DNA of 64,000 nucleotides from assembly GCA_013001975.1 (NCBI GenBank), contig JABDKX010000030.1, positions 1 through 64,000 of the forward strand, given 5' to 3'. This DNA comes from Saprospiraceae bacterium (GTDB taxonomy: Bacteria; Bacteroidota; Bacteroidia; Chitinophagales; Saprospiraceae). Positions 1-64,000 of this stretch are shown here, piece by piece (the stretch's first letter is position 1; each line of letters opens with the position of its first letter). The notes beneath the pieces are model-generated. The model did no database searches. It had not been told where the DNA came from and was given only the letters and a program-made list of their open reading frames with translations. Position numbers and translations under genes: made by a program.

Positions 1-1
1 A

Positions 2-64
2 GAAGCCAGAATTAAAAAGTATTGCGATATGGGAAGATATGATACATTAACCACATCGAAATAA
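2..64 (+). CDS. 3' end of an unidentified gene upstream of dapA (partial)
   Basis: An open frame enters from the left edge and stops with TAA at 62-64, two bases before the dapA ATG. Only about 20 C-terminal residues are visible (ending MGRYDTLTTSK), too few to name a family. The tight spacing to dapA makes co-transcription likely. It could also be a chance open stretch, since so little is visible. Confidence 0.4.
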   Translation, partial: EARIKKYCDMGRYDTLTTSK

Positions 65-66
65 CT

Positions 67-966
67 ATGAAAAATTTGTTTCACGGTACGGGAGTCGCTC
101 TAATAACACCTTTCAAATCTGATCTCACCATTGACTTTGAAGCTTATCAGCGCATCATAGAATATGTAATTAGTGAAAATATCGACTTCTTAGTTCCTCT
201 GGGATCAACCGGTGAAAGTGCTACATTAAACGAAGAAGAAGCAAGACAATGTTTAGATTTTGTTATTCATGTCAATAATGGCCGCAAACCAATATTAGCA
301 GGCAACTTTGGTGGTAATAATACCTTGGAATTGGTAAAGAAAATCCAAGAATATAACTTTGCAGGTATTGATGGTATTCTTTCTTCTTCACCAGCTTACG
401 TCAAACCAAATCAGGAAGGTATTTTTAGTCACTACATGGCCATCGCAGAGGTCTCCCCTGTTCCAATAATAATCTATAATGTTCCTGGTCGAACAAAATC
501 AAATATCGAATGGTCAACAACAATAAGATTAGCAAACGCTTCTGATAAATTTATTGGTATTAAAGAAGCATCGGGAGATTTGATTCAAGCCACACGCATT
601 ATAAAAAACAAACCAGAAGGTTTTATTGTGACATCTGGAGATGACGAAGTAGCTATGCCAATGATTGCTGCTGGAGGTGACGGTGTTATATCCGTTATTG
701 CTAATGCTTGCCCTGGATACTTTACAAAAATGTCAAAGTATTGCATCAATGGAGATTTAGAAAAGGCTCGTGATTGCAACTTTAAAACTTATGATTTGCA
801 CAAATGGCTTTACATTGAAGGAAATCCTGTTGGTATAAAATCAGCAATGGAAGTTTTGGGATTCTGTGAAAATCATGTTCGCCTGCCCTTACATACCATG
901 TCAAAGGATAATTATGAATCACTAAAAAAGTGTGTCTTAGAAATTAAGAAAATAGCAGATGCCTAA
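67..966 (+). CDS. dapA: 4-hydroxy-tetrahydrodipicolinate synthase
   Basis: DapA condenses pyruvate with aspartate semialdehyde, the first committed step of the diaminopimelate/lysine pathway in the cytoplasm. The 299-residue protein has the usual family length and a complete (beta/alpha)8 layout. Visible signatures are GSTGE around residues 46-50, YNVPGR with the catalytic Tyr137, and GIKEASGD with Lys166, which forms the Schiff base with pyruvate. The start is the first in-frame ATG, two bases after the preceding frame ends. It converges on the glycosidase gene at 983 with only 16 bases between them and no clear hairpin. Identification is secure; the pathway role follows from the family. Confidence 0.96.
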   Translation: MKNLFHGTGVALITPFKSDLTIDFEAYQRIIEYVISENIDFLVPLGSTGESATLNEEEARQCLDFVIHVNNGRKPILAGNFGGNNTLELVKKIQEYNFAGIDGILSSSPAYVKPNQEGIFSHYMAIAEVSPVPIIIYNVPGRTKSNIEWSTTIRLANASDKFIGIKEASGDLIQATRIIKNKPEGFIVTSGDDEVAMPMIAAGGDGVISVIANACPGYFTKMSKYCINGDLEKARDCNFKTYDLHKWLYIEGNPVGIKSAMEVLGFCENHVRLPLHTMSKDNYESLKKCVLEIKKIADA

Positions 967-982
967 CTCTAGGTCCTTTTAA

Positions 983-1993
983 TTATCGACCAAACTCACC
1001 GTACCAAGTTTCAATCGTTTTTTCTGCCATTTTATCCTGTGGCGTATAATCGTGAATTCTAAATTTTTTCCTGCGAGACTTATTAGGATACCACTTCCAT
1101 TTAAATCCACCAGCCCAAAAGTCTTCATCACAAAAGCTTGTATACAAAGCTTCCAGAGCATTGGATTGTGCCAATTCATTTGAAGGCAACGATGTTCTTT
1201 TCTTTTCTAGTTCCCATGTTTTCCCAGCACAACCATCAACCGAAAGATATCCATATTCCGTAAATAGAATTTGCTTATCATATTTTCGGCATAGAGAGGA
1301 CATTTTCTTTTTTATTGGCTTCCATTTCTTTGCCAACTCTTTGACACTTGGTGTTGCCGTTTCAGATAAAGGAAAATAGGCACTGACACCAATAACATCC
1401 AAATCATCCCAAAAAGGTACTGATTCAAATTCATCCCAATTGGCGCTGTAAGTCAAAAGTCCCGAATACAGATCCCTGATCTTAGCGATTAATGCTCTCC
1501 AGTAATTTTCTCTGGCTGATACAGCTTTTTTAAATTCCGTTCCAACACATAACATTTCAACACCTTGTGATTCCGCAATTTTGGCGAAAGTCAAAATGTA
1601 GTCTGTATAATCAGTTTCCCAACTTTCCCAATCTTTTTCATTATCAAATGACAAATCCCCTACCCACGAACCATGCATCCAAAGTTGTGGCTTAAGCATA
1701 ACTTTTAATCCATTTTCCTTTGCTAACTTAATTGTTGAAGTCGCCCCTCTTGGCGTTTCGCCCCACCACTGATGGTCATTTCCAAAATACAATTTAGCTT
1801 CATTTTGTGGTGTGAAAGCATAAGGCACCACAGCAACCCATCCTACATTTATTTCTTTTAAAGGCAAAAATGGATTGTCAGAAAAAGAATCTCTTGGAGC
1901 AACCAAGGTCATACCGCCAATTTTCAATTGCGCTGACGACGTTAAGGACCAAAAACTAAGGAATAGTAAAATTGGAAGCAATCGCATATTCAA
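983..1993 (-). CDS. Secreted glycoside hydrolase, GH113-like TIM barrel
   Basis: A 336-residue protein with an N-terminal signal peptide (hydrophobic residues about 4-20, then SSAQ), so probably exported. The body resembles the GH113-like hydrolase family (beta-mannanase-type clan A barrels): an aromatic GNDHQWWGETP segment near 71-81, GTEFKK near 151-156 with candidate acid/base Glu153, and LFTEYGY near 243-249 with candidate nucleophile Glu246. Glutamates at the ends of strands 4 and 7 are what clan A requires. Either Met1 or Met3 could be the start. The substrate is unknown; mannan or a related beta-glycan is a guess from the family. It is monocistronic, convergent with dapA. Confidence 0.8.
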   Translation of the reverse strand: MNMRLLPILLFLSFWSLTSSAQLKIGGMTLVAPRDSFSDNPFLPLKEINVGWVAVVPYAFTPQNEAKLYFGNDHQWWGETPRGATSTIKLAKENGLKVMLKPQLWMHGSWVGDLSFDNEKDWESWETDYTDYILTFAKIAESQGVEMLCVGTEFKKAVSARENYWRALIAKIRDLYSGLLTYSANWDEFESVPFWDDLDVIGVSAYFPLSETATPSVKELAKKWKPIKKKMSSLCRKYDKQILFTEYGYLSVDGCAGKTWELEKKRTSLPSNELAQSNALEALYTSFCDEDFWAGGFKWKWYPNKSRRKKFRIHDYTPQDKMAEKTIETWYGEFGR

Positions 1994-2100
1994 TTATTGT
2001 GTTGCATTTTTTACAATATTAAAACATTGAATATAGCCAATTTATTACTTTAGAAATTTAAGACTTAGAATTAATTGAATTATTAAAAAACACAAGACAT

Positions 2101-2144
2101 TTTAAAAATAAAACCCGCTTTAATAATGATATTAAAGCAGGCTT
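2101..2144 (-). terminator. Rho-independent terminator of the 2165-2800 lipoprotein gene
   Basis: On the minus strand a long stem (arms at 2112-2125 and 2131-2144, almost fully paired, 5-nt loop) is followed by TTATTTTTAAA. It lies 20 bases past the stop codon at 2165. Confidence 0.75.
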
Positions 2145-2164
2145 AAAAATCAACTTTTTATCGA

Positions 2165-2800
2165 TTAGAAGAAAGTCACAGAAAAAGAAGCCGCATTAGG
2201 AGCAATGACCCAAGCTCTAAGCACTAGATTAAGTGGAAAACATTTAGTGACATGTCCGCCTACACCTACAGGAGGTATATGCACCCAAAAAGGAGTCGTT
2301 AATGAAACCCATGGACCAGTAAAAGGCAATGCACCTGCATGACCACAGATATCATTATTACTTAAGTTTAAAATACGTACGCAATCTTTACCTTGATCAT
2401 AAAAAGAATAAAAATTACCATTTAGTGCACGGCTAATATCTGTTCTCACGATTAAAGCATAATTTTCATCAAAACTTTTCTCCAACACTTCAACTTGTAC
2501 TTGTGTCAATTCAGAGATATTGATTTCATCTTCATTTGCTCCTTCCATTTCTACTTCTTTTACTTCAGTAGTAATGGGATTAAGATCTAAAGTAAAATTA
2601 CTTTCATTGATTTCATTCAAATCACTTTCATCTTGAGTAGTGATTTTTAAGTTTACATAATGAGCTTTATCAGTATCATATACTTTTAAAACTTTCGAAT
2701 ATTCTTCTTTAACGGTCTCTAGAGAAATATCATCGCTTTGACAAGCAATAAAATTGAAAACTAAAATGGTTAACAGTGATTTAAATAATAAATGTTTCAT
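2165..2800 (-). CDS. Hypothetical lipoprotein
   Basis: I do not recognise this family. The frame is open upstream to 2974, but the ATG at 2800 gives a textbook lipoprotein signal (MKHLLFKSLLTILVFNFIAC with the lipobox Cys at residue 20), so I choose that start, giving 211 residues. The first half of the mature protein is acidic and polar; the second half contains two cysteines and a Trp/Pro-rich stretch (near GPWVSLTTPFWVHIPPVGVGG), suggesting a compact beta domain. It is probably an envelope-anchored protein. It stands alone, followed by its own terminator and divergent from the sensor kinase at 3042. Confidence 0.7.
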   Translation of the reverse strand: MKHLLFKSLLTILVFNFIACQSDDISLETVKEEYSKVLKVYDTDKAHYVNLKITTQDESDLNEINESNFTLDLNPITTEVKEVEMEGANEDEINISELTQVQVEVLEKSFDENYALIVRTDISRALNGNFYSFYDQGKDCVRILNLSNNDICGHAGALPFTGPWVSLTTPFWVHIPPVGVGGHVTKCFPLNLVLRAWVIAPNAASFSVTFF

Positions 2801-3041
2801 ACAATAATTTTTTGTGGCAAAAGCCAGATTAAGAAATATGAATACAATTTGAGTAAGATTTAACTCTGATATAAAAAATTGAAGTGAATGGATCGTTTTC
2901 ATAAGTAGACAGGTGATTTTTTCGAGTAATTGGATACACATGAAATCATAATCAAATCCATACACACCATTCACTAACTAATTATGACCGTTCACATAAT
3001 TGTTTAATAATCTAACACCTGTTTTTATATTTTTAATTTAA

Positions 3042-4970
3042 ATGAAACCTGTATTAAGAATAATTATATGTTCGTTATTGCTGATTGTACATCAAACATC
3101 CCAAGCTAACGATGGTCAACTCAAGCTTGATTCCCTATTAAATGAATACAACTCCAATCCTGCTTTAATTCTTAATGATGATTTTTTTAATTCAATTAAC
3201 ACATTGTGTAAAAGAAAATTCACTTCTCAGTGCGAAGACTTTTATTGTGATGCAATCACATACGCAGAGAAGAAAGAAGTAAGTAAAAGTCAAATTTTTA
3301 GATTAAAATATATAACCTCATTGATTAATTCAGGTCAATACTCAATGGCTGAGCAACAAATTAAAATTAATAAAGAGGCGACTGTAGATTCAGATTTAGA
3401 AATATATTCTCAATCCTTAATCTTAGATGGGTGGCTTAAAAATTTAACTGGCAATTATTCAGGTGCTCTGAGAGAATATCTTAAAGCTTTAGAAATTAAA
3501 AAAAGTATAAAGGATAATAAAGGAATTCTAAATTCTTACAACAGATTAAGTTTACTGTTTAGAAATCAAGGCAATTATGAAACATCAAAGTACTTTGCAA
3601 AAAAAATACTTGAGATCGGTAGAAATTCAAATAGAAGCAGTTTAATATCATATGCCTCAACGCGATTAGCATTTTGCTATATCCTCCAAGATAGCTTGGC
3701 AAAAGCCGATTCAATATTCACAAAAGGACATATAAATGAAAACGAAAACGAAAATTTCGAATTACTCAAAGCAAATTGGTTTTTAGCAAATAACAATATA
3801 GTCAGAGCAGAATCAAATTTTATTAATTATAAAATAAAATCAGAAAAAGATAAAAGGTTTTTAAATGTTTATAGATTTCAATTACAACTTATCAGAAAAT
3901 TCATAGAACTTAAAAATTATGAAAAAGCAAATTACTATTTTAATGATTTAGAAAAATATCCAATAAATGAATATTTAATTGAAAATTATGAAAAAGAAAA
4001 ATTGCGCATAATACTTGAGTCCCAAAATCGAAACCCACAAATCGATCTAACCCAACAAAACTCACTCATTGCTTTATTTGACAGAAATATAAAAAATCAA
4101 AGACAAAACACTGTCAAACTAATGGAATTGCTCATGGAAAAGGAAGGTTATATAAATAAACTAAATGAAACAATTGCCGAAAATAAAATTAATAAGAAAA
4201 CGATAAATGAACAATTCGCTGGATTCGTTATGCTTCTCATTTTTTCTGGACTCCTCTCAATGCTTTACTTAAAAAATAAAAGAGAGTCTTCAAAAAATGT
4301 TATTCTCATTGAAAAGATTAAGCAATCAAACGAAGTGCTTGAGAATAACATAAACGAAAAATCTTTTCTTCTAAAAGAAATTCACCACAGAGTAAAAAAT
4401 AACTTGCAAACACTTTCTAGTCTGCTTAATTTACAAAGTCATCATATCTCAGATAAAACAAGTATCGAAGCCCTCCAATCCAGCATTAATCGTGTTCAAT
4501 CAATTGCCCTTATACATCAGTACTTATATGAAAAAGATCATTTAGATGAAGTACCAGTCAAAAGATATATACCAAGCCTAATTAAAAATTTGATTGATTT
4601 CTTTGAATATGAAGACGCGCAAGTTCAAGTAACTTATGACTTAGATCCGATCCTTTTAAATATTGATATAATGAATTCGTTTGGTCTTCTAATCAATGAA
4701 CTTATTATCAACAGTCTTAAATATGGTTTCAGTTTTAATAAAAAAGACAATGCGCTTTACGTCTCGCTAAAAAATATAAACGGACAACTCAAATTACAGA
4801 TAAAAGACAACGGCAATGGGTTTGATAAAAATAATACGAAAGATAACTTTGGTATGTTTTTAGTCAAAACACTTACAGACAAACTTGAAGGTACCTTGGA
4901 AATTAATTCTGAAAATGGAACACATACTATCATTACGTTCAACAACATAAAATTTAACATAAATGGATAA
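3042..4970 (+). CDS. TPR-containing sensor histidine kinase, HisKA_2 type
   Basis: A 642-residue membrane sensor kinase. A signal peptide (residues 1-22) is followed by a periplasmic helical region of TPR-like repeats (about 50-350), one membrane span near 393-410, a short coiled coil, then a HisKA_2 dimerisation/phosphoacceptor segment EIHHRVKNNLQ with predicted phospho-His448. The HATPase domain shows an N box (LLINELIINSLKYGF, about 549-563), a DNGNGFD G1 box and a following GMFLVK box. This TPR-TM-HisKA_2 design is common in Bacteroidota and is normally paired with a LytTR regulator, which is exactly what follows, overlapping by 8 bases. The signal sensed is unknown; the TPR region may read a protein partner. 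Confidence 0.92.
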   Translation: MKPVLRIIICSLLLIVHQTSQANDGQLKLDSLLNEYNSNPALILNDDFFNSINTLCKRKFTSQCEDFYCDAITYAEKKEVSKSQIFRLKYITSLINSGQYSMAEQQIKINKEATVDSDLEIYSQSLILDGWLKNLTGNYSGALREYLKALEIKKSIKDNKGILNSYNRLSLLFRNQGNYETSKYFAKKILEIGRNSNRSSLISYASTRLAFCYILQDSLAKADSIFTKGHINENENENFELLKANWFLANNNIVRAESNFINYKIKSEKDKRFLNVYRFQLQLIRKFIELKNYEKANYYFNDLEKYPINEYLIENYEKEKLRIILESQNRNPQIDLTQQNSLIALFDRNIKNQRQNTVKLMELLMEKEGYINKLNETIAENKINKKTINEQFAGFVMLLIFSGLLSMLYLKNKRESSKNVILIEKIKQSNEVLENNINEKSFLLKEIHHRVKNNLQTLSSLLNLQSHHISDKTSIEALQSSINRVQSIALIHQYLYEKDHLDEVPVKRYIPSLIKNLIDFFEYEDAQVQVTYDLDPILLNIDIMNSFGLLINELIINSLKYGFSFNKKDNALYVSLKNINGQLKLQIKDNGNGFDKNNTKDNFGMFLVKTLTDKLEGTLEINSENGTHTIITFNNIKFNING

Positions 4971-5682
4971 TATAAAAATAATCATTATAGAAGACGAAGC
5001 CATAATTGCTCAGGACTTGGCTTTAACTTTAACTAAAGAAGGCTACATTGTTAGTGCAATAGCAATGAGCTACAAGAAAGCCATAGAGGCCCTCAACAAC
5101 AATCCTTTCGACATAGCATTAGTAGATATTAATTTAAATGCTGAAAAAACTGGAATCGAACTTGGAAGAATTATTCACAATCAATATAACAAACCATTCA
5201 TTTACTTAACTTCTTATTCAGATAAGGAAACGATGAGAAGCGTTTTACCTACACATCCTTCAGGATATCTTATAAAACCAATTAAGAAAAATGATCTGCG
5301 TAATGCTCTGGAAATAGCTGTTTATAATTATCTAAAATACCATTCGAATCCTGTTGAAAACAGAGACACTAAAAATCACTTCTATATAAAAAATGGAAAA
5401 ACATTTGTCAAAATTTTAAAATCTGACATACACTATGTAAAAGCATTTGACAACTATGCTTTTTTATACCAAAAAAATAATAAGATTCTTGTTACAGAAA
5501 CTTTGAAATCAATAGAAAGTAAATTATCAGAATTTAATTTTAAAAGAGTACACAGATCCTACCTAGTCAATATAAACCAAATTGAAGGCATTGAGGATAA
5601 GTCAATTAGAATTGGAGATCAATTAATCCCCGTAAGCAGACAGAATCAAAGCTGGTTCTTCAGTTCGCTTAACGTATTGTAA
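4963..5682 (+). CDS. LytTR-family response regulator
   Basis: This is the partner of the histidine kinase. Residues 1-120 form a receiver domain with the acidic pair Glu10-Asp11, phosphoacceptor Asp55 in ALVDINL, Thr/Ser near 83-84 and Lys105 in YLIKPI. Residues about 135-235 form a LytTR DNA-binding domain (DIHYVKAFDNYAFLY, FKRVHRSYLVNINQI, IPVSRQ). The ATG lies inside the last codons of the kinase gene, an 8-base overlap implying translational coupling and fixed stoichiometry. LytTR regulators usually bind paired direct repeats; none stands out nearby, so its targets are probably elsewhere. Confidence 0.95.
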   Translation: MDNIKIIIIEDEAIIAQDLALTLTKEGYIVSAIAMSYKKAIEALNNNPFDIALVDINLNAEKTGIELGRIIHNQYNKPFIYLTSYSDKETMRSVLPTHPSGYLIKPIKKNDLRNALEIAVYNYLKYHSNPVENRDTKNHFYIKNGKTFVKILKSDIHYVKAFDNYAFLYQKNNKILVTETLKSIESKLSEFNFKRVHRSYLVNINQIEGIEDKSIRIGDQLIPVSRQNQSWFFSSLNVL

Positions 5683-5694
5683 AAATCCAAATTC

Positions 5695-6735
5695 CTAATT
5701 TCCTTTTAGTCGATCCCATAATGAGCTCATCATCTTCTTTTCATCTCCCGGTTCAGGACCGCCTTTTGCCTCTAACATCTTGTAATTACCCAATTCATCT
5801 TCATCAAGAACAAAACGAAAAACATAATCATTTTCACCATTTCCTGAACCTCTAAAAGTGCCATACCTCAAATCATTAAATTGCAACTGCCCATCTTCTC
5901 TTCTAATGATATTATAAAAGCCATGTGTAAACCACTTCAGCGTTTCAATGGTTTTGTCACCATTATCTTTTAATAATTCATGGTTCTTTTTAATTACTCG
6001 AAAATCAATAGGTGATTTATCAAATAAGCTATATTGACCTTGATAATAAACATCTTCGGTTTCAACCGTTGAACTCCATAGAATATTATTTAAAATTGTA
6101 GGACCAGAAATGATGCGCTCATAAGCAATGCCTTGTTCTTCTAGTTGGCTTTCAAATACATTATTGACATATGCCTTGTTCGCGATAGTAAACAACAAAT
6201 AAGAACAACTCCCAACGATTCCTACCCAATTCCAAAATTTTCGCTTCTTACTCTTTCGATCGTAAAATGCAGCAATGATTAAGCAAATCAAAAACGGTAA
6301 AGTATACATTGGATCAGCAACAGAAATTGTACTGAAAGCAGCGCGATAATTTGTAAAGGGAGCAAATAATTGAGTGCCATACATTGTAAATGTATCTAAC
6401 AACGCATGTGTAAAGATGGCTAGAAAAAACATCCACTGATAGGATTTTAATCCAGGCGGTTCAATTTTAATTTTTCCATGCCAACGCCAATTTGAGTATC
6501 TGTACGCAAGCCAACCAAATAAGAGACATCCGATAATGGCAAAAGTTATTGAATGTGATACGCCGCGATGAAACGCCAGCGCTTCAACTTCAGTCATAAA
6601 TGGATTTGCAAAAACATCCAAGTCTGGGATAGTTCCGCCTATGCCACCGAGTATCATAGCTCTGTTCCCTATTTTCTTACCCAGAACAGCTTCTCCCACT
6701 GCAGCACCTAAAACAAATTGACTGATTGAATCCAT
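5695..6735 (-). CDS. YdjM-like membrane-bound metal-dependent hydrolase
   Basis: This 346-residue protein belongs to the YdjM/DUF457 family of integral membrane putative metal-dependent hydrolases. Conserved polar residues are visible at the membrane: PDLD (37-40), HRGVSHS with His56, Arg57 and His61, and THALLDTFTMYG with His110 and Asp114. Four or more hydrophobic segments occupy residues 1-190, and a soluble domain follows to the C terminus. The reaction is not established for the family; relatives are linked to phospholipid or stress functions. It lies 11 bases after rnc on the same strand, so it is probably the last gene of the acpP-fabF-rnc operon. Confidence 0.85.
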   Translation of the reverse strand: MDSISQFVLGAAVGEAVLGKKIGNRAMILGGIGGTIPDLDVFANPFMTEVEALAFHRGVSHSITFAIIGCLLFGWLAYRYSNWRWHGKIKIEPPGLKSYQWMFFLAIFTHALLDTFTMYGTQLFAPFTNYRAAFSTISVADPMYTLPFLICLIIAAFYDRKSKKRKFWNWVGIVGSCSYLLFTIANKAYVNNVFESQLEEQGIAYERIISGPTILNNILWSSTVETEDVYYQGQYSLFDKSPIDFRVIKKNHELLKDNGDKTIETLKWFTHGFYNIIRREDGQLQFNDLRYGTFRGSGNGENDYVFRFVLDEDELGNYKMLEAKGGPEPGDEKKMMSSLWDRLKGN

Positions 6736-6746
6736 ACAGTTGTAAA

Positions 6747-7472
6747 CTATATAGATTTATTAATGTTCAATGATTTTATAGCAAAAGAAGAAGCAATTTG
6801 CTCAGCTGACTTTTTATTGAAGTCTTCTGCAACAGATATTTCTTTACCATCAAGATAAACACCGATTTTAAATCTGTCACGCTTATCCTTTTTATATTTA
6901 TTCAATAACTTGTAAGCCACATTGCGACCTTCCTTTTGACCCCACTCCAAAAGTTGACTTTTGTAATTATCATCACTCGTCTCTAATTCGTGGATATCAA
7001 GTAGTCGCATCAAAATTTTAGAAATAATATAATCTCTGGTTCTATCATAGCCGTATTCAATATAAAGGGCTCCAACCATTGCTTCAAATGCATTTCCTAA
7101 CATTGAATAACTGAGCTTTCCTTGAGTATACTTGGTGAGGATGAGATCAATGCCCATTTTTTCAGCTACCTTATTGAGCGTTTTACGTTTGACTATTTTT
7201 GATCTCATTTTGGTTAAAAAACCTTCATCTCGATTTGGATATTTCTTATATAAATATTCCGCAACAATTGTAGATAAGACAGAATCTCCTAAATATTCCA
7301 GCCTTTCATTGTTATAAGTACGTATAGCGGTATCCGTATTATTCATTGACTTATGAAAAAAAGCCAATTTGAATAATTTTAGATTATCTGGTACAAAGCC
7401 TAATACAGACTTTAACTTTCTAGCCAGATCTCTTTCCCTAGAAATGTAATAATTGTAAAACCTCTTGATCAC
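6747..7472 (-). CDS. rnc: Ribonuclease III
   Basis: RNase III cleaves double-stranded RNA in rRNA and mRNA maturation. Residues 1-155 are the endonuclease domain with the signature ERLEYLGDSVL at 57-67 and the second metal-binding part NAFEAMVGALY around 127-137 (Glu130). Residues about 165-238 form a double-stranded RNA-binding domain ending in KKSAEQIASSFAIKSL. Total length 241 is normal. It starts 8 bases after fabF stops; acpP-fabF-rnc is a conserved order in many Bacteroidota, supporting one transcription unit. Confidence 0.96.
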   Translation of the reverse strand: MIKRFYNYYISRERDLARKLKSVLGFVPDNLKLFKLAFFHKSMNNTDTAIRTYNNERLEYLGDSVLSTIVAEYLYKKYPNRDEGFLTKMRSKIVKRKTLNKVAEKMGIDLILTKYTQGKLSYSMLGNAFEAMVGALYIEYGYDRTRDYIISKILMRLLDIHELETSDDNYKSQLLEWGQKEGRNVAYKLLNKYKKDKRDRFKIGVYLDGKEISVAEDFNKKSAEQIASSFAIKSLNINKSI

Positions 7473-7480
7473 ATCTTAAG

Positions 7481-8722
7481 TTACATCTTTTTAAAAATAA
7501 CTGTTGAATTGTGACCTCCAAAACCAAAAGTGTTGCTCAATGCAACTTTTACATCGCGTTTTTGAGCTTTATTGAATGTAAAGTTAATCTTTTCATCTAA
7601 TTCTGGGTCGTCTGTAAAGTGATTAATTGTAGGTGGAACCATAGATTCGTTTATAGCCACAATACACGCAATCGCCTCAACAGCCCCTGCAGCACCTAAT
7701 AAATGGCCTGTCATCGACTTAGTTGAACTTATATTTAAATCATAAATATGATCTCCGAAAACTTTTTTAATTGCCTTTGTTTCAGCAATATCTCCTAAAG
7801 GTGTTGATGTACCATGTACATTTATATAATCAACTTCTGAAGGTTGAATATTCGCATCATTTAATGCCATTTGCATGACTTCACTTGCACCCAATCCTTC
7901 AGGATGTGGCGCTGTCATATGATACGCATCAGCAGTAGCTCCAGCTCCAATAACTTCCGCATAAATCTTAGCTCCTCTGGCTTTTGCAAACTCGTATTCT
8001 TCCAATATTAATGCACCGCCGCCTTCGCCAAGTAAAAAGCCATCTCTGTCTTTATCGAATGGACGACTTGCAGTAAGTGGATCATCATTTCTTTCTGACA
8101 ATGCTTTCATTGAAGAAAATCCTCCAATCCCTGCTTTGGTAATAGCAGCTTCCGATCCTCCTGTGATCATCACATCACATCTGCCTAACCTTATGGTATC
8201 AAATGCCGCAGAAATAGAGTGACTCGAAGAGGCACAAGCTGACATCGTTGTATAGTTAACACCTCTAAAGCCATACTTCATTGAAATGTGACCAGGCGCT
8301 ATATCAGCAATCAGTTTAGGAATAAGAAACGGGCTATATCTTGGCGTTCCAGTGTTTAAAGTAGCATCTTCAATATCTTTTTCGATAGTTTCAAATCCAC
8401 CTATTCCACTTCCCCAAATAACACCGGCTCTGTTTAATTTTATTTTTGAGATATCCAATCCGCTATCATTCATAGCTTCTTCAGCTACAATCATAGCAAA
8501 TTGAGAGAATCTGTCTAATCTTCTCACATCCCTTCTATGAAATCTTTCCTCAGGAACATAATCTTTAACCTCAGCTGCAAAGCGGGTTTTAAATTTAGAA
8601 GCATCAAATCTGGTGATTGGATTAGCACCACTTTTTCCTTCTAATAATCCATTAACATATTCTTGATAAGTATTGCCTATCGGGGTGAAGGCACCAATAC
8701 CAGTGACTACGACTCTTTTCAT
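7481..8722 (-). CDS. fabF: Beta-ketoacyl-ACP synthase II
   Basis: FabF elongates acyl chains by condensing malonyl-ACP with acyl-ACP in type II fatty acid synthesis. The 413-residue thiolase-fold enzyme keeps the catalytic triad: Cys163 in SACASSSHS, His303 in VHGTSTPLGD and His340 in GHLLGAAGA. The start ATG matches the family N terminus (KRVVVTGIGAFTPIG). Its substrate carrier acpP lies directly upstream, separated by 82 bases that hold a strong hairpin terminator, so fabF probably receives only part of the acpP transcription. Confidence 0.97.
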   Translation of the reverse strand: MKRVVVTGIGAFTPIGNTYQEYVNGLLEGKSGANPITRFDASKFKTRFAAEVKDYVPEERFHRRDVRRLDRFSQFAMIVAEEAMNDSGLDISKIKLNRAGVIWGSGIGGFETIEKDIEDATLNTGTPRYSPFLIPKLIADIAPGHISMKYGFRGVNYTTMSACASSSHSISAAFDTIRLGRCDVMITGGSEAAITKAGIGGFSSMKALSERNDDPLTASRPFDKDRDGFLLGEGGGALILEEYEFAKARGAKIYAEVIGAGATADAYHMTAPHPEGLGASEVMQMALNDANIQPSEVDYINVHGTSTPLGDIAETKAIKKVFGDHIYDLNISSTKSMTGHLLGAAGAVEAIACIVAINESMVPPTINHFTDDPELDEKINFTFNKAQKRDVKVALSNTFGFGGHNSTVIFKKM

Positions 8723-8751
8723 TGTGCGGTTTAAGTTTGGTGAAGGTAAGA

Positions 8752-8783
8752 AAGAAAAAAAATCCGCAAGTTTCCTTGCGGAT
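8752..8783 (-). terminator. Intrinsic terminator/attenuator between acpP and fabF
   Basis: On the minus strand a perfect 9-bp stem (ATCCGCAAG / CTTGCGGAT, 4-nt loop, 8763-8783 region) is followed by a T-rich run (TTTTTTTCTTT). It sits after the acpP stop and before the fabF ATG, in the sense direction for both. It probably sets a high acpP to fabF ratio. Confidence 0.85.
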
Positions 8784-8804
8784 CAAAGTTATTTCTTGAA
8801 AATT

Positions 8805-9041
8805 TTAATTTTTTGCGCTTTCAAGGTAGCTAACAGCCATTCCAACAGTTTGAATCTTTTCAGCTTCTTCATCAGGAATTGCAATATCAAATTCTTTTTC
8901 GAATTCCATAATTAATTCTACGGTATCCAAAGAATCTGCACCTAAATCATTAGTAAAGCTTGAGTCATTTGAAATTTCAGACTCATCAACACCTAGTTTA
9001 TCAACGATAATTTGACGTACTTTCTCAGCAATGTTTGACAT
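8805..9041 (-). CDS. acpP: Acyl carrier protein
   Basis: A 78-residue acidic four-helix carrier. The phosphopantetheine attachment site is Ser37 in the classic [11 protein letters not shown] motif. It shuttles acyl chains as thioesters in fatty acid synthesis. The first ATG gives the usual length, and the [12 protein letters not shown] helix III is typical. It is the first gene of an operon with fabF and rnc, preceded by a recognisable Bacteroidota promoter at 9071-9100 and followed by an intrinsic terminator, consistent with very high expression of acpP alone. Confidence 0.97.
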
Positions 9042-9070
9042 AATAATATAATTTTTTTGATTTCGTGCCG

Positions 9071-9100
9071 CAAATTAAACCAATTGTGCTGTATGCGCAA
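9071..9100 (-). promoter_or_regulatory. Predicted acpP promoter
   Basis: On the minus strand TTG (9098-9100) is separated by 19 bases from TTAATTTG (9071-9078), matching the Bacteroidota TTG/TAnnTTTG pattern at 7 of 8 positions of the -7 element. The predicted start of transcription is near 9063, leaving a short leader before the ATG at 9041. Confidence 0.55.
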
Positions 9101-9275
9101 AGGTTTTCACAGCTAAATTAAGAATATAGATTAATATGATTACTACCAATTAAGTCAAACAGCCGATATTAATTATTGTAAATTTGACACTTAGTGCCAA
9201 AAAACATTTAAAAAACACCAAAAAACCAGCATATTGGAGCAATCATTGCAATAAACTTATATTAATTGTGTTCAG

Positions 9276-9293
9276 TTCCCACATTTTTGGGAA
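9276..9293. promoter_or_regulatory. Inverted repeat upstream of pyk
   Basis: TTCCCA (9276-9281) and TGGGAA (9288-9293) form an exact 6-bp inverted repeat with a 6-nt spacer, 40 bases before the pyk start. It could be an operator for a dimeric regulator or a small leader hairpin. The TTTGG motif is repeated just downstream at 9293-9306. No function can be assigned from sequence. Confidence 0.3.
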
Positions 9294-9333
9294 TTTGGAA
9301 ATTTGGGATTTATTTAACTAAAAGAAGAGGAAA

Positions 9334-10773
9334 GTGGGAAAATTGAAAATAAATAATAATCAAAAGACTAAAATAGTAGCAACCGTAGGGCCTGCAAGCA
9401 GCAGTAAAGAGAATCTATATAAGCTTATTGAAGCAGGTGTCGACATTTTTCGTCTTAATTTCTCTCATGGAAGCCATGAGGATCACTTAAAAGTAATTCG
9501 GAATATTACTGACATTCAAGAAACCTATGATGTTCCTATAGGTATTTTAGGAGATTTACAAGGGCCTAAGATTAGAGTTGGTCAAATTGAAAATGGCACC
9601 TTAGAACTTCTCAAAGGCGATATTCTAACTTTCGTCCCCGAAAAATGCATTGGCAACAGGGAACGCATCTACATGAGTTATGAAAACTTCTCAAATGATG
9701 TCGAGGTTGGAAATAAAATTTTAGTAGACGATGGCAAACTAGAATTGATCGTCACAGAAATAATTGGTAAAAAAGTTAAATTAAGAGTTGTTCACGGCAC
9801 TCAAATCTCATCCAATAAAGGGGTTAATTTGCCTGACACTAAAATTTCTCAACCATCACTGACTGAAAAAGATAAGAAGGACCTTGCTTTTATGTTAACC
9901 CAACCAATTAATTGGATTGCCTTATCATTTGTAAGAAAAGCTTCCGATATAATTGAATTGAAGGAGATCATTGCTGAGGCCAGTCATTATGCAAAAGTTA
10001 TCGCAAAAATCGAAAAACCTGAAGCGATTTCAAATATTAAGCAAATTGTAAATGCATCCGATGCCGTTATGGTAGCCAGGGGAGATTTAGGTGTGGAGGT
10101 CCCGATGGAAAAACTACCTGGATTACAAAAAGAAATTATCAGAAGATGTTTACAAAAATCAACGCCCGTAATTGTTGCAACTCAAATGATGGAAAGTATG
10201 ATCATCGCACCTTCTCCAACAAGAGCAGAAATTACCGATGTGGCCAATGCTGTTTTGGATGGAGCAGATGCCGTTATGTTAAGCGGTGAAACATCAGTCG
10301 GAAAACATCCACCCCTCGTAGTTAAGGCGATGAATAAAATTATTGCTGAAGCTGAAAACCATTACGAACTTATAGGTAAGCGTCCTAAACCAAATAAAGA
10401 TTCTGTCACCTATCATTCGGATACTATTTGTTTAACAGCTGCTAAAATTGCTGAAGACACCAAAGCTAAAGCTATTTTAGGAGTTACTGTTTCTGGATAT
10501 ACGGCATTTAGAGTATCTTCCTATCGTCCTAAAACAAATATTTACATCTTTTCATCCGTTAGGCCAATGTTAGGCACTATGAACCTTATTTGGGGTGTAA
10601 GAGCATACTTTTATGATAAATTTTCTTCAACAGATGAAACAATTGAAGACCTTTGTGAAATTTTAAAAGAAAAAGAATTGTTAAAAGAAGGAGATGTGGT
10701 CATCAATACAGCTTCTATGCCGTTACATAAACGATTTAGAACGAATACTTTAAAAATTACTTTGGTCGAATGA
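9334..10773 (+). CDS. pyk: Pyruvate kinase
   Basis: Pyruvate kinase makes ATP and pyruvate from phosphoenolpyruvate in glycolysis. The 479-residue protein shows TKIVATVGPAS at the N terminus, IFRLNFSHG, the active-site Lys in VIAKIEKPEAI, the metal/phosphate loop VMVARGDLGVE, and the long signature around QMMESM, SPTRAE and DGADAVMLSGE. A C-terminal regulatory domain of about 120 residues is present. The start appears to be GTG at 9334, supported by a purine-rich AAGAAGAGG three bases upstream; no in-frame ATG fits the family N terminus. The next gene overlaps its stop by 4 bases (ATGA). Confidence 0.96.
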   Translation: MGKLKINNNQKTKIVATVGPASSSKENLYKLIEAGVDIFRLNFSHGSHEDHLKVIRNITDIQETYDVPIGILGDLQGPKIRVGQIENGTLELLKGDILTFVPEKCIGNRERIYMSYENFSNDVEVGNKILVDDGKLELIVTEIIGKKVKLRVVHGTQISSNKGVNLPDTKISQPSLTEKDKKDLAFMLTQPINWIALSFVRKASDIIELKEIIAEASHYAKVIAKIEKPEAISNIKQIVNASDAVMVARGDLGVEVPMEKLPGLQKEIIRRCLQKSTPVIVATQMMESMIIAPSPTRAEITDVANAVLDGADAVMLSGETSVGKHPPLVVKAMNKIIAEAENHYELIGKRPKPNKDSVTYHSDTICLTAAKIAEDTKAKAILGVTVSGYTAFRVSSYRPKTNIYIFSSVRPMLGTMNLIWGVRAYFYDKFSSTDETIEDLCEILKEKELLKEGDVVINTASMPLHKRFRTNTLKITLVE

Positions 10774-12293
10774 CAAAACGAAACTTTGATAAAGCAGTTA
10801 TTTTAAATTTAAATAAACAACTGATTATTGCTGGATTTATAGTGCTTTCTAGTTCATTTCTGAGTTTTAACAGCTTTGCTCAAGCCGGTATATATTCTGA
10901 ATCAGATATCGAGTTTCAAGACCTTTTTATCCAAGCACAATTGGAAAAGCAAAAAGGCAACTATGACAAAGAAATAAAAATCCTCAAGCAAATAATTAAA
11001 AGAGATAAAAGTTGCCATGCTGGTTACTATGAATTATCACAAGCTTATGTAAAAACAGATGATCTTGTTTCTGCAGAAAAAAATGCGAAAAAAGCAATCC
11101 AATTTGATGACAACAATATTTGGTATAAAATTCTTTTGGCTGATATTTATGAAGCGAGTACGCAATACAAACAAGCTATTCCATTGCTAAAAAAATTACG
11201 CGTAACTGATGAATTAAATTTTGATTACGTCGATAGAATTGTAAATAATTACATGCAATTAGGAGATCATAAGAATGCAATTCTAACCTTACAGGAAATA
11301 GAAAATAAAAAAGGAATTACGCCAATTGTTTCGTTAAGAATGTTTGAAATATATGACAGTATCGGCAATGTTGAAAAGGCAGAACTGACGCTTGAAAAAT
11401 TAGCAGAAAGATTTCCTAAAAAAATTCAAATATTAAGCAGACAAGCTCATTATCTGATGTCCTTAGAGAAAAACGAAAAAGCCGTTTCGATTCATAAAAA
11501 AATACTTGAACTCGATCCATCCAATGAATTTGCAACGCTGTCATTAAACAGACTCCAAAGTCGATCAGAAAGCTCCAGTGAATTAGCAGATTTGTCAAAA
11601 ATTATTCGCAATGAAAACATATCACTTGATAACAAGATAAAAGAACTTATGCCTCATCTTTCTAGGATGAGCAGTGATGGTGAAGACAATAAAATGCTAC
11701 AAGCCATAAGTAAAGATCTTATTGAGCTTTATCCTAATGAAGCCAAATCATATGCTGTAAGAGGTGATGTATTATTTTATAGCAGCGATTATGTAAATGC
11801 AGAAAAAGCCTATTCCAGAGCCATCGAACTGGATGACAGAAAATATTCGCTTTGGGATCAATGGATGATAAACTTATGGGAACTTGAATCATATAATAAG
11901 CTCGAAGAAGTTTCACTTGAAGCAATTGATTATTTTCCAAACCAAGTCAATCCACTGATTTTTAATTCAATAGCTTTGACAAAAAATAATGGAAAAGAAG
12001 AAGCAAAAGAAATGCTAGCTGAAGCTTCATTTATTTCTGGAGATAATATTAAATACAAAGACCAAATAATTGTAGTTTCTTGTTGGATTAATATCAACTT
12101 GATACCAACACAAGAAATTAAAAATGAAATAATAAAAGTTCAAGAAGACCGATTAACAACAGCCATTCATTTTGAGTTGCTTGGCGATATTTATCATCAT
12201 CTTTCTGATGTGAGTAAAAGCAAATCTAATTGGCAAAAAGCAATTGAATACGGTGGTTCAAAAAATCGCCTTAATAAAAAAATAGGTGTTTAA
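10770..12293 (+). CDS. Exported tetratricopeptide repeat protein
   Basis: A 507-residue protein with a hydrophobic export segment (about residues 18-38, ending FAQA) followed by a solenoid of TPR units, seen as repeated pairs such as AEKNAKKAIQFD, AVSIHKKILELDPSN and AEKAYSRAIELDD. TPRs mediate protein contacts; no enzyme motif is visible. It overlaps pyk by 4 bases and is followed within 3 bases by the DUF4292 lipoprotein and then a LytM-like gene. This TPR-DUF4292-LytM trio recurs in Bacteroidota, which suggests an envelope assembly role. That role is inferred from context only. Confidence 0.88.
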   Translation: MTKRNFDKAVILNLNKQLIIAGFIVLSSSFLSFNSFAQAGIYSESDIEFQDLFIQAQLEKQKGNYDKEIKILKQIIKRDKSCHAGYYELSQAYVKTDDLVSAEKNAKKAIQFDDNNIWYKILLADIYEASTQYKQAIPLLKKLRVTDELNFDYVDRIVNNYMQLGDHKNAILTLQEIENKKGITPIVSLRMFEIYDSIGNVEKAELTLEKLAERFPKKIQILSRQAHYLMSLEKNEKAVSIHKKILELDPSNEFATLSLNRLQSRSESSSELADLSKIIRNENISLDNKIKELMPHLSRMSSDGEDNKMLQAISKDLIELYPNEAKSYAVRGDVLFYSSDYVNAEKAYSRAIELDDRKYSLWDQWMINLWELESYNKLEEVSLEAIDYFPNQVNPLIFNSIALTKNNGKEEAKEMLAEASFISGDNIKYKDQIIVVSCWININLIPTQEIKNEIIKVQEDRLTTAIHFELLGDIYHHLSDVSKSKSNWQKAIEYGGSKNRLNKKIGV

Positions 12294-12296
12294 TCT

Positions 12297-13067
12297 TTGA
12301 TTCCAAAATCAATACTATATCAGTTTTGTATCCTTGCCTTTATACTGTTTACTTCCTGTAAGGCAAAGAAGAAAATTATATATGATCAAGATGCCCCTTC
12401 AGTTGGGATAGACTCTATCTACCAACATATTTTTTCTCCTCCTATAATTAATCGCATTTCAGGTCGAGCAAAAATTAAAATCAAAAGTCCTTACGATAGC
12501 CAAAAAGCAGTCATGTTTTTAAGAACTATTAAAGACAGCATCGTTTGGACTTCATTTAAAAAATTAGGTGCTGAAGGCGCCAGAGCTTTAATTGATCAAG
12601 ATTCGGTTTACATGCTCGATCGTATCCACAAAACTTATCAAATCGAATCTTTAGTCGAACTTCATAAAACGTATGGCTTGTCATCAGATTTAAACAGTAT
12701 CCAAGCTTTAATTAATGGTCATATTCCTGCTATTGACACTTCCTTATTATGGAATACCAAAGAAGATGACAGTTTCTATCATTTTCGATCAATAAAAGAC
12801 GATATTGTTTTTGATTTTAGTTACGACAAAATTTCCGGACATCTTATAAAAGGTCATTTCATAGATCGTTTTAATATAAATGGATATTGGGATTATGATG
12901 ATTACAGAATTGTAGATAATATTGCAATTCCATTTTTTAGAAAATACACCATAGAGTTTGGCCCAGATAACTTTTTAAATGTAACTATAGAATTCACTGA
13001 TCTTGAAATTAATAATGAAACTTCAATTCGATTTGAAATTCCTGCTCATTACAAAAGAATTTACTAG
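12297..13067 (+). CDS. DUF4292 family lipoprotein
   Basis: A 256-residue lipoprotein with signal ILAFILFTSCK and lipobox Cys near residue 21. The mature part resembles DUF4292, a LolA/LolB-like half-barrel family of Bacteroidota: RISGRAKIKIKSP near the N terminus, then alternating beta strands (DSIVWTSFKKLGAEGARALID). Such proteins are suspected of handling lipid-linked substrates at the outer membrane, but this is inferred from fold resemblance. No ATG is available before the signal; a TTG at 12297, three bases after the upstream stop, is the likely start. The 3' end overlaps the possible start of the next gene. Confidence 0.82.
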   Translation: MIPKSILYQFCILAFILFTSCKAKKKIIYDQDAPSVGIDSIYQHIFSPPIINRISGRAKIKIKSPYDSQKAVMFLRTIKDSIVWTSFKKLGAEGARALIDQDSVYMLDRIHKTYQIESLVELHKTYGLSSDLNSIQALINGHIPAIDTSLLWNTKEDDSFYHFRSIKDDIVFDFSYDKISGHLIKGHFIDRFNINGYWDYDDYRIVDNIAIPFFRKYTIEFGPDNFLNVTIEFTDLEINNETSIRFEIPAHYKRIY

Positions 13068-14172
13068 GATTTTTAATGCCTTGGTGATATTGATTGTATG
13101 CAACTTCATTTGTCATGCACAGAACCCAAATGAGAAATTTTTACAAATAGAAACACTCGAACAAGAATTATCAGATATAACCGATTATCAGAAACCTTCT
13201 AATCCAACTAAGGACAATTTAATTGCGTATATCAATAAACTGGAAATCGATATAGATAAAAGAGAACAAATAAAATCCGAATATATTAATCTTGAAAAAT
13301 TAATTCTAAACACCTCTATTGATACAAATGAACTGACGAAAGATCCAAAAGACAATAACAAATTGAAGTCCGTTCGAGATAAAATGATTCAGGAAGTTTA
13401 TTTAGATAAATTATCAGGTAATTCAAACCAATCATCTGACATTGCTATTAAAGAATTATATATCCTGCAGCTAAATCAACATTTAGATCTTGAAGGTAGT
13501 CATGAAAATGCAAGTCAAAGCAACCTTGATGCTCTTCACTCTGTTTGCATTGAAAAAATTGCTTTGCATGAAGACAAGATTGATGCTCTAAAATTTGAAA
13601 TGGACCAATTGATGGAATCCATAAAAAATCTCAAATTAACAACACCAAATCAAAACAAATCTGCAAGCAACGCTTCAAATAAATCTTCAAATGCCAAATA
13701 CAATTTAAGCGCAAAAAAATATATAACATCTTTAAATCAGCAAAATTTAAATTATCAACCTAACTTTGGAATAGATAACAAAACATTTGAAGATAGGAAA
13801 GGATTTATGAATTGGCCACTTGCTGATGGTCAACGTATAGCCAGATACCAAGAAGTTATTGGCAATGTCAGACTCAATGGTACTTTGATTGAATCCAATG
13901 ATAACATAGTAAAAACTGTTGCACAAGGAATGGTTGGTTTTATTGGAAGCAATGCTGACGGATCCAAGTTTGTAATAATCAAGCACGACAAAGATTTTTA
14001 CTCATTATATTCTAACTTAAAGGAAGTATACGTTATCCAAAATCAAACTTTGAAATACGAACAAAGTATAGGAATTGCTGATAAAGGCAAAAACGGTAAA
14101 AATATAATTCAATTTCAAATCTGGGATAAAAACCAAACTTTAAATCCATCTAGGTGGTTAAAAAATAAATAA
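13003..14172 (+). CDS. Degenerate LytM/M23 protein, EnvC-like murein hydrolase activator
   Basis: A 389-residue exported protein. An N-terminal signal (VILIVCNFICHAQ) precedes a long polar helical region (about 45-225, coiled coil likely) and a C-terminal LytM domain starting at FMNWPLADG (about 267) and ending IIQFQIWDKNQTLNPSRWLK. Active M23 peptidases carry HxxxD and HxH zinc ligands; here the equivalent positions read KHDKDFYSLYSNL and QFQIW, so the zinc site looks lost. This is the pattern of EnvC/NlpD-type activators that switch on amidases at division. The start is uncertain: ATG at 13003 or 13015 both overlap the previous gene by more than 50 bases. Confidence 0.83.
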   Translation: MKLIMKLQFDLKFLLITKEFTRIFNALVILIVCNFICHAQNPNEKFLQIETLEQELSDITDYQKPSNPTKDNLIAYINKLEIDIDKREQIKSEYINLEKLILNTSIDTNELTKDPKDNNKLKSVRDKMIQEVYLDKLSGNSNQSSDIAIKELYILQLNQHLDLEGSHENASQSNLDALHSVCIEKIALHEDKIDALKFEMDQLMESIKNLKLTTPNQNKSASNASNKSSNAKYNLSAKKYITSLNQQNLNYQPNFGIDNKTFEDRKGFMNWPLADGQRIARYQEVIGNVRLNGTLIESNDNIVKTVAQGMVGFIGSNADGSKFVIIKHDKDFYSLYSNLKEVYVIQNQTLKYEQSIGIADKGKNGKNIIQFQIWDKNQTLNPSRWLKNK

Positions 14173-14173
14173 T

Positions 14174-15385
14174 ATGAGCGATAGCTGGAAAGTAGGGAAT
14201 CAAGGAAAAAAAGGACTTCGCAAAGAAATTGAGAAAGCTGTTATCGTTGGACTTGTCACCAAGGATCAAACTGAAGTAGAAGTCAATGAGTATTTAGATG
14301 AATTGGAATTCCTAGCCGCAACTGCTGGTGCGAAAACGATAAAAAAGTTTGTCCAAAAAGTCAAACATCCTGATGTTCGCACATTTGTTGGTAAAGGTAA
14401 ATTAGAAGAAATTGAAATTTATGTTCAAGAAAATGATATCAACCTCGTCATTTTTGATGATGATTTAACTGGCAAACAAACGGGCATTCTAGAAGAGGCA
14501 CTTAAAGTTAAAATCGTTGATCGAAGTTCATTAATATTAGACATTTTTGCCAGCCGAGCACAAACGGCGCAAGCTAAAACTCAAGTTGAATTAGCACAAA
14601 TGCAATACTTGATGCCACGTCTGAGAGGTCTGTGGACTCACTTAGAAAGACAACGAGGTGGTATTGGAATGAGAGGTCCAGGTGAAATGGAAATAGAAAC
14701 AGACAGACGTATTGTTAGGGATAAAATATCATTGCTCAAGAAGAAACTTGAAAAGATAGATCAGCAAAATAAAACACAACGAAAAAATAGAGGTGAACTG
14801 ATTAGAGTTTCCTTAGTTGGATATACCAATGTGGGAAAATCTACATTGATGAATACTTTGTCTAAATCCAAAGTATTTGCCGAGAACAAATTGTTTGCAA
14901 CGCTCGATACGACAGTAAGAAAAGTAGTTTGGGGAACCATGCCATTTTTATTATCTGATACGGTAGGATTTATCAGAAAGTTACCTCACCATTTAGTTGA
15001 AAGTTTTAAATCAACTTTAGATGAAGTTAGAGAAAGTGACATTCTTGTACATGTCATAGACTTTGGTCATCCTCAATACGAAGATCATATTAAAACCGTA
15101 AATAAAACTTTGAAAGATCTGGATGTCTTAGAAAAACCGACTCTAATGGTTTACAACAAATTGGATCTCTTCAGAAAAAATACATTTGACGAATTGTTGG
15201 ATGAAGAAACGAAAGAAGACATTTTAAAAGAAGTCAAAGAAAGATTGCGAAATAATTACGAACATGATAATATTTTTATTTCAGCAATCAATAAAGAAAA
15301 CATTGATGAGTTGAGAGAAAAACTCACTAAAATGATTATTGAACAATATGAAATCAGATATCCTTACCAAACTAAAACGTGGTAA
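14174..15385 (+). CDS. hflX: GTPase HflX
   Basis: HflX is a ribosome-associated GTPase that splits stalled or hibernating ribosomes under stress. The 403-residue protein has the N-terminal HflX domain with the RRGGIGMRGPGE-type motif (visible as QRGGIGMRGPGEMEIETDRR), a helical linker, and a G domain with G1 VGYTNVGKST (about 215-224), G2/G3 around DTT and DTVGF, G4 NKLD and G5 SA. It starts one base after the LytM-like gene stops, so it is the tail of the pyk-TPR-DUF4292-LytM operon, and converges on bamA. Confidence 0.96.
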   Translation: MSDSWKVGNQGKKGLRKEIEKAVIVGLVTKDQTEVEVNEYLDELEFLAATAGAKTIKKFVQKVKHPDVRTFVGKGKLEEIEIYVQENDINLVIFDDDLTGKQTGILEEALKVKIVDRSSLILDIFASRAQTAQAKTQVELAQMQYLMPRLRGLWTHLERQRGGIGMRGPGEMEIETDRRIVRDKISLLKKKLEKIDQQNKTQRKNRGELIRVSLVGYTNVGKSTLMNTLSKSKVFAENKLFATLDTTVRKVVWGTMPFLLSDTVGFIRKLPHHLVESFKSTLDEVRESDILVHVIDFGHPQYEDHIKTVNKTLKDLDVLEKPTLMVYNKLDLFRKNTFDELLDEETKEDILKEVKERLRNNYEHDNIFISAINKENIDELREKLTKMIIEQYEIRYPYQTKTW

Positions 15386-15420
15386 TCATATGTTGTTTTA
15401 ATTATAGTCTGTTGCTTTTT

Positions 15421-18042
15421 CTATTCAGGTTCAAATCCTAAAATAATATTGAATTGACCATAGTTGTCATTACCTGGCAAACTAAGGTCTTTGTCAAAAC
15501 CCCATCCGTAATCAAATCCAAGTAAACCAAACATTGGTAAGAAAACCCGCAGACCAAAACCAGCAGAGCGATTCATGTCAAATGGGTTGTAATCATCAAA
15601 ACCAGACCAAATATTTCCACCTTGAACAAAACCGTGAACGTATATTGAAGAGTTAGGATTTAGAGATATTGGGTACCTCAACTCCATCGTTAATTTATCA
15701 TAAAGCGCACCACCACCATCAATTCTATTTTCTGGCAAGTCACTTGTTTCATATCCACGCAAAGAAATGATATCCTTTCCTGTAATACCAACATTTTGAT
15801 TTGACAGACCATCGCCACCTACTTCAAATCTTTCGAAAGGCGAAATACCCAGCGCATCATTATACGATCCTAAGAATCCAAATTTGATATTGGTCGCTAA
15901 AACAAACTTGTCAAATAAATTAAAGTACCACTCGCCTTTTAAATGCCACTTGTGGTATTCCAAAAATTCAAATTTGTTCGCATTTTCTTGCCTTCGCTCT
16001 TCTAATGCAGCTTCATAAGGTGCCGCAGGACCATTTCTTTCAATAAACCTATCTTGCACATCTTGTTTGTCATCTTCACTTAACACAAAAAAGTCATCAT
16101 CTCTAAATATCGAATATGGCGGTGTCACTTGAATTGACAATGAAATTCTAGATCCTCGTCTTGGGAATATCGGATCAGCTACAGAACTTCTTGATATGGT
16201 ACCTGTTAAGTGGAAGTTTTTAAAGTTACCATTTGTCACTGTCAAACCATCAACAAAAAATTGACCTCGTGTATAATTGTTCAGATTAATGGTTTCTAAA
16301 GTTAATGTTCCACTCAATGAGAAGAAATCATCAGGCCACTTTAATTGCGTTCCTAATCCTACAAATCCTCTGAATATTCTCAAAGATCCTAATCCAAAAG
16401 TTTCTTGATTAAATTCAGATAGTACCGAACCAACTGTGAAAGAAGTAGGTCTTTTTCCACCTAACCAAGGTTCTGTAAAAGAAGCATTAAAGGATCGGAA
16501 AAAACGACTATTCGATTGGGCTCTTAAAGATAATTTTTGCCCATCTCCTTGAGGAAGCGGACTCCATGTAGACTTATCCTTAATATTAGCCAAAGAGAAA
16601 TTGTTAAATGTAATACCAAGGGTACCAATTAATCCACTTTGAGCGCCACCATAACCTGCTGATAATTCTAATTGATCAGAAGGACGTTCTTCAACTGTAT
16701 AGTTTACATCAACAGTTCCATTTTGCTGATTAACGGGTGTTTGGATATCAGTAGCCTCAGGATTAAAATATCCCAGATTAGTCAATGACCTATTTGATCT
16801 TATGATATCTGAACGACTAAATTTATTTCCTGGCTTCGTTCTTAATTCTCGACGGATAACATGTTCGTGCGTTCTGTCATTCCCAAAAATGCCCACATTT
16901 GCTATTGTTGCTTGAGCACCTTCAAAAATTTGCATTTCCATGTCAATGGAATCACCTACAACTGCTACTTCAACTGGATCGACATTAAAGAATAAATAAC
17001 CATCATCTAAGTAGTAAGAAGAAACATCTCTTCCGTCAATACTGAATGACAATCTTTTTTCTAATAATTCAGGATCATAAACATCACCTTTTTTGATACC
17101 CAATATAGCTGTTAATTGCTCTGAAGTATATTTGGAATTGCCTTTCCATTTTATATTTCTAAAAAAGTATCTGTTGCCTTCTTCAATGGTTAACTCCATA
17201 TAAATGTCACCATTGAATGATCTGTAAAGAGAATCTTTTACGATAACAGCATCTCTATAACCACCTTTGTTATAATAAGCAATTAAGTTTTTCTTATCAG
17301 TCTCATAATCTTCCTTAACAAATTTTGATTTTTTAAGGAAAGTGCCTTTCTGCTTGGTATCTTTTAATTGCTTTCTAAGCTTCTTATCAGAATAAATTTT
17401 ATTGCCTAGAATTATTATGTTGCCAATTTTAATGCGATTTCCTTTATCTACATTAAAAACCAATCTAACCGCATTATCCTTATTCTCATCTTTTAGCTCA
17501 TCGATTGTAATATCTGCGTTTAGAAATCCTTTTTCAATATATAATTCTTTAAGTTTGGTTATCGTCAGATCTTTTAAATCTTCAGTAACAATTGATCCTT
17601 TTGTAAGTGTCGCATCAATGATATCGGTAAGCTCGTTGTGTTTGTTTTTCTTTTCACCTTTTATACTGTAGCGAGACAGTGTTGGACGTTCTATTAAGTA
17701 TAATTTTAAAAAGATCAAATCGTCCTCGATTTTTTCTTGACTGATTTGAACATCTTCAAATAATCTTAAATCTAAAAGTGCTTTTAAGGCCTTAGGGATA
17801 TCGTCACCTGGAATTGTAATTTCTTTTCCTTCTCTTAATCCAGCAATTGATTTGATTGCATTTCTATCTCTTGATGTGGCGCCTTCAATTTTTATACCTC
17901 CTATCGTGAAAGTTTGCTTTTTAGAATAATCATAAGTCGGAAGCAATGGCTTATCTTGACTGTAGGCAGTCGAGTGAAAAAGCACAGCAAATAAAATTAT
18001 AGTTAGCCTTGAATATATTGTTAATCTTATCTTTGAATCCAT
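15421..18042 (-). CDS. bamA: Outer membrane protein assembly factor BamA
   Basis: BamA inserts beta-barrel proteins into the outer membrane. The 873-residue precursor has a signal peptide (to YSQ near 29), about five POTRA domains (residues 40-450; each recognisable by a G-x-I-x-GN-type strand such as IKIGNIIILGNKIYSDKKLRK and ATIANVGIFGNDRTHEHVI), and a C-terminal 16-strand Omp85 barrel. The barrel holds LRGYETSD near the conserved VRGY lid motif and ends GLLGFDYGWGFD...FNIILGFEPE. A purine-rich GGAGGGAG lies 15-20 bases upstream of the ATG. uppS is upstream on the same strand, a common Bacteroidota arrangement. Confidence 0.95.
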   Translation of the reverse strand: MDSKIRLTIYSRLTIILFAVLFHSTAYSQDKPLLPTYDYSKKQTFTIGGIKIEGATSRDRNAIKSIAGLREGKEITIPGDDIPKALKALLDLRLFEDVQISQEKIEDDLIFLKLYLIERPTLSRYSIKGEKKNKHNELTDIIDATLTKGSIVTEDLKDLTITKLKELYIEKGFLNADITIDELKDENKDNAVRLVFNVDKGNRIKIGNIIILGNKIYSDKKLRKQLKDTKQKGTFLKKSKFVKEDYETDKKNLIAYYNKGGYRDAVIVKDSLYRSFNGDIYMELTIEEGNRYFFRNIKWKGNSKYTSEQLTAILGIKKGDVYDPELLEKRLSFSIDGRDVSSYYLDDGYLFFNVDPVEVAVVGDSIDMEMQIFEGAQATIANVGIFGNDRTHEHVIRRELRTKPGNKFSRSDIIRSNRSLTNLGYFNPEATDIQTPVNQQNGTVDVNYTVEERPSDQLELSAGYGGAQSGLIGTLGITFNNFSLANIKDKSTWSPLPQGDGQKLSLRAQSNSRFFRSFNASFTEPWLGGKRPTSFTVGSVLSEFNQETFGLGSLRIFRGFVGLGTQLKWPDDFFSLSGTLTLETINLNNYTRGQFFVDGLTVTNGNFKNFHLTGTISRSSVADPIFPRRGSRISLSIQVTPPYSIFRDDDFFVLSEDDKQDVQDRFIERNGPAAPYEAALEERRQENANKFEFLEYHKWHLKGEWYFNLFDKFVLATNIKFGFLGSYNDALGISPFERFEVGGDGLSNQNVGITGKDIISLRGYETSDLPENRIDGGGALYDKLTMELRYPISLNPNSSIYVHGFVQGGNIWSGFDDYNPFDMNRSAGFGLRVFLPMFGLLGFDYGWGFDKDLSLPGNDNYGQFNIILGFEPE

Positions 18043-18259
18043 CTAAAACTTTTAGTAGTCTCCCTCCTTATAACCATTGAGACTCAAAACGGAAAAATCC
18101 CTATAAATAAGTACTATTTGATAGTATTTTATAAAGGAATGCAAATCTAAACTCTTTATTGATTGTTTTTCAATGCTTTAACGATTCTTTAATCTAATTA
18201 TTCAAGAATTTGTTGTTTTTAACCCTAAATAAACATGAAAAGTGATAATTGAAGACTTT

Positions 18260-19000
18260 CTAAAGTTGCTCTGAAATTTTTCCAAACCTTCTTTCACGCG
18301 ATTGAAAGTCGACTAAGGCCTCGTAAAGGTGTTGTTTTCTAAATTCTGGCCAGAATATTTCAGTAAAATATAGCTCCGCATATGCTAATTGCCACAATAA
18401 AAAATTGCTAATGCGCTGTTCTCCAGATGTTCGGATCATCAGTTCAGGATCTGGAAGATTCTTGGTACTTAAATGAGATTCAAAATAAGATTCATCTATT
18501 TTGGAAGGTTCTATTGTATCAGCTTGAGATTCCTCTGTAATTTTCTTTACAGCGTTCAAAATTTCCCACCTTGAACTATAGTTCAAGGCTAATGTCAATG
18601 TCATTCTTGAATTTTGAGCTGTTTTCTTTATTCCTTCTAATAAAACATCCTGTGTTTTTGATGGTAACTTTGAAATATCACCAATTGCTTGAAGTTTTAT
18701 TCCATTTTCATTGAGCGTTTTCAATTCATTTCGGACAGTTTGAACTAGCAAATGCATCAAAGCATTAACTTCCAGCTTTGGTCTGTTCCAGTTTTCTGTT
18801 GAAAATGCATATAGGGTCAAATATTCAATCCCAATTTCAGCAGCTGCTTCTGTTATTTCCCTGACAGCCTTAACACCATTTTGATGACCAAAAATTCTTG
18901 GTTTGCCATGCGCCTTTGCCCAGCGACCATTACCATCCATGATTACAGCCACATGTTTTGGTAACTTTTCAAGATCTATCTTGCTTTTTAATTCTGACAT
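18260..19000 (-). CDS. uppS: Isoprenyl transferase (undecaprenyl diphosphate synthase)
   Basis: UppS builds the C55 lipid carrier for peptidoglycan and other surface glycans by adding isopentenyl units in cis. The 246-residue protein shows the P-loop-like VAVIMDGNGRWAK with catalytic Asp22, TLYAFSTENWNRP, and the RTSGEQRISNFLLWQLAY...WPEF signature at the C-terminal end. Length is typical. bamA follows on the same strand after 217 bases; the gap is long enough for bamA to have its own promoter. Confidence 0.96.
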   Translation of the reverse strand: MSELKSKIDLEKLPKHVAVIMDGNGRWAKAHGKPRIFGHQNGVKAVREITEAAAEIGIEYLTLYAFSTENWNRPKLEVNALMHLLVQTVRNELKTLNENGIKLQAIGDISKLPSKTQDVLLEGIKKTAQNSRMTLTLALNYSSRWEILNAVKKITEESQADTIEPSKIDESYFESHLSTKNLPDPELMIRTSGEQRISNFLLWQLAYAELYFTEIFWPEFRKQHLYEALVDFQSRERRFGKISEQL

Positions 19001-19132
19001 CCGTTAAAAATGGTGTTTTATCTAAAAGGGCAACAATGAATATTAAAAAAAGTTAAATTTATAAAAAGCTTACTTAATAAGTCATAATCATTAATTTTCA
19101 TTCTTGATAATTCAAATAATAAAACTAACTAA

Positions 19133-19636
19133 ATGAAATTTTCAACGTTTATTTTAGCGCTTCTTAGTCTTTCAATAATAATATCATGCAGTCCTGACCC
19201 TTGCTATACAAAAGAACAATTTCTTGATACTTATAACGAATTTGTAAAGGAAGTTGAAAATAAGAAAGAGGACATATCAGATGAGGAACAATTGGCTTAC
19301 GAAAAAAGATTTGAGAGTATTGTCGAATCTTGTTATAAAAAATACAGATCTTCTTTGACTTTAAAAGAAAGACAAGATTTTTGGAAATCTGCTGTCAAGT
19401 ATTACATTGCAAAAGAAGGTGAAGATCTGACACTATCGATTTCAACAAAAGATGATCCTTTTCAAGAATATGTGAAAGAAGAAATCAAGGACGTTATTAA
19501 AGATTCAAGTACAACCATTTTAGGTAAATTGGAAAATATGTTGAGCGACAGTCTGCCCAATGTTATTGACAAACTTGTTGAAGGGTTTGAAGAATTTGGA
19601 GAAGACTTGAAGGATGTTTTAGAAGAAAAAAAATAA
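19133..19636 (+). CDS. Hypothetical small lipoprotein
   Basis: I do not recognise the family. The 167-residue protein has a clean lipoprotein signal (FILALLSLSIIISC, lipobox Cys at residue 19) and a strongly charged, helix-rich mature part with many Glu and Lys, including an amphipathic C-terminal stretch (DSLPNVIDKLVEGFEEFGED). It is probably anchored in the envelope facing the periplasm. It sits alone between uppS on the other strand and the WecA/MraY-like gene 78 bases downstream. Confidence 0.72.
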   Translation: MKFSTFILALLSLSIIISCSPDPCYTKEQFLDTYNEFVKEVENKKEDISDEEQLAYEKRFESIVESCYKKYRSSLTLKERQDFWKSAVKYYIAKEGEDLTLSISTKDDPFQEYVKEEIKDVIKDSSTTILGKLENMLSDSLPNVIDKLVEGFEEFGEDLKDVLEEKK

Positions 19637-19713
19637 ATTTTCATTCGATCTAGGCAACAATAGTAATTGGGTTTGTATCTTTTCATTGGTTCTTTTATTT
19701 AAACCAAAAAGAT

Positions 19714-20808
19714 TTGAGCACAAACACTATAAATATTAATATTCTGCTGACTTTTTTAGCTTTCGCTTCATCCTTTCTTATTGTTTTTATTTCAATCCCT
19801 TTTCTTTTAAAAACGATTCGAAATGCTTTTGCTTATGAAAACGAAGGTGGCAATGCTTTAATATTTAATAAAGTACCATCATTGGGTGGCATTGTGGTTA
19901 TCTTCAGCACAATTCTATCATTGGCTTTTTGGGTACCCTTTGATTTTCCACAAAATTATAAATATGCCTTTGGTGGTTTTTTAATGCTTTTTTTCTTAGG
20001 CATAAGAGATGACTTTAAACCAGTCAGTCCCTTCATAAAATTTATATTTCAAATTTTAATAGCTGGCATCATAGTCGTACTTGCTGATATCAGAATAACA
20101 AATGGAAACAGCTTATTTGGTTTACAAGAATTATCAAATGCCCATAGCCTTGGCCTCAGTATATTTATAATTGTATTCATTATTAATGCTTTCAATTTTA
20201 TCGACGGTATAAATGCGCTACTAGGATCTTTAACTATCCTTATAAATGTTACACTTGGAACTTGGTTTATAATTACAGGATTAGCCTCTTTTGGCATTCT
20301 GGCCTTCGCATTATCTGGTGCTTGTTTTGCATTTTTATATTACAACATAACCCCTTCCAAAATTTTTATGGGTGATGCAGGGGCATTAGCCATTGGTACT
20401 TTGGTTGCTATTTTAAGCATAAGTTTTCTAGAACACAATCTGATTATTTCTGATTCATTGCTTTATTTTCAAAGTGCCCCAGCTGTATTACTAAGCATTT
20501 TAATAATACCAATTTTTGATGCTATCAGAGTTTTGGTAATTAGGATAATTCAACTAAGGTCTCCATTTCAGAAAGACAGAATGCACATTCACCACTTGAT
20601 GTTAGAAAAAGGTTTTACTCATATGCAAAGTACTGGCATATTAATCATTGTTAATCTTATTTTTATTTTATTTACAATTACATTTCAGCAGCTAGGTAAT
20701 TTAAACCTGTTTCTAATCCTATTGCTATTTTCTATACTTTTAACGTTCGTATTAACACGTAAAAAAATGCAAATATCAAGTAAAATTCATATCCACAAAT
20801 CTATTTAA
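19714..20808 (+). CDS. WecA/MraY-family phospho-sugar:undecaprenyl-phosphate transferase
   Basis: A polytopic membrane enzyme (364 residues, about 10-11 spans) that transfers a sugar-1-phosphate (probably HexNAc-1-P) to undecaprenyl phosphate, starting surface polysaccharide synthesis. Conserved residues are visible: VPSLGG (54-59), Asp99-Asp100 in GIRDD, NFIDGIN (about 160-166), MGDAGAL, and HIHHLML after the cytoplasmic loop, the WecA-type substrate-recognition motif that separates it from MraY. No in-frame ATG precedes the first span; TTG at 19714 is the probable start. crcB begins on the base after its stop codon, so the two are co-transcribed. Confidence 0.9.
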   Translation: MSTNTININILLTFLAFASSFLIVFISIPFLLKTIRNAFAYENEGGNALIFNKVPSLGGIVVIFSTILSLAFWVPFDFPQNYKYAFGGFLMLFFLGIRDDFKPVSPFIKFIFQILIAGIIVVLADIRITNGNSLFGLQELSNAHSLGLSIFIIVFIINAFNFIDGINALLGSLTILINVTLGTWFIITGLASFGILAFALSGACFAFLYYNITPSKIFMGDAGALAIGTLVAILSISFLEHNLIISDSLLYFQSAPAVLLSILIIPIFDAIRVLVIRIIQLRSPFQKDRMHIHHLMLEKGFTHMQSTGILIIVNLIFILFTITFQQLGNLNLFLILLLFSILLTFVLTRKKMQISSKIHIHKSI

Positions 20809-21162
20809 ATGGCAGCTATTTACGTTTTTATTGGTGGAGGATTAGGTGCGCTTTCCAGATTTGGCATTTCAAAAATTATTGATAATTACGCCTTTCCTTA
20901 CGCTACGTTGATCGCCAATATTATAAGCTGCATAATCCTAGGTTATTTAATGGGCGCAGTATTACAAAAAAGTCTTGATCAAAAGCTACAACTGCTTTTA
21001 ATGACAGGATTCTGCGGTGGCTTTAGTACTTTTTCGACTTATTCTGCTGAAAGCTTCAGACTACTCCAAAACAATCAATATGGTGCCGCTTTCATTTATA
21101 TTTTTGGAAGCATTTTGATCTGCTTAATATGTATCTGGGCAGGTATCAAACTTTACCAATAA
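20809..21162 (+). CDS. crcB: Fluoride efflux channel CrcB/Fluc
   Basis: A 117-residue, four-span protein of the Fluc family, which exports fluoride as a dual-topology dimer. Signatures are GGGLGALSRF near the N terminus, ATLIANIISC with the pore Asn, and GFCGGFSTFSTYSAE around the central Na+ site. Length is typical. Many crcB genes follow a fluoride riboswitch, but here the ATG directly abuts the upstream stop, leaving no room for one; expression depends on the transferase operon. Confidence 0.94.
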   Translation: MAAIYVFIGGGLGALSRFGISKIIDNYAFPYATLIANIISCIILGYLMGAVLQKSLDQKLQLLLMTGFCGGFSTFSTYSAESFRLLQNNQYGAAFIYIFGSILICLICIWAGIKLYQ

Positions 21163-21274
21163 TTTGGCAATATTCAACTTACAACAAGTTATATTTTAAT
21201 TTTTATATGTATTACTTGATTTTTAATCTAATTTTTCGTAGTTTAACCCTACGGGCAAATCAAAAACTTATACT

Positions 21275-21697
21275 ATGCTAAATGAAGAAGTAAGAAAAAT
21301 CATGACTATCGATCCTGTAGTCGTAACTCCAGATACCAAAATATCTGAAGTCAGTGAAATTATGACAGCAAAGCGTGTTCAACAAATTCCTGTTGTAGAA
21401 AATGGAAAATTAATTGGATTAGCTACATCGTACGATTTGTGGAAAAAAACAATTCAGGATCGTGAAGACAGCAGACCTATTAAGGATATTATGACAACCA
21501 ATATCATTAAAATTGCGCCTAAAGATAAAGTAGGCACGGCTGCAGAGCTATTTATGGACAAAAGATTTAAAACTTTACCAGTTGTAAATCTTGACAACAC
21601 GCTTAAAGGTGTAGTTACTGCTTTTGATGTGATAAAACACGTTATGACAAGGGAGTATCAGCCTGAAAAAACACTCTATCCAGAAGTTTTTTCTTAA
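21275..21697 (+). CDS. Tandem CBS-domain protein
   Basis: A 140-residue protein made only of two CBS motifs (about 1-65 and 66-130), each with the TPDTKISEVSEIM / APKDKVGTAAELF helix and the GLATSYDL / GVVTAFDV strand. Stand-alone CBS pairs bind adenosine nucleotides (AMP, ATP, SAM) and act as energy or redox sensors. Nothing in the sequence reveals the partner. It is monocistronic, with a strong terminator 30 bases downstream. Confidence 0.9.
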   Translation: MLNEEVRKIMTIDPVVVTPDTKISEVSEIMTAKRVQQIPVVENGKLIGLATSYDLWKKTIQDREDSRPIKDIMTTNIIKIAPKDKVGTAAELFMDKRFKTLPVVNLDNTLKGVVTAFDVIKHVMTREYQPEKTLYPEVFS

Positions 21698-21726
21698 AAT
21701 AAATTAACCCCTGATTATAAAAACAG

Positions 21727-21763
21727 GCACTAGGAGTTTTAAAATTTTCCTAGTGCTTTTTTT
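21727..21763 (+). terminator. Terminator after the CBS gene (possibly bidirectional)
   Basis: A perfect 9-bp stem GCACTAGGA / TCCTAGTGC with an AT-rich centre that can extend pairing, followed by TTTTTTT. Read on the other strand, CTGTTTTTATAA follows the stem, so it may also end ileS transcription, whose stop is at 21762. Confidence 0.85.
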
Positions 21764-24700
21764 ATGCTTTATCAATTATAATATCTAACTCGACTTCTCC
21801 TAACATATCGATTTTTTCTCCTTTTACTCCCCCACTTGTTAAAAGTACTTCCGCCAAGACTTCAGTTTTAATATAAGCACCATAATCGTTTACCGCCTTT
21901 TGAATAATCTCATGATCTTCTAAGGTGATATTGATTTTATCGGTCACTTCAAATCCTTTATCTCTTCTTATACCTTGAATATGTTTGACCAACTCTCTGG
22001 CCGTTCCTTCAGCAATCAATTCATCATTCAAGTTAATATCTAAAGCAACAGTAATGTCACCATCTTGAGCAACCTGCCAACCAGGAATTTCTTCAGCTTG
22101 AATTTCAAAATCTTCGCGTGTTAAAGAATAATTTGTTCCATTAACTTCAAGTTCATAAGCATTCGTTTTTTCAATTTGATCAATATCATCTTGACTAAAT
22201 GCCATAATCAACTGAGAAGCCGCTTTCATATCTTTTCCTAACGTTCTTCCCAGTGTCTTAAAGTTTGGCTTGATTTTCTTTTTAATAACGCCTGAAGCGT
22301 CTTTGATGTATTCGATTTGTTTGACATTCACCTCATGCAATATCAAATCTTCAACAGCTTTCACTTGTTGCTCAAAATTTTCATCTAGGATTGGCAATAG
22401 AATTTTCTGTAGTGGTTGGCGAACTCTTAAATTTTCTTTCTTCCTCAATGATAAAACCAGCGATGAAATACGCTGAGCATAATTCATACGTTGCTCCAAA
22501 TCTTTATCAATCGCATTGCTATCAGACTCAGGAAATAATGACAAATGCACAGAATCTGAATTTTCCTTATTTGAAGCCTCGTTCAAATTTTTAAACATCC
22601 AATCTGCAAAAAATGGAGCCACCGGTGCCATGAGTTTAGAGATTGTTTTCAAACAAGTATATAATGTTTGATAAGCAGCTATTTTATCTTGTGTATACTC
22701 TCCTTTCCAAAATCGGCGTCTGCATAATCGGACATACCAATTGCTTAAGTGAGATTCTACAAAATCCTGAATTTTTCGTGACGCACGCGTGGGTTCGTAA
22801 TCTTCAAAATCATTTTTTACATCAACGATCAATGTATTGAGTAAAGAAATGATCCAACGATCTATTTCTGTCCTATCTTTTAAATCTATATTTTCTTCAC
22901 TGTAATTAAAATTATCAATGTTTGCATAAAGCGCAAAGAACGAATATGTGTTATATAGGGTACCGAAGAATTTTCTCTTAACTTCCTGAATACCTTCAAT
23001 ATCAAACTTCAAGTTATCCCATGGATTAGCATTTGCCATCATATACCAACGTGTCGCATCTGCACCATGTGCTTCCAAAGTCTCAAAAGGATCAACAGCA
23101 TTGCCTAATCTCTTAGACATTTTTTGACCGTTTTTATCCAATACCAATCCATTGGAAACCACATTCTTAAAAGCAACACCATCAAAAACCATTGTCGCTA
23201 TGGCATGCAAAGTATAAAACCATCCTCTCGTCTGGTCAACACCTTCAGCAATAAAGTTGGCAGGGAAGTTTCGCTCAAATTTTTCTTTATTTTCAAACGG
23301 ATAATGCCATTGTGCATAAGGCATCGATCCAGAATCAAACCAAACATCAATTAAGTCTGACTCTCTCTTCATTGGTAATCCAGACGGACTAACAAGAACC
23401 ACTTCATCAATATAGGGTTTGTGTAAGTCGTGAGGTACTTTTTGATTTAAGCTTAAAGCTTGATTTGCCGCTTCAACTTCTTTGGTTAATTCTTCAATTG
23501 ATCCAATACATATTTCTTCCTCACCATTTTCTGTTCTCCAGATACTTAATGGAATTCCCCAAAATCGAGACCTTGATAAATTCCAGTCAAGAAGATTTTC
23601 GAGCCAAACTTGAAACCTACCAGTACCTGTATGTGCAGGCTTCCAATTAATTGATTTATTCAATTCAGCCATCCGATCTCTTAATGAAGAAGACTTAATA
23701 AACCAACTATCTAAAGGATAGTATAAAATCGGTTTATCTGTTCTCCAACAATGTGGATAACTGTGATCATATTTTTCTACCTTGAATGCTCTGTTTTCTT
23801 TTTTCAATTTGACAGCAATCCTTAAATCTGTGGATTCAAAATCTGCTGCTTTTCTCTCTTCATCAGAATAATATTCAGCACGCACATAATCACCTCCAAA
23901 CTCGCCCACCTCTTCAACAAATTTGCCTTGGGTATCAACCAATGGATACCAAGATTTTTCTCTTTGAACCAAAATTGAAGGCACATTATTTTGTTGGCAA
24001 ACACGGTAATCATCAGCACCGAAAACAGAAGCGGTATGCACAATTCCTGTACCATCTTCAGTGGAAACAAAATCACCTAAGATTGCTCTGAAAGCATCTC
24101 CGGATTCAGGCTGCACGTATGGCATCAATTGCTCATAGTGAATACCTTCTAACGCAGCTCCTTTAACTGTTTTAATAATTTTATAAGGAATGACCTTTTT
24201 GCTAGGATCAAAATCTTCCAGTAGCATATCTGCTCCTTCTGCCTTAAAATATTTAGGCATCAAATCGATAGCCATAATAATCGTCACTGGTAATTTAGTA
24301 TACGGATTGAAGGTTTGAATGATACCGTAATCTATTTTTGCACCCAAAGCCACTGCACAATTAGAAGGCAAAGTCCAAGGTGTTGTCGTCCAAGCTATAA
24401 AATAAACATCATTGGGATGCCCTTCAAATGTAAACTCTGATTTGTCATCTCTTATAACTTTAAATTGGGCAGTCACTGAGACATCCTTTACATCCTTATA
24501 ACATCCAGGCATGTTAAGTTCATGAGAACTCAGACCAGTTCCTGCAGCTGGAGAATATGGTTGCACAGTATAACCCTTATAAAGAAGATCTTTCTTATAT
24601 AATTGTTGAAGTAACCACCAAACAGATTCTATATAATTATTATCAAATGTAATGTATGGATTATCGAGATCTACCCAATACCCCATCTTTTTAGTAATGT

Positions 24701-25100
24701 CATCCCACTGATCTTTAAATTGCATAACAGTGGTTCGGCACTCTTGATTATATTGCTCGACCGTAATTTTAGTTCCAATATCCTCTTTGGTTATGCCAAG
24801 CCTTTTTTCGACATTCAATTCTATGGGCAATCCGTGTGTATCCCATCCACCTTTTCTTTCAACTCTTTCTCCTTTCATCGTATGAAAGCGACAAAACAAG
24901 TCTTTTACTGTTCTTGCCATAACATGATGAATACCAGGCTTACCGTTTGCTGATGGTGGACCCTCGTAAAATACGAAGGTATTGTCAGTAGGTCGTTCTT
25001 CTACACTTCTTTCAAATATCTTTTCTTCTTCCCAAAAGGCTAATATTTCCTTGTCAATTGAAGGCAAATTTAGCCCTTTAAACTCTCTGTACTTTCCCAT
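21762..25100 (-). CDS. ileS: Isoleucyl-tRNA synthetase, IleRS2 type with altered GxHH signature
   Basis: Charges tRNA-Ile with isoleucine. The 1112-residue class I enzyme has a Rossmann core split by a CP1 editing domain (TTTPWTLPSN near 240, HTASVFGADDY), the KMSKRLGN loop and a long C-terminal anticodon-binding and appendage region typical of the eukaryote-like IleRS2 branch. The first class I signature, normally HxGH, reads G56-I57-H58-H59 in PSANGKPGIHHVMART. This inverted GxHH form is known in some IleRS2 enzymes. It follows the oxygenase gene by 26 bases, as the last gene of a nadE-gldB-oxygenase-ileS run. Confidence 0.95.
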   Translation of the reverse strand: MGKYREFKGLNLPSIDKEILAFWEEEKIFERSVEERPTDNTFVFYEGPPSANGKPGIHHVMARTVKDLFCRFHTMKGERVERKGGWDTHGLPIELNVEKRLGITKEDIGTKITVEQYNQECRTTVMQFKDQWDDITKKMGYWVDLDNPYITFDNNYIESVWWLLQQLYKKDLLYKGYTVQPYSPAAGTGLSSHELNMPGCYKDVKDVSVTAQFKVIRDDKSEFTFEGHPNDVYFIAWTTTPWTLPSNCAVALGAKIDYGIIQTFNPYTKLPVTIIMAIDLMPKYFKAEGADMLLEDFDPSKKVIPYKIIKTVKGAALEGIHYEQLMPYVQPESGDAFRAILGDFVSTEDGTGIVHTASVFGADDYRVCQQNNVPSILVQREKSWYPLVDTQGKFVEEVGEFGGDYVRAEYYSDEERKAADFESTDLRIAVKLKKENRAFKVEKYDHSYPHCWRTDKPILYYPLDSWFIKSSSLRDRMAELNKSINWKPAHTGTGRFQVWLENLLDWNLSRSRFWGIPLSIWRTENGEEEICIGSIEELTKEVEAANQALSLNQKVPHDLHKPYIDEVVLVSPSGLPMKRESDLIDVWFDSGSMPYAQWHYPFENKEKFERNFPANFIAEGVDQTRGWFYTLHAIATMVFDGVAFKNVVSNGLVLDKNGQKMSKRLGNAVDPFETLEAHGADATRWYMMANANPWDNLKFDIEGIQEVKRKFFGTLYNTYSFFALYANIDNFNYSEENIDLKDRTEIDRWIISLLNTLIVDVKNDFEDYEPTRASRKIQDFVESHLSNWYVRLCRRRFWKGEYTQDKIAAYQTLYTCLKTISKLMAPVAPFFADWMFKNLNEASNKENSDSVHLSLFPESDSNAIDKDLEQRMNYAQRISSLVLSLRKKENLRVRQPLQKILLPILDENFEQQVKAVEDLILHEVNVKQIEYIKDASGVIKKKIKPNFKTLGRTLGKDMKAASQLIMAFSQDDIDQIEKTNAYELEVNGTNYSLTREDFEIQAEEIPGWQVAQDGDITVALDINLNDELIAEGTARELVKHIQGIRRDKGFEVTDKINITLEDHEIIQKAVNDYGAYIKTEVLAEVLLTSGGVKGEKIDMLGEVELDIIIDKA

Positions 25101-25126
25101 TAAAACTTATAACTTATTTGTTGTAA

Positions 25127-26080
25127 TTATTTCTTTAGTCCTATCTCTTTCAACCTTTCATCAAGGTATTCTCCCGCTGTAATTGGTTCATATTTTAGAG
25201 GTCTTTCATCATTAACACAATTTTCCAAACATGTTAAGTCCATATTACTTTTAGGATGTAAAAAGAAAGGAATACTCAACCTCGGTCTGTGCCATTCGTG
25301 TCTTGGTGGATTAACAACTCTGTGTGTCGTTGATTTCAAATAGTTATTTGTTAACCTCTGGAGCATGTCGCCTACGTTAATAACTATCTCATCTTCACCT
25401 GGCGTAATATCCAACCATTCGCCTTCATTATTTAACAATTGTAACCCTCCTGCAGAAGCGCCAACCAACAAGGTGATCAAATTAATATCCTCATGCTGTT
25501 CTGCTCTAATTGCTGAATCAGGTTCAGAAGTAATAGGAGGATAATGTATTGATCTTAATATACTATTTCCTTTTTCGATATGTTCATCAAAATAGTTTTC
25601 TGGTAATTCTAAAAACAAAGCGATGGCTTTTAATAAATGACTACCAGAAACTTCAAACGCTTTGTATAGTTGCTTTCCTAGATCACTAAATAATGGTACC
25701 TCAGTAACTCTTGGGTTATCGGGATATTCGGGTTTCAATGGATCATCTGCATCTACATATTGACCAATTTGAAAGAACTCTTTTAAATCTGCTACCTGAG
25801 ATTGTTTTGCATGTTCTTTTCCAAAAGAGGTATAGCCTCTTTGGCCAGCCAACCCTTTTACTTCATATGATCTTTTGATATCAACAGACTGGGAGAAGAA
25901 CGTTTTAGATGTATCATAAAAGTCTTTAACTAAAGACTTTGGTATACCATGATTCACAACACCAACAAACCCAACATTATGAAATGCATTCCCAATGGCT
26001 TGAACAAACGCTGCACGTTGTTCTTCATTACCATTCACAAATTGAGATAAATCTACAACTGGAATATTTCGTGTACTCAT
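25127..26080 (-). CDS. Isopenicillin N synthase-like 2-oxoglutarate/Fe(II) oxygenase
   Basis: A 317-residue non-haem iron oxygenase. The N-terminal DIOX_N part (IPVVDLSQF, VGFVGVVNHGIP) is followed by the jelly-roll core with the iron ligands His196 and Asp198 (EQHEDINLITLL) and His253 (TTHRVV), plus Arg267-x-Ser269 (RLSIPFF), which binds 2-oxoglutarate or substrate carboxylate. Close bacterial relatives are annotated only as IPNS-family; the substrate cannot be read from sequence, and no beta-lactam pathway genes are nearby. It is flanked at 26 and 32 bases by ileS and gldB, so it is in their operon. Confidence 0.88.
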   Translation of the reverse strand: MSTRNIPVVDLSQFVNGNEEQRAAFVQAIGNAFHNVGFVGVVNHGIPKSLVKDFYDTSKTFFSQSVDIKRSYEVKGLAGQRGYTSFGKEHAKQSQVADLKEFFQIGQYVDADDPLKPEYPDNPRVTEVPLFSDLGKQLYKAFEVSGSHLLKAIALFLELPENYFDEHIEKGNSILRSIHYPPITSEPDSAIRAEQHEDINLITLLVGASAGGLQLLNNEGEWLDITPGEDEIVINVGDMLQRLTNNYLKSTTHRVVNPPRHEWHRPRLSIPFFLHPKSNMDLTCLENCVNDERPLKYEPITAGEYLDERLKEIGLKK

Positions 26081-26112
26081 AGCTTTTGTATTTAATCTTC
26101 AAAAATAGTTAT

Positions 26113-27162
26113 TTATCGCCTTTTTGGCTTGTATTTGGACAATTCCATTAATTTCTGAGCATCAAACATATCAATCAGTTCAGTTAAGGTCGTTTCTGGG
26201 TATCGTCTTACATACGCCTTTACTATTTGTAGGCCGATAAAGTTTCCTGTTCTACCTGGTGCAATCTCTGGCATCCCCGGAGAATCAGCTCTTGGACTGA
26301 TGTATTTATTAATCAATAAGTGATTGGTTTCATAAATTAGGTTTTTGTCCAGAAAAAAGCTCCATATTTCACGTTCATTTTCATAAATCCATTCAACCTG
26401 TTCTTTTGAATATTCTAATATCACTGAATCATGTGTCATAGGCAGCAGCCTTTCTAAAATAAACAGTTTTTTACCGCTGTGAATAATTTGGTCAATAAAT
26501 CTTTTTCCAGGAGGGTCTCCAATCAAATCGAGCACTTTTAACTCAATAACTTTTTTAGCTATATGATCTTTATTAAATGTCCTTGTTAAATAATTCGAAA
26601 ACGACGTATTGGTGGGATCAACTAATTTATAATCGAAATCCTCTCCTAAAAATAAATCTAAGCCAATACAAATACCATCTTGATCTCCATCAGGGAATAT
26701 GATTTGCTGATAGCCAAATTCCGTTTGCATCGTATAAAAATTAGGAATACCAGTATTGGGGAAATAATATTTTAAATACTGACAGGCTTTTTTTATTTCT
26801 GATTCAATATTATCGGTGTTTTTAAAAACATGTTCTATCGTATCTTGAATCTTTTGGATAGGTTCAGCTTTTATAAATGCTGCAACATTATTATAAAAAG
26901 ATGGGCTATCCTTCTGACTAATTGACAAAAGTCTCTTGAAATATAAATCTGTTAATGAAGGATATTTAATGCTGAGTTCTTTATAGGAATTAATAATATT
27001 TTCAGCATCCATTGCCATGACATCCTGATCAAACCTTTGCCACGAAAATGAAGGAATATCAATATGGTTCACATCAGGAATAGGAAAATCTGGTTGGTCT
27101 TTGTCACAAGCAAATAAAAATAGGATAAGAAATCCGAATGCTATTTTAGATATATTAATCAT
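26113..27162 (-). CDS. gldB: Gliding motility lipoprotein GldB
   Basis: A 349-residue lipoprotein with signal FGFLILFLFAC (lipobox Cys near 19). The mature protein starts with the typical GldB region (FSWQRFDQDVMAMD) and contains the M1/DUF2268-like helical domain, with ISPRADSPGMPEIAPGRTGNFIGLQIV near the C terminus. GldB is required for gliding and T9SS-related function in Flavobacterium; its biochemical action is not known. nadE lies directly upstream, as in many Bacteroidota, but the usual small gldC gene is not next to it. Confidence 0.87.
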   Translation of the reverse strand: MINISKIAFGFLILFLFACDKDQPDFPIPDVNHIDIPSFSWQRFDQDVMAMDAENIINSYKELSIKYPSLTDLYFKRLLSISQKDSPSFYNNVAAFIKAEPIQKIQDTIEHVFKNTDNIESEIKKACQYLKYYFPNTGIPNFYTMQTEFGYQQIIFPDGDQDGICIGLDLFLGEDFDYKLVDPTNTSFSNYLTRTFNKDHIAKKVIELKVLDLIGDPPGKRFIDQIIHSGKKLFILERLLPMTHDSVILEYSKEQVEWIYENEREIWSFFLDKNLIYETNHLLINKYISPRADSPGMPEIAPGRTGNFIGLQIVKAYVRRYPETTLTELIDMFDAQKLMELSKYKPKRR

Positions 27163-27251
27163 AATATTTTTTGTTACAATAAACCCTAACGTAAATTATG
27201 GTTCAAAATATATACCAAAATGTCAGTTTACAATTTGTGGGTGTCAAATAT

Positions 27252-28889
27252 TTATGATAAATATTTACCGACTATAGGCAGTCTTCTGCCCATACCGAAA
27301 GCTTTCGAAGAAACTCTGAGGACAGGCGCTGTTTGGTATCTTTTAAATTCATTAATATTTACTAATCGGAGAATACGTTTTACCAAGGCTTGATCGTATC
27401 CCATTTCGATTATCTCATTTGGCCCTTTCCGATTTTCAATATATTCAAATAAGATTTTATCCAGAATATCATAATCTGGCAAACTGTCTGAATCTTTCTG
27501 ATTGGGTCTTAATTCTGCAGAAGGTGGTTTAGTAATTGTGTTTGTTGGAATAACCTCTTTGTCCTTATTAATATAGTTTGCTAAAGCAAAAACTTCGGTT
27601 TTGTAAACATCACCTAATACTGAAATTCCTCCAGCCAAATCACCATATAGTGTACCATAACCTACTGCCATCTCACTTTTGTTGCTGGTGTTTAATAAAA
27701 TATTTCCAAACTTATTAGAAAATGCCATCAACAATGTTCCTCTGACTCGTGCCTGAATATTTTCTTCTGTTACATTGAACGGAAGCCCTTCAAAATGAGT
27801 ATCCAATTGACCCAAAAAGCTTTTGTATATACTTTCAATTTTAATTATGTCATATTGAATGCCCAAGTTCTCTGCAAGTTGCTTTGCATCGTTCACCGAA
27901 TGATCAGATGAAAATTGTGAAGGCATTAATAAGACCCTTACATTTTCTTTACCCAATGCTCTTTGTGCTAAAACTGCGGTTACTGCTGAATCTATGCCGC
28001 CTGACAATCCAAGTATGGCCTTAGTGAAACCAAGTTTTGAAAAATAATCCTTGATACCACATATGATGGCATCATGTATTTCAAGAATATCATCTTTGGG
28101 TTGTTCGCTGTGTTTTTCACCTTCAATCACTTCTTCTAAATCAAAAATTTCTAAAGCTTCTTTGAAGTAAGGCATTTCTCTGTGAATGGTCCCATTAGGG
28201 GACATCGCAACAGAACCGCCATCAAAAATTAATTCTGTTTGAGCACCCACATTATTACTGTAAAAAAGAGGGATATTATATCTGTCAACATTGGCTTTCA
28301 ATACCTCAATTCGTTCTTCTGCATGACTATAACTAAATGGAGATGCAGACACATTTATAATAAAATCTGGAGATTCTTTAATTAAAATATCAAGAGGGGA
28401 AATTGTATACAATGGATTTTCATTGCCGATATTCCAAATATCTTCACAAATAGTCAATGCAATTTTTTTGCCTTTGTATTCAAGACATTTAAAATCTGAC
28501 GCTGGTTCAAAATATCGATATTCATCAAAGACATCATAAGTAGGCAACAAGGCTTTATTTTGGATGTGCTTAATTTCTCCATCAGCAATAAAATATGCTG
28601 AATTAAATAAGTCTTTGCCTTCAATGACTGGATTGACAGAAGGAGACCCCACAACAATTGCAATATTTTGCGAAGCTTTTTTCAGTCGTTCGATACTTGC
28701 TTCTGCTTGTTTAATGAAATCATCAAATTCTAAAAAATCTCTTGGTGGATAACCACAGGTTGCCAATTCTCCAAATATAACTATGTCTGCACCAGCGGAT
28801 TGTGCCTCCTCAGCGTACTTAATAATTTTATTGACATTTCCATCAAAATCTCCAATTAGATAATTTAATTGAGCGATTGCAATTTTCAT
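27252..28889 (-). CDS. nadE: Glutamine-dependent NAD+ synthetase
   Basis: Makes NAD+ from deamido-NAD+ and ATP, using ammonia from glutamine. The 545-residue protein carries an N-terminal nitrilase-type glutaminase domain with the Glu41-Lys112-Cys148 triad (GELATCGYPP, NKALLPTYDVF, LTICEDIW) and a C-terminal synthetase domain with the PP-loop SGGIDS at 296-301 and the later GTLYGDLAGGISVLGD segment. Length and order are standard for the fused form. It is the first gene of the minus-strand run through gldB to ileS and diverges from dnaX. A TACCTTTG -7-like element lies at 28909-28916 just upstream of the ATG. Confidence 0.96.
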   Translation of the reverse strand: MKIAIAQLNYLIGDFDGNVNKIIKYAEEAQSAGADIVIFGELATCGYPPRDFLEFDDFIKQAEASIERLKKASQNIAIVVGSPSVNPVIEGKDLFNSAYFIADGEIKHIQNKALLPTYDVFDEYRYFEPASDFKCLEYKGKKIALTICEDIWNIGNENPLYTISPLDILIKESPDFIINVSASPFSYSHAEERIEVLKANVDRYNIPLFYSNNVGAQTELIFDGGSVAMSPNGTIHREMPYFKEALEIFDLEEVIEGEKHSEQPKDDILEIHDAIICGIKDYFSKLGFTKAILGLSGGIDSAVTAVLAQRALGKENVRVLLMPSQFSSDHSVNDAKQLAENLGIQYDIIKIESIYKSFLGQLDTHFEGLPFNVTEENIQARVRGTLLMAFSNKFGNILLNTSNKSEMAVGYGTLYGDLAGGISVLGDVYKTEVFALANYINKDKEVIPTNTITKPPSAELRPNQKDSDSLPDYDILDKILFEYIENRKGPNEIIEMGYDQALVKRILRLVNINEFKRYQTAPVLRVSSKAFGMGRRLPIVGKYLS

Positions 28890-28997
28890 CTGTTATTTAA
28901 ATTTGCGACAAAGGTAAGTGATGTAAAATTCAAATTTATAACTTTAATACAAGAGGTGTAAGGGGATTGTTCAATAATAACTATCTTCGTTGACATT

Positions 28998-30746
28998 ATG
29001 AGTTTTGTTGTTTCAGCCAGAAAATATAGACCGCAACATTTTGATGACTTAATTGGACAAGATCACATTGCCCAAACATTAAAAAATGCTATTAAAAATG
29101 ATCAACTTGCCCATGCGTTCCTTTTTTCAGGACCAAGAGGGGTTGGTAAAACAACAAGTGCTCGAATTTTAGCTAAAGTATTAAATTGCGAAAACCTTTC
29201 TGATTACAAAGCTTGCGGCGAATGTAGTTCGTGTAAATCATTTTTAGATAATGCTTCATTCAATATCTTTGAATTAGATGCCGCTTCTAATAATAGTGTC
29301 GAACATATCCGAGCCCTCAATGAACAAGTCAGATTTCAACCGCAACAAGGATCATATAAAATATATATTATTGATGAGGTGCACATGTTATCGCAAGCAG
29401 CTTTCAATGCGTTTTTAAAAACGTTAGAAGAACCACCTCCATATGCTAAATTTATTTTAGCAACGACTGAAAAGCATAAAATAATTCCAACTATTTTATC
29501 CAGATGTCAAATATTTGATTTTAGAAGAATCCAGATAAAGGATATTGTTTTACAATTAAAAACGATAGCTGAAAAGGAAGAAAGAAAATTTGATGATGAT
29601 GCCTTACACCTGATAGCTCAAAAAGCTGACGGTGCGATGAGAGACGCGCTATCAATTTATGACAAAGTTGTCAGTTCTGTTGAAGGAGAAATTTCATATA
29701 CAGAAGTTGCGGAAAATTTAAATGTTCTTGATTATGAGTATTACTTTAAGCTAGTAGATGGCGCAATAAAGGAAGACTTAACCCAACTCATGTTGATTTA
29801 TGATGATATCGCTAAAAAAGGCTTTGAAGCAGAGCAATTTATTTTAGGATTTTTAGAGCATTTGAGACAATTGCTTTTGGTCAAAGATTTAAAAACAGCT
29901 GCCCTTTTAGATATCGGAGATAATTTAAAAAAGCGATATGAAGATCAAGCAAGTTTAACATCAAACTCTTTTCTTTTGTCGTCGTTATCGTTGCTTAATG
30001 AAACAGATATCAATATTCAAAGATCTCAAAATAAGCGCTTGAGTGTCGAAATTAGTTTGAGCAAGATGGCATACATCAATAGGCTTTTAGATAAAAAAAA
30101 AATCTTCGCCGAACTTGATGAAGACTTAGGTATCTCAGATGATGATAATGCAAAATCTCCGATAATTGAAACTAAGGAGATTAAATCTCCTAAACCGAAG
30201 CAAGTTGAAATTCAAAAGCAAGCTCAACCTTTACCTACAAAACCATCAAAACCATCAAAAACACCGTCTTCGCAAAGCGGTAATGTAAAAATCACACCAA
30301 CAATTTCTGCTGACATTGATTCTCTTCTTGCAAATATTGCAGAACAAGAAAATAACATCAAGTCAAAAAACAATCCATTAAGCCCTGATTTTCTAAATCA
30401 AATATTCACAGCATACAAAAAAAATGTAGAGTCGAAAGCACTTCAAAGTGCCATCGAATTTACTAAGTTTCAGATTTCAGATGATACGATAACTGTGTTA
30501 ACGCCAACTCAAATTTATATTGATTATATCCGGCAAGAACTGGCGTTGATTGAAAAAATACATGAAGAATTTCCGGAAAAAGACTTAAAAGTAAAATTTG
30601 AAGTCAGTGAGGAGACATTTCCAGACTATAAACCTCCTAAAAAGCCCAAACACCTTACAACAAAAGAAAAGTATGAAATGTTATTAATTAAAAATGCAGA
30701 TTTTAAACTTTTAGTAGAAGAGTTGAAACTAAAGATTTCCAACTAA
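28998..30746 (+). CDS. dnaX: DNA polymerase III subunit gamma/tau
   Basis: Clamp-loader ATPase of the replicative polymerase. The 582-residue protein has the Walker A motif GPRGVGKT (45-52), a four-cysteine zinc module (C64, C73, C76, C79), Walker B in YIIDEVHML near 125, the SRC sensor segment near 168, then a clamp-loader collar and a divergent, lysine/proline-rich tau extension after about residue 390 (KSPKPKQVEIQKQAQPLPTK). Domain III/IV organisation is normal. No shorter gamma-producing frameshift signal is evident, though an A-rich run occurs near 30097. Crp/Fnr and pyrD follow within 32 and 1 bases. Confidence 0.96.
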   Translation: MSFVVSARKYRPQHFDDLIGQDHIAQTLKNAIKNDQLAHAFLFSGPRGVGKTTSARILAKVLNCENLSDYKACGECSSCKSFLDNASFNIFELDAASNNSVEHIRALNEQVRFQPQQGSYKIYIIDEVHMLSQAAFNAFLKTLEEPPPYAKFILATTEKHKIIPTILSRCQIFDFRRIQIKDIVLQLKTIAEKEERKFDDDALHLIAQKADGAMRDALSIYDKVVSSVEGEISYTEVAENLNVLDYEYYFKLVDGAIKEDLTQLMLIYDDIAKKGFEAEQFILGFLEHLRQLLLVKDLKTAALLDIGDNLKKRYEDQASLTSNSFLLSSLSLLNETDINIQRSQNKRLSVEISLSKMAYINRLLDKKKIFAELDEDLGISDDDNAKSPIIETKEIKSPKPKQVEIQKQAQPLPTKPSKPSKTPSSQSGNVKITPTISADIDSLLANIAEQENNIKSKNNPLSPDFLNQIFTAYKKNVESKALQSAIEFTKFQISDDTITVLTPTQIYIDYIRQELALIEKIHEEFPEKDLKVKFEVSEETFPDYKPPKKPKHLTTKEKYEMLLIKNADFKLLVEELKLKISN

Positions 30747-30778
30747 TCTGTATTTTTAAATGCTAATTAAATTTAAAC

Positions 30779-31465
30779 ATGAGTGATAAAGCCATTTGGT
30801 ACTTAGAAAATATTGACGTCGGAGGTATATTCTGTCCTAAAAAAATGGGTAATCAAATCAGTGATAGCCACATAAAAAAGATAAATAAAGATGAATATGT
30901 ATATCTTCCTGATGAAGAAAGTGACAAAATATTTTTCATTAATGAAGGCAGAATTAAAATAGGTTCATTTGCTGATAATGGCAAAGAAATTACAAAGGCA
31001 ATATTAAGTGCAGGTGAAGTATTTGGTGAATTAGCTATGATTGGTGAAACCAAAAGACGAGATTATGCTTTAGCAATTGAAGATACCAATGTTTGCATTA
31101 TCAGTTCTTCAGAAATGAAAAACCTAATCAAAGATCACAATTCTTTAAGCCTCTTCTTTATGAAGATGATGGGGTCTAAGGTTATTGAAATGGAAAACAG
31201 ATTGGAATCACTTGTTTTTAAAGATTCTAGAAGTCGAATCGTTGAGTATCTAGCAGAACTGGTTAGAAAAAGAGGTCAAAGAGTTGGCTATGAATGGGTT
31301 GTAAGAAACTTTATTACACACCAAGAAATTGCTAATTTAACGGCCACTTCAAGACAAACAGTAACTACTGTTTTAAATGAATTAAGAAATTCTGAAATAA
31401 TAACTTTTAACAGGAAGCGACTTTTAGTCAGAGACTTGGAAAAATTAAAAGAAGAAATCAAATAA
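30779..31465 (+). CDS. Crp/Fnr-family transcriptional regulator
   Basis: A 228-residue regulator with an N-terminal cyclic-nucleotide-binding-like beta roll ([32 protein letters not shown], about 45-110), a long dimerisation helix and a C-terminal winged helix-turn-helix ([20 protein letters not shown], about 180-200). No Fnr-type cysteine cluster is seen beyond isolated Cys residues, so it is probably not an iron-sulfur oxygen sensor. It lies 32 bases after dnaX and one base before pyrD, so it is co-transcribed with pyrD. Its effector is unknown. Confidence 0.93.
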
Positions 31466-31466
31466 A

Positions 31467-32504
31467 TTGATTTATAAATACATCGTAAAACCTATTGCTT
31501 TTTTACTGGATCCAGAAAAAGCGCATCATTTAAGTGTTTCAATATTTAAAATAATTAACAAGACGCCAATAGTATCTTCTGTTGTCAAGTCAATGCTATC
31601 GTTTGAAGATCCCAAACTTAAAAAAGAAATTCTTGGTCTTTCATTTCCAAGTCCTGTTGGATTAGCTGCTGGATTTGATAAAGATGGTAAATACTATGAT
31701 ACGATGTCAGCCCTTGGTTTTGGCTTTATTGAAATAGGTACCGTGACACCAAAGCCTCAGGATGGAAATCCAAAACAACGTTTGTTCAGATTACCCAAAG
31801 ACAAGGCTTTAATAAATAGGATGGGATTTAATAATGAAGGCATTGATGCTTTCGTTTCTCGTTTGAAAAATAGAAAAAAGTCTGATATCATTATTGGAGG
31901 TAATATTGGGAAAAATAAAATTACGCCAAATGAAGAAGCTATTTCAGATTATGAAATATGTTTCGAAAAGCTTTATCCATACGTTGATTACTTTGTTGTA
32001 AATGTCAGTTCGCCTAATACACCTGATCTTCGAAGTTTACAAGACAAAGAACCTTTAACAAAATTATTAAATCATATCATCACATTAAGATCTCAAAAGG
32101 AAAAAGTTAAACCAGTATTATTAAAGATAGCTCCAGATTTAAATAATGATCAATTAAATGATATTCTCGAAATCGTAGTTTCTGAGAATGTAGATGGAAT
32201 AATTGCAACTAATACGACCATATCAAGAAGTGATTTAAACACTTCAGATCAGAAAATTGCAGAAATTGGTAATGGTGGATTAAGTGGCCAGCCACTCAAA
32301 AACCGCTCTTTAGAAGTCGTTTCATATTTAAGGAAGCATAATAAAACAATACCAATTATTGGTGTTGGAGGAATTTCTGAACCACAAGATGCGGTCAAAA
32401 TGCTTAGTGCCGGAGCTGATTTAATTCAAGTTTACTCTGGATTAATCTATCAAGGACCTTCATTTATAAAGAAAATCAAAAAAGCTATTTTAGCGAGTAT
32501 CTAA
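31467..32504 (+). CDS. pyrD: Dihydroorotate dehydrogenase (quinone), class 2
   Basis: Oxidises dihydroorotate to orotate in pyrimidine synthesis, passing electrons through FMN to membrane quinone. The 345-residue protein starts with the amphipathic membrane-docking helices ([18 protein letters not shown]) typical of class 2 enzymes, followed by the FMN barrel with [12 protein letters not shown], the NRMGFNNEG loop, the catalytic Ser in [14 protein letters not shown], and [10 protein letters not shown]. The start is TTG at 31467, one base after the Crp/Fnr stop codon; this yields the exact family N terminus, and no ATG is available. Confidence 0.95.
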
Positions 32505-32764
32505 AGTTTTACGGTATTTTTTAAATGGGTATTTGTTTAGGTTTAAATAAATAATTTATATGTCATATCCAAAAGTTACTGTAAATGAACAGATTATAAC
32601 TTAATTATTTTCTTCATAACATAACTACCGTTTTTTCACAGCCCAAAGTAGGTTAGGTTTCATATTATAAAAAAAGCATATGGTATCCTTTTTGGCTACT
32701 AAAGGATTATAAGTAATCATCGTATTGATGAATTTACTTTAATAACCAAAACCCGTTACGTGTT
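32505..32764. other. Gene-poor interval after pyrD
   Basis: 260 bases without a convincing gene. Only a 14-codon ATG frame (32560-32604) is present. No strong terminator hairpin follows pyrD, so transcription may run on into the small frame at 32765. Confidence 0.5.
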
Positions 32765-32872
32765 ATGATCCAGAATGAAGACCAAAATCTTTATACAGAT
32801 ATTAGATTCTGGGTAATAGTAGTTTTTTCGACCGTCCTTCTAGGATTCCTAATATTGAGCTACCCAGGATAG
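32765..32872 (+). CDS. Candidate 35-residue single-span membrane peptide
   Basis: An ATG frame of 35 codons encodes an acidic polar N terminus (MIQNEDQNLYTDIRF), one hydrophobic segment of about 18 residues (WVIVVFSTVLLGFLIL) and a short SYPG end. The composition is that of a real small membrane protein: charged N-terminal side, clean span, aromatic residues at the borders. A strong plus-strand terminator lies 25 bases after the stop, which argues that something here is transcribed and ends at this point. I know no function for it. It could be a chance frame, since its length alone proves nothing. Confidence 0.5.
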   Translation: MIQNEDQNLYTDIRFWVIVVFSTVLLGFLILSYPG

Positions 32873-32897
32873 TATAAAGTTAAACACGTCACCTTAT

Positions 32898-32940
32898 AAC
32901 GACCATGCAGATTTACATATTTGTATGGTTGTTTTTTTTT
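32898..32940 (+). terminator. Rho-independent terminator after the 32765 small frame
   Basis: A 12-bp stem with two G-U pairs (AACGACCATGCA at 32898-32909, TGTATGGTTGTT at 32922-32933) is followed by T residues up to 32940. It points in the plus direction, toward the convergent nadC. Confidence 0.85.
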
Positions 32941-32949
32941 ATAGTATGG

Positions 32950-33804
32950 TTACTTTTTAATTTTTAGACTCATGTCTAAAGAACCCGCGGAGTGTGTCAA
33001 TGCACCCACAGAAATGAAGTCAACACCCGTTTCAGCTATGGCTCTTACCGTTTCTAAGTTTACACCACCAGAAGCTTCAGATTCAAATCGTTTTCCAATA
33101 ATACCAACAGCTCGTTTAAGTTGATCCAATTCAAAATTATCCAACATAATTCTTGTTATACCACCTTCTTCAAGAACACTGTTCAGTTCCTCAAGATTTC
33201 TAACTTCCACTGTAATTCCTAAATCTTTATTATTTGTTTTCAAATAATCTTTAACTTTTTGAATAGCATTGCCAATACTGCCACAAGCATCAACATGATT
33301 GTCTTTGATCATAATCCAATCATAGAGCCCATCACGATAATTTGAGCTGCCTCCGATTCTAACAGCCCATTTTTCTAAAAATCTTAAGAGTGGTGTGGTT
33401 TTTCTGGTATCCAAAATAGTGACAGGAAGGTCTTCAACAATTTTTGCAAATGTTCTGCTCATCGTTGATACGCCACTTAATCTCTGCATCGTATTTAAAA
33501 CAAGTCTTTCCCCTTTTAAAATGACTTGTGAACTGGCTGTAATTTCAAAGGCAATGTCGCCGTATTTTACATCAGTTCCATCATCGATAAATCTTTCAAA
33601 ATGACATGTCGGTTCCAGTTTTTTAAATACATATTCTGCAAAATCAACACCTGCGATGACCCCAGTATCTTTGACTAACAATTTTGCTGTGTCTCGCGCT
33701 TCTTTTTCGATACATGCCAATGAAGTATGATCTCCATCTTTGATGTCTTCTCGCAAAGCTGCATTTATAAATGCATCAAGTAATGATTTCTTTACTCCTT
33801 CCAT
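32950..33804 (-). CDS. nadC: Nicotinate-nucleotide diphosphorylase (carboxylating)
   Basis: Converts quinolinate and PRPP to nicotinate mononucleotide in NAD synthesis. The 284-residue enzyme has the family's usual two-domain form: N-terminal open sandwich, then the barrel with RLSGVSTMSR, the substrate-binding LDTRKTTPLLRFLEKWAV, the GGSSNYRDGLYDWIMIKDNH stretch, VEVRNLEEL, MLDNF and EASGGVNLETVRAIAETGVDFISVG. All expected basic residues are in place. It is monocistronic; the 320 bases upstream hold no gene. Confidence 0.96.
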   Translation of the reverse strand: MEGVKKSLLDAFINAALREDIKDGDHTSLACIEKEARDTAKLLVKDTGVIAGVDFAEYVFKKLEPTCHFERFIDDGTDVKYGDIAFEITASSQVILKGERLVLNTMQRLSGVSTMSRTFAKIVEDLPVTILDTRKTTPLLRFLEKWAVRIGGSSNYRDGLYDWIMIKDNHVDACGSIGNAIQKVKDYLKTNNKDLGITVEVRNLEELNSVLEEGGITRIMLDNFELDQLKRAVGIIGKRFESEASGGVNLETVRAIAETGVDFISVGALTHSAGSLDMSLKIKK

Positions 33805-34124
33805 GTCAATTTGGTTAAATTTTGAGAATTAAAATTCCTTCAAAAGATGCCAAATATAAGGCTGTTTTATCGGATTTAACGAATGAATCATAATCATATT
33901 AACCAATATTATATATTTAATATATTGAAATGCAATGGGCTAAATTCCTATTAATGAGGCTTAAAAAATGACAACCCAATTTGACTCTCAAAATGTCCAT
34001 TTTATAAATGTCCTAGAGGAGACATGGACAAATCCATTATAATCTATGTTTTTACAGAAAAAACATAAAATTGAGGTATATTTAAATCTTCAATTAACAA
34101 TATTTAATTAATCAAATTTCGAAT
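33805..34124. other. Intergenic region between nadC and a T9SS cargo gene
   Basis: 320 bases with no convincing coding frame. They should contain the divergent promoters for nadC and the gene at 34125. Two hairpin-capable elements are visible: an inverted repeat at 33994-34030 and ATGTTTTT / AAAAACAT at 34046-34066. Neither has a T run, so they are not terminators. Confidence 0.6.
33994..34030. promoter_or_regulatory. Inverted repeat upstream of the T9SS thioredoxin gene
   Basis: TGTCCAT (33994-34000) and ATGGACA (34024-34030) are exact inverted arms, and an inner pair ATGTCC / GGAGACAT is nearly complementary. It could be a bipartite operator or a folded leader RNA about 95 bases before the ATG. 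Confidence 0.3.
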
Positions 34125-35681
34125 ATGAAAAAATATTTACTCCTTTCAATAGCATTTTTGTTTATGGGTACGTTTGCGACTGCTCAGCTAACAAATGGAA
34201 GCACACTACCTGGAAACATTGTAGGTAATGATGTGGTTTCTGATGCTCCAGTCGATGTTCAAGCTTGGCTTGACGAAGGCAAAAGTGTAGTTATTGATGT
34301 TTTCGCAACTTGGTGTGGCCCATGTTGGTCTTTTCACGCAACAGGTTGGTTGGACGCATTTAACGAAGCATATGGTCCAGATGGAACGGATCAAATCAGA
34401 ATTTTAGGTGTTGAATCTGATGGCAGTACTCCTGTATCAGCTATATTGACAAATCAATTTGGACAACCTGGAAGTTGGGTTACCAGCCCGGAGACAGGCG
34501 ACCCAATAACTTACAACATTATTGATAATCCAGGTGCTGCAAGTACTTTAGGAATTGCGTACTACCCTACTCTTTATATTTTTAAACCAGATGGTACAGT
34601 AATAGAAGTTGGATCTGTTCCAGGTGGAAGATATGATGAAGATTTCTGGAATTCAGCTTTAGGTATCGATGATAAACCAAATATGCGTATGGCTGGTTCA
34701 TTACCAAACGTTGTTATTTGTCAAGATCTTGATGTTGATGCAACAACACTAGATATTTTCAACGTGTCTCAGAATACACCTATTTCTTCATTTACAATGG
34801 ATTTTATGATGAATGGTGTTGTGGAGTCTGTTGAATATAATGGACCAGAAATTGCTCCTTTCAATACGGGATCTGTAACTATTCCAGGTTTTTCTGTGTC
34901 TGAGCAAAGTGATTTATCATTAGCTGTTTCGAATATAAATGGTGAAGCTGCAGTTGTTGATCAAGAATTAAGCGGTGCGGTTTCTAAATTTTCAGTAGCT
35001 ACTGAAAAAATGACAGTAGTCTTTACTACAGATTACTATCCTGGTGAAACTACTTGGACTTTAGAAGATGACCTTGGTAACTTTATCATTGGGGATTCTT
35101 ATACTGATGGACCTGACGCTTACGGTGGTGGTGGCGATGATGCGCATACTTCTCACAAGTATGAGATTGAAGTTAGTTCAGATGCAAGTTGCCTTAACTT
35201 CAAAATCATTGATTCTTTTGGTGACGGATTAATTGCTTGGGATCCAAGTGAGAATGATCCTCCAGGAATTGAAATTAACGATCAATGGGGAAATCCTGTT
35301 AAAGATAACATCGTTGAATTTGACGCTAACGGTAACTGGACAAATATTACAGGAGAAGGTTTCTTTAGATTCAGTGATACTGATGTTACTGTAAATGCTG
35401 AGCAATCTACCGCTGTTACTAATATTGATGAATTATCAATTTTTAATACTTATCCTAATCCAGTAGTTGATGATTTGACTATTGAATTAGCTTTTGACGA
35501 AAACATTGATTTTAGAATGGATATCGTTGATGCTCTTGGAAATAAAGTGAAAACTTTAGGTACTCAAACGAGTAAAAACTTCAGATCTTCTTACGATGTG
35601 TCTGATTTACCAAGTGGTATGTATACGCTTGCAATAGTGACAAAAGATGGACAAAACGTGTCTAAATTTGTTAAAATGTAA
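34125..35681 (+). CDS. Secreted thioredoxin-like protein with T9SS sorting domain
   Basis: A 518-residue secreted protein. A signal peptide (1-20) precedes a thioredoxin/redoxin domain (about 25-200) with VIDVFATWCGPCWSF, where Cys64 and Cys67 form the CxxC redox site, and a cis-Pro segment in GIAYYPTLYIF. A beta-rich middle region (about 205-330) is followed by a domain with SFGDGL (about 340-425). The C terminus (about 440-518) is a type A T9SS sorting domain: YPNPVVDDLTIE, then LPSGMYTLAIVTKDGQNVSKFVKM. It is predicted to cross the outer membrane by T9SS and act at the surface, perhaps in disulfide exchange. It is monocistronic with its own terminator. Confidence 0.9.
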   Translation: MKKYLLLSIAFLFMGTFATAQLTNGSTLPGNIVGNDVVSDAPVDVQAWLDEGKSVVIDVFATWCGPCWSFHATGWLDAFNEAYGPDGTDQIRILGVESDGSTPVSAILTNQFGQPGSWVTSPETGDPITYNIIDNPGAASTLGIAYYPTLYIFKPDGTVIEVGSVPGGRYDEDFWNSALGIDDKPNMRMAGSLPNVVICQDLDVDATTLDIFNVSQNTPISSFTMDFMMNGVVESVEYNGPEIAPFNTGSVTIPGFSVSEQSDLSLAVSNINGEAAVVDQELSGAVSKFSVATEKMTVVFTTDYYPGETTWTLEDDLGNFIIGDSYTDGPDAYGGGGDDAHTSHKYEIEVSSDASCLNFKIIDSFGDGLIAWDPSENDPPGIEINDQWGNPVKDNIVEFDANGNWTNITGEGFFRFSDTDVTVNAEQSTAVTNIDELSIFNTYPNPVVDDLTIELAFDENIDFRMDIVDALGNKVKTLGTQTSKNFRSSYDVSDLPSGMYTLAIVTKDGQNVSKFVKM

Positions 35682-35711
35682 GACATTCCATTCTACATAA
35701 AAGATATTTAT

Positions 35712-35746
35712 AAAACTGGCTTCTTATCGGAAGCCAGTTTTTTTTT
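35712..35746 (+). terminator. Terminator of the T9SS thioredoxin gene
   Basis: A perfect 12-bp stem AAAACTGGCTTC / GAAGCCAGTTTT with a 6-nt loop, followed by a T run to 35746, 30 bases after the stop codon. Confidence 0.92.
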
Positions 35747-35756
35747 ATGCCTACCC

Positions 35757-35924
35757 GAACATTGCAATGTTACACATGGACTTTCAATTGAAAACAGTTT
35801 ATTATCGTTAAGTAAATCAAAAATTACAGAAACTATACCATTGGGCCACTTAAGACCTAGAACATATACTCTAAATGTTTCAAATGATAATAAGGTCAGT
35901 TCAAAGTTGTTTCTAAAGAATTAA
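35757..35924 (+). pseudogene. Remnant of a T9SS type A sorting domain
   Basis: An open frame without a usable start ends at TAA 35922-35924. Its last 30 residues (ETIPLGHLRPRTYTLNVSND, then NKVSSKLFLKN) match the final strands of a type A T9SS C-terminal domain: the leucine-proline turn, the TY-L-V strand and the closing K-LFLKN. Nothing upstream of it looks coding, and it begins right after the terminator of the neighbouring T9SS gene. I read it as the 3' stub of a lost cargo gene. A chance match is possible because the piece is short. Confidence 0.5.
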
Positions 35925-36003
35925 ATGACAATTTCCAGTCATATTTTTATCGTTTTGACGCACATTAACGTACCATTAAGAGAATTTATTTCAATGATTT
36001 ACC

Positions 36004-36011
36004 TATATTTG
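36004..36011 (+). promoter_or_regulatory. Predicted -7 promoter element
   Basis: TATATTTG is an exact TAnnTTTG match. No TTG lies at the right distance upstream, so the promoter is weakly supported. A start of transcription near 36018 would exclude the ATG at 36017 and favour the ATG at 36029. Confidence 0.4.
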
Positions 36012-36028
36012 AATAAATGTGCGCTTAT

Positions 36029-36727
36029 ATGAGAAAACATCTACTTCTATTATTTTCATTATTTGGCTTTTGTTTGAACGCTCAAGTATTGAGTGTTACT
36101 CCTGATCCAATAATTCTTGAGGTACCTGGAGATGTTGTAGACAAGAAGATCGACATGATAGTAAAAAATACATCAGGGTCAGATGTTGACTTTTGGTGGT
36201 CCATTGATAGAGGCTCTTGCCCTGATGAATGGAAGTTCTATTTATGCGATGTTAATTTATGTTACACGCCATCTGTCACAAGTTGTCCGTGTAATAAAGA
36301 AAATACACTGGCTCCAAACGAAGAAGGTACTTTAATGATGCACATAATACCTAATGGCGTAACTGGAATGGGCGTAATTACTTTGAAATTAACAGATGCT
36401 TGTGATGGCAAATCGAGTTCTGGATCGACATCAATTGTTGAATTGCCAATAACTTTCAATGTTGGAACTACTTCAACAAAGTTTTCAGAAATAAATAACG
36501 ATATCAGCATTTTTCCAAATCCTACTTATGATCAAATTAAACTTAAGGAGGATGAAAATGTGTCAGAATTAGTTATTTATAATATCGTTGGTAAAAAATT
36601 AATGAGACTTAAACATTCTAAAGGTCAATCTCATGATGTGTCAGAACTAGATAAAGGCATTTATCTGGTAAGATTAATAAATAAGAAAAACAATGTTCTA
36701 AAAGTTCTTAGGCTTACTAAGAAATAA
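36029..36727 (+). CDS. Small secreted protein with T9SS sorting domain
   Basis: A secreted protein of 232 residues from the ATG at 36029, which begins the signal peptide MRKHLLLLFSLFGFCLNAQ; an ATG four codons earlier (36017) is less likely. The middle domain (about 20-140) is beta-rich with a cysteine-dense part (CPDEW, YLCDVNLCYT, SCPCNKE) and a final strand pair (VITLKLTDACDG), resembling an immunoglobulin-like fold stabilised by disulfides. The last 75 residues are a type A T9SS sorting domain (ISIFPNPTYDQIKL, then LDKGIYLVRLINKKN). No catalytic motif is seen. It is predicted to be exposed or released at the surface. Confidence 0.85.
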   Translation: MRKHLLLLFSLFGFCLNAQVLSVTPDPIILEVPGDVVDKKIDMIVKNTSGSDVDFWWSIDRGSCPDEWKFYLCDVNLCYTPSVTSCPCNKENTLAPNEEGTLMMHIIPNGVTGMGVITLKLTDACDGKSSSGSTSIVELPITFNVGTTSTKFSEINNDISIFPNPTYDQIKLKEDENVSELVIYNIVGKKLMRLKHSKGQSHDVSELDKGIYLVRLINKKNNVLKVLRLTKK

Positions 36728-36748
36728 GAGATATAATATATTATTATC

Positions 36749-36783
36749 AAAAGAGGCTAATTTAAAAATTAGCCTCTTTTTTT
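36749..36783 (+). terminator. Terminator of the small T9SS protein gene
   Basis: A very strong hairpin: AAAAGAGGCTAATTT / AAATTAGCCTCTTTT with a 2-nt centre and a T run to 36783, 22 bases past the stop codon. Confidence 0.92.
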
Positions 36784-36875
36784 GTTTTAAAGATTGGCTT
36801 CAATTCTTTTGTCAAAAATCCTATACTATTTATCAGTAGAAAACAGTTATCTATCGGAAATATGCATTACTTGGA

Positions 36876-36914
36876 ACTATGTTATGCATAGTACTTGTTT
36901 TTATACTATCTTTG
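36876..36914 (+). promoter_or_regulatory. PadR gene promoter with candidate operator
   Basis: TATCTTTG at 36907-36914 is an exact TAnnTTTG element 33 bases before the PadR ATG. Just upstream, ACTATG (36876-36881) and CATAGT (36887-36892) form an exact inverted repeat with a 5-nt spacer. An inverted repeat at this position suits autoregulation by the dimeric PadR protein, but this is inference. Confidence 0.45.
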
Positions 36915-36946
36915 TACTAATAATAAATCATTGACAAAAAATATTT

Positions 36947-37282
36947 ATGAAACTTGAAAATACAAAAGCCCAAATGAGAAAAGGACTCCTTGATTTATGT
37001 GTGCTTTCAATCATTTCAAAAGCAGAGATGTACCCATCAGATGTAATCAAAAAATTAAAAGAACTTAAAATGATCGTTGTTGAAGGTACGCTCTACCCTC
37101 TTTTGAACAGGTTAAAAAATGAAGAATTACTAAGTTACCATTGGAAGGAATCGAATGCTGGCCCTCCAAGAAAATATTATAAAATAACGGAGTCAGGATC
37201 TTCTTTTCTTGAAGAACTTATTAATACCTGGAAAGACTTAAATACAGCAGTCAATAAGTCAATTAAACAAGCTGAGAAATAA
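36947..37282 (+). CDS. PadR-family transcriptional regulator
   Basis: A 111-residue short PadR protein: winged helix-turn-helix with the RKGLLDLCVLSIISKAEMYP helix, VVEGTLYPLLNRLKNEELLSYHW wing and PPRKYYKIT strand, then a C-terminal dimerisation helix. These regulators repress small envelope-stress operons. It is followed 32 bases later by a PspC-domain gene, a very common pair in Bacteroidota, so it probably controls itself and that gene. Confidence 0.94.
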   Translation: MKLENTKAQMRKGLLDLCVLSIISKAEMYPSDVIKKLKELKMIVVEGTLYPLLNRLKNEELLSYHWKESNAGPPRKYYKITESGSSFLEELINTWKDLNTAVNKSIKQAEK

Positions 37283-37314
37283 CCCAATCTTTTATCAAAT
37301 ACAAATAAGAAAAA

Positions 37315-37950
37315 ATGAAAAAAGTAGTTCATATAAATTTAGGAGGCAAAGAGTTCACTATAGATGAAGATGCTTATGCCGAACTTGATCACTATTTAAA
37401 ATCAATTGAAAAACACTTTTCTAAATCCAAAGGATTTGAAGGTATACTGTATGACATCGAAGTTAGAATTGGCGAATTATTAGAAGAGGATACGCAACAT
37501 GGCACAATAGTAAATATGGCAAAAATAAACCGTATCATGAATACGATGGGACGTCCTAAGGATTTTACTGATGAACATTCCGCAGATGCCAGTTCGGACA
37601 AAAAGAAAAAGAAGATTAATATCAAAACAGGTAAAAAATTATACAGAGATACAGAAAATCAAATGTTTTCAGGAGTTGCTGCTGGATTGAGTGCTTACTT
37701 TGGAATTAAAGATCCACTACTCATTAGAATTTTATTTGTTGTCTTTGCGCTATCAGGTGGTATCGGTATTATCGCATACTTTGTGATGTGGGTCGCGATT
37801 CCGAAAGCAGAAACTTCGAGTGATTATTTAGCAATGCAAGGTGAAGAAATAAATATCGACAACATTGCAAAAACTGTTGAGAGTGGCATAACCACAATTA
37901 AAGACAAAATCCAGGATATCAGTAAAGGAATAAAAACAAGAATGCTCTAA
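37315..37950 (+). CDS. PspC-domain membrane protein
   Basis: A 211-residue protein. The N-terminal soluble part (about 1-90) with VVHINLGGKEFTIDEDAYAE and YDIEVRIGELLEE is typical of the domain preceding PspC in Bacteroidota. The PspC domain (about 103-165) has KKLYRDTENQMFSGVAAGLS, then two hydrophobic segments around ILFVVFALSGGIGIIAYFVMWVAIP. PspC proteins are linked to membrane stress. The C-terminal tail is amphipathic. Downstream of PadR; the DUF2807 (head-GIN) gene that often follows is absent here. Confidence 0.88.
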   Translation: MKKVVHINLGGKEFTIDEDAYAELDHYLKSIEKHFSKSKGFEGILYDIEVRIGELLEEDTQHGTIVNMAKINRIMNTMGRPKDFTDEHSADASSDKKKKKINIKTGKKLYRDTENQMFSGVAAGLSAYFGIKDPLLIRILFVVFALSGGIGIIAYFVMWVAIPKAETSSDYLAMQGEEINIDNIAKTVESGITTIKDKIQDISKGIKTRML

Positions 37951-38047
37951 TTAATAAAATGAATCTTTATGAAACAAATAATCAATTTAGCAATCACATT
38001 AATTAAAAGAGGTATAATACAGAATTTCCTATCTTAACTTTCCAATT

Positions 38048-38075
38048 AAATGCCAGTGTTAAACTGGCATTTTTT
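38048..38075 (+). terminator. Terminator of the PadR-PspC operon
   Basis: A 10-bp stem AAATGCCAGT / ACTGGCATTT with a 5-nt loop, followed by TTT and further T residues. It overlaps the last codons of the convergent antiporter gene, whose stop lies in the loop. Confidence 0.8.
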
Positions 38076-39924
38076 CATTTTGTAAGTTTAATTCTTTTCC
38101 CATATAGACTAGAACATCCCCTGCTTTCGATTCAATATCTCTTTCTCCAGCACGAATAAATTTAAATTCATTGGTTTCTCCATTTTTTACAAATAATGGA
38201 ATACATTTTTCTATGTCTAATATTTTAGAAATGAGCTCATTTACATTGTCTTCTTCTCCTAGAACGATTTCGTTAATTGTTGGATAATCTCTTGCAACCT
38301 CAAGCAAATTTATAAAGTCATCTTTTTCAGAAAACAAACACTCTTCAGTATTGATTGTTTGAGGATTCTGAAGTTCATTAATCGATATTAATCTATGCGC
38401 ACCATTTTCTCCAAAATCTTTACTTAATGTATTTAATGCGTGCTCATTGACTTCAGCACTTCCAGTCATTGCCAAGAGATAACCGACATCATTGAGTTCG
38501 CTTTTATTACTCATATCATCGGAGTAGATATTTGTTTCATAGGCCTCTAATCCCAATTCAATGCTTCTTTCAATATTCGAAACATTACTATCCACCAGTA
38601 TGACATGAGCGTCATTGTCATTTAAATACTTAGCAATAAGTCGTGACGCTCTGTGAGCACCAACAATTAAAATTCCATTGCTCTTAGTCAGTAATACACC
38701 CAATCCTTTGGCAACCAATCCTGCTGTTGTAGCATTTAAAACGACCGTACCCAAAACAATCATAAATACAATTGGTGTAATATACTCTGCACCAGCTACA
38801 CCTTCGCTAACCAACTTTGATCCAAATAGAGATGCAATTCCAGCAGCAACAATTCCTCTTGGACCAACCCAGCTTATAAATAGTTTCTCTCTTGTCTGCA
38901 TAGTTGAGGATCGTGTGCTTAGAAAAACACCTAACGGCCTAAGTACCAATATTATCGCGGCAAATAAAATTCCTACTTTCCAATCAAGTAGTAATTCTAA
39001 TTCTGACATATTAATATTTGCAGATAATAAAATAAATAAAATGGCAATTAATAGAATACTGATTGATTCACCAAAGTAGGCTATTTCATTTTTATGAGGC
39101 ATATCAATATTACCGATTACCATACCTAAAACCACAACTGTCAAAAGTCCTGAATCAGCAACTAAATAGTGAGAGCCTACAAAAACAGCTAGGACAAAGC
39201 CTAATGTAAATACTGTTAACAAATAATGAGGAATAAGATTTCGTTTAAGTAATAATTTCAATCCGTGGGCAGAGAAAAAACCTAGAGAAGTTCCTTCTAG
39301 ACCAATCATTAGAAATTGCTTCAACGCCAAACCTGTAAACAAGCCGTTACCTCCAAAATCAGGATTGTGAGAAAGGTGAATAAACTCATATACTAATACA
39401 GCAACTAAGGCACCTATGGGATCAATGAGTATTCCCTCCCATTTTAGTACCGCGGAAACATTTCTTTTCAAATTTAAATTTCTCAATATTGGTCCTATTA
39501 CAGTTGGTCCTGTAACTATTATAAGTCCTGAAATTAGAAATGAGATATCCCAAGGCAACCCAATAATAAATCTCACTAATAATCCTCCCCCAACAAATGT
39601 CACAAATGAACCTAGTGTAATTAGATTTATGATTGTAGGCCCAACTCCTCTAATTTCATCTCGTTTAAGAGACATTCCTCCCTCAAATAAAATCAATCCA
39701 ATGGCTAATTCAACAAAGTGAAATAAGTGATCACCAGCAAATAATCCATTTGTTCCATTCCATACAGGATCTAAAAGTTTCATACCATCTGCTGTCCACA
39801 AAGTGGATAAAGGTCCAACCAAAAGTCCAGTGAGCAATAATGGCAAGATCGCTGGCACTTTAATTCGCCATGCAAACCATTGAGCAAAAATCCCTAATAT
39901 TATAACGCCTGCTAATTCTAACAT
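38059..39924 (-). CDS. Cation:proton antiporter with TrkA-N domain
   Basis: A 621-residue protein with about 12 membrane spans (1-400) of the Na+/H+ exchanger family: LILFEGGMSLKRDEI, LIIVTGPTVIGPILRN (the discontinuous helix region) and WVGPRGIVAAGIASLF are conserved. A cytoplasmic TrkA-N/RCK Rossmann domain (about 410-530, GILIVGAHRASRLIAKYL) follows, then a RCK_C-like end. Nucleotide or NAD(H) binding there probably gates transport. It is the last gene of a possible three-gene run with the MFS transporter (40 bases upstream). Confidence 0.92.
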   Translation of the reverse strand: MLELAGVIILGIFAQWFAWRIKVPAILPLLLTGLLVGPLSTLWTADGMKLLDPVWNGTNGLFAGDHLFHFVELAIGLILFEGGMSLKRDEIRGVGPTIINLITLGSFVTFVGGGLLVRFIIGLPWDISFLISGLIIVTGPTVIGPILRNLNLKRNVSAVLKWEGILIDPIGALVAVLVYEFIHLSHNPDFGGNGLFTGLALKQFLMIGLEGTSLGFFSAHGLKLLLKRNLIPHYLLTVFTLGFVLAVFVGSHYLVADSGLLTVVVLGMVIGNIDMPHKNEIAYFGESISILLIAILFILLSANINMSELELLLDWKVGILFAAIILVLRPLGVFLSTRSSTMQTREKLFISWVGPRGIVAAGIASLFGSKLVSEGVAGAEYITPIVFMIVLGTVVLNATTAGLVAKGLGVLLTKSNGILIVGAHRASRLIAKYLNDNDAHVILVDSNVSNIERSIELGLEAYETNIYSDDMSNKSELNDVGYLLAMTGSAEVNEHALNTLSKDFGENGAHRLISINELQNPQTINTEECLFSEKDDFINLLEVARDYPTINEIVLGEEDNVNELISKILDIEKCIPLFVKNGETNEFKFIRAGERDIESKAGDVLVYMGKELNLQNEKMPV

Positions 39925-39964
39925 TTATATTTCTTTCAGTTTAATATTTAAAGATGGAAAAATA

Positions 39965-41164
39965 CTACGATTCAGTCTCTTTTTTCTTCATTATAAAAAA
40001 TAATAAGCCAAATGCCAAAATTAATATAGCAGGAAATACAGCAATATTATCCAAAGTAGCTTTTCCTGCTGTTAATTCGGCAGCTTCTAATGTTTGTCCC
40101 ATGTCAATCGCTAATTGGCGCTCTGTATCTAACCAGTTACCAATTATTGGATTCCAAATAGTCAACCCAAACATACCAAATCCTCCAATCAGCGACATTC
40201 CTAAGGCTCCAGTTCTTGGCAAATTTTCTCCAATAAAACCAATCATTGTTGGCCAGAAGTAAGTAACTCCAATAGCGAATACCATAGCAGCAAAGTAAAC
40301 CATTCCACCTGAGACTTGACTTAACAATACAAGTCCAATAGCTGAAATAACTGCAGATAAAAGCAATACGCCAATTGGGTTGAATTTTTTGACGAGTGGT
40401 CCAGCAAAGTATCTACCTATTGCCATTAACCCAGTTATCATTGCCAATACAATCATCGGATGAACACCATCATTTTTAATTATCCTTTCTATCCATTGCG
40501 TGGTTCCTAATTCGGTAGTTGCCGTTAATGTCATTAGAATACCCATGAACCAAAATAACGGACTGCTCATTATGGCTTTAATATTTTCTTTTGTATTTGA
40601 TTCTAGATTTTGCGTCTTAGGGAAATCTAATCTAAATATCATTATTCCATATATTATCGTGGGAACAAGCATTGTGGCTATCAGTAATTGCCATCCCAAA
40701 CTGTCTTCTAAGAAATAGCTTATAAGGGATCCTATTACCAAACCACCTGGAAACCAAACATGAAACTTATTGAGCATCGTTGTTTTGTTATCCGGATACA
40801 TATCGGCTATCATAGGATTACACGCCGCTTCAACAGATCCATTAGCAAAACCAATGGCAAAAGTTGATAATATTAACCCCCAAAATCCACCTGAAAAAAT
40901 GGTCATTATCAAACCAAGGAGATGACAACCAAAAGCAATAATCATTAGTTTTTTTGGTCCAACAGTATTATAAGCTAAACCTAATAAAAGCATTGCAATG
41001 GGAAAGCCAAATGAAGCCATTCCATTTACCCAACCGAGTTGCGCATCTTGTAAACCAAAATCAACTTTTAATTCGTTTAAAATTCCTGCGCGAATGGCAA
41101 AGGTCATTGAAGTCACAGTCAATGCCACACAACTGGCATAAAAAAGTCCTTTTTTGTTTCCCAT
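39965..41164 (-). CDS. MFS transporter
   Basis: A 399-residue major facilitator protein with 12 predicted spans. Its N-terminal half has GWVNGMASFGFPIAMLLLGLAYNTVGPKK, which contains the loop 2-3 region of the superfamily, and EAACNPMIADMYPDNKTTMLNKFHVWFPGG, resembling sugar-transporting MFS members of Bacteroidota. The ATG is 16 bases after the stop of the large PQQ/DUF1080 lipoprotein gene, so the two are probably co-transcribed and this transporter may import the product of that enzyme. The substrate is not known. Confidence 0.88.
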   Translation of the reverse strand: MGNKKGLFYASCVALTVTSMTFAIRAGILNELKVDFGLQDAQLGWVNGMASFGFPIAMLLLGLAYNTVGPKKLMIIAFGCHLLGLIMTIFSGGFWGLILSTFAIGFANGSVEAACNPMIADMYPDNKTTMLNKFHVWFPGGLVIGSLISYFLEDSLGWQLLIATMLVPTIIYGIMIFRLDFPKTQNLESNTKENIKAIMSSPLFWFMGILMTLTATTELGTTQWIERIIKNDGVHPMIVLAMITGLMAIGRYFAGPLVKKFNPIGVLLLSAVISAIGLVLLSQVSGGMVYFAAMVFAIGVTYFWPTMIGFIGENLPRTGALGMSLIGGFGMFGLTIWNPIIGNWLDTERQLAIDMGQTLEAAELTAGKATLDNIAVFPAILILAFGLLFFIMKKKETES

Positions 41165-41180
41165 GAAGATTTATTTTGTT

Positions 41181-44100
41181 TTAGTTAGCTTTCAAATTTT
41201 TAATCTTAACATTTCTGAACCACACGACATCATCATGATCTTGTAAAACAATATGTCCAGATTTATATTTTCCAAATTCTGGCCAGTCTTTAAATTTACT
41301 ATTCTCTATCATCTCTTCCCATTTCGCATTATGCATTTCAAATTTTACAACTTCATATCCATTTTGCCAAAAGCTTACCTTTCCTTCTTTTGAAACTATA
41401 CGAATCTTGTTCCATTCTCCAGCTTGATTAACAGTCGTATATTTCGTTTCAATCATATCGTATAAATCACCCGCTCGATGTGTAACAAATCTTGTATCAG
41501 GATGGCATGTATTATCTAAAATTTGCATTTCTGGCCCAGTCAGATATGGGCAACATAAAGAATCTCGCTCTTGCACATTAAACATTATGCCACTGTTCCC
41601 ACAATTACTAATCTTCCATTCTAACTGAAATTCAAAGTCTTCATAGGTATCATTCGTTACCAAGTCTGACCCGTTTCCTTTTTTCTGTGGATCAAACTTT
41701 ATCGCATCTCCTTCTATCTTCCAAAACTTGTTTACAACATCGGAATTATAAGAATGAAAGGAATTAAGAGATTTACCATCGAAAAGCAGTTCCCATCCAT
41801 TTTCTTTTTCATAATCAGATAAAGTATTTGCCTTTACAGAATTTAAATTCCTTGTTTTGAAGCCAGGCTTATTTTTTGGTATTTGGTTCATAGTATACCA
41901 TGACTCGGTTGTCCACAATGAATGTTCATTTTCACTAACGAAATGATTTTTTAATCTAAGGTAAATGACATGATTGTCTTTCATGCCTTCCAATTCTAAA
42001 AATACTTTGGTTCGATCATCTGATACATTTACCGATCTGACATCCAATGCTCTGTCATCCAATTTGGGTCCACCATATTCTTTTGTCGGCAAATAATACC
42101 ATTGCCTCACTTCATAATCATTTTTATTCCAACCGTCACCAGGCTTCAACGGCTCTGTAAATGTAATTTCGATACCATTCGATCTGGCGCTTACACTCAA
42201 CATTTCAAATGTAGATTTCTCATTATACTCCAATCTTTGTAGACCATACCATAACTTGGAATTATGTTGCCAATTACCAGGGTTACCAATACCTCCTGCA
42301 TATAACGCGCCACCAGGGCCCCATTGAATACGATTAACTCCAGCCTCAAGTCCTTGAATAAATCTGAAAACGCAACCTTGCAGTTCTCCTTCGACTTCTT
42401 CTACAAACACTCTTTTAATCCCTCCATGTGTTACTTCACCGTGGATCATTTGATTTTTATAAGGTCCTACATTTAAGTATGAAGGTGTTGATGGGGAGTT
42501 TCCTATTTCATCTTGTGGTAACCAAACAACAGGTTTCTTTTCTTTTAAACCTTTAGTACCTTCAAAATCGACTGCTCGTGAACCAAACCATGCATCTTTA
42601 GAAACATGCAATATTTTACTTGAAGGCAACCAATCCCCTTGATTGTCGGCTATAAACAATTCGCCATTATACCCTTTTCCGATACCGTTAGGTGTTCTTA
42701 AACCATTTGCTACAAATTCAATTGATCCGTCTTCTATTGAAACTTTAATACAATTTCCTCTATCAATATGCTGATTGACCATGCCTGCGCCTCCTGGCAT
42801 GATTCCAGTTGCAAGGTTAGCATATAAATAGCCATCCTTTTCTTCTAAACCAAAACCAAATTCATGAAAGTTCGAAGAAACGCCCCAGTCGTCACACAGT
42901 GTTCTATATTCATCAATAACATCATCATCATTAGAATCTATAAGTTCAGTAATCTCTTGTTTCTGCATTACAAATATCCTGTCATTTACAACTTTTACTC
43001 CTAATGGCTCGGCCAATCCAGATGCAATTTTTTTCGCGACTATTTTAGATTGGTCTCCTGAGTCTGTGTTTTCAAGAATATAAACACCCCCTTCAGTATC
43101 CCAACAACTGACAACCATCCTTCCATCAGAAAGAAAGTCCAGTCCTCCAATTTTTTTCTGAAAATCATCTGGCCTTGCTTGTGCTAAATCAAATGATGGA
43201 TGCACATCTTGAAGAGGTTCTGCATCACCAGGTATCTTTGTAATAACAGACATTGGCAAGGATAACAATTCTACATTAGACTGATCTTCTACATTGTGAG
43301 AAATCAAACTCGGTGGAACCACTGCCCAATATTTTTCCTTCTCAGGTTTGAAATTCAAAGATAGAAATTTACCGCCTCCTCCTTGGAAAAATTCTATTCT
43401 AAAAGGGTGAAATCCTTTCTTCAGGTTTAATTGCGCTTGTTTCATTGATGTACCATGATGGCCGTCATGATCTATAATTTCTTTATCATGTAAATACATC
43501 TTAGAACCGTCATCACTCCAAAGTCTGAAATTGTAAATTCCATCTTCTTTTATTTCAAGGAAACCAGTACTTTTTAAAGCGAAGTTATCTTCCAGTTCTT
43601 TGAAGTCACCACCAGAGATATTATCAAAATTTTGAAGAACACCAGCTTGAATAGGTTTTCTCTTATCTAAATCAGTAGGAATTTTCAACGCTGTTTTTTC
43701 AATACTATAAATTCTGGTTACGGCACCTGGAATTAATTTATTCTCGTCAATCGCTGCACTTGGAATAGCCTCAAGATTATCACTATTCGTCTTTGTAGCT
43801 TGCCCTTCAAAATCAGCCAAGGTAAAAACATAACTTACCATTTGTGTAAGATCATAATTAGAAACTTCAGGATGCGGCGTCATAACTTGTTCGCCCCAAA
43901 TACCACTGCCACCCAGTTTAATTTTATTTACTAAGCTTTGGATATTTTCATCGGTATGTTCATATTTTTTAGCGATATCTACGTAAGACGGTCCAACCGT
44001 TTTCTTGCTTTTATTATGACATGTTTTACAGTCATGCTTTCCTATTAATATTGCTCCATCTGGAAGGGATTCTTTGTCATCACCAAATCCATCATCAATA

Positions 44101-44828
44101 TTAGGATCCTCATAAAGTGCTTTCGAAAATGGGACACTGAGGCTGACTTCTTCTTGCTGAATTTTAGTTGAAAAATTATACCTTATAAATGTGCTGGCGT
44201 CTTCAATAACTTTTTCTTCCTTATCACTAAAAGTTAATTCAGCATTAGATTTAATTTGACTTTTATCAACAACCGTAGCACTGGAATTATTTATAATGAA
44301 GAAATTCACTGGCAGATCGTTAACATTATATGTTCTTATAAATAAGATTGTTCCTGATTCAGATTTTTCGTAAGACACTTTTTCATTAACTGTTATTTGA
44401 GAATTATCATCCAAAATAAAGCTATGCATCAATTCGAAATCTCCATCATTAAATCTGTGACCTAAATAGTTGTATTTGAAATCAACTTGATTCGAATCTT
44501 TAAAAACTTGCCACGTTGGAAAATCTTTTTCTTGGATTAAATAAGCGTCACCTACTGAAGTCGGCTGCGGACCGTGTGCGCCATCAAAAACAGCCCCTTC
44601 AAAATTGACGATTCCTTTCCAGGCTTTATATAAGGATCCTGTTTGCGTAAAATATGACACATACAAATCCTTATTCAAGGCAGCTGTAATCATTCTTGGG
44701 TTTTGATCGAGGACTGATCTGAATACCCATGGATCTATTGGTCTGTCGATTTGGGATTTATTTTGGGTATCTTTTTGACATGAAATAATACATATCAATA
44801 ATAATAGTGAAGTCAGCGTCTTTCTCAT
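41181..44828 (-). CDS. Multidomain lipoprotein: cytochrome c, PA14, beta-propeller and DUF1080
   Basis: A 1215-residue lipoprotein. I start it at the ATG at 44828 because it gives the signal LTSLLLLICIISC (lipobox Cys near 17); the frame is open 11 codons further. Order: an unassigned beta domain (about 30-235); a small cytochrome c with CKTCH (C267, C270, His271); a PA14-like carbohydrate-binding domain (about 380-510, with DDGSKMYLHDKEIIDHDG); a PQQ/sorbosone-dehydrogenase-like propeller (about 550-880); and a C-terminal DUF1080 (3-keto-disaccharide hydrolase) concanavalin-like domain (about 1020-1215, starting WELLFDGKSLNSFHSY). It probably oxidises and cleaves sugars at the cell surface. 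An MFS gene follows. Confidence 0.87.
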   Translation of the reverse strand: MRKTLTSLLLLICIISCQKDTQNKSQIDRPIDPWVFRSVLDQNPRMITAALNKDLYVSYFTQTGSLYKAWKGIVNFEGAVFDGAHGPQPTSVGDAYLIQEKDFPTWQVFKDSNQVDFKYNYLGHRFNDGDFELMHSFILDDNSQITVNEKVSYEKSESGTILFIRTYNVNDLPVNFFIINNSSATVVDKSQIKSNAELTFSDKEEKVIEDASTFIRYNFSTKIQQEEVSLSVPFSKALYEDPNIDDGFGDDKESLPDGAILIGKHDCKTCHNKSKKTVGPSYVDIAKKYEHTDENIQSLVNKIKLGGSGIWGEQVMTPHPEVSNYDLTQMVSYVFTLADFEGQATKTNSDNLEAIPSAAIDENKLIPGAVTRIYSIEKTALKIPTDLDKRKPIQAGVLQNFDNISGGDFKELEDNFALKSTGFLEIKEDGIYNFRLWSDDGSKMYLHDKEIIDHDGHHGTSMKQAQLNLKKGFHPFRIEFFQGGGGKFLSLNFKPEKEKYWAVVPPSLISHNVEDQSNVELLSLPMSVITKIPGDAEPLQDVHPSFDLAQARPDDFQKKIGGLDFLSDGRMVVSCWDTEGGVYILENTDSGDQSKIVAKKIASGLAEPLGVKVVNDRIFVMQKQEITELIDSNDDDVIDEYRTLCDDWGVSSNFHEFGFGLEEKDGYLYANLATGIMPGGAGMVNQHIDRGNCIKVSIEDGSIEFVANGLRTPNGIGKGYNGELFIADNQGDWLPSSKILHVSKDAWFGSRAVDFEGTKGLKEKKPVVWLPQDEIGNSPSTPSYLNVGPYKNQMIHGEVTHGGIKRVFVEEVEGELQGCVFRFIQGLEAGVNRIQWGPGGALYAGGIGNPGNWQHNSKLWYGLQRLEYNEKSTFEMLSVSARSNGIEITFTEPLKPGDGWNKNDYEVRQWYYLPTKEYGGPKLDDRALDVRSVNVSDDRTKVFLELEGMKDNHVIYLRLKNHFVSENEHSLWTTESWYTMNQIPKNKPGFKTRNLNSVKANTLSDYEKENGWELLFDGKSLNSFHSYNSDVVNKFWKIEGDAIKFDPQKKGNGSDLVTNDTYEDFEFQLEWKISNCGNSGIMFNVQERDSLCCPYLTGPEMQILDNTCHPDTRFVTHRAGDLYDMIETKYTTVNQAGEWNKIRIVSKEGKVSFWQNGYEVVKFEMHNAKWEEMIENSKFKDWPEFGKYKSGHIVLQDHDDVVWFRNVKIKNLKAN

Positions 44829-44955
44829 TTTACAAATAGATATTAAACCTTTAAAATACACCGTTTTTTTGAAGTCCTTTAATTTTTTTCTGCTTTAGGA
44901 AAGCTCATCGATTTAAATGGCTGAAAGTCCTTTATTTGTCAGAATTATTTGATGT

Positions 44956-44973
44956 AAACCTAGCACTAGGTTT
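44956..44973. promoter_or_regulatory. Perfect 18-bp palindrome, candidate operator
   Basis: AAACCTAG-CA-CTAGGTTT: two exact 8-bp arms around a 2-bp centre, 128 bases upstream of the large lipoprotein gene and 131 upstream of the hypothetical gene at 45104. Each strand also contains TAGGTTT[G/A], close to the -7 consensus, so binding could control either direction. Confidence 0.5.
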
Positions 44974-45103
44974 GTATTTAATTATAAAATGATTCATTCT
45001 TGAGATTCATTTATAATTGGATAAAACAAATACTTAACATCATATTAAGGATAGTGATAATGTCAAGCCCAAAATGGCACAGTTTGTGTATTTCTAGGGT
45101 GCA

Positions 45104-45445
45104 ATGAATATAGAAGAATTAAATCGACGACACTTTATTGAAACGGATATGTATTACCGTGTAGGTTATGGGCTATCTTCAAAATTACTCAGCTATGCCT
45201 TTGGGATTTTTACAATTGAGGTTGTTTTAGGCAAAAAATGGGCGAAGGATTTTAATGCGACTGCTCAAGAATTGTCGTACATATGGAAAAACAGCCACCC
45301 AGAACTTGAAAAAGCAATTGGCTGTAAAGTGTACATTGTAGATGGAAGAACATATCGTTACAAGCAAGCCTTAATTCATAAAGGTATTAAGCCAGGATAT
45401 GATGCTAAAAAAGGCATTATTTTTAGAAAAGGTTATCTCAACTAA
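45104..45445 (+). CDS. Hypothetical protein
   Basis: I do not recognise this 113-residue protein. It is basic, with aromatic residues spread throughout (ETDMYYRVGYGLSSKLLSYAF, ELSYIWKNSHPELEKAIGC, DGRTYRYKQALIHKGIKPGY), has no signal peptide, and looks like a folded soluble alpha/beta protein. The real reading frame is supported by its even codon use and lack of interruption; the 3' end overlaps convergent recX by 8 bases. It is divergent from the large lipoprotein gene and shares the upstream region with the palindrome at 44956. Confidence 0.62.
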   Translation: MNIEELNRRHFIETDMYYRVGYGLSSKLLSYAFGIFTIEVVLGKKWAKDFNATAQELSYIWKNSHPELEKAIGCKVYIVDGRTYRYKQALIHKGIKPGYDAKKGIIFRKGYLN

Positions 45446-45890
45446 TATCTTTCACCACTTCATAAACAATTTCAGTTTCGAAGCCTCTTGAAATGGCATA
45501 TTTAATGGCCTTGTCTTTGGCTAGATATGGTTTAAGATGTGTATTTCTATCCATTTGATTTAATAAAACCAATTTAATAGTTTCTCTATATTCATCATCT
45601 TCAATTTCTGCCATTCCTTTTTTTATACAATAATCTGAAATATGCCTGGCTTTTAATCCTTGGAGGATTTTTACTTTGCCCCACTTTTTAATTCGAAATT
45701 TTCCACGACTGTATGATTTAGCAAATCTTTCTTCATTTAAGTAATCATCACGAATAAGTTCCGACATGACTTGTTCCAAGTCATCACCATAGACTTTAAT
45801 GCTCAATAATTTTGAACGCACTTCTTGATGGCAACGATCTTGATAGGCACAATATCTTTGTAGTTTTAATAGCGCTTTGTCGAATTCCAT
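45438..45890 (-). CDS. recX: RecX-family regulatory protein
   Basis: RecX binds RecA filaments and restrains recombination. The 150-residue protein has the three-helix repeats of the family: ALLKLQRYCAYQDRCHQEVRSKL (repeat 1), LIRDDYLNEERFAKSYSRGKF with the conserved LNDERFA-type motif (repeat 2), and KKWGKVKILQGLKARHIS (repeat 3). recA is not in the window. It is 36 bases after the HAD gene, in a glyS-HAD-recX run. Confidence 0.9.
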   Translation of the reverse strand: MEFDKALLKLQRYCAYQDRCHQEVRSKLLSIKVYGDDLEQVMSELIRDDYLNEERFAKSYSRGKFRIKKWGKVKILQGLKARHISDYCIKKGMAEIEDDEYRETIKLVLLNQMDRNTHLKPYLAKDKAIKYAISRGFETEIVYEVVKDIS

Positions 45891-45926
45891 ATATATTAGA
45901 AAGTGGTATAGATTAAAATTTGTTCA

Positions 45927-46574
45927 TTATTTAAAGCCAGTCTCGGACAAATAAGTTCCTATATGTTCAGTTATTTCCGAACCTGGTTTATGAACCCTTC
46001 CGTTCCAACCAAAATTGATAGCAGCTTCTATGTTTTCATCCATGTCATCAATAAATAAAATTTGGCTTGGTTCTGCTGATAACGTTTCAGTCACATATTT
46101 ATATATTTCTTCATCAGGCTTCCTTTTGCCAATCAGATGAGAGTAAAAGACTTTATTAAAAAACCGATCTTCAAAATCTGTGATGGTATGTTTGGTTTCT
46201 AAATAATCAGTAATAAAGTTGATGTGCAAATTATTGATATTGCTTAAAATACAGAGATTAAAATCATCTTTTAATTCATTCAACAAGTCAAATCTTTCAT
46301 TTGGTATTTCTCCAATAAGCGAATTCCAAGCATAGATAATATCATTTGGATTTGCATTAGGGTTGAAGTTTTGAAAAGCTGCGATCAATTCTTCATCGTT
46401 GATCTGTCCCCTATCATACTTATGAATAGCATCTATAATTATTTGAGGAAGCTTTCTCGAAGACCAATCTACATTTAATACATTTTCAAGAGCTTGATAA
46501 CATCGTTCAAAATCCAGATCGATAAGGACATTACCAAAATCAAAAATGATCGTATTCTTGTTTGCATCAATCAT
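45927..46574 (-). CDS. HAD-superfamily hydrolase, subfamily IA
   Basis: A 215-residue HAD phosphatase similar to the YihX group. Motif I is FDFGNVLIDLD, with the nucleophile at the first Asp and the second carboxylate position replaced by Gly, as in that group; motif II LCILSNIN, motif III Lys in GKRKPDEEIY, motif IV FIDDMDEN. A cap domain occupies about 20-90. YihX-like enzymes dephosphorylate sugar phosphates such as glucose-1-phosphate, but this substrate is not proven here. Its ATG directly abuts the glyS stop codon. Confidence 0.9.
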   Translation of the reverse strand: MIDANKNTIIFDFGNVLIDLDFERCYQALENVLNVDWSSRKLPQIIIDAIHKYDRGQINDEELIAAFQNFNPNANPNDIIYAWNSLIGEIPNERFDLLNELKDDFNLCILSNINNLHINFITDYLETKHTITDFEDRFFNKVFYSHLIGKRKPDEEIYKYVTETLSAEPSQILFIDDMDENIEAAINFGWNGRVHKPGSEITEHIGTYLSETGFK

Positions 46575-48107
46575 TTAAAACAAGCTATTGATATTTGTCT
46601 TATCAGAAACTTCTTTCGCGATTTCATCAATCCCAATACGTCTTTGTTCAAGTGTATCTCTATCCCTGATTGTAACTGTATTGTTTTCCAGAGTTTCAAA
46701 ATCAATAGTAATTGAATATGGTGTTCCGATTGCATCTTGACGTCTGTATCGACGACCTATTGCATCTTTTTCATCATATTGACACAGAACATGAGGTTTA
46801 ACTTTATCAAATACATCTGTTGCTGCTTTTACTAATTCTTCTTTGTTTTTTACCAACGGTAAGATTGCTGCTTTTACTGGCGACAATGCAGGATGTAACT
46901 TCATGACAGTTCGCGTAGAATCATTTCCTGAAGCATCCGGAACTGTTTCCTCTTGTAACGATTGTCCAACTTGAGCTAAAAACATTCTGTCGCATCCTAT
47001 TGAAGTCTCAACTACATAAGGGACATAGTTTTTATTTAATTCGGGATCGAAATATTGTAGTTTCTTTCCTGACAATTCTTGATGGCTTGATAAGTCGAAG
47101 TCAGTTCTTGAGTGTATGCCTTCCAACTCTCTAAATCCAAAAGGAAATTTGAATTCTATATCAACAGCAGCATTTGCATAGTGCGCTAAGTTGTCATGAT
47201 CATGGAATCTCAGATTTTCTGCAGGTGTCCCTAAAGCTTTATGCCAATCCAGTCTTGTTTGTTTCCAATAGTCATACCATTTCATTTCTTCACCAGGTCT
47301 GACAAAGAATTGCATTTCCATTTGTTCGAATTCTCTCATTCTGAAAATAAACTGTCTTGCAACAATTTCATTTCTAAATGCTTTTCCTATTTGTGCAATG
47401 CCAAAAGGTATTTTTTGTCTTGTAGATTTTTGCACATTTAGAAAGTTTACAAATATGCCTTGAGCAGTTTCTGGTCTTAAATATAGCTTACCTTCTTCTC
47501 CAGCGATATTTCCTAATTGTGTAGAAAACATCAAATTAAACTGTCTGACTTCTGTCCAATTCCTCGAGCCACTATCAGGACAAGCAATTTCCAATTCATC
47601 TATTAAATTTTTAAGACCTTCCATGTCACCATCTCCTAACAATTTATTCATGGTATTTATAGCGTGGTCAATTTTTGCCTGACGTTCTATGATTCTGTTG
47701 TTAGTAGATCTGAATTGTGCTTCATCGAAATCGTCTCCAAATCTTTTTTGAGCTTTAACAACATCTTTTAAAATCTTGGCTTCAATTTTCTCAGCATATC
47801 CTTCAATCAACTGATCTGCTCTGTATCTTTTTTTAGAATCTTTATTATCAATAAGGGGATCATTAAACGCATCTACATGACCTGATGCCTTCCATGTTTT
47901 TGGGTGCATGAAAATTGAAGCATCAATGCCAACAATATTCTTATGCATTTGAACCATACTTTTCCACCAATATTGCTTGATGTTATTTTTAAGTTCAGAT
48001 CCTAATGGTCCATAATCATAAGCTGCAGATAATCCATCATATATTTCACTGGATTGGAAAATAAATCCATATTCCTTACAATGCGATACTAATTTTTTAA
48101 AATCCAT
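46575..48107 (-). CDS. glyS: Glycyl-tRNA synthetase, dimeric (alpha2) type
   Basis: Charges tRNA-Gly. The 510-residue class II enzyme has the single-chain organisation found in Bacteroidota and eukaryotes: motif 1 region GFIFQSSEIYDGLSAAYDYGPLG, motif 2 AQIGKAFRNEI...FRMREFEQMEMQFF, motif 3 ETSIGCDRM and a C-terminal anticodon-binding domain ending DRDTLEQRRIGIDEIA. There is no separate alpha/beta subunit pair. It is the first gene of a run with the HAD gene and recX, and is divergent from phoH. Confidence 0.96.
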   Translation of the reverse strand: MDFKKLVSHCKEYGFIFQSSEIYDGLSAAYDYGPLGSELKNNIKQYWWKSMVQMHKNIVGIDASIFMHPKTWKASGHVDAFNDPLIDNKDSKKRYRADQLIEGYAEKIEAKILKDVVKAQKRFGDDFDEAQFRSTNNRIIERQAKIDHAINTMNKLLGDGDMEGLKNLIDELEIACPDSGSRNWTEVRQFNLMFSTQLGNIAGEEGKLYLRPETAQGIFVNFLNVQKSTRQKIPFGIAQIGKAFRNEIVARQFIFRMREFEQMEMQFFVRPGEEMKWYDYWKQTRLDWHKALGTPAENLRFHDHDNLAHYANAAVDIEFKFPFGFRELEGIHSRTDFDLSSHQELSGKKLQYFDPELNKNYVPYVVETSIGCDRMFLAQVGQSLQEETVPDASGNDSTRTVMKLHPALSPVKAAILPLVKNKEELVKAATDVFDKVKPHVLCQYDEKDAIGRRYRRQDAIGTPYSITIDFETLENNTVTIRDRDTLEQRRIGIDEIAKEVSDKTNINSLF

Positions 48108-48411
48108 TTACCTTATTTTTAAAATTTGGTTGACATCTTTTTATTAAAGAATTGCAAAAGTACAAAAGAAGAACATGCTATACTTACTTCTCCAATTCTT
48201 TTGCTCATCATACAGTTTTTTGAGTCGAAATCATGAAAAAAGTGAGTTTGAAAGAGCATTTATCATGTTTATAGGCGATTCTTTTGTCAAAAGAGGGGTT
48301 ATTTATTAGTAATTTTGCAACTTACTATCGTTTATGAAGGTTAAATATTAAACCGGAAGCGAAGAAAGTATTCTTTAAATCATTAATAACTATAAAATCG
48401 GAAAGAAAATA
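48108..48411. other. Divergent intergenic region between glyS and phoH
   Basis: 304 bases. It holds the predicted phoH promoter (48284-48317) and, on the other strand, TACTTTTG at 48155-48162, a possible glyS -7 element without a well placed TTG. A 44-codon frame at 48175-48309 is not convincing. Confidence 0.6.
48284..48317 (+). promoter_or_regulatory. Predicted phoH operon promoter
   Basis: TTG (48284-48286) and an exact TAnnTTTG element TAATTTTG (48310-48317) are 23 bases apart, within the Bacteroidota range. The predicted start of transcription is near 48324, leaving about 88 bases of leader. Confidence 0.55.
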
Positions 48412-49431
48412 TTGAGTGATATCGTATTAACAATTGGAGGCATAGATCAGCTTGAACTCTACGGACAAAAGAATTCTAAATTAAATCTCATCAAAAAAGC
48501 ATTTCCTGAATTAAATTTTAATACACGAGGTGAAACATTAAAAATTTCAGGAGACAAGAAGCAAACTCAAAAGGCTAAAGCAAAAATTGAACAGTTGGTA
48601 AAATTGATTCGAAGAGATCATACTGTCAATGTTCAAAAAGTGAAGGATGTTTTAAATGGCAACCTTGCTTATGAGTTGGACGAGAGCGTTTCTGATGACA
48701 CAGCTTCTGATGGACCAGTAAAATCAAATATTATTGTCTATGGTCGAAATGCAAAAGCTATAAAAGCAAGAACACGCAATCAGAAAAAAATGGTTCAGTT
48801 AAGCGAGATGAATGATATAGTGTTTGCCATTGGTCCTGCTGGTACAGGAAAAACATATACTGCTGTGGCATTAGCAGTCAGAGCATTAAAAACGAAAATG
48901 GTTCGTAAGATTATATTGACACGGCCCGCTGTTGAGGCAGGTGAAAGTCTTGGATTTTTACCAGGTGATTTAAAAGATAAAATCGATCCATACTTAAGGC
49001 CGCTTTATGATGCTTTGGATGATATGTTACCTGCAGAGAAGTTGGAACATTTTATGCAAACCAGAATTATTGAAGTGGCTCCCTTGGCATTTATGCGAGG
49101 TCGAACTTTAGACAACGCGTTTATAATTTTAGATGAAGCTCAAAACTGTACTTCAGTTCAAATAAAAATGTTCTTAACCAGATTAGGGCCGTCGGCAAAA
49201 TGTATCATCACAGGTGATTTATCACAAATAGATCTTCCTAGGCATCAGCGATCTGGTCTATATAAGGCATTAGATATATTGGGTGATCTGAATGGTATTT
49301 CTAAATTATTTTTAACTGCAGAGGATGTTGTAAGACATCGTTTGGTGAAGGATATTATTAACAGATACGAAGAGGAGTCACAAAGATATAAAGAGGATAA
49401 AAAAGAAAACGAAAAACCCAAAAACGATTAA
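48412..49431 (+). CDS. phoH: PhoH-family ATPase
   Basis: A 339-residue PhoH/YbeZ-type ATPase, an RNA-linked protein thought to cooperate with YbeY in rRNA processing. It shows an N-terminal KH-like part (about 1-75), then the ATPase with Walker A GPAGTGKT (141-148), [31 protein letters not shown], Walker [10 protein letters not shown] and the [10 protein letters not shown] sensor region. The start is TTG at 48412, giving the family N terminus; no in-frame ATG is found in the preceding codons. osmC overlaps the stop by one base (TAATG). Confidence 0.92.
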
Positions 49432-49838
49432 TGATAGCCAAGGTTATATACAAAGGAAACTTAAGAACGGAAGCTACCCATCTTAAGTCGGGGAATGTCA
49501 TCATAACCGACGCACCAACCGATAATCAAGGAAAAGGTGAAGCTTTTTCACCAACAGATTTAGCTTCAACATCTTTGGCTAGTTGCATTTTAACCATTAT
49601 GGGCATTGCAGCTCAAAACCATGATATTGATATTACTGGTAGTCAAGCCGAAGTCATAAAGGTTATGGCTTCGAATCCTAGGCGCATTGCAGAAATTAAT
49701 ATCAAACTGATCATGCCAGCTAGAGATTATTCGCAAAAAAATAAAAAGATTCTCGAAGCAGCTGCTCACCATTGTCCAGTTGGCTTAAGTTTACACCCAG
49801 AAACAAAAGAGAACATTATTATTCAATGGGCTGAGTAA
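49431..49838 (+). CDS. OsmC/Ohr-family protein
   Basis: A 135-residue member of the OsmC family of thiol peroxidases. The two conserved cysteines are Cys52 (LASCILTIMG) and Cys115 (HHCPVGLSL), and the PTDLASTSLASC helix is typical. It is a YhfA-like OsmC protein rather than a clear Ohr; the substrate may be a hydroperoxide or the protein may have lost this role. It starts on the last base of phoH and precedes aroA by 7 bases, so the three are co-transcribed. Confidence 0.92.
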   Translation: MIAKVIYKGNLRTEATHLKSGNVIITDAPTDNQGKGEAFSPTDLASTSLASCILTIMGIAAQNHDIDITGSQAEVIKVMASNPRRIAEINIKLIMPARDYSQKNKKILEAAAHHCPVGLSLHPETKENIIIQWAE

Positions 49839-49845
49839 TTGTTCT

Positions 49846-51078
49846 ATGAATAAATTGATTTTACGTGGCCCGCAATCTGACATTGATGTTTCATTAACAA
49901 TCGGTGGTTCCAAGAGTATTACAAATCGTGTTTTGCTTATTCGTGCACTCAGTGGCAACAATTTTGAAATTGAAAATCTATCCAATAGTGATGATAGTCA
50001 AACAATGATGAATTTGTTTGCTGATCAAGATCAACACATTTTTGATTGTCACCATGCAGGAACAACTTTCAGATTTCTTACAGCGTATTTCTCACTTCAA
50101 AAAGGAGAGCAAATCTTAACAGGATCTGCAAGAATGAAAAACAGACCAATAGGACCATTGGTTGATGCGCTCAGAAGCTTAGGAGCACATATAGAATATT
50201 TAGAAAAGGAAGGATATCCACCTTTAAAAATACGCCCATTTAACAAGCAAAAAACTAAAGATATTTCAATCAAAGCGGATATTAGCAGTCAGTTCATTTC
50301 AGCATTATGTATGATTGGTCCTAGTTTAAAGCAAGGCATAAGTATTAAGCTTGAAGGCGAATTGGTATCACAACCTTATTTGGAAATGACATTAAAAATC
50401 ATGTCTGATTTTGGTATAAAATCTAACTTTGAAAATCAACAAATACATATTTCTTCTCAGCGATATGAATCAAAGAAATATCTTGTTGAATCAGATTGGT
50501 CATCTGCCAGTTATCATTTTGCTATTGCGGCACTTAAGCCAAATTCAAAAATTTTATTAAACCATTTTTTTGAAGACAGTCTTCAAGGAGATTCAGCTAT
50601 TACAAAAATGGCTCAATCTTTTGGTGTGCAAACAACATTTAACGGTACAAGTTTACTTATCCAATCTGATGATCATAATCTAAATGAGTTCAACTATGAT
50701 TTTATCGAACAACCTGATATTGCTCAGACTATTGCAGTAATGGCTGCTGGTAAAGGAATATCTGTTTTTTACAATGGCCTTAAAACATTGAGAATTAAGG
50801 AAACAGATAGAATTGAAGCCTTGCAAAATGAGCTTAAAAAGATTAATGTAAATCTTATTAAAAGTCTAAAAGATCATTGGGAGTTTGAGCAATTTGGTTT
50901 TGCCAAGATTAACAATCCTGTTTTTGATACATATCAAGATCATCGAATGGCGATGTCTTTTGCACCTTTAGCCATCCTAGGTAACATTTGTATTAATGAG
51001 CCTGAAGTTGTCTCAAAGTCATATCCTGACTTTTGGGATCATCTGAAAGAGATGGGCTTTAAATTAGAAGTGAAATAA
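49846..51078 (+). CDS. aroA: 3-phosphoshikimate 1-carboxyvinyltransferase (EPSP synthase)
   Basis: Joins shikimate-3-phosphate with phosphoenolpyruvate in aromatic amino acid synthesis. The 410-residue enzyme is slightly short but complete: GGSKSITNRVLLIRALS at the N terminus, the HHAGTTFRFLTAYF and GSARMKNRPIGPLVDALRSLG loops, SSQFISALCM, and DTYQDHRMAMSFAPL at the C terminus. The common LxGNAGTAMRPL motif is replaced by the HHAGTTFRF form found in Bacteroidota; glyphosate sensitivity cannot be judged from this. It is the end of a phoH-osmC-aroA operon. Confidence 0.95.
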   Translation: MNKLILRGPQSDIDVSLTIGGSKSITNRVLLIRALSGNNFEIENLSNSDDSQTMMNLFADQDQHIFDCHHAGTTFRFLTAYFSLQKGEQILTGSARMKNRPIGPLVDALRSLGAHIEYLEKEGYPPLKIRPFNKQKTKDISIKADISSQFISALCMIGPSLKQGISIKLEGELVSQPYLEMTLKIMSDFGIKSNFENQQIHISSQRYESKKYLVESDWSSASYHFAIAALKPNSKILLNHFFEDSLQGDSAITKMAQSFGVQTTFNGTSLLIQSDDHNLNEFNYDFIEQPDIAQTIAVMAAGKGISVFYNGLKTLRIKETDRIEALQNELKKINVNLIKSLKDHWEFEQFGFAKINNPVFDTYQDHRMAMSFAPLAILGNICINEPEVVSKSYPDFWDHLKEMGFKLEVK

Positions 51079-51079
51079 A

Positions 51080-51112
51080 AAAAGAGCGTATTGAAAACCA
51101 ACACGCTCTTTT
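51080..51112. terminator. Bidirectional terminator between aroA and the T9SS metalloprotease
   Basis: AAAAGAGCGT (51080-51089) pairs with ACGCTCTTTT (51103-51112), with A and T runs on the two outer sides, so it can end both convergent transcripts. Confidence 0.8.
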
Positions 51113-51130
51113 GCATATATTTAAAATATC

Positions 51131-54100
51131 TTAGTCTATAATTACAGACTTAACAAATTCATCTTTTTCTGAACTGGCTTTCAAAATATAGTAACCAGGT
51201 TTTAGGCCTTTAAACTCAGACTTAAATAATGTCTGAAGATTGGTTGCATTTACCTTTGGTTGATTAAATACTTCTTCTCCCCATTTATTAAAAATCACTA
51301 TTTGCACTTCATTTGAGGCTTGCAATTTTTGTTGAATCGCTGCACTCAATGCTTCAATAGGATCAGCTATTGAATTAATTGGATTTGTAGGATCTGTAAA
51401 AGAACCATCATCGCAAGGTCCAATCTCAGCTTCAAATTCAGTACCGGCAACCACTTCAAATCCAGGATCTAAATCAATGGTATTGCCAGCTCTAAATAAT
51501 ATTGATTGTCCATTATCTGCTACTGCATCTGAAGTTATGTCTATTTCGGCTGCATATGTATTTTGCGTTATATTATTTATAACTAAGCTGGTACCGTCAC
51601 ATGGTGGTGGTGGCGCACAGCCTTCGTCAATTACGTTATCACAATCGTTATCAATACCATCACAAATTTCAGTGGCTCCAGGATTCACATTTGCATCCAG
51701 GTCATCACAATCTGTATCATCTAAAACGAAACCAGATGGTGGACTGCAAGCATCCATTGTTACTGCTGCATCTCCATAACCATCATCATCGATATCACGA
51801 TAATAAGTAGTCATAACGCCTTCATCAGTGTTGCCATCACAGTTGTTATCGATACCATCACATACTTCCGGATTCCCAGGAAATGCATTTGGTTCGTTAT
51901 CATCACAATCTGTGTTGTCAACTACATATCCAGCTGGTTGAGAACATGCTTGTACGAATACATTTGCATCTCCATATGTATCATTATCAAAATCTCTGAA
52001 ATACATATTCAACAGGCCTTCATCTGTATTGCCATCACAATTGTTATCAATACCATCACAAACTTCGGGGTTTCCAGGAAAAGCATTTGGTTCATCATCA
52101 TCGCAATCACCAGTGATAGCTGTTAATTCTGCTACAACTTTATAACCTGCTGGTCTGTTACATTGCGTTGTATTGACACCATCACTATACCCGTCATCAT
52201 CCGCGTCTTTATACCAAAGTTGTCCAGGGAACTCCAATGGATCGTTATCATCACAGTCTGTATTATCAAGAACGAATCCTGAAGGCGGCGTACAAGCTTG
52301 TGTTGTTACCCCAGGATTTCCAAAACCATCAGCATCCAAATCACGATAATATGTTATTGTGACGCCTTCATCAATATTCCCATCACAGTTATTATCAACG
52401 CCGTCACATATTTCTGTTGCTGCAGGATTTATTAATGCATCGTTATCATCACAATCTGTATTGTCTAAGACATAACCAGTTGGTTGTGATGCTGATTGCT
52501 GAGAGTTGTTAGGATCACCATAAGTATCATTGTCTAAATCACGATACCATGTTTGCGTGCCGTAAGTACAAGATCCATCGTCAATAGTTGCAGCAGGATC
52601 ATAATTTGTTGCTGCGGGATCTGTACAACCTAAAACCTGTGGCACATCAAAGTAAAAACTATAATCTTCCACTTCTCCAGTTGAAGGAGATGTACATCCA
52701 TTGGCTCCGATTGAGGTCGTTGATACAATGATTCTAAACCTCAGTAATTCTGCAGTCACTGGAGATGTTGCCGTTGTCAATGTCAAACCTAAGTTTCCGT
52801 TTCCAGAAAAGGTAAACAGAGCTGACGCTTCACCAGTATCCGTAAAATCTCCATCATTATTATAATCTACAAAATATCTGATTCTTGAAACACCTGTTAC
52901 ACCAACGACCAAAGTATAAGCTGTATTTTCATCCATTGTTCCTATATCAGAACAAGAAAAATCATCATAAATACCTGAAGCTGTTGACGAAGTCGAAATG
53001 TTAGAAATTGAAACACCGGTTATTCCACCGCTGCCGCCGCCACCTGATGGTGTACAAGGATTTGGTGGTGCTGCTTGAATATCCACATAATTTGTAAAAT
53101 CATCAGAACCTGCACTGTTAGTTGAGGTTACTTTTGCATAATGTAAACCAGCTGTATTATATGTGATCAATGGTTTTTCATCTGTTGAAGACGCAGGAGA
53201 CCCAGTTGGAAAATCCCAAGATCTGGTTGCCCCATATTGTGATTGATCTTCAAACTCAATATCTTCTCCTGTACAAACAGCGATTGCTGATTGGAAAAAG
53301 TTACCTACTGGAGGGCCGATTGTTGAGCAATCTAACAAATAACCTTGTGCACTAACACGCGTATTAATTGTATTTTTTGTTCCTGTGTTCCAATTTTCAG
53401 TAATAAGAACACTCGGGTACATTATATTGGTATTCGAAGAATCGTGTCCTGCGTTCCAATTGTGCCCTATTTCATGTGTTACCATTGACTTTAGACTTGG
53501 TGCAGATCCACCATAGTTTTCCAACAGATGATGCCATCCTGGCGTGTAAGCCAGTCCAACTGTGCCGGCGTTTCCGTTAAAAACAATATCTCTATCAGTC
53601 CATAATCCTGCCATGGTGTAATCAACACCAAATTCACCAGTTGCGCCACCTGAGTTTCCTCCTCCAGCATTTCCGGGTCCTCTTGCCCAGTTTCTAAAAT
53701 TACTTAATAATGTACTTGCATTGGTTGTGCCTGTGTTGGGATCTAATGGATCATTTGCTGAACTAGAAGGAACAAAATGAGCAACGACGTCATATTCTAA
53801 ATTAGCGTCAAATTCTGATCTGTAATTTGTTTGAACATCATTTAGAACGCCTAAGTTAAAATTCATTACTCCTGTTACATCAGTGTAGGCTGCTACCATG
53901 TCATAGGTATTGGCAATGGCGTAGTCTATAATTTTACATAATGTGGTTGGCATTTTTGATGGGGTGTCATCTTTTATTTTGTAACCTTTTACTTGATCAC
54001 TACCACATGTATGTTCTCCTGTCTCTATTACATGAGCTACATAATATTTCACAAATAAATTTCTTGGTGCATTTTTTTCAAAATGTCTCAAAGGTTCAAT

Positions 54101-54481
54101 ATAAATAGTTGCGCTGCCTTCCTTTATAAAACCAAAAATGAAATCATCATTAATGGTAAGACTTACAAGCCCACCGACATTTGTAGAACCTCCTAAACAC
54201 AAGGGCATATTTGGTTTTTCAAATGAAACTGTTAAGTTATCAGTGTAAAGATTTAATTCATATTTCAGATCTTCCAAATACAGATCTAAAAAAGGTGTTT
54301 TAGATGTGATATTTACATCTTCCTTTTTAACATCAATACTGAAAATTTCATATTCCGATACATTAGCATCTAGATTTTCATAAATTTCACTTGATTCGTA
54401 TTTCTCCCCTATAATCGTAGATTGACTAAATGAAATATTAACTATCGATAAGAATAAAAACAATAATAATGCTTGACGCAT
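51131..54481 (-). CDS. T9SS-secreted metalloprotease with PKD, GEVED and MopE repeats
   Basis: A 1116-residue secreted protein from the ATG at 54481 (signal MRQALLLFLFLSIVNISFSQ). The metzincin-like catalytic domain (about 190-400) has HEIGHNWNAGH (His336, Glu337, His340, His346) and a Met-turn in NIMYPS. Then a PKD-type domain (about 405-480), a GEVED domain (about 500-615), a DPAATNYDPAATIDDGSC segment, five MopE-type calcium-binding repeats (about 640-960), a coathanger-like beta domain and a C-terminal sorting region. The last mixes a type B-like IFNKWGEEVFN with a type A-like GYYILKASSEKDEFVKSV ending. It is probably exported by T9SS and acts outside the cell. Confidence 0.9.
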   Translation of the reverse strand: MRQALLLFLFLSIVNISFSQSTIIGEKYESSEIYENLDANVSEYEIFSIDVKKEDVNITSKTPFLDLYLEDLKYELNLYTDNLTVSFEKPNMPLCLGGSTNVGGLVSLTINDDFIFGFIKEGSATIYIEPLRHFEKNAPRNLFVKYYVAHVIETGEHTCGSDQVKGYKIKDDTPSKMPTTLCKIIDYAIANTYDMVAAYTDVTGVMNFNLGVLNDVQTNYRSEFDANLEYDVVAHFVPSSSANDPLDPNTGTTNASTLLSNFRNWARGPGNAGGGNSGGATGEFGVDYTMAGLWTDRDIVFNGNAGTVGLAYTPGWHHLLENYGGSAPSLKSMVTHEIGHNWNAGHDSSNTNIMYPSVLITENWNTGTKNTINTRVSAQGYLLDCSTIGPPVGNFFQSAIAVCTGEDIEFEDQSQYGATRSWDFPTGSPASSTDEKPLITYNTAGLHYAKVTSTNSAGSDDFTNYVDIQAAPPNPCTPSGGGGSGGITGVSISNISTSSTASGIYDDFSCSDIGTMDENTAYTLVVGVTGVSRIRYFVDYNNDGDFTDTGEASALFTFSGNGNLGLTLTTATSPVTAELLRFRIIVSTTSIGANGCTSPSTGEVEDYSFYFDVPQVLGCTDPAATNYDPAATIDDGSCTYGTQTWYRDLDNDTYGDPNNSQQSASQPTGYVLDNTDCDDNDALINPAATEICDGVDNNCDGNIDEGVTITYYRDLDADGFGNPGVTTQACTPPSGFVLDNTDCDDNDPLEFPGQLWYKDADDDGYSDGVNTTQCNRPAGYKVVAELTAITGDCDDDEPNAFPGNPEVCDGIDNNCDGNTDEGLLNMYFRDFDNDTYGDANVFVQACSQPAGYVVDNTDCDDNEPNAFPGNPEVCDGIDNNCDGNTDEGVMTTYYRDIDDDGYGDAAVTMDACSPPSGFVLDDTDCDDLDANVNPGATEICDGIDNDCDNVIDEGCAPPPPCDGTSLVINNITQNTYAAEIDITSDAVADNGQSILFRAGNTIDLDPGFEVVAGTEFEAEIGPCDDGSFTDPTNPINSIADPIEALSAAIQQKLQASNEVQIVIFNKWGEEVFNQPKVNATNLQTLFKSEFKGLKPGYYILKASSEKDEFVKSVIID
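51600..52560 (-). repeat. Tandem MopE-type repeats inside the metalloprotease gene
   Basis: About five units of 60-70 codons encode YRDxDxDxYG, then DNTDCDDNDxxxNP, then EICDGxDNNCDGNxDEG. One unit is shortened and lacks the CDGxDNNCDG part. The two units near 51830-51910 and 52010-52090 are nearly identical in DNA, indicating recent duplication or gene conversion. Confidence 0.85.
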
Positions 54482-54596
54482 AGATTTAGAATTTGAATTT
54501 AGCAAATTGGATTGTTATAATAATTGTTGCTTGATAGCTTTTTAATATTAAGGGATTTCAAAAATAATAAATATTAAAACCTTGTGCTTTAAGGGT

Positions 54597-55634
54597 TTAC
54601 CCTTTATTTGCCAATTGTCCGCAAGCTGCATCAATATCTTTCCCTCTTGACCGTCTTACAGTCACCATAACCCCTTTTTTCTTAAGGTATTTGGCGAAAT
54701 TATCAATACTCACTGATAAAGACTTCTCAAAATTCACGCCATCTATCGGATTATACTCGATTATATTGATTTTTACAGGAAAATGTTTCGTTAATTGATA
54801 CAAATTCGCTGCATCTTCCAATGTATCGTTAAAGCCTTTAAAACTTATATATTCATAGCTTATCCTATTCTTTGTCTTCTCATAAAAGTAATTCAAGGCT
54901 TCCATTAATGTTGACAGGTCATTTTGATCATTAATCGGCATGATTTGACTTCGCTTTTCATCAGTAGCTGCATGGAGTGATAAAGCCAAGTTAAATTTCA
55001 CCTCATCATCAGCCAATTTTTTAATCATTTTCGCAATTCCAACTGTACTGACAGTAATTCTTTTAGGCGACATACCTAGACCTGCATCTGAGCATATATA
55101 ATTGATGCCTGTCAATAAGTTTTTATAATTCAACAATGGTTCTCCCATGCCCATAAAAACAATATTGGTCAAATGATGGCCAAAATGTTCTTTGACTTGT
55201 TTATTGACAAGCACTACTTGGTCATATATTTCAGCTGGTCCAAGGTTTCGCATGCGCTTCATCTTTCCTGTCGCGCAAAAACTACAATTTAGGCTACATC
55301 CTACTTGTGAAGAAACACAAGCTGTATAACGATTATCTTTTACGACAGGAATTAAAACAGACTCTACCAGATGGTCATCATATAGCTTTAAACGAGATTT
55401 GATGGTACCATCGCTGCTTTTCTGAATTTTATCAACAGTAACAGGATGAAAAACAAAGTTTTTATCCAAAGTCTTTATCAAATCTTTGGGCAGGTTACGC
55501 ATCTCAGAAAAATCAGTTTTCGACTTTTTCCATACCCATTCCCAAATTTGATTTGATTTAAATTTAGGCAAGCCCAAATCAACTATAAATTGATCGAGAT
55601 CTGATTTGTCGATATTTCTGATGTCGAGTTTCAA
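54597..55634 (-). CDS. rlmN: Dual-specificity rRNA/tRNA methyltransferase RlmN
   Basis: A radical-SAM methyltransferase acting on adenosine 2503 of 23S rRNA and A37 of some tRNAs. The 345-residue protein has the CxxxCxxC cluster at Cys113, Cys117 and Cys120 (GCSLNCSFCATG), FMGMGEPLLNY, SLHA and the C-terminal catalytic Cys338 (DAACGQLANKG) that receives the methyl group. Its features separate it from Cfr, which lacks the same C-terminal length. A TACTTTTG -7-like element lies at 55651-55658 just upstream. It is monocistronic. Confidence 0.95.
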   Translation of the reverse strand: MKLDIRNIDKSDLDQFIVDLGLPKFKSNQIWEWVWKKSKTDFSEMRNLPKDLIKTLDKNFVFHPVTVDKIQKSSDGTIKSRLKLYDDHLVESVLIPVVKDNRYTACVSSQVGCSLNCSFCATGKMKRMRNLGPAEIYDQVVLVNKQVKEHFGHHLTNIVFMGMGEPLLNYKNLLTGINYICSDAGLGMSPKRITVSTVGIAKMIKKLADDEVKFNLALSLHAATDEKRSQIMPINDQNDLSTLMEALNYFYEKTKNRISYEYISFKGFNDTLEDAANLYQLTKHFPVKINIIEYNPIDGVNFEKSLSVSIDNFAKYLKKKGVMVTVRRSRGKDIDAACGQLANKG

Positions 55635-55748
55635 GCTCTTAATTTACTGGCAAAAGTATGGAATAGTTTTTTATATAACTTATTAATATAGTTATTACGA
55701 TATTTGTTTAGGAATTTTGACTAAAATCAATAATAATCAACGTATTCA

Positions 55749-57011
55749 ATGTTGCTATTAATAACCATACTTGTTTTTCTTTTGCTTTCTGCATTTTTCT
55801 CGGGATCAGAGATTGCTTTCGTTTCTGCAAATAAATTAGGCATAGCCATTAAGAAAGAGCAGCATACCAAGAAAGGTAAAATCATTTCACATTTTTATAA
55901 GAATAAAGAAGATTTTCTGAGTACAATGTTGGTAGGAAATAATATTGCCTTAGTGGCATTCACTTACTTTACTACCATTTTGCTCACACCAGTTGTTGAG
56001 CCTATCTCTGGAGATGGATTATTGGGGCTTCTCATATACACGTTAATTATAACCATTATCGTTCTATTATTTGGTGAATTTTTACCAAAAACCATTTTTG
56101 GAATGATTGCTACTCGTGCGCTTTTCTTTTGTGCGCGTCCATTATATTTTTTCAAAAAAATACTGGCCATACCTACATTTTTTATGACTGGACTTTCGAG
56201 TTTAATTTTAAAAAAGATTTTGAGAGTTCCTACGGACAATGTCGAAGCTGCATTTACAAGATTAGATTTGGAACACTACATTCATGATAGCCTTAGTGAT
56301 GACCAAGATGATATAGACAAAGACATATTAACCAATGCCTTGACATTAGGACATAATAATGTCGCCCATTGTATGGTGCCGAGAACAGAAATTGTTTCAG
56401 TAGATATCAACGCCAGTCTTGATGATGCATTAGAAGCTTTCAAAACTTCAAAAGTTTCGCGTGTGATCGTTTTGGACGGTGAAATTGATAATGTAGAAGG
56501 CTACATTCATCATCAACAACTTCTGGATGACCCAACCAGCATTAAAAGTATTTTATTGGATATTATCTATGTTCCTGAAGTTATGAACTTAAAAGATTTG
56601 ATGCTTCAATTTATTAAACAAGGTACGTCCATCGCATGTGTCGTTGATGAATTTGGAGGTACTGCAGGCATCATTACTTTAGAAGATATATTAGAAGAAA
56701 TATTTGGTGAAATCGAAGATGAACATGATGTTGAAGATTACATTATGCAGCAGATCAACGAAAATGAATACAGATTTTCAGGCAGATTAGAAATTGACTT
56801 TATAAATGAAAAATTTCCAGAAATGGGTTTTCCTGAAGGAGATTATCAAACTTTGTCAGGGTATGTAGTTATGACTTCTGAAACGATTCCAGATTTAAAT
56901 GAAGAAGTTACGCTAGGTCAATATACTTTTAAAGTTGAAAAAGTTGACGATACCAAAATCGACGTTCTTCATGTTCGTCGAAATCTTGAGGAAGAAGAGG
57001 AAGAAGTTTAA
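55749..57011 (+). CDS. CNNM/CBS-domain membrane protein (CorC/HlyC-like)
   Basis: A 420-residue protein with an N-terminal CNNM membrane domain (about 1-170, three to four spans, beginning AFFSGSEIAFVSANKL), a CBS pair (about 195-320, MVPRTEIVSVDINASLDDALEAF and IACVVDEFGGTAGIITLEDILEEIFGEI) and a C-terminal CorC_HlyC domain (about 335-410). Homologues are linked to Mg2+ efflux; GldE, a gliding protein, shares this architecture, but the usual ssb-gldE-gldD neighbourhood is missing, so I do not assign that name. It is convergent with the VTC gene, seven bases away. Confidence 0.88.
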   Translation: MLLLITILVFLLLSAFFSGSEIAFVSANKLGIAIKKEQHTKKGKIISHFYKNKEDFLSTMLVGNNIALVAFTYFTTILLTPVVEPISGDGLLGLLIYTLIITIIVLLFGEFLPKTIFGMIATRALFFCARPLYFFKKILAIPTFFMTGLSSLILKKILRVPTDNVEAAFTRLDLEHYIHDSLSDDQDDIDKDILTNALTLGHNNVAHCMVPRTEIVSVDINASLDDALEAFKTSKVSRVIVLDGEIDNVEGYIHHQQLLDDPTSIKSILLDIIYVPEVMNLKDLMLQFIKQGTSIACVVDEFGGTAGIITLEDILEEIFGEIEDEHDVEDYIMQQINENEYRFSGRLEIDFINEKFPEMGFPEGDYQTLSGYVVMTSETIPDLNEEVTLGQYTFKVEKVDDTKIDVLHVRRNLEEEEEEV

Positions 57012-57017
57012 GTCGAT

Positions 57018-57662
57018 CTAGTATACAAGATTTAAAATACCATTGACATACTTAGAATGCTTAGTTAACCTAAAAGGAAAGTGTGATGCAATTGCATTAA
57101 ATAACTTATGGTTTTCCTGATCAAACTTTATTTCTATTATTTGCTTTTCATCAATGAAGATTGGAGTGTCAATATTTCTAAAATTGTTTGGAAGCCAATA
57201 TGATACGTCATGATCAACAGTCAATCTAAATTTGTTGCTGTTGTCAATATAATAACTGCGATTATAGCTGTTAATTAAACTAGGAAATAAATCGGATCTT
57301 TTTAATTTTTCATTTACCTCTTTTGCGAGTTCGGGAACAGAGTTTGGATTTTCTAGCTCGAGATATTCTTTACAACCCAAAGCATTGTTTTTTATTTTAA
57401 ATTCTAATTTTCCATCAGTAAAGTTCTCAAAGTCACCATACCACCTGTATCTTATTTTAGTCCTGTTAGAAATTCCAGATAAATTTTCTTGACAAGATTG
57501 GAAATGCAAATTATCGAAGTAAACATTATTAACTCGTCGGTCTGGATAAGTCGTTTTAAATCCTGCTGGATGTAAATGCAAAACATGTAAAAACGAGGAA
57601 AATGCGATTGGGTCAATAGCATATTTTAACTCATATCTATATTCCGATAATTTCTTAGTCAT
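57018..57662 (-). CDS. VTC-domain polyphosphate polymerase-like protein
   Basis: A 214-residue stand-alone VTC (CYTH-like tunnel) domain. Conserved basic and acidic tunnel residues are visible: Lys13 (YELKYAI), YFDN (48-51), the alternating RTKIRYR (Arg67, Lys69, Arg71, Arg73), ExK in LEFKIK (Glu87, Lys89), Glu177/Lys179 in IIEIKF, and RLTKHSKYVNG (198-208) at the end. In yeast Vtc4 these bind ATP and the growing chain, making polyphosphate. There is no SPX domain and no membrane span. It overlaps the CotH-like gene by 8 bases. Polymerase activity is predicted, not shown. Confidence 0.88.
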   Translation of the reverse strand: MTKKLSEYRYELKYAIDPIAFSSFLHVLHLHPAGFKTTYPDRRVNNVYFDNLHFQSCQENLSGISNRTKIRYRWYGDFENFTDGKLEFKIKNNALGCKEYLELENPNSVPELAKEVNEKLKRSDLFPSLINSYNRSYYIDNSNKFRLTVDHDVSYWLPNNFRNIDTPIFIDEKQIIEIKFDQENHKLFNAIASHFPFRLTKHSKYVNGILNLVY

Positions 57663-60537
57663 TGATTATTAAAGATGACTTTTCTTCTATTAGGTAATTG
57701 CGTTTTACATTCTTTAGTTTGGTATCTTCTATTACAATTTTTGCTGGGCCAAACTCTGGTTTCTTCTGAAAAGCAGCTAAGCCAGTTTCACAATTATCAA
57801 TTGTTGAATTATATATTTTTAACAAGGAATTGTCTTTAGATGCAGCTCCAATTACGGCGCCATTGATATTACTAAACCTTACGGTAACTGTACTTTGTTC
57901 TCCGGCACTTATGCCTTTATCACCTGCTTTATCAATTGTTGTATTAACAACTTCAATGACTGACCCGGATACGTCAATAGCATCATTACCACTTTTGATA
58001 TATCGACAGTCTTTGATTTTTCCTTTGCAAAAATCTGCATCGAAAGCATCTCCAAATGTGCCGTAAAAGATACATTTATTCAATTCAAAATCTGATCGAA
58101 TTATGTTTAAAGCGTCTTCACAGTTATTGTTTCTGAATGAGACATTTGTAATATCCACATCACTTTCATAGAAATTAACGGCACCTGTTAAATTCCAATC
58201 TTCTTTAATAAAAGTATTTTGATTTTCGAATACAACATGTTTCAGTTCAGATTTTTCTTCTGCTTGCATAACGACGATACTTCCATTCTTACCATCTTCA
58301 CTATTAATCGTAATTGGGTTGTCTACATCTCCAATAAATTTTATCGGAGAATAACTAAAAATGCATCCATCACTATTAAAAGAAATTTCTGTGTCGCTAA
58401 ACATCCTAACTCTTTTATTCTCTCCAATAACTAACGGCTTATTAATGACGTGTGTACCTTTTTTAAAAACGACATTATTCTCATCATGATCAAGTATAGT
58501 TGTGTATTCATTAAGATCTGAAAGCGATAATTTTTGCCTGGGTGTCAATCCTTTTGGCGATGCCCAATTTACTATGTCAACTGTATGTATAGAATCTATT
58601 CCTAAAACTTGAAACTTTATTCTCTTTGCTGCTTTTGGAACTTGAAATTCTGTGTACGAAATAGAAGTGGATTTGTTTTGAGGATAAACTATTACACTTT
58701 CCTTTGATCTTTCATTTAGAAAAACATTTAGTGGAAATCCATGACTATTAAAAAGTTTTAACGTGGCTGTCTCACCCTCTATTTTTTCACGAAAAGCCAA
58801 CAAGCTTTTTTTGAACGCTGGAAGCGCTATGCGAATTTTTTTAGCTTTATTGAGTATCTCTTCTCGATCATATTTATACTTAGGCATTCTTTGATTTAAG
58901 AAATGCTCTCTTTCTATAATACCTTCATTTATTTCATCAAGGATGCGATCAATAAATTCAGGTTGAGAATATTCATTTAAATAATAAAAATACTCTTTGG
59001 CAAATTTATCATCATAGAATAATTGCTCTAAAGGCTCATAAGGATCGATTCTGTTTTTATAAAAGAATTCTGAATGGATATCATTAGCATAGGCATTCGG
59101 ATCTTCTGGTGTATACGCATCAAAACCTATAGGTTCCAAAAGTGATGTTACCGGGTTATAATAAAATCTTTGGTTATGCCATGTAACGGCATGGTGTGCT
59201 AAACAAACATCAACCAGAGCCATATATTTCGCCAATCGTTTGAGATCAAAAATCTGATCGACGGGTTTCAAATTATATTTGTATTGATTCATTAAATTTT
59301 GAGCAACATCAAAGTTGTTTTTTAGCGTTGGATTTTTTGCTAGTTTTCCTTCTTTAAAAGCCCTTACTTCTGACATCCAATAGGCTTTGTCTTTTTCTTC
59401 GATTTTTGGCAATGAACCTCCAAAATGTTTAGCTGTTCGTCTGGTTACATCCCAGATACGATCTTCTGTCAATTTTAAAATCGGTCCTTCTCTTCTTTGA
59501 CCATTTTCAACTAAGTTTTTCGTAAAGTGTTCTTCATATGAAAAAACGACAGGTTTGTTATTATTTTCTTGATAGTAGCAAAAGTCATATCGGGGATGTA
59601 ATACATCTGCATAATCTAAAAACTTGAAGAACACCCATTCTCTCAAAAACCCTCTCGTTCTCGGTTCCTGAATTGAAAAGCTTTGCATACCTAGCCAACT
59701 TTCCTCACTGTTCATATCTATTCTATATGAAGAATAATTACTGATATGATCTAACCAATCACCTTTGAGTCTCATGCTCAATTTTTTCTCTACACCATTA
59801 TCAATAATTTTCGCTTTGGTTTTGGTTCCATCATTATAAATAGTTCCTTGAGCAATTGACTTTTTGGTCATTTTTTTCAAGTAATCTTGAGCTTCTTTAT
59901 TAAGTTGTAAATGGAATGTATGAGGTACAAACTTTTGATACTTGAGTTGGATGGTATCATCAGGCATTTCTTTTATAAGAAAATCATCAAAGTATATCTC
60001 ATTAGGACCTTCTTCCATATAAGTATAAATCTTGATTTCATTAACAGGTAAATTGGAGGGCACTTGAAAATTGAGTTCTCTTTTATCCCAAAAATCACCA
60101 TTCCTTTCTACTGTTTTTGAAGTTGATTTATAAAAAACTTCTGGATCATCGCCAGATACAACCAAATGAGCAGTTACAGGATGTGGATTAATTGACCAAA
60201 CACTTACATTATATCTTCTTCCTTTAACTGGGTTTTTCATTATGTAAGTCATTCCAAACCTATTCTTGGCGTCTAGTTTGGAAGAATATTTTCCATTAAG
60301 TGCCTTTTCCTTCGATTGTGTATGTGCACCAAAAATCAAATTTTTGCCATTCTTAAATGCATCGCCTTCAACATTTTCAGCTCCGCAAAATATAACTTCT
60401 CCAGTAAATATATTTCCACTTTTTTTAGGCGTGTTATTTAGACCAAACTTAAGGTATACAACAAGTGCGAAAATCAATGCCAAGGCAATGATCCATTTCT
60501 TAGAATTATTATGATATGCCTTCCCTTTTACTATCAT
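57655..60537 (-). CDS. CotH-like kinase with C-terminal beta-helix
   Basis: A 960-residue membrane-anchored protein. Residues 14-32 form an N-terminal span; a beta domain (about 40-200) is followed by a CotH kinase-like region (about 210-590): GDWLDHISNYSSYRIDMNSE, then TWHNQRFYYNPVTSLLEPIGFDAYTPED near 447-470, the atypical active-site part of the family. The last third (about 680-960) is a right-handed beta-helix with regular short turns (SDVDITNVSFRNNNCEDALNI, SGNDAIDVSGS). CotH proteins are secreted-type kinases that phosphorylate surface proteins. Here it is fused to a carbohydrate-binding-like helix and coupled by overlaps to VTC and DUF4956 genes. Confidence 0.85.
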   Translation of the reverse strand: MIVKGKAYHNNSKKWIIALALIFALVVYLKFGLNNTPKKSGNIFTGEVIFCGAENVEGDAFKNGKNLIFGAHTQSKEKALNGKYSSKLDAKNRFGMTYIMKNPVKGRRYNVSVWSINPHPVTAHLVVSGDDPEVFYKSTSKTVERNGDFWDKRELNFQVPSNLPVNEIKIYTYMEEGPNEIYFDDFLIKEMPDDTIQLKYQKFVPHTFHLQLNKEAQDYLKKMTKKSIAQGTIYNDGTKTKAKIIDNGVEKKLSMRLKGDWLDHISNYSSYRIDMNSEESWLGMQSFSIQEPRTRGFLREWVFFKFLDYADVLHPRYDFCYYQENNNKPVVFSYEEHFTKNLVENGQRREGPILKLTEDRIWDVTRRTAKHFGGSLPKIEEKDKAYWMSEVRAFKEGKLAKNPTLKNNFDVAQNLMNQYKYNLKPVDQIFDLKRLAKYMALVDVCLAHHAVTWHNQRFYYNPVTSLLEPIGFDAYTPEDPNAYANDIHSEFFYKNRIDPYEPLEQLFYDDKFAKEYFYYLNEYSQPEFIDRILDEINEGIIEREHFLNQRMPKYKYDREEILNKAKKIRIALPAFKKSLLAFREKIEGETATLKLFNSHGFPLNVFLNERSKESVIVYPQNKSTSISYTEFQVPKAAKRIKFQVLGIDSIHTVDIVNWASPKGLTPRQKLSLSDLNEYTTILDHDENNVVFKKGTHVINKPLVIGENKRVRMFSDTEISFNSDGCIFSYSPIKFIGDVDNPITINSEDGKNGSIVVMQAEEKSELKHVVFENQNTFIKEDWNLTGAVNFYESDVDITNVSFRNNNCEDALNIIRSDFELNKCIFYGTFGDAFDADFCKGKIKDCRYIKSGNDAIDVSGSVIEVVNTTIDKAGDKGISAGEQSTVTVRFSNINGAVIGAASKDNSLLKIYNSTIDNCETGLAAFQKKPEFGPAKIVIEDTKLKNVKRNYLIEEKSSLIIND

Positions 60538-61208
60538 ATAACCATATCAGGTTGATCCATTATACTTACTTTTACATTTTCATCTTTTGCCTTTAATGCT
60601 GCAGATAAGTCATTTATATCTTTAATACTGTTAGCTTTAGACAAAAAACATGCAAGCATACCGTTAGCATCTTTTTCCATACGCTTAAATTCTACATGAG
60701 AACAATGCTCCGACATGATTGATGATAATGTAGAAACATCTAAATTGGCAGTTGTAATATTAATAAGCATCTTGTTTTTTGATTCGAAAGATTTGGCACC
60801 AATACTTGTATTGAAGTAAATCAAAGGGAGAATTATGAAGATCGCTAAAATGGCAAGTATGGGTTTGTTTGCTCCACAAGTCAATCCAACGCCAATAATT
60901 AAAAATATGTAAGTTAACTCTTCAGGTTCTTTTATAGCTGCTCTAAATCTGACTATTGATAAGGCTCCAACCAAACCTAATGAAAGTGCAATTGAGGCTT
61001 GTACTACGGTTATAATTAATAATGTTGCCAATGCCATAGGAACAAAAATTATGGCAAATTTTTCTCGATTAGAAAAGCTTTTACCAAATTTTATATAGAA
61101 CCATTTGATTATTAAACTCAATATGGTTGCAATGACCATATTTATAATAAAATCAAGGATATTAACTGTATTGGTAAAGTCAGCCAAGTACTCTTCGAAT
61201 TTCAACAT
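60534..61208 (-). CDS. DUF4956 membrane protein
   Basis: A 224-residue protein of unknown function. About four spans lie in residues 16-135. The family hallmark is seen just after span 3: GLVGALSIVRFRAAIKEPEE (78-97). A soluble C-terminal domain (about 140-224) with a ferredoxin-like beta-alpha pattern (LINITTANLDVSTLSSIMSEH) faces one side of the membrane. DUF4956, VTC and CotH genes occur together in many bacteria, suggesting a membrane partner for the polymerase. It overlaps the CotH-like gene by 4 bases and follows the phosphoesterase by 42. Confidence 0.9.
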   Translation of the reverse strand: MLKFEEYLADFTNTVNILDFIINMVIATILSLIIKWFYIKFGKSFSNREKFAIIFVPMALATLLIITVVQASIALSLGLVGALSIVRFRAAIKEPEELTYIFLIIGVGLTCGANKPILAILAIFIILPLIYFNTSIGAKSFESKNKMLINITTANLDVSTLSSIMSEHCSHVEFKRMEKDANGMLACFLSKANSIKDINDLSAALKAKDENVKVSIMDQPDMVI

Positions 61209-61250
61209 TAGCTTTAGTTTTTATTTTTACGTTAAGCGAATGTGAAATTA

Positions 61251-62180
61251 TTATAAATTCTCTAAAGGGATATACTCTCCATTAAAAGATTTATCAATAT
61301 TGTCGAATTTGAATATAAGAACAGAGTCTGGCTCAGAGTTATACTTAGAAATTAATACATCATTATTGGTCTTAAGAACTGAGTTGTTGATTCCAGTTAC
61401 ATAATACTGAATATCAGAATAGCCTTTTTGATAAAAAGTTTTTTGATATTGACCTCCATCTCCAGCAACACAGATAACATTGATACCTTGATTTTGAATT
61501 TCTTTTAGCTTGTTAAAATATTCTGTACGAAATGTACTTAACTTTCCACAGTAAAAACTCATCCATGCTGCCTTTTGATTTCCTATTCTTTCATAATTGG
61601 TCAAGGGTTGTTCACAATCAGACCAAATAGCTTGGTGAGAAAAAATAATAAGATTATCAATTTGACCTTCAGAGATTAAAATTTGATCTAATTGATCGTG
61701 GAAAAAATCACCCTGATTTGCTCTCCACTCGCAACTATCTTTCATTAAATCATGCGTCATCTGAGTATTGAGTACAATAACCTGCCCCGCCTCGAAGTCG
61801 TAACTATAATAACTATCCCGATTGGTAATATTCTGTATAAACTCAAAATTTCCATTTCGAATATCATGATTACCCAAAGCCCATAGTGTATGAGCAGATT
61901 CTAAGTTAAAATGGTGATCAAGATATTTTATCGTTTCTGATGATTTTGTAGTTTCAGAACAGATATCACCTCCTAGCCAAATTCCTTTATAATTCTTAAA
62001 GTTTACTTTTTCTAGTCGTTTGTCAATTCTGCTCCCGTCTGCCGTCCAGTCATAGATGTGCCCTAAAACAACATAAGTTTTTTGAGACTCTATTTTTTCA
62101 AAATTTTGGCATGAGAAGAAAAGTATTGTTGCGATTGACAGCAACGTAAGAAAATGATTCATTTGAAGTGAAGAAATCAT
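61251..62180 (-). CDS. Metallophosphoesterase-like lipoprotein with altered metal motifs
   Basis: A 309-residue calcineurin-like phosphoesterase with a lipoprotein signal (lipobox Cys near residue 24 in ATILFFSC). Motif 2 GGDIC (70-74), motif 3 GNHDIR (103-108) and motif 4 FSHQAIW are intact. Motif 1, normally DxH, reads GHIYDW (40-45), and the final GHxH reads VAGDGGQY, so the two-metal site must be built differently. The start at 62180 overlaps the GT2 gene by 4 bases; Met7 (62162) would also give the signal. The substrate is unknown; a lipid- or sugar-linked phosphate is plausible from context. Confidence 0.83.
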   Translation of the reverse strand: MISSLQMNHFLTLLSIATILFFSCQNFEKIESQKTYVVLGHIYDWTADGSRIDKRLEKVNFKNYKGIWLGGDICSETTKSSETIKYLDHHFNLESAHTLWALGNHDIRNGNFEFIQNITNRDSYYSYDFEAGQVIVLNTQMTHDLMKDSCEWRANQGDFFHDQLDQILISEGQIDNLIIFSHQAIWSDCEQPLTNYERIGNQKAAWMSFYCGKLSTFRTEYFNKLKEIQNQGINVICVAGDGGQYQKTFYQKGYSDIQYYVTGINNSVLKTNNDVLISKYNSEPDSVLIFKFDNIDKSFNGEYIPLENL

Positions 62181-62923
62181 TTTTTAGTATATATCTTTGA
62201 TTTAATGAGGCCAATTTTATTAATTCTATGGGAAAGTGATACTGCTAGAACACCCAAACCGTATTTAATACTTCTCTTTAAATTTATTGAAGATGCTTCA
62301 TCAAAATACTTTGTTGGACATGTGACTTCTCCAATATCAAAACCATGGTAGACAATCTGTGAAAGCATTTGGTTATCAAAAACAAAATCATCAGAATTGG
62401 CATTAAAATTTATCGATTCTAAGACCTCTCTGCTAAACGCTCTGTAGCCAGTATGGTATTCAGATAATTTGTAATTGATAAGGATATTTTGAAAAAGTGT
62501 CAAAAAGCGATTAGCAATATATTTATAGATCGGCATTCCTCCCTTTAAAGCTCCTTTACCCAAAATTCTAGACCCTAATACAACTGGATACAATTCATCT
62601 CCAATGATATTTACCATTGAAGGAATCAGTTTGGGCGTATATTGATAATCTGGATGCAACATAATAACGATGTCACCACCTAAATCTAATGCTTTATTAT
62701 ACAGAGACTTTTGATTTCCACCATACCCTTTATTGTTATCATGCTTGATCACATGTTGAATGCCTATTGACTTGGCCAATTCAACCGTATTGTCTGTGCT
62801 AGCATCATCACAGAGAATTACCTCGTCAACTAAATTGAAAGGAATTTCATTATATGTTTTCTCTAGAGTAGCCGCGGCATTATAAGCTGGCAAGACTGCA
62901 ATTACTTTTTTATTATTGTACAT
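62177..62923 (-). CDS. Family 2 glycosyltransferase (dolichyl-phosphate-sugar synthase-like)
   Basis: A 248-residue GT-A fold enzyme. The N terminus VIAVLPAYNAAATLEKTY, the nucleotide-binding LCDDASTDNTVELA and the metal-binding HPDYQY (where DxD usually sits) match polyprenyl-phosphate mannosyl/glucosyltransferase-like GT2 proteins; FRAFSREV-like GYRAFSREVL follows. There are no C-terminal spans, so it acts at the inner face of the membrane. It is coupled to the phosphoesterase by an ATGA overlap and follows a polytopic membrane protein, a typical pair for surface-glycan sugar transfer. Confidence 0.92.
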   Translation of the reverse strand: MYNNKKVIAVLPAYNAAATLEKTYNEIPFNLVDEVILCDDASTDNTVELAKSIGIQHVIKHDNNKGYGGNQKSLYNKALDLGGDIVIMLHPDYQYTPKLIPSMVNIIGDELYPVVLGSRILGKGALKGGMPIYKYIANRFLTLFQNILINYKLSEYHTGYRAFSREVLESINFNANSDDFVFDNQMLSQIVYHGFDIGEVTCPTKYFDEASSINLKRSIKYGLGVLAVSLSHRINKIGLIKSKIYTKK

Positions 62924-63036
62924 TTTCTATTAGAATTAAGCTTATAATTATGGCAAATGTATCCTAATTTATTTGACTTTATAAATAAGTGATTCAATGA
63001 ATTTATTTTTTTTATCTGCTTGTCTTTTTATTGCAG

Positions 63037-63999
63037 TTATTTCTTCATATAAATTTCGCAAATACTTTTTCTATTTTTAATGGTCTTTACTTTTTCCCAT
63101 ACTTTCTTATCTATAAATTTTCGATGGGTTTCCAATGATAATTCCAAGTTAGACAGAATCCATACATCCTTATCAGATTTTCTAAATGACTCCACATCCA
63201 AAAATTCTTGTCCTTCTTTCACATACCTACAATTGGCATTTGTCAATATTGCCCTTTCTATAAAATTTGCTTCGATTGGCACATCTTTATCCACATTATC
63301 ATTTAAATATTTAACAAGACTTTTGTGATTTTTAATCACATCTGCATATCCAGTATCTGTATCTCCAAATTCACGTTTTTGATTTCGCCCAAGCGTCATA
63401 ATTAACATAATGGCTATCAGAACATACTGTATTTTCCAATTGTAAACTTTCATCAGCTCGTTTAAAACAAACGAGAAAATAATCGAATAGAAAATAATAA
63501 TGATGATGGTATATCTGACTGAATAGAAATTGGCAGCAGAAAAAAGAAGGTAACCAAGTATAAAAAACCAGCCAATACAAATAAACTTTTTCTGCAACGC
63601 TGATTTATACTTCAAGTGAAGTAATCCAATCCCGATTGTTATCATCAATATAAATCCTGGACCGAAAACATTTTTATGAGGTATATTAAATCCTAAAAAT
63701 AAAATTATAGCGAAAATCACCACTTTTATATAAGTATTTATTCTCTTATCATGAGGGTTTTGAAGCTTTAACAATTTACATAAGGCACCTATAAACAAAA
63801 GACTAAAAACAAATAGATATCGGGCATCAAATATTGTTCTGTAATACTGAGAAAATTTATTTGAAACACTTCGCAGGTTTAAATCAATATGCCCAACATG
63901 AGCAGGAAATAAATACCAGCCTAACGAAATTTTTTGTTGAATGAAATGCCCCAAAATAAATACCAAAGGAATACTTGCTAATAAATATCGACGATAAGA
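63037..63999 (-). CDS. Polytopic membrane protein, possible GT39/ArnT-like glycosyltransferase (5' end outside window)
   Basis: The frame continues past the right edge, so only the C-terminal 320 or so residues are visible. They hold about six to eight hydrophobic segments, then a soluble C-terminal domain (about the last 100 residues, with KSLVKYLNDNVDKDVPIEANFIERAILTNANC and DVWILSNLEL). The pattern of spans followed by a periplasmic alpha/beta domain fits lipid-phosphate-sugar dependent glycosyltransferases such as PMT/ArnT types. The catalytic N-terminal part lies outside the window, so the family is not certain. A GT2 gene 113 bases downstream could supply its polyprenyl-phosphate sugar. 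Confidence 0.6.
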   Translation of the reverse strand, partial: SYRRYLLASIPLVFILGHFIQQKISLGWYLFPAHVGHIDLNLRSVSNKFSQYYRTIFDARYLFVFSLLFIGALCKLLKLQNPHDKRINTYIKVVIFAIILFLGFNIPHKNVFGPGFILMITIGIGLLHLKYKSALQKKFICIGWFFILGYLLFSAANFYSVRYTIIIIIFYSIIFSFVLNELMKVYNWKIQYVLIAIMLIMTLGRNQKREFGDTDTGYADVIKNHKSLVKYLNDNVDKDVPIEANFIERAILTNANCRYVKEGQEFLDVESFRKSDKDVWILSNLELSLETHRKFIDKKVWEKVKTIKNRKSICEIYMKK

Positions 64000-64000
64000 A

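Follow-up and report, generated by a model that had tools for sequence, protein, structure and literature searches.

A conserved DUF4956, CotH-type kinase, and VTC gene core in a Saprospiraceae genome and its tentative link to phosphate transfer at the cell envelope

The window, the whole 64,000-nucleotide stretch of a Saprospiraceae contig (JABDKX010000030.1) that was analyzed, contains five co-directional genes on the minus strand near its end. Read along that strand, they encode a GT2 glycosyltransferase (62177-62923; 248 aa; Pfam, 1.1e-20), a calcineurin-like metallophosphoesterase that is a predicted lipoprotein (61251-62180; 309 aa; Pfam Metallophos, 3.4e-5), a DUF4956 membrane protein (60534-61208; 224 aa; Pfam, 6.2e-16), a CotH-type kinase protein (57655-60537; 960 aa; profile and fold match), and a VTC-domain protein of the TTM superfamily (57018-57662; 214 aa; Pfam, 8.2e-28). 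The three overlaps (4, 4, and 8 bases) and the one 42-base gap given in the original prediction agree exactly with the ORF listing. A convergent CNNM/CorC gene lies 6 bases downstream of the VTC gene. Past 62923, the co-directional run continues with a polytopic membrane protein that has a weak PMT_2 match (63037-64000, minus strand, truncated where the window ends; its full length is 525 aa on the contig, where it extends to position 64614), and beyond it lies a divergent gene for a 750-aa polytopic membrane protein with no Pfam match. Elsewhere in the window (51131-54505), the ORF list includes a large secreted-looking protein with a HEIGHNWNAGHD stretch, presumably resembling zinc proteases, and repeated Asp/Cys-rich segments.

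The 960-aa window protein matched no Pfam family at E ≤ 0.1, and a search of the PDB with this sequence alone gave no match of note. A 59-row profile, by contrast, matched Bacillus cereus CotH (5jd9) at an E value of 5.6e-6 over positions 235 to 580, and the AlphaFold2 model (mean pLDDT, 91.7) retrieved CotH structures 5jd9 and 5jda first in Foldseek (E values, 6.1e-10 and 8.2e-10), followed by GH87, AlgG, and CBM22/16. Superposition on the same two CotH structures with VIA-align gave Z scores of 25.5 and 25.7 over 327 to 328 residues (rmsd, 3.4). Among five relatives scanned, four passed Pfam CotH (PF08757; cut-off, 23.8 bits), namely those of loci L061 (33.7 bits), L118 (29.4 bits), L160 (29.3 bits), and L155 (48 bits), and the relative in L157 had no PF08757 match. 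The original label of “CotH” therefore fails by Pfam on the window protein itself but is sustained by the profile of its relatives, by the fold, and by the relatives that pass PF08757.

The CotH-type protein has one N-terminal transmembrane helix (residues ~12 to 31), and the rest is predicted to be extracytoplasmic. This part comprises a carbohydrate-binding-module (CBM)-like jelly roll (59968-60396; residues ~48 to 190), the CotH kinase domain (58729-59928; residues ~204 to 603), and a right-handed β-helix (57658-58548; residues ~664 to 960), all encoded on the minus strand. The CBM region matched xylanase CBMs by profile (3jxs and 1k42; E values, 0.0044 and 0.0083, the former match spanning residues 102 to 195) and CBM22 and CBM16 by Foldseek (E value, ~1e-4). 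The β-helix aligned with AlgG (4ozz/4nk6) at a VIA-align Z score of 28.2 (rmsd, 2.4; 269 residues), and Pfam Beta_helix was over the cut-off in L118, L160, and L155 and below it in L061. Although the 58 aligned relatives are only 25 to 58% identical to the window protein, 31 columns show no variation across the 59 rows, among them R256, K258, E335, E336, H449, N455, and D473 in the kinase domain and the acidic residues D830, D833, D835, and D852 in the β-helix. From our reading of the aligned motif, D473 would be the counterpart of the Asp replaced in the inactive D228Q variant of Bacillus subtilis CotH (available text of PMC7821199). The architecture varies among relatives, being shorter (821 to 839 aa) in four of the seven loci that contain a CYTH-type gene, and the aligned L061 protein is without most of the CBM region. 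The CBM-like domain and the AlgG-like β-helix point to polysaccharide, and we lean toward the view that the predicted kinase acts on a glycan.

The VTC-domain protein scored 98 bits against Pfam VTC (cut-off, 23), and its profile matched yeast Vtc4 (3g3q) at an E value of 2.9e-9 in a PDB profile search. R9, E11, K13, R67, K69, R71, R73, E87, K89, K98, R135, R146, and D150 are invariant in 36 aligned rows, and those from R67 onward, which take in the tunnel Arg/Lys and metal Glu positions, are identical in all 79 rows from all gene contexts (93 rows before duplicate removal), with E177 kept in 78 of the 79 and a gap in the other. According to the available text of PMC4641920, four basic residues of Vtc4p that guide the polyphosphate product out correspond to Glu in the phosphatase AtTTM3. 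At these positions, mapped by motif and not by superposition, the window protein has basic R9, K98, and K179 and acidic E11; in the DUF4956-only group, 5 of 14 rows have Asp at position 11. The SKF lysine of Vtc4, which we take to be the catalytic Lys-458 of PMC4641920, aligns with K204 of the window protein. On these residues, we read the window VTC as polymerase-type, with the reservation that E11 is phosphatase-like. It is quite probably an active TTM enzyme and is predicted to be a cytoplasmic polyphosphate polymerase-type enzyme; Pfam and hydrophobicity revealed no transmembrane segment, SPX domain, or Vtc1-type transmembrane domain in it. The window genome also encodes PPK1, so that VTC would be dispensable for polyphosphate in general. 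A plasmid search with VTC gave no match.

The DUF4956 protein combines a transmembrane region with an ACT/PII-like C-terminal domain (AlphaFold2 pLDDT, 82.0; pTM, 0.55). Its Foldseek matches were weak, with prephenate dehydrogenase best (2.3e-3), many entries for PII-like SbtB (4.5e-3), and none at E ≤ 0.001. Similarity to MgtC was below the Pfam cut-off (E value, 0.082), and a sequence search of the PDB gave no match at E ≤ 1. For the transmembrane region, no convincing fold match was obtained; the VIA-align rows covered mainly the C-terminal domain, with elongation factor G leading.

Gene linkage around the CotH-type gene was compared in 79 named loci, taken from the CotH-like alignment and thus from the best 80 of 271 relatives; only 36 of them extend more than 4 kb on each side, and some absences may be due to cut-off contigs. 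Counted within 5 kb of the CotH-like gene, 57 of these loci have DUF4956, 33 VTC, 29 both, 22 the phosphoesterase, and 11 GT2. The gene directly before the CotH-like gene, on the same strand, is DUF4956 in 48 loci, 33 of which have a 4-base overlap, and the gene directly after it is VTC in 26. Given that the aligned relatives have such low identity to the window protein, the DUF4956-CotH adjacency is more than chance. We considered and rejected a fixed five-gene operon, as all five genes fall within 5 kb in only three of the 79 loci (L103, L122, and L160). Among the loci read, the order GT2-phosphoesterase-DUF4956-CotH-VTC recurs in one other genome (L033/L122), and GT2 sits downstream of VTC in L039/L103 and L056. 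DUF4956-CotH-VTC is thus the conserved heart of the block, and GT2 and the phosphoesterase are recurrent but optional. The original prediction is therefore partly supported: VTC, DUF4956, and the CotH-type protein form a conserved membrane-linked unit, the VTC tunnel residues are kept, and the kinase leans toward a glycan, but the block is not a fixed five-gene system. The missing co-occurrence that the prediction named as its refutation does not apply to the three-gene core and applies in part to GT2 and the phosphoesterase.

A VTC search of 148 relatives found 68 places in 61 genomes; 67 of these lie outside the window, of which 60 were read; some of these genomes also contributed to the 79 named loci. 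All 61 VTC genomes have DUF4956, compared with 101 of the 148 relatives (hypergeometric, 9.5e-15, a figure that treats related genomes as independent). Among 296 phylum genomes, a set that overlaps with the relatives, DUF4956 is present in all 48 VTC genomes, and 54 of 55 VTC places are within 6 kb of one. VTC and DUF4956 both match in the same three of 14 control genomes, and VTC, DUF4956, and CotH all match, as separate families, in the control genomes of Corynebacterium glutamicum and Methanosarcina acetivorans. A classical CotH match is found within 3.5 kb of at least 13 of the 55 phylum VTC places.

The relatives' loci and the window together hold 59 VTC genes. A CotH-type gene is found within 3 kb of 32 of them, and 16 have no DUF4956 and no CotH-type gene within that distance; for three of these 16 the start is within 0.5 kb of the locus end, and for the one in L075 it is within 1.2 kb. 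Ten of the 16 (L046, L047, L049, L051, L052, L059, L060, L071, L079, and L081) lie in or beside a block of ribAB (DHBP synthase/GTP cyclohydrolase II; not called in L052), a 400-aa GT2, and a GT1, with cupin and peptidase M1 genes in some loci and a divergent PorP/SprF gene in several. The VTC proteins of this group (12 rows) are identical at 19 of 20 checked positions, with position 201 being K in 10 rows and R in 2.

Other arrangements were also observed. A variety with no VTC in the region viewed (L123, L127, L139, L141, L144, L147, and L162) has a divergent ~229-aa membrane gene, DUF4956, the CotH-type gene, and a ~908-aa protein; in the one example scanned, from L147, this protein carries GSDH and PKD domains together with a T9SS tail match below the threshold. 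The ~229-aa gene beside DUF4956 in VTC-less loci (cluster c4) was considered as a hidden VTC and rejected (profile E value, ≥0.14; no Pfam family over the cut-off). L055 (6314-15841) and L132, probably the same contig, carry three CotH-type genes in a run around a single VTC gene; L109 has two head-to-head CotH-VTC sets that flank one DUF4956 gene and a CYTH gene; and L147 has a set without VTC beside a CYTH-containing set. In L118, the gene at 7422-9044 and the gene preceding it belong to one family and sit just ahead of DUF4956 and the CotH-type gene; the one scanned is a classical CotH (PF08757, 6.6e-51).

The phosphoesterase has GH, GD, GNHD, H, and GD motifs that are invariant or near-invariant in 23 rows, with an N-terminal hydrophobic segment in 22 and a strict lipobox in 11, the window protein included; given this extracytoplasmic N terminus, any trimming would occur outside the cytoplasm. 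Its profile matched only general metallophosphoesterases in the PDB (best, 2xmo at 2.4e-4), which gave no clue to the substrate. As an obligate part of the system it was rejected, with 41 places in 35 of 148 relatives and 13 of these within 10 kb of VTC. Among the 20 places read of the 28 others, four are beside a window-type CotH gene (L201, L204, L205, and L206), and L208 is near a fragment. A stop interrupts the phosphoesterase reading frame in genome G002 (L034:4792-5706). GT2 has no transmembrane segment and resembles polyprenyl-phosphate sugar synthases; its NCBIfam matches are to dolichyl/polyprenyl-phosphate hexose transferases, all far below the cut-off. The 525-aa protein (PMT_2, 7.2e-5 and 23.5 bits, below the cut-off of 26.1; 11 hydrophobic segments) is a putative lipid-linked-sugar-dependent glycosyltransferase, with one relative (L092) among the 79 named loci from the best 80 of 271 relatives. 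It was also tried as a member of cluster c11, with no match. The 750-aa protein belongs to the c7 family (E value, 1.9e-242), members of which occur in 11 of the same named loci; c7 accompanies GT2 and the phosphoesterase in L103, L122, and L125, GT2 in L166, and the phosphoesterase in L093.

Related loci add further envelope-associated genes. Nine, including L109 and L147, encode a ~300-aa CYTH-type protein between DUF4956 and CotH. Three of four scanned passed the Pfam CYTH cut-off of 23.2 bits (31.5, 30.4, and 24.0), and the fourth scored 20.0. By Kyte-Doolittle hydropathy, which is not a trained predictor, all nine proteins have hydrophobic segments at both the N and C termini, and the domain is accordingly predicted to lie outside the cytoplasm. 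The motifs ExExK, RxExK, and ExELELNE do not vary, those of the acidic patch carry Glu, and by the same Vtc4p/AtTTM3 criterion the protein would be phosphatase-type. The CYTH profile had no match in the PDB at 0.1, and its TTM assignment therefore rests on Pfam CYTH and the motifs. In a 20-locus phylum set (19 loci from other genomes and 18 VTC genes; most of the first nine were picked for a nearby CotH), a co-oriented HlyD-type gene lies within 3 kb of 11 of the 18 VTC genes, with only fragments of 233 and 95 aa in L185, and a DUF2490-type barrel gene lies within 3 kb of five. Of four representatives scanned, those in L182 and L177 were over the HlyD_3 cut-off and those in L190 and L181 were below it; DUF2490 in L091 scored 89.3 bits. 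The window genome has a second DUF4956 (L177:8664-10440, contig C32), whose neighbors are an HlyD-type gene and a 397-aa gene lacking any match; the 20 kb read around it contain no VTC. Because of the CYTH, HlyD-type, and barrel neighbors, delivery of the product to the envelope is favored, and we put the chance that the VTC product reaches the envelope at about even.

Taken together, we tentatively propose that the block is an envelope phosphate-transfer system, in which VTC-DUF4956 brings polyphosphate to the envelope and the CotH-type kinase modifies a glycan, a reading that we consider plausible while stopping short of calling it probable. The cytoplasmic VTC would make polyphosphate from ATP via its polymerase-type tunnel, and DUF4956, the candidate membrane partner suggested by gene linkage, would carry the polymer through the inner membrane or gate its passage, a task that in yeast falls to the transmembrane channel of VTC and that would here be done by a different protein. 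Outside the cytoplasm, the membrane-anchored CotH-type kinase, as its architecture suggests, would phosphorylate a glycan. The recurrent GT2 and membrane glycosyltransferase-like proteins may make or decorate this glycan with lipid-linked sugar, and the lipoprotein phosphoesterase may remove phosphate. Related operons would swap or add envelope parts, namely an HlyD-type adaptor, an outer-membrane barrel, or an extracytoplasmic CYTH protein. We count for this proposal the gene linkage, the genome co-occurrence, the tunnel residues, the envelope neighbors, the CBM and AlgG folds, and the coupling of polyphosphate synthesis to translocation by yeast VTC (available text of PMC9911596). We count against it the partnerless VTC genes, the many DUF4956-CotH loci with no VTC in view (VTC is within 5 kb in 33 of the 79 loci from the best 80 of 271 relatives), E11, PPK1, the VTC deletion in Streptococcus intermedius, and the DUF4956 searches that gave no sequence match in the PDB at E ≤ 1 and no convincing fold for the transmembrane part. 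The choice of most of the first nine phylum loci for a nearby CotH, and the two of four scanned HlyD representatives below the HlyD_3 cut-off, also weigh against it.

Part of this evidence might also fit a looser association, which we consider unlikely, in which VTC-DUF4956 exports polyphosphate as a matrix component and the CotH-type kinase uses another donor, the genes being neighbors through a shared matrix and not through one feeding the other. The adjacency of the trio to Gram-positive pel exopolysaccharide genes (available text of PMC7112168 and PMC12345266) and the HlyD-type genes or barrels that adjoin VTC-DUF4956 without a window-type kinase agree with such an arrangement, but the 4-base DUF4956-CotH overlap in 33 of 79 loci (best 80 of 271 relatives) suggests closer coupling, and polyphosphate outside the cells is presumed only. 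To about the same low degree, we credit a regulatory role in which no polymer crosses the membrane: DUF4956 would sense a cytoplasmic nucleotide and control glycan synthesis, and VTC would make or break a small cytoplasmic phosphate compound as a signal. The weak likeness of the DUF4956 C-terminal domain to PII-like SbtB and ACT-bearing proteins and the sub-cut-off MgtC similarity speak for this role, as do deletions in S. intermedius, where the DUF4956-type and CotH genes, but not the VTC gene, are reported to matter. In the available text of PMC12345266, strains with deletions of each of the four accessory genes still aggregate; in 10% artificial sputum, aggregation drops by over half upon deletion of SIR_1592 or SIR_1594, the former strain having more Pel and the latter less. 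Aggregation and Pel production persisted in the strain with a deletion of SIR_1593, the VTC gene, for which that text reports no effect, and VTC may thus be dispensable under those conditions. The identification of the S. intermedius MgtC/ACT-type gene as DUF4956 is our own. A regulatory role would, however, leave the predicted extracytoplasmic CYTH, HlyD-type, and barrel neighbors unexplained.

The kinase itself might be an ordinary secreted protein kinase that acts on surface proteins, with the CBM and β-helix serving only as matrix anchors. Its solved relative 5jd9 is titled a CotH kinase, and B. subtilis CotH phosphorylates the coat protein CotB (available text of PMC7821199). Invariant D830, D833, D835, and D852 in the β-helix would nevertheless be unusual for a passive anchor, and 11 of 79 loci (best 80 of 271 relatives) have a GT2 gene close by; we regard this as improbable and as the weakest of the three alternatives.

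Returning to the envelope phosphate-transfer proposal, the source of the phosphoryl donor for kinases outside the bacterial cytoplasm is, to our knowledge, an open question. Polyphosphate could be the donor of the CotH-type kinase, an assignment that we consider rather unlikely. With slightly more doubt still, we speculate that a VTC-DUF4956 synthase-exporter feeds polyphosphate to the extracytoplasmic CotH-type kinase, so that polysaccharide is phosphorylated where ATP is scarce, and that the same core with varied envelope parts (a kinase with a β-helix, a polyphosphatase-type extracytoplasmic CYTH protein, an HlyD-type adaptor, or an outer-membrane barrel) represents a general bacterial polyphosphate-secreting class. 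If this were true, it would provide one answer both to the phosphate supply of extracytoplasmic kinases and to bacterial polyphosphate export, from a gene set present in 48 of 296 phylum genomes. The CotH family would gain a polysaccharide-directed branch, and DUF4956 would gain a testable function.

Compared with known systems, the window locus shares with the Gram-positive pel accessory genes SIR_1592 to SIR_1594 the same three families side by side and a link to extracellular polysaccharide. It differs in that the window CotH has a CBM and a β-helix, whereas the pel-locus CotH has FN3, and in the addition of GT2, the phosphoesterase, and membrane proteins. A pel link for the window locus was rejected, as DUF3492 (PF11997), which we take to be the PelF domain, had no match in the window genome. 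CotH, a poly-phosphate polymerase, and DUF4956 have been described beside Gram-positive pel genes (available text of PMC7112168), and the trio arrangement was not found outside the Pel locus according to the available text of PMC12345266; we found the trio in Saprospiraceae, here in a genome with no DUF3492 match, and also in other Bacteroidota. A Clostridium perfringens locus with VTC genes and CotH has been reported as well (available text of PMC2879425). The original prediction of an undescribed system thus applies to context and architecture only, since the co-occurrence of the core was already in print in the two pel papers.

The window TTM domain is homologous to that of Vtc4 in the yeast VTC complex, and the tunnel residues are kept. 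The eukaryotic complex includes an SPX domain and a Vtc1-type transmembrane domain, whereas the window protein is a VTC domain only, without SPX or transmembrane parts, and DUF4956 is a different membrane protein. With B. cereus CotH (5jd9), the window protein shares the kinase fold (Z score, 25.5 over 327 residues; profile positions 235 to 580), but it has no Pfam CotH match and has a membrane anchor, CBM, and β-helix in addition. The mannuronan C-5 epimerase AlgG is the best fold match of the β-helix (Z score, 28.2), with other β-helix proteins trailing at 22 to 27; identity is 11% over the residues aligned in this fold comparison, and the window helix is fused to a kinase. No bacterial polyphosphate-exporting machine was found among the open-licence papers searched. 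To judge from the same kind of search, four features are apparently new: the domain architecture of the kinase protein, the presence of a CYTH protein, the partners of HlyD and barrel type, and the near-strict association of VTC with DUF4956.
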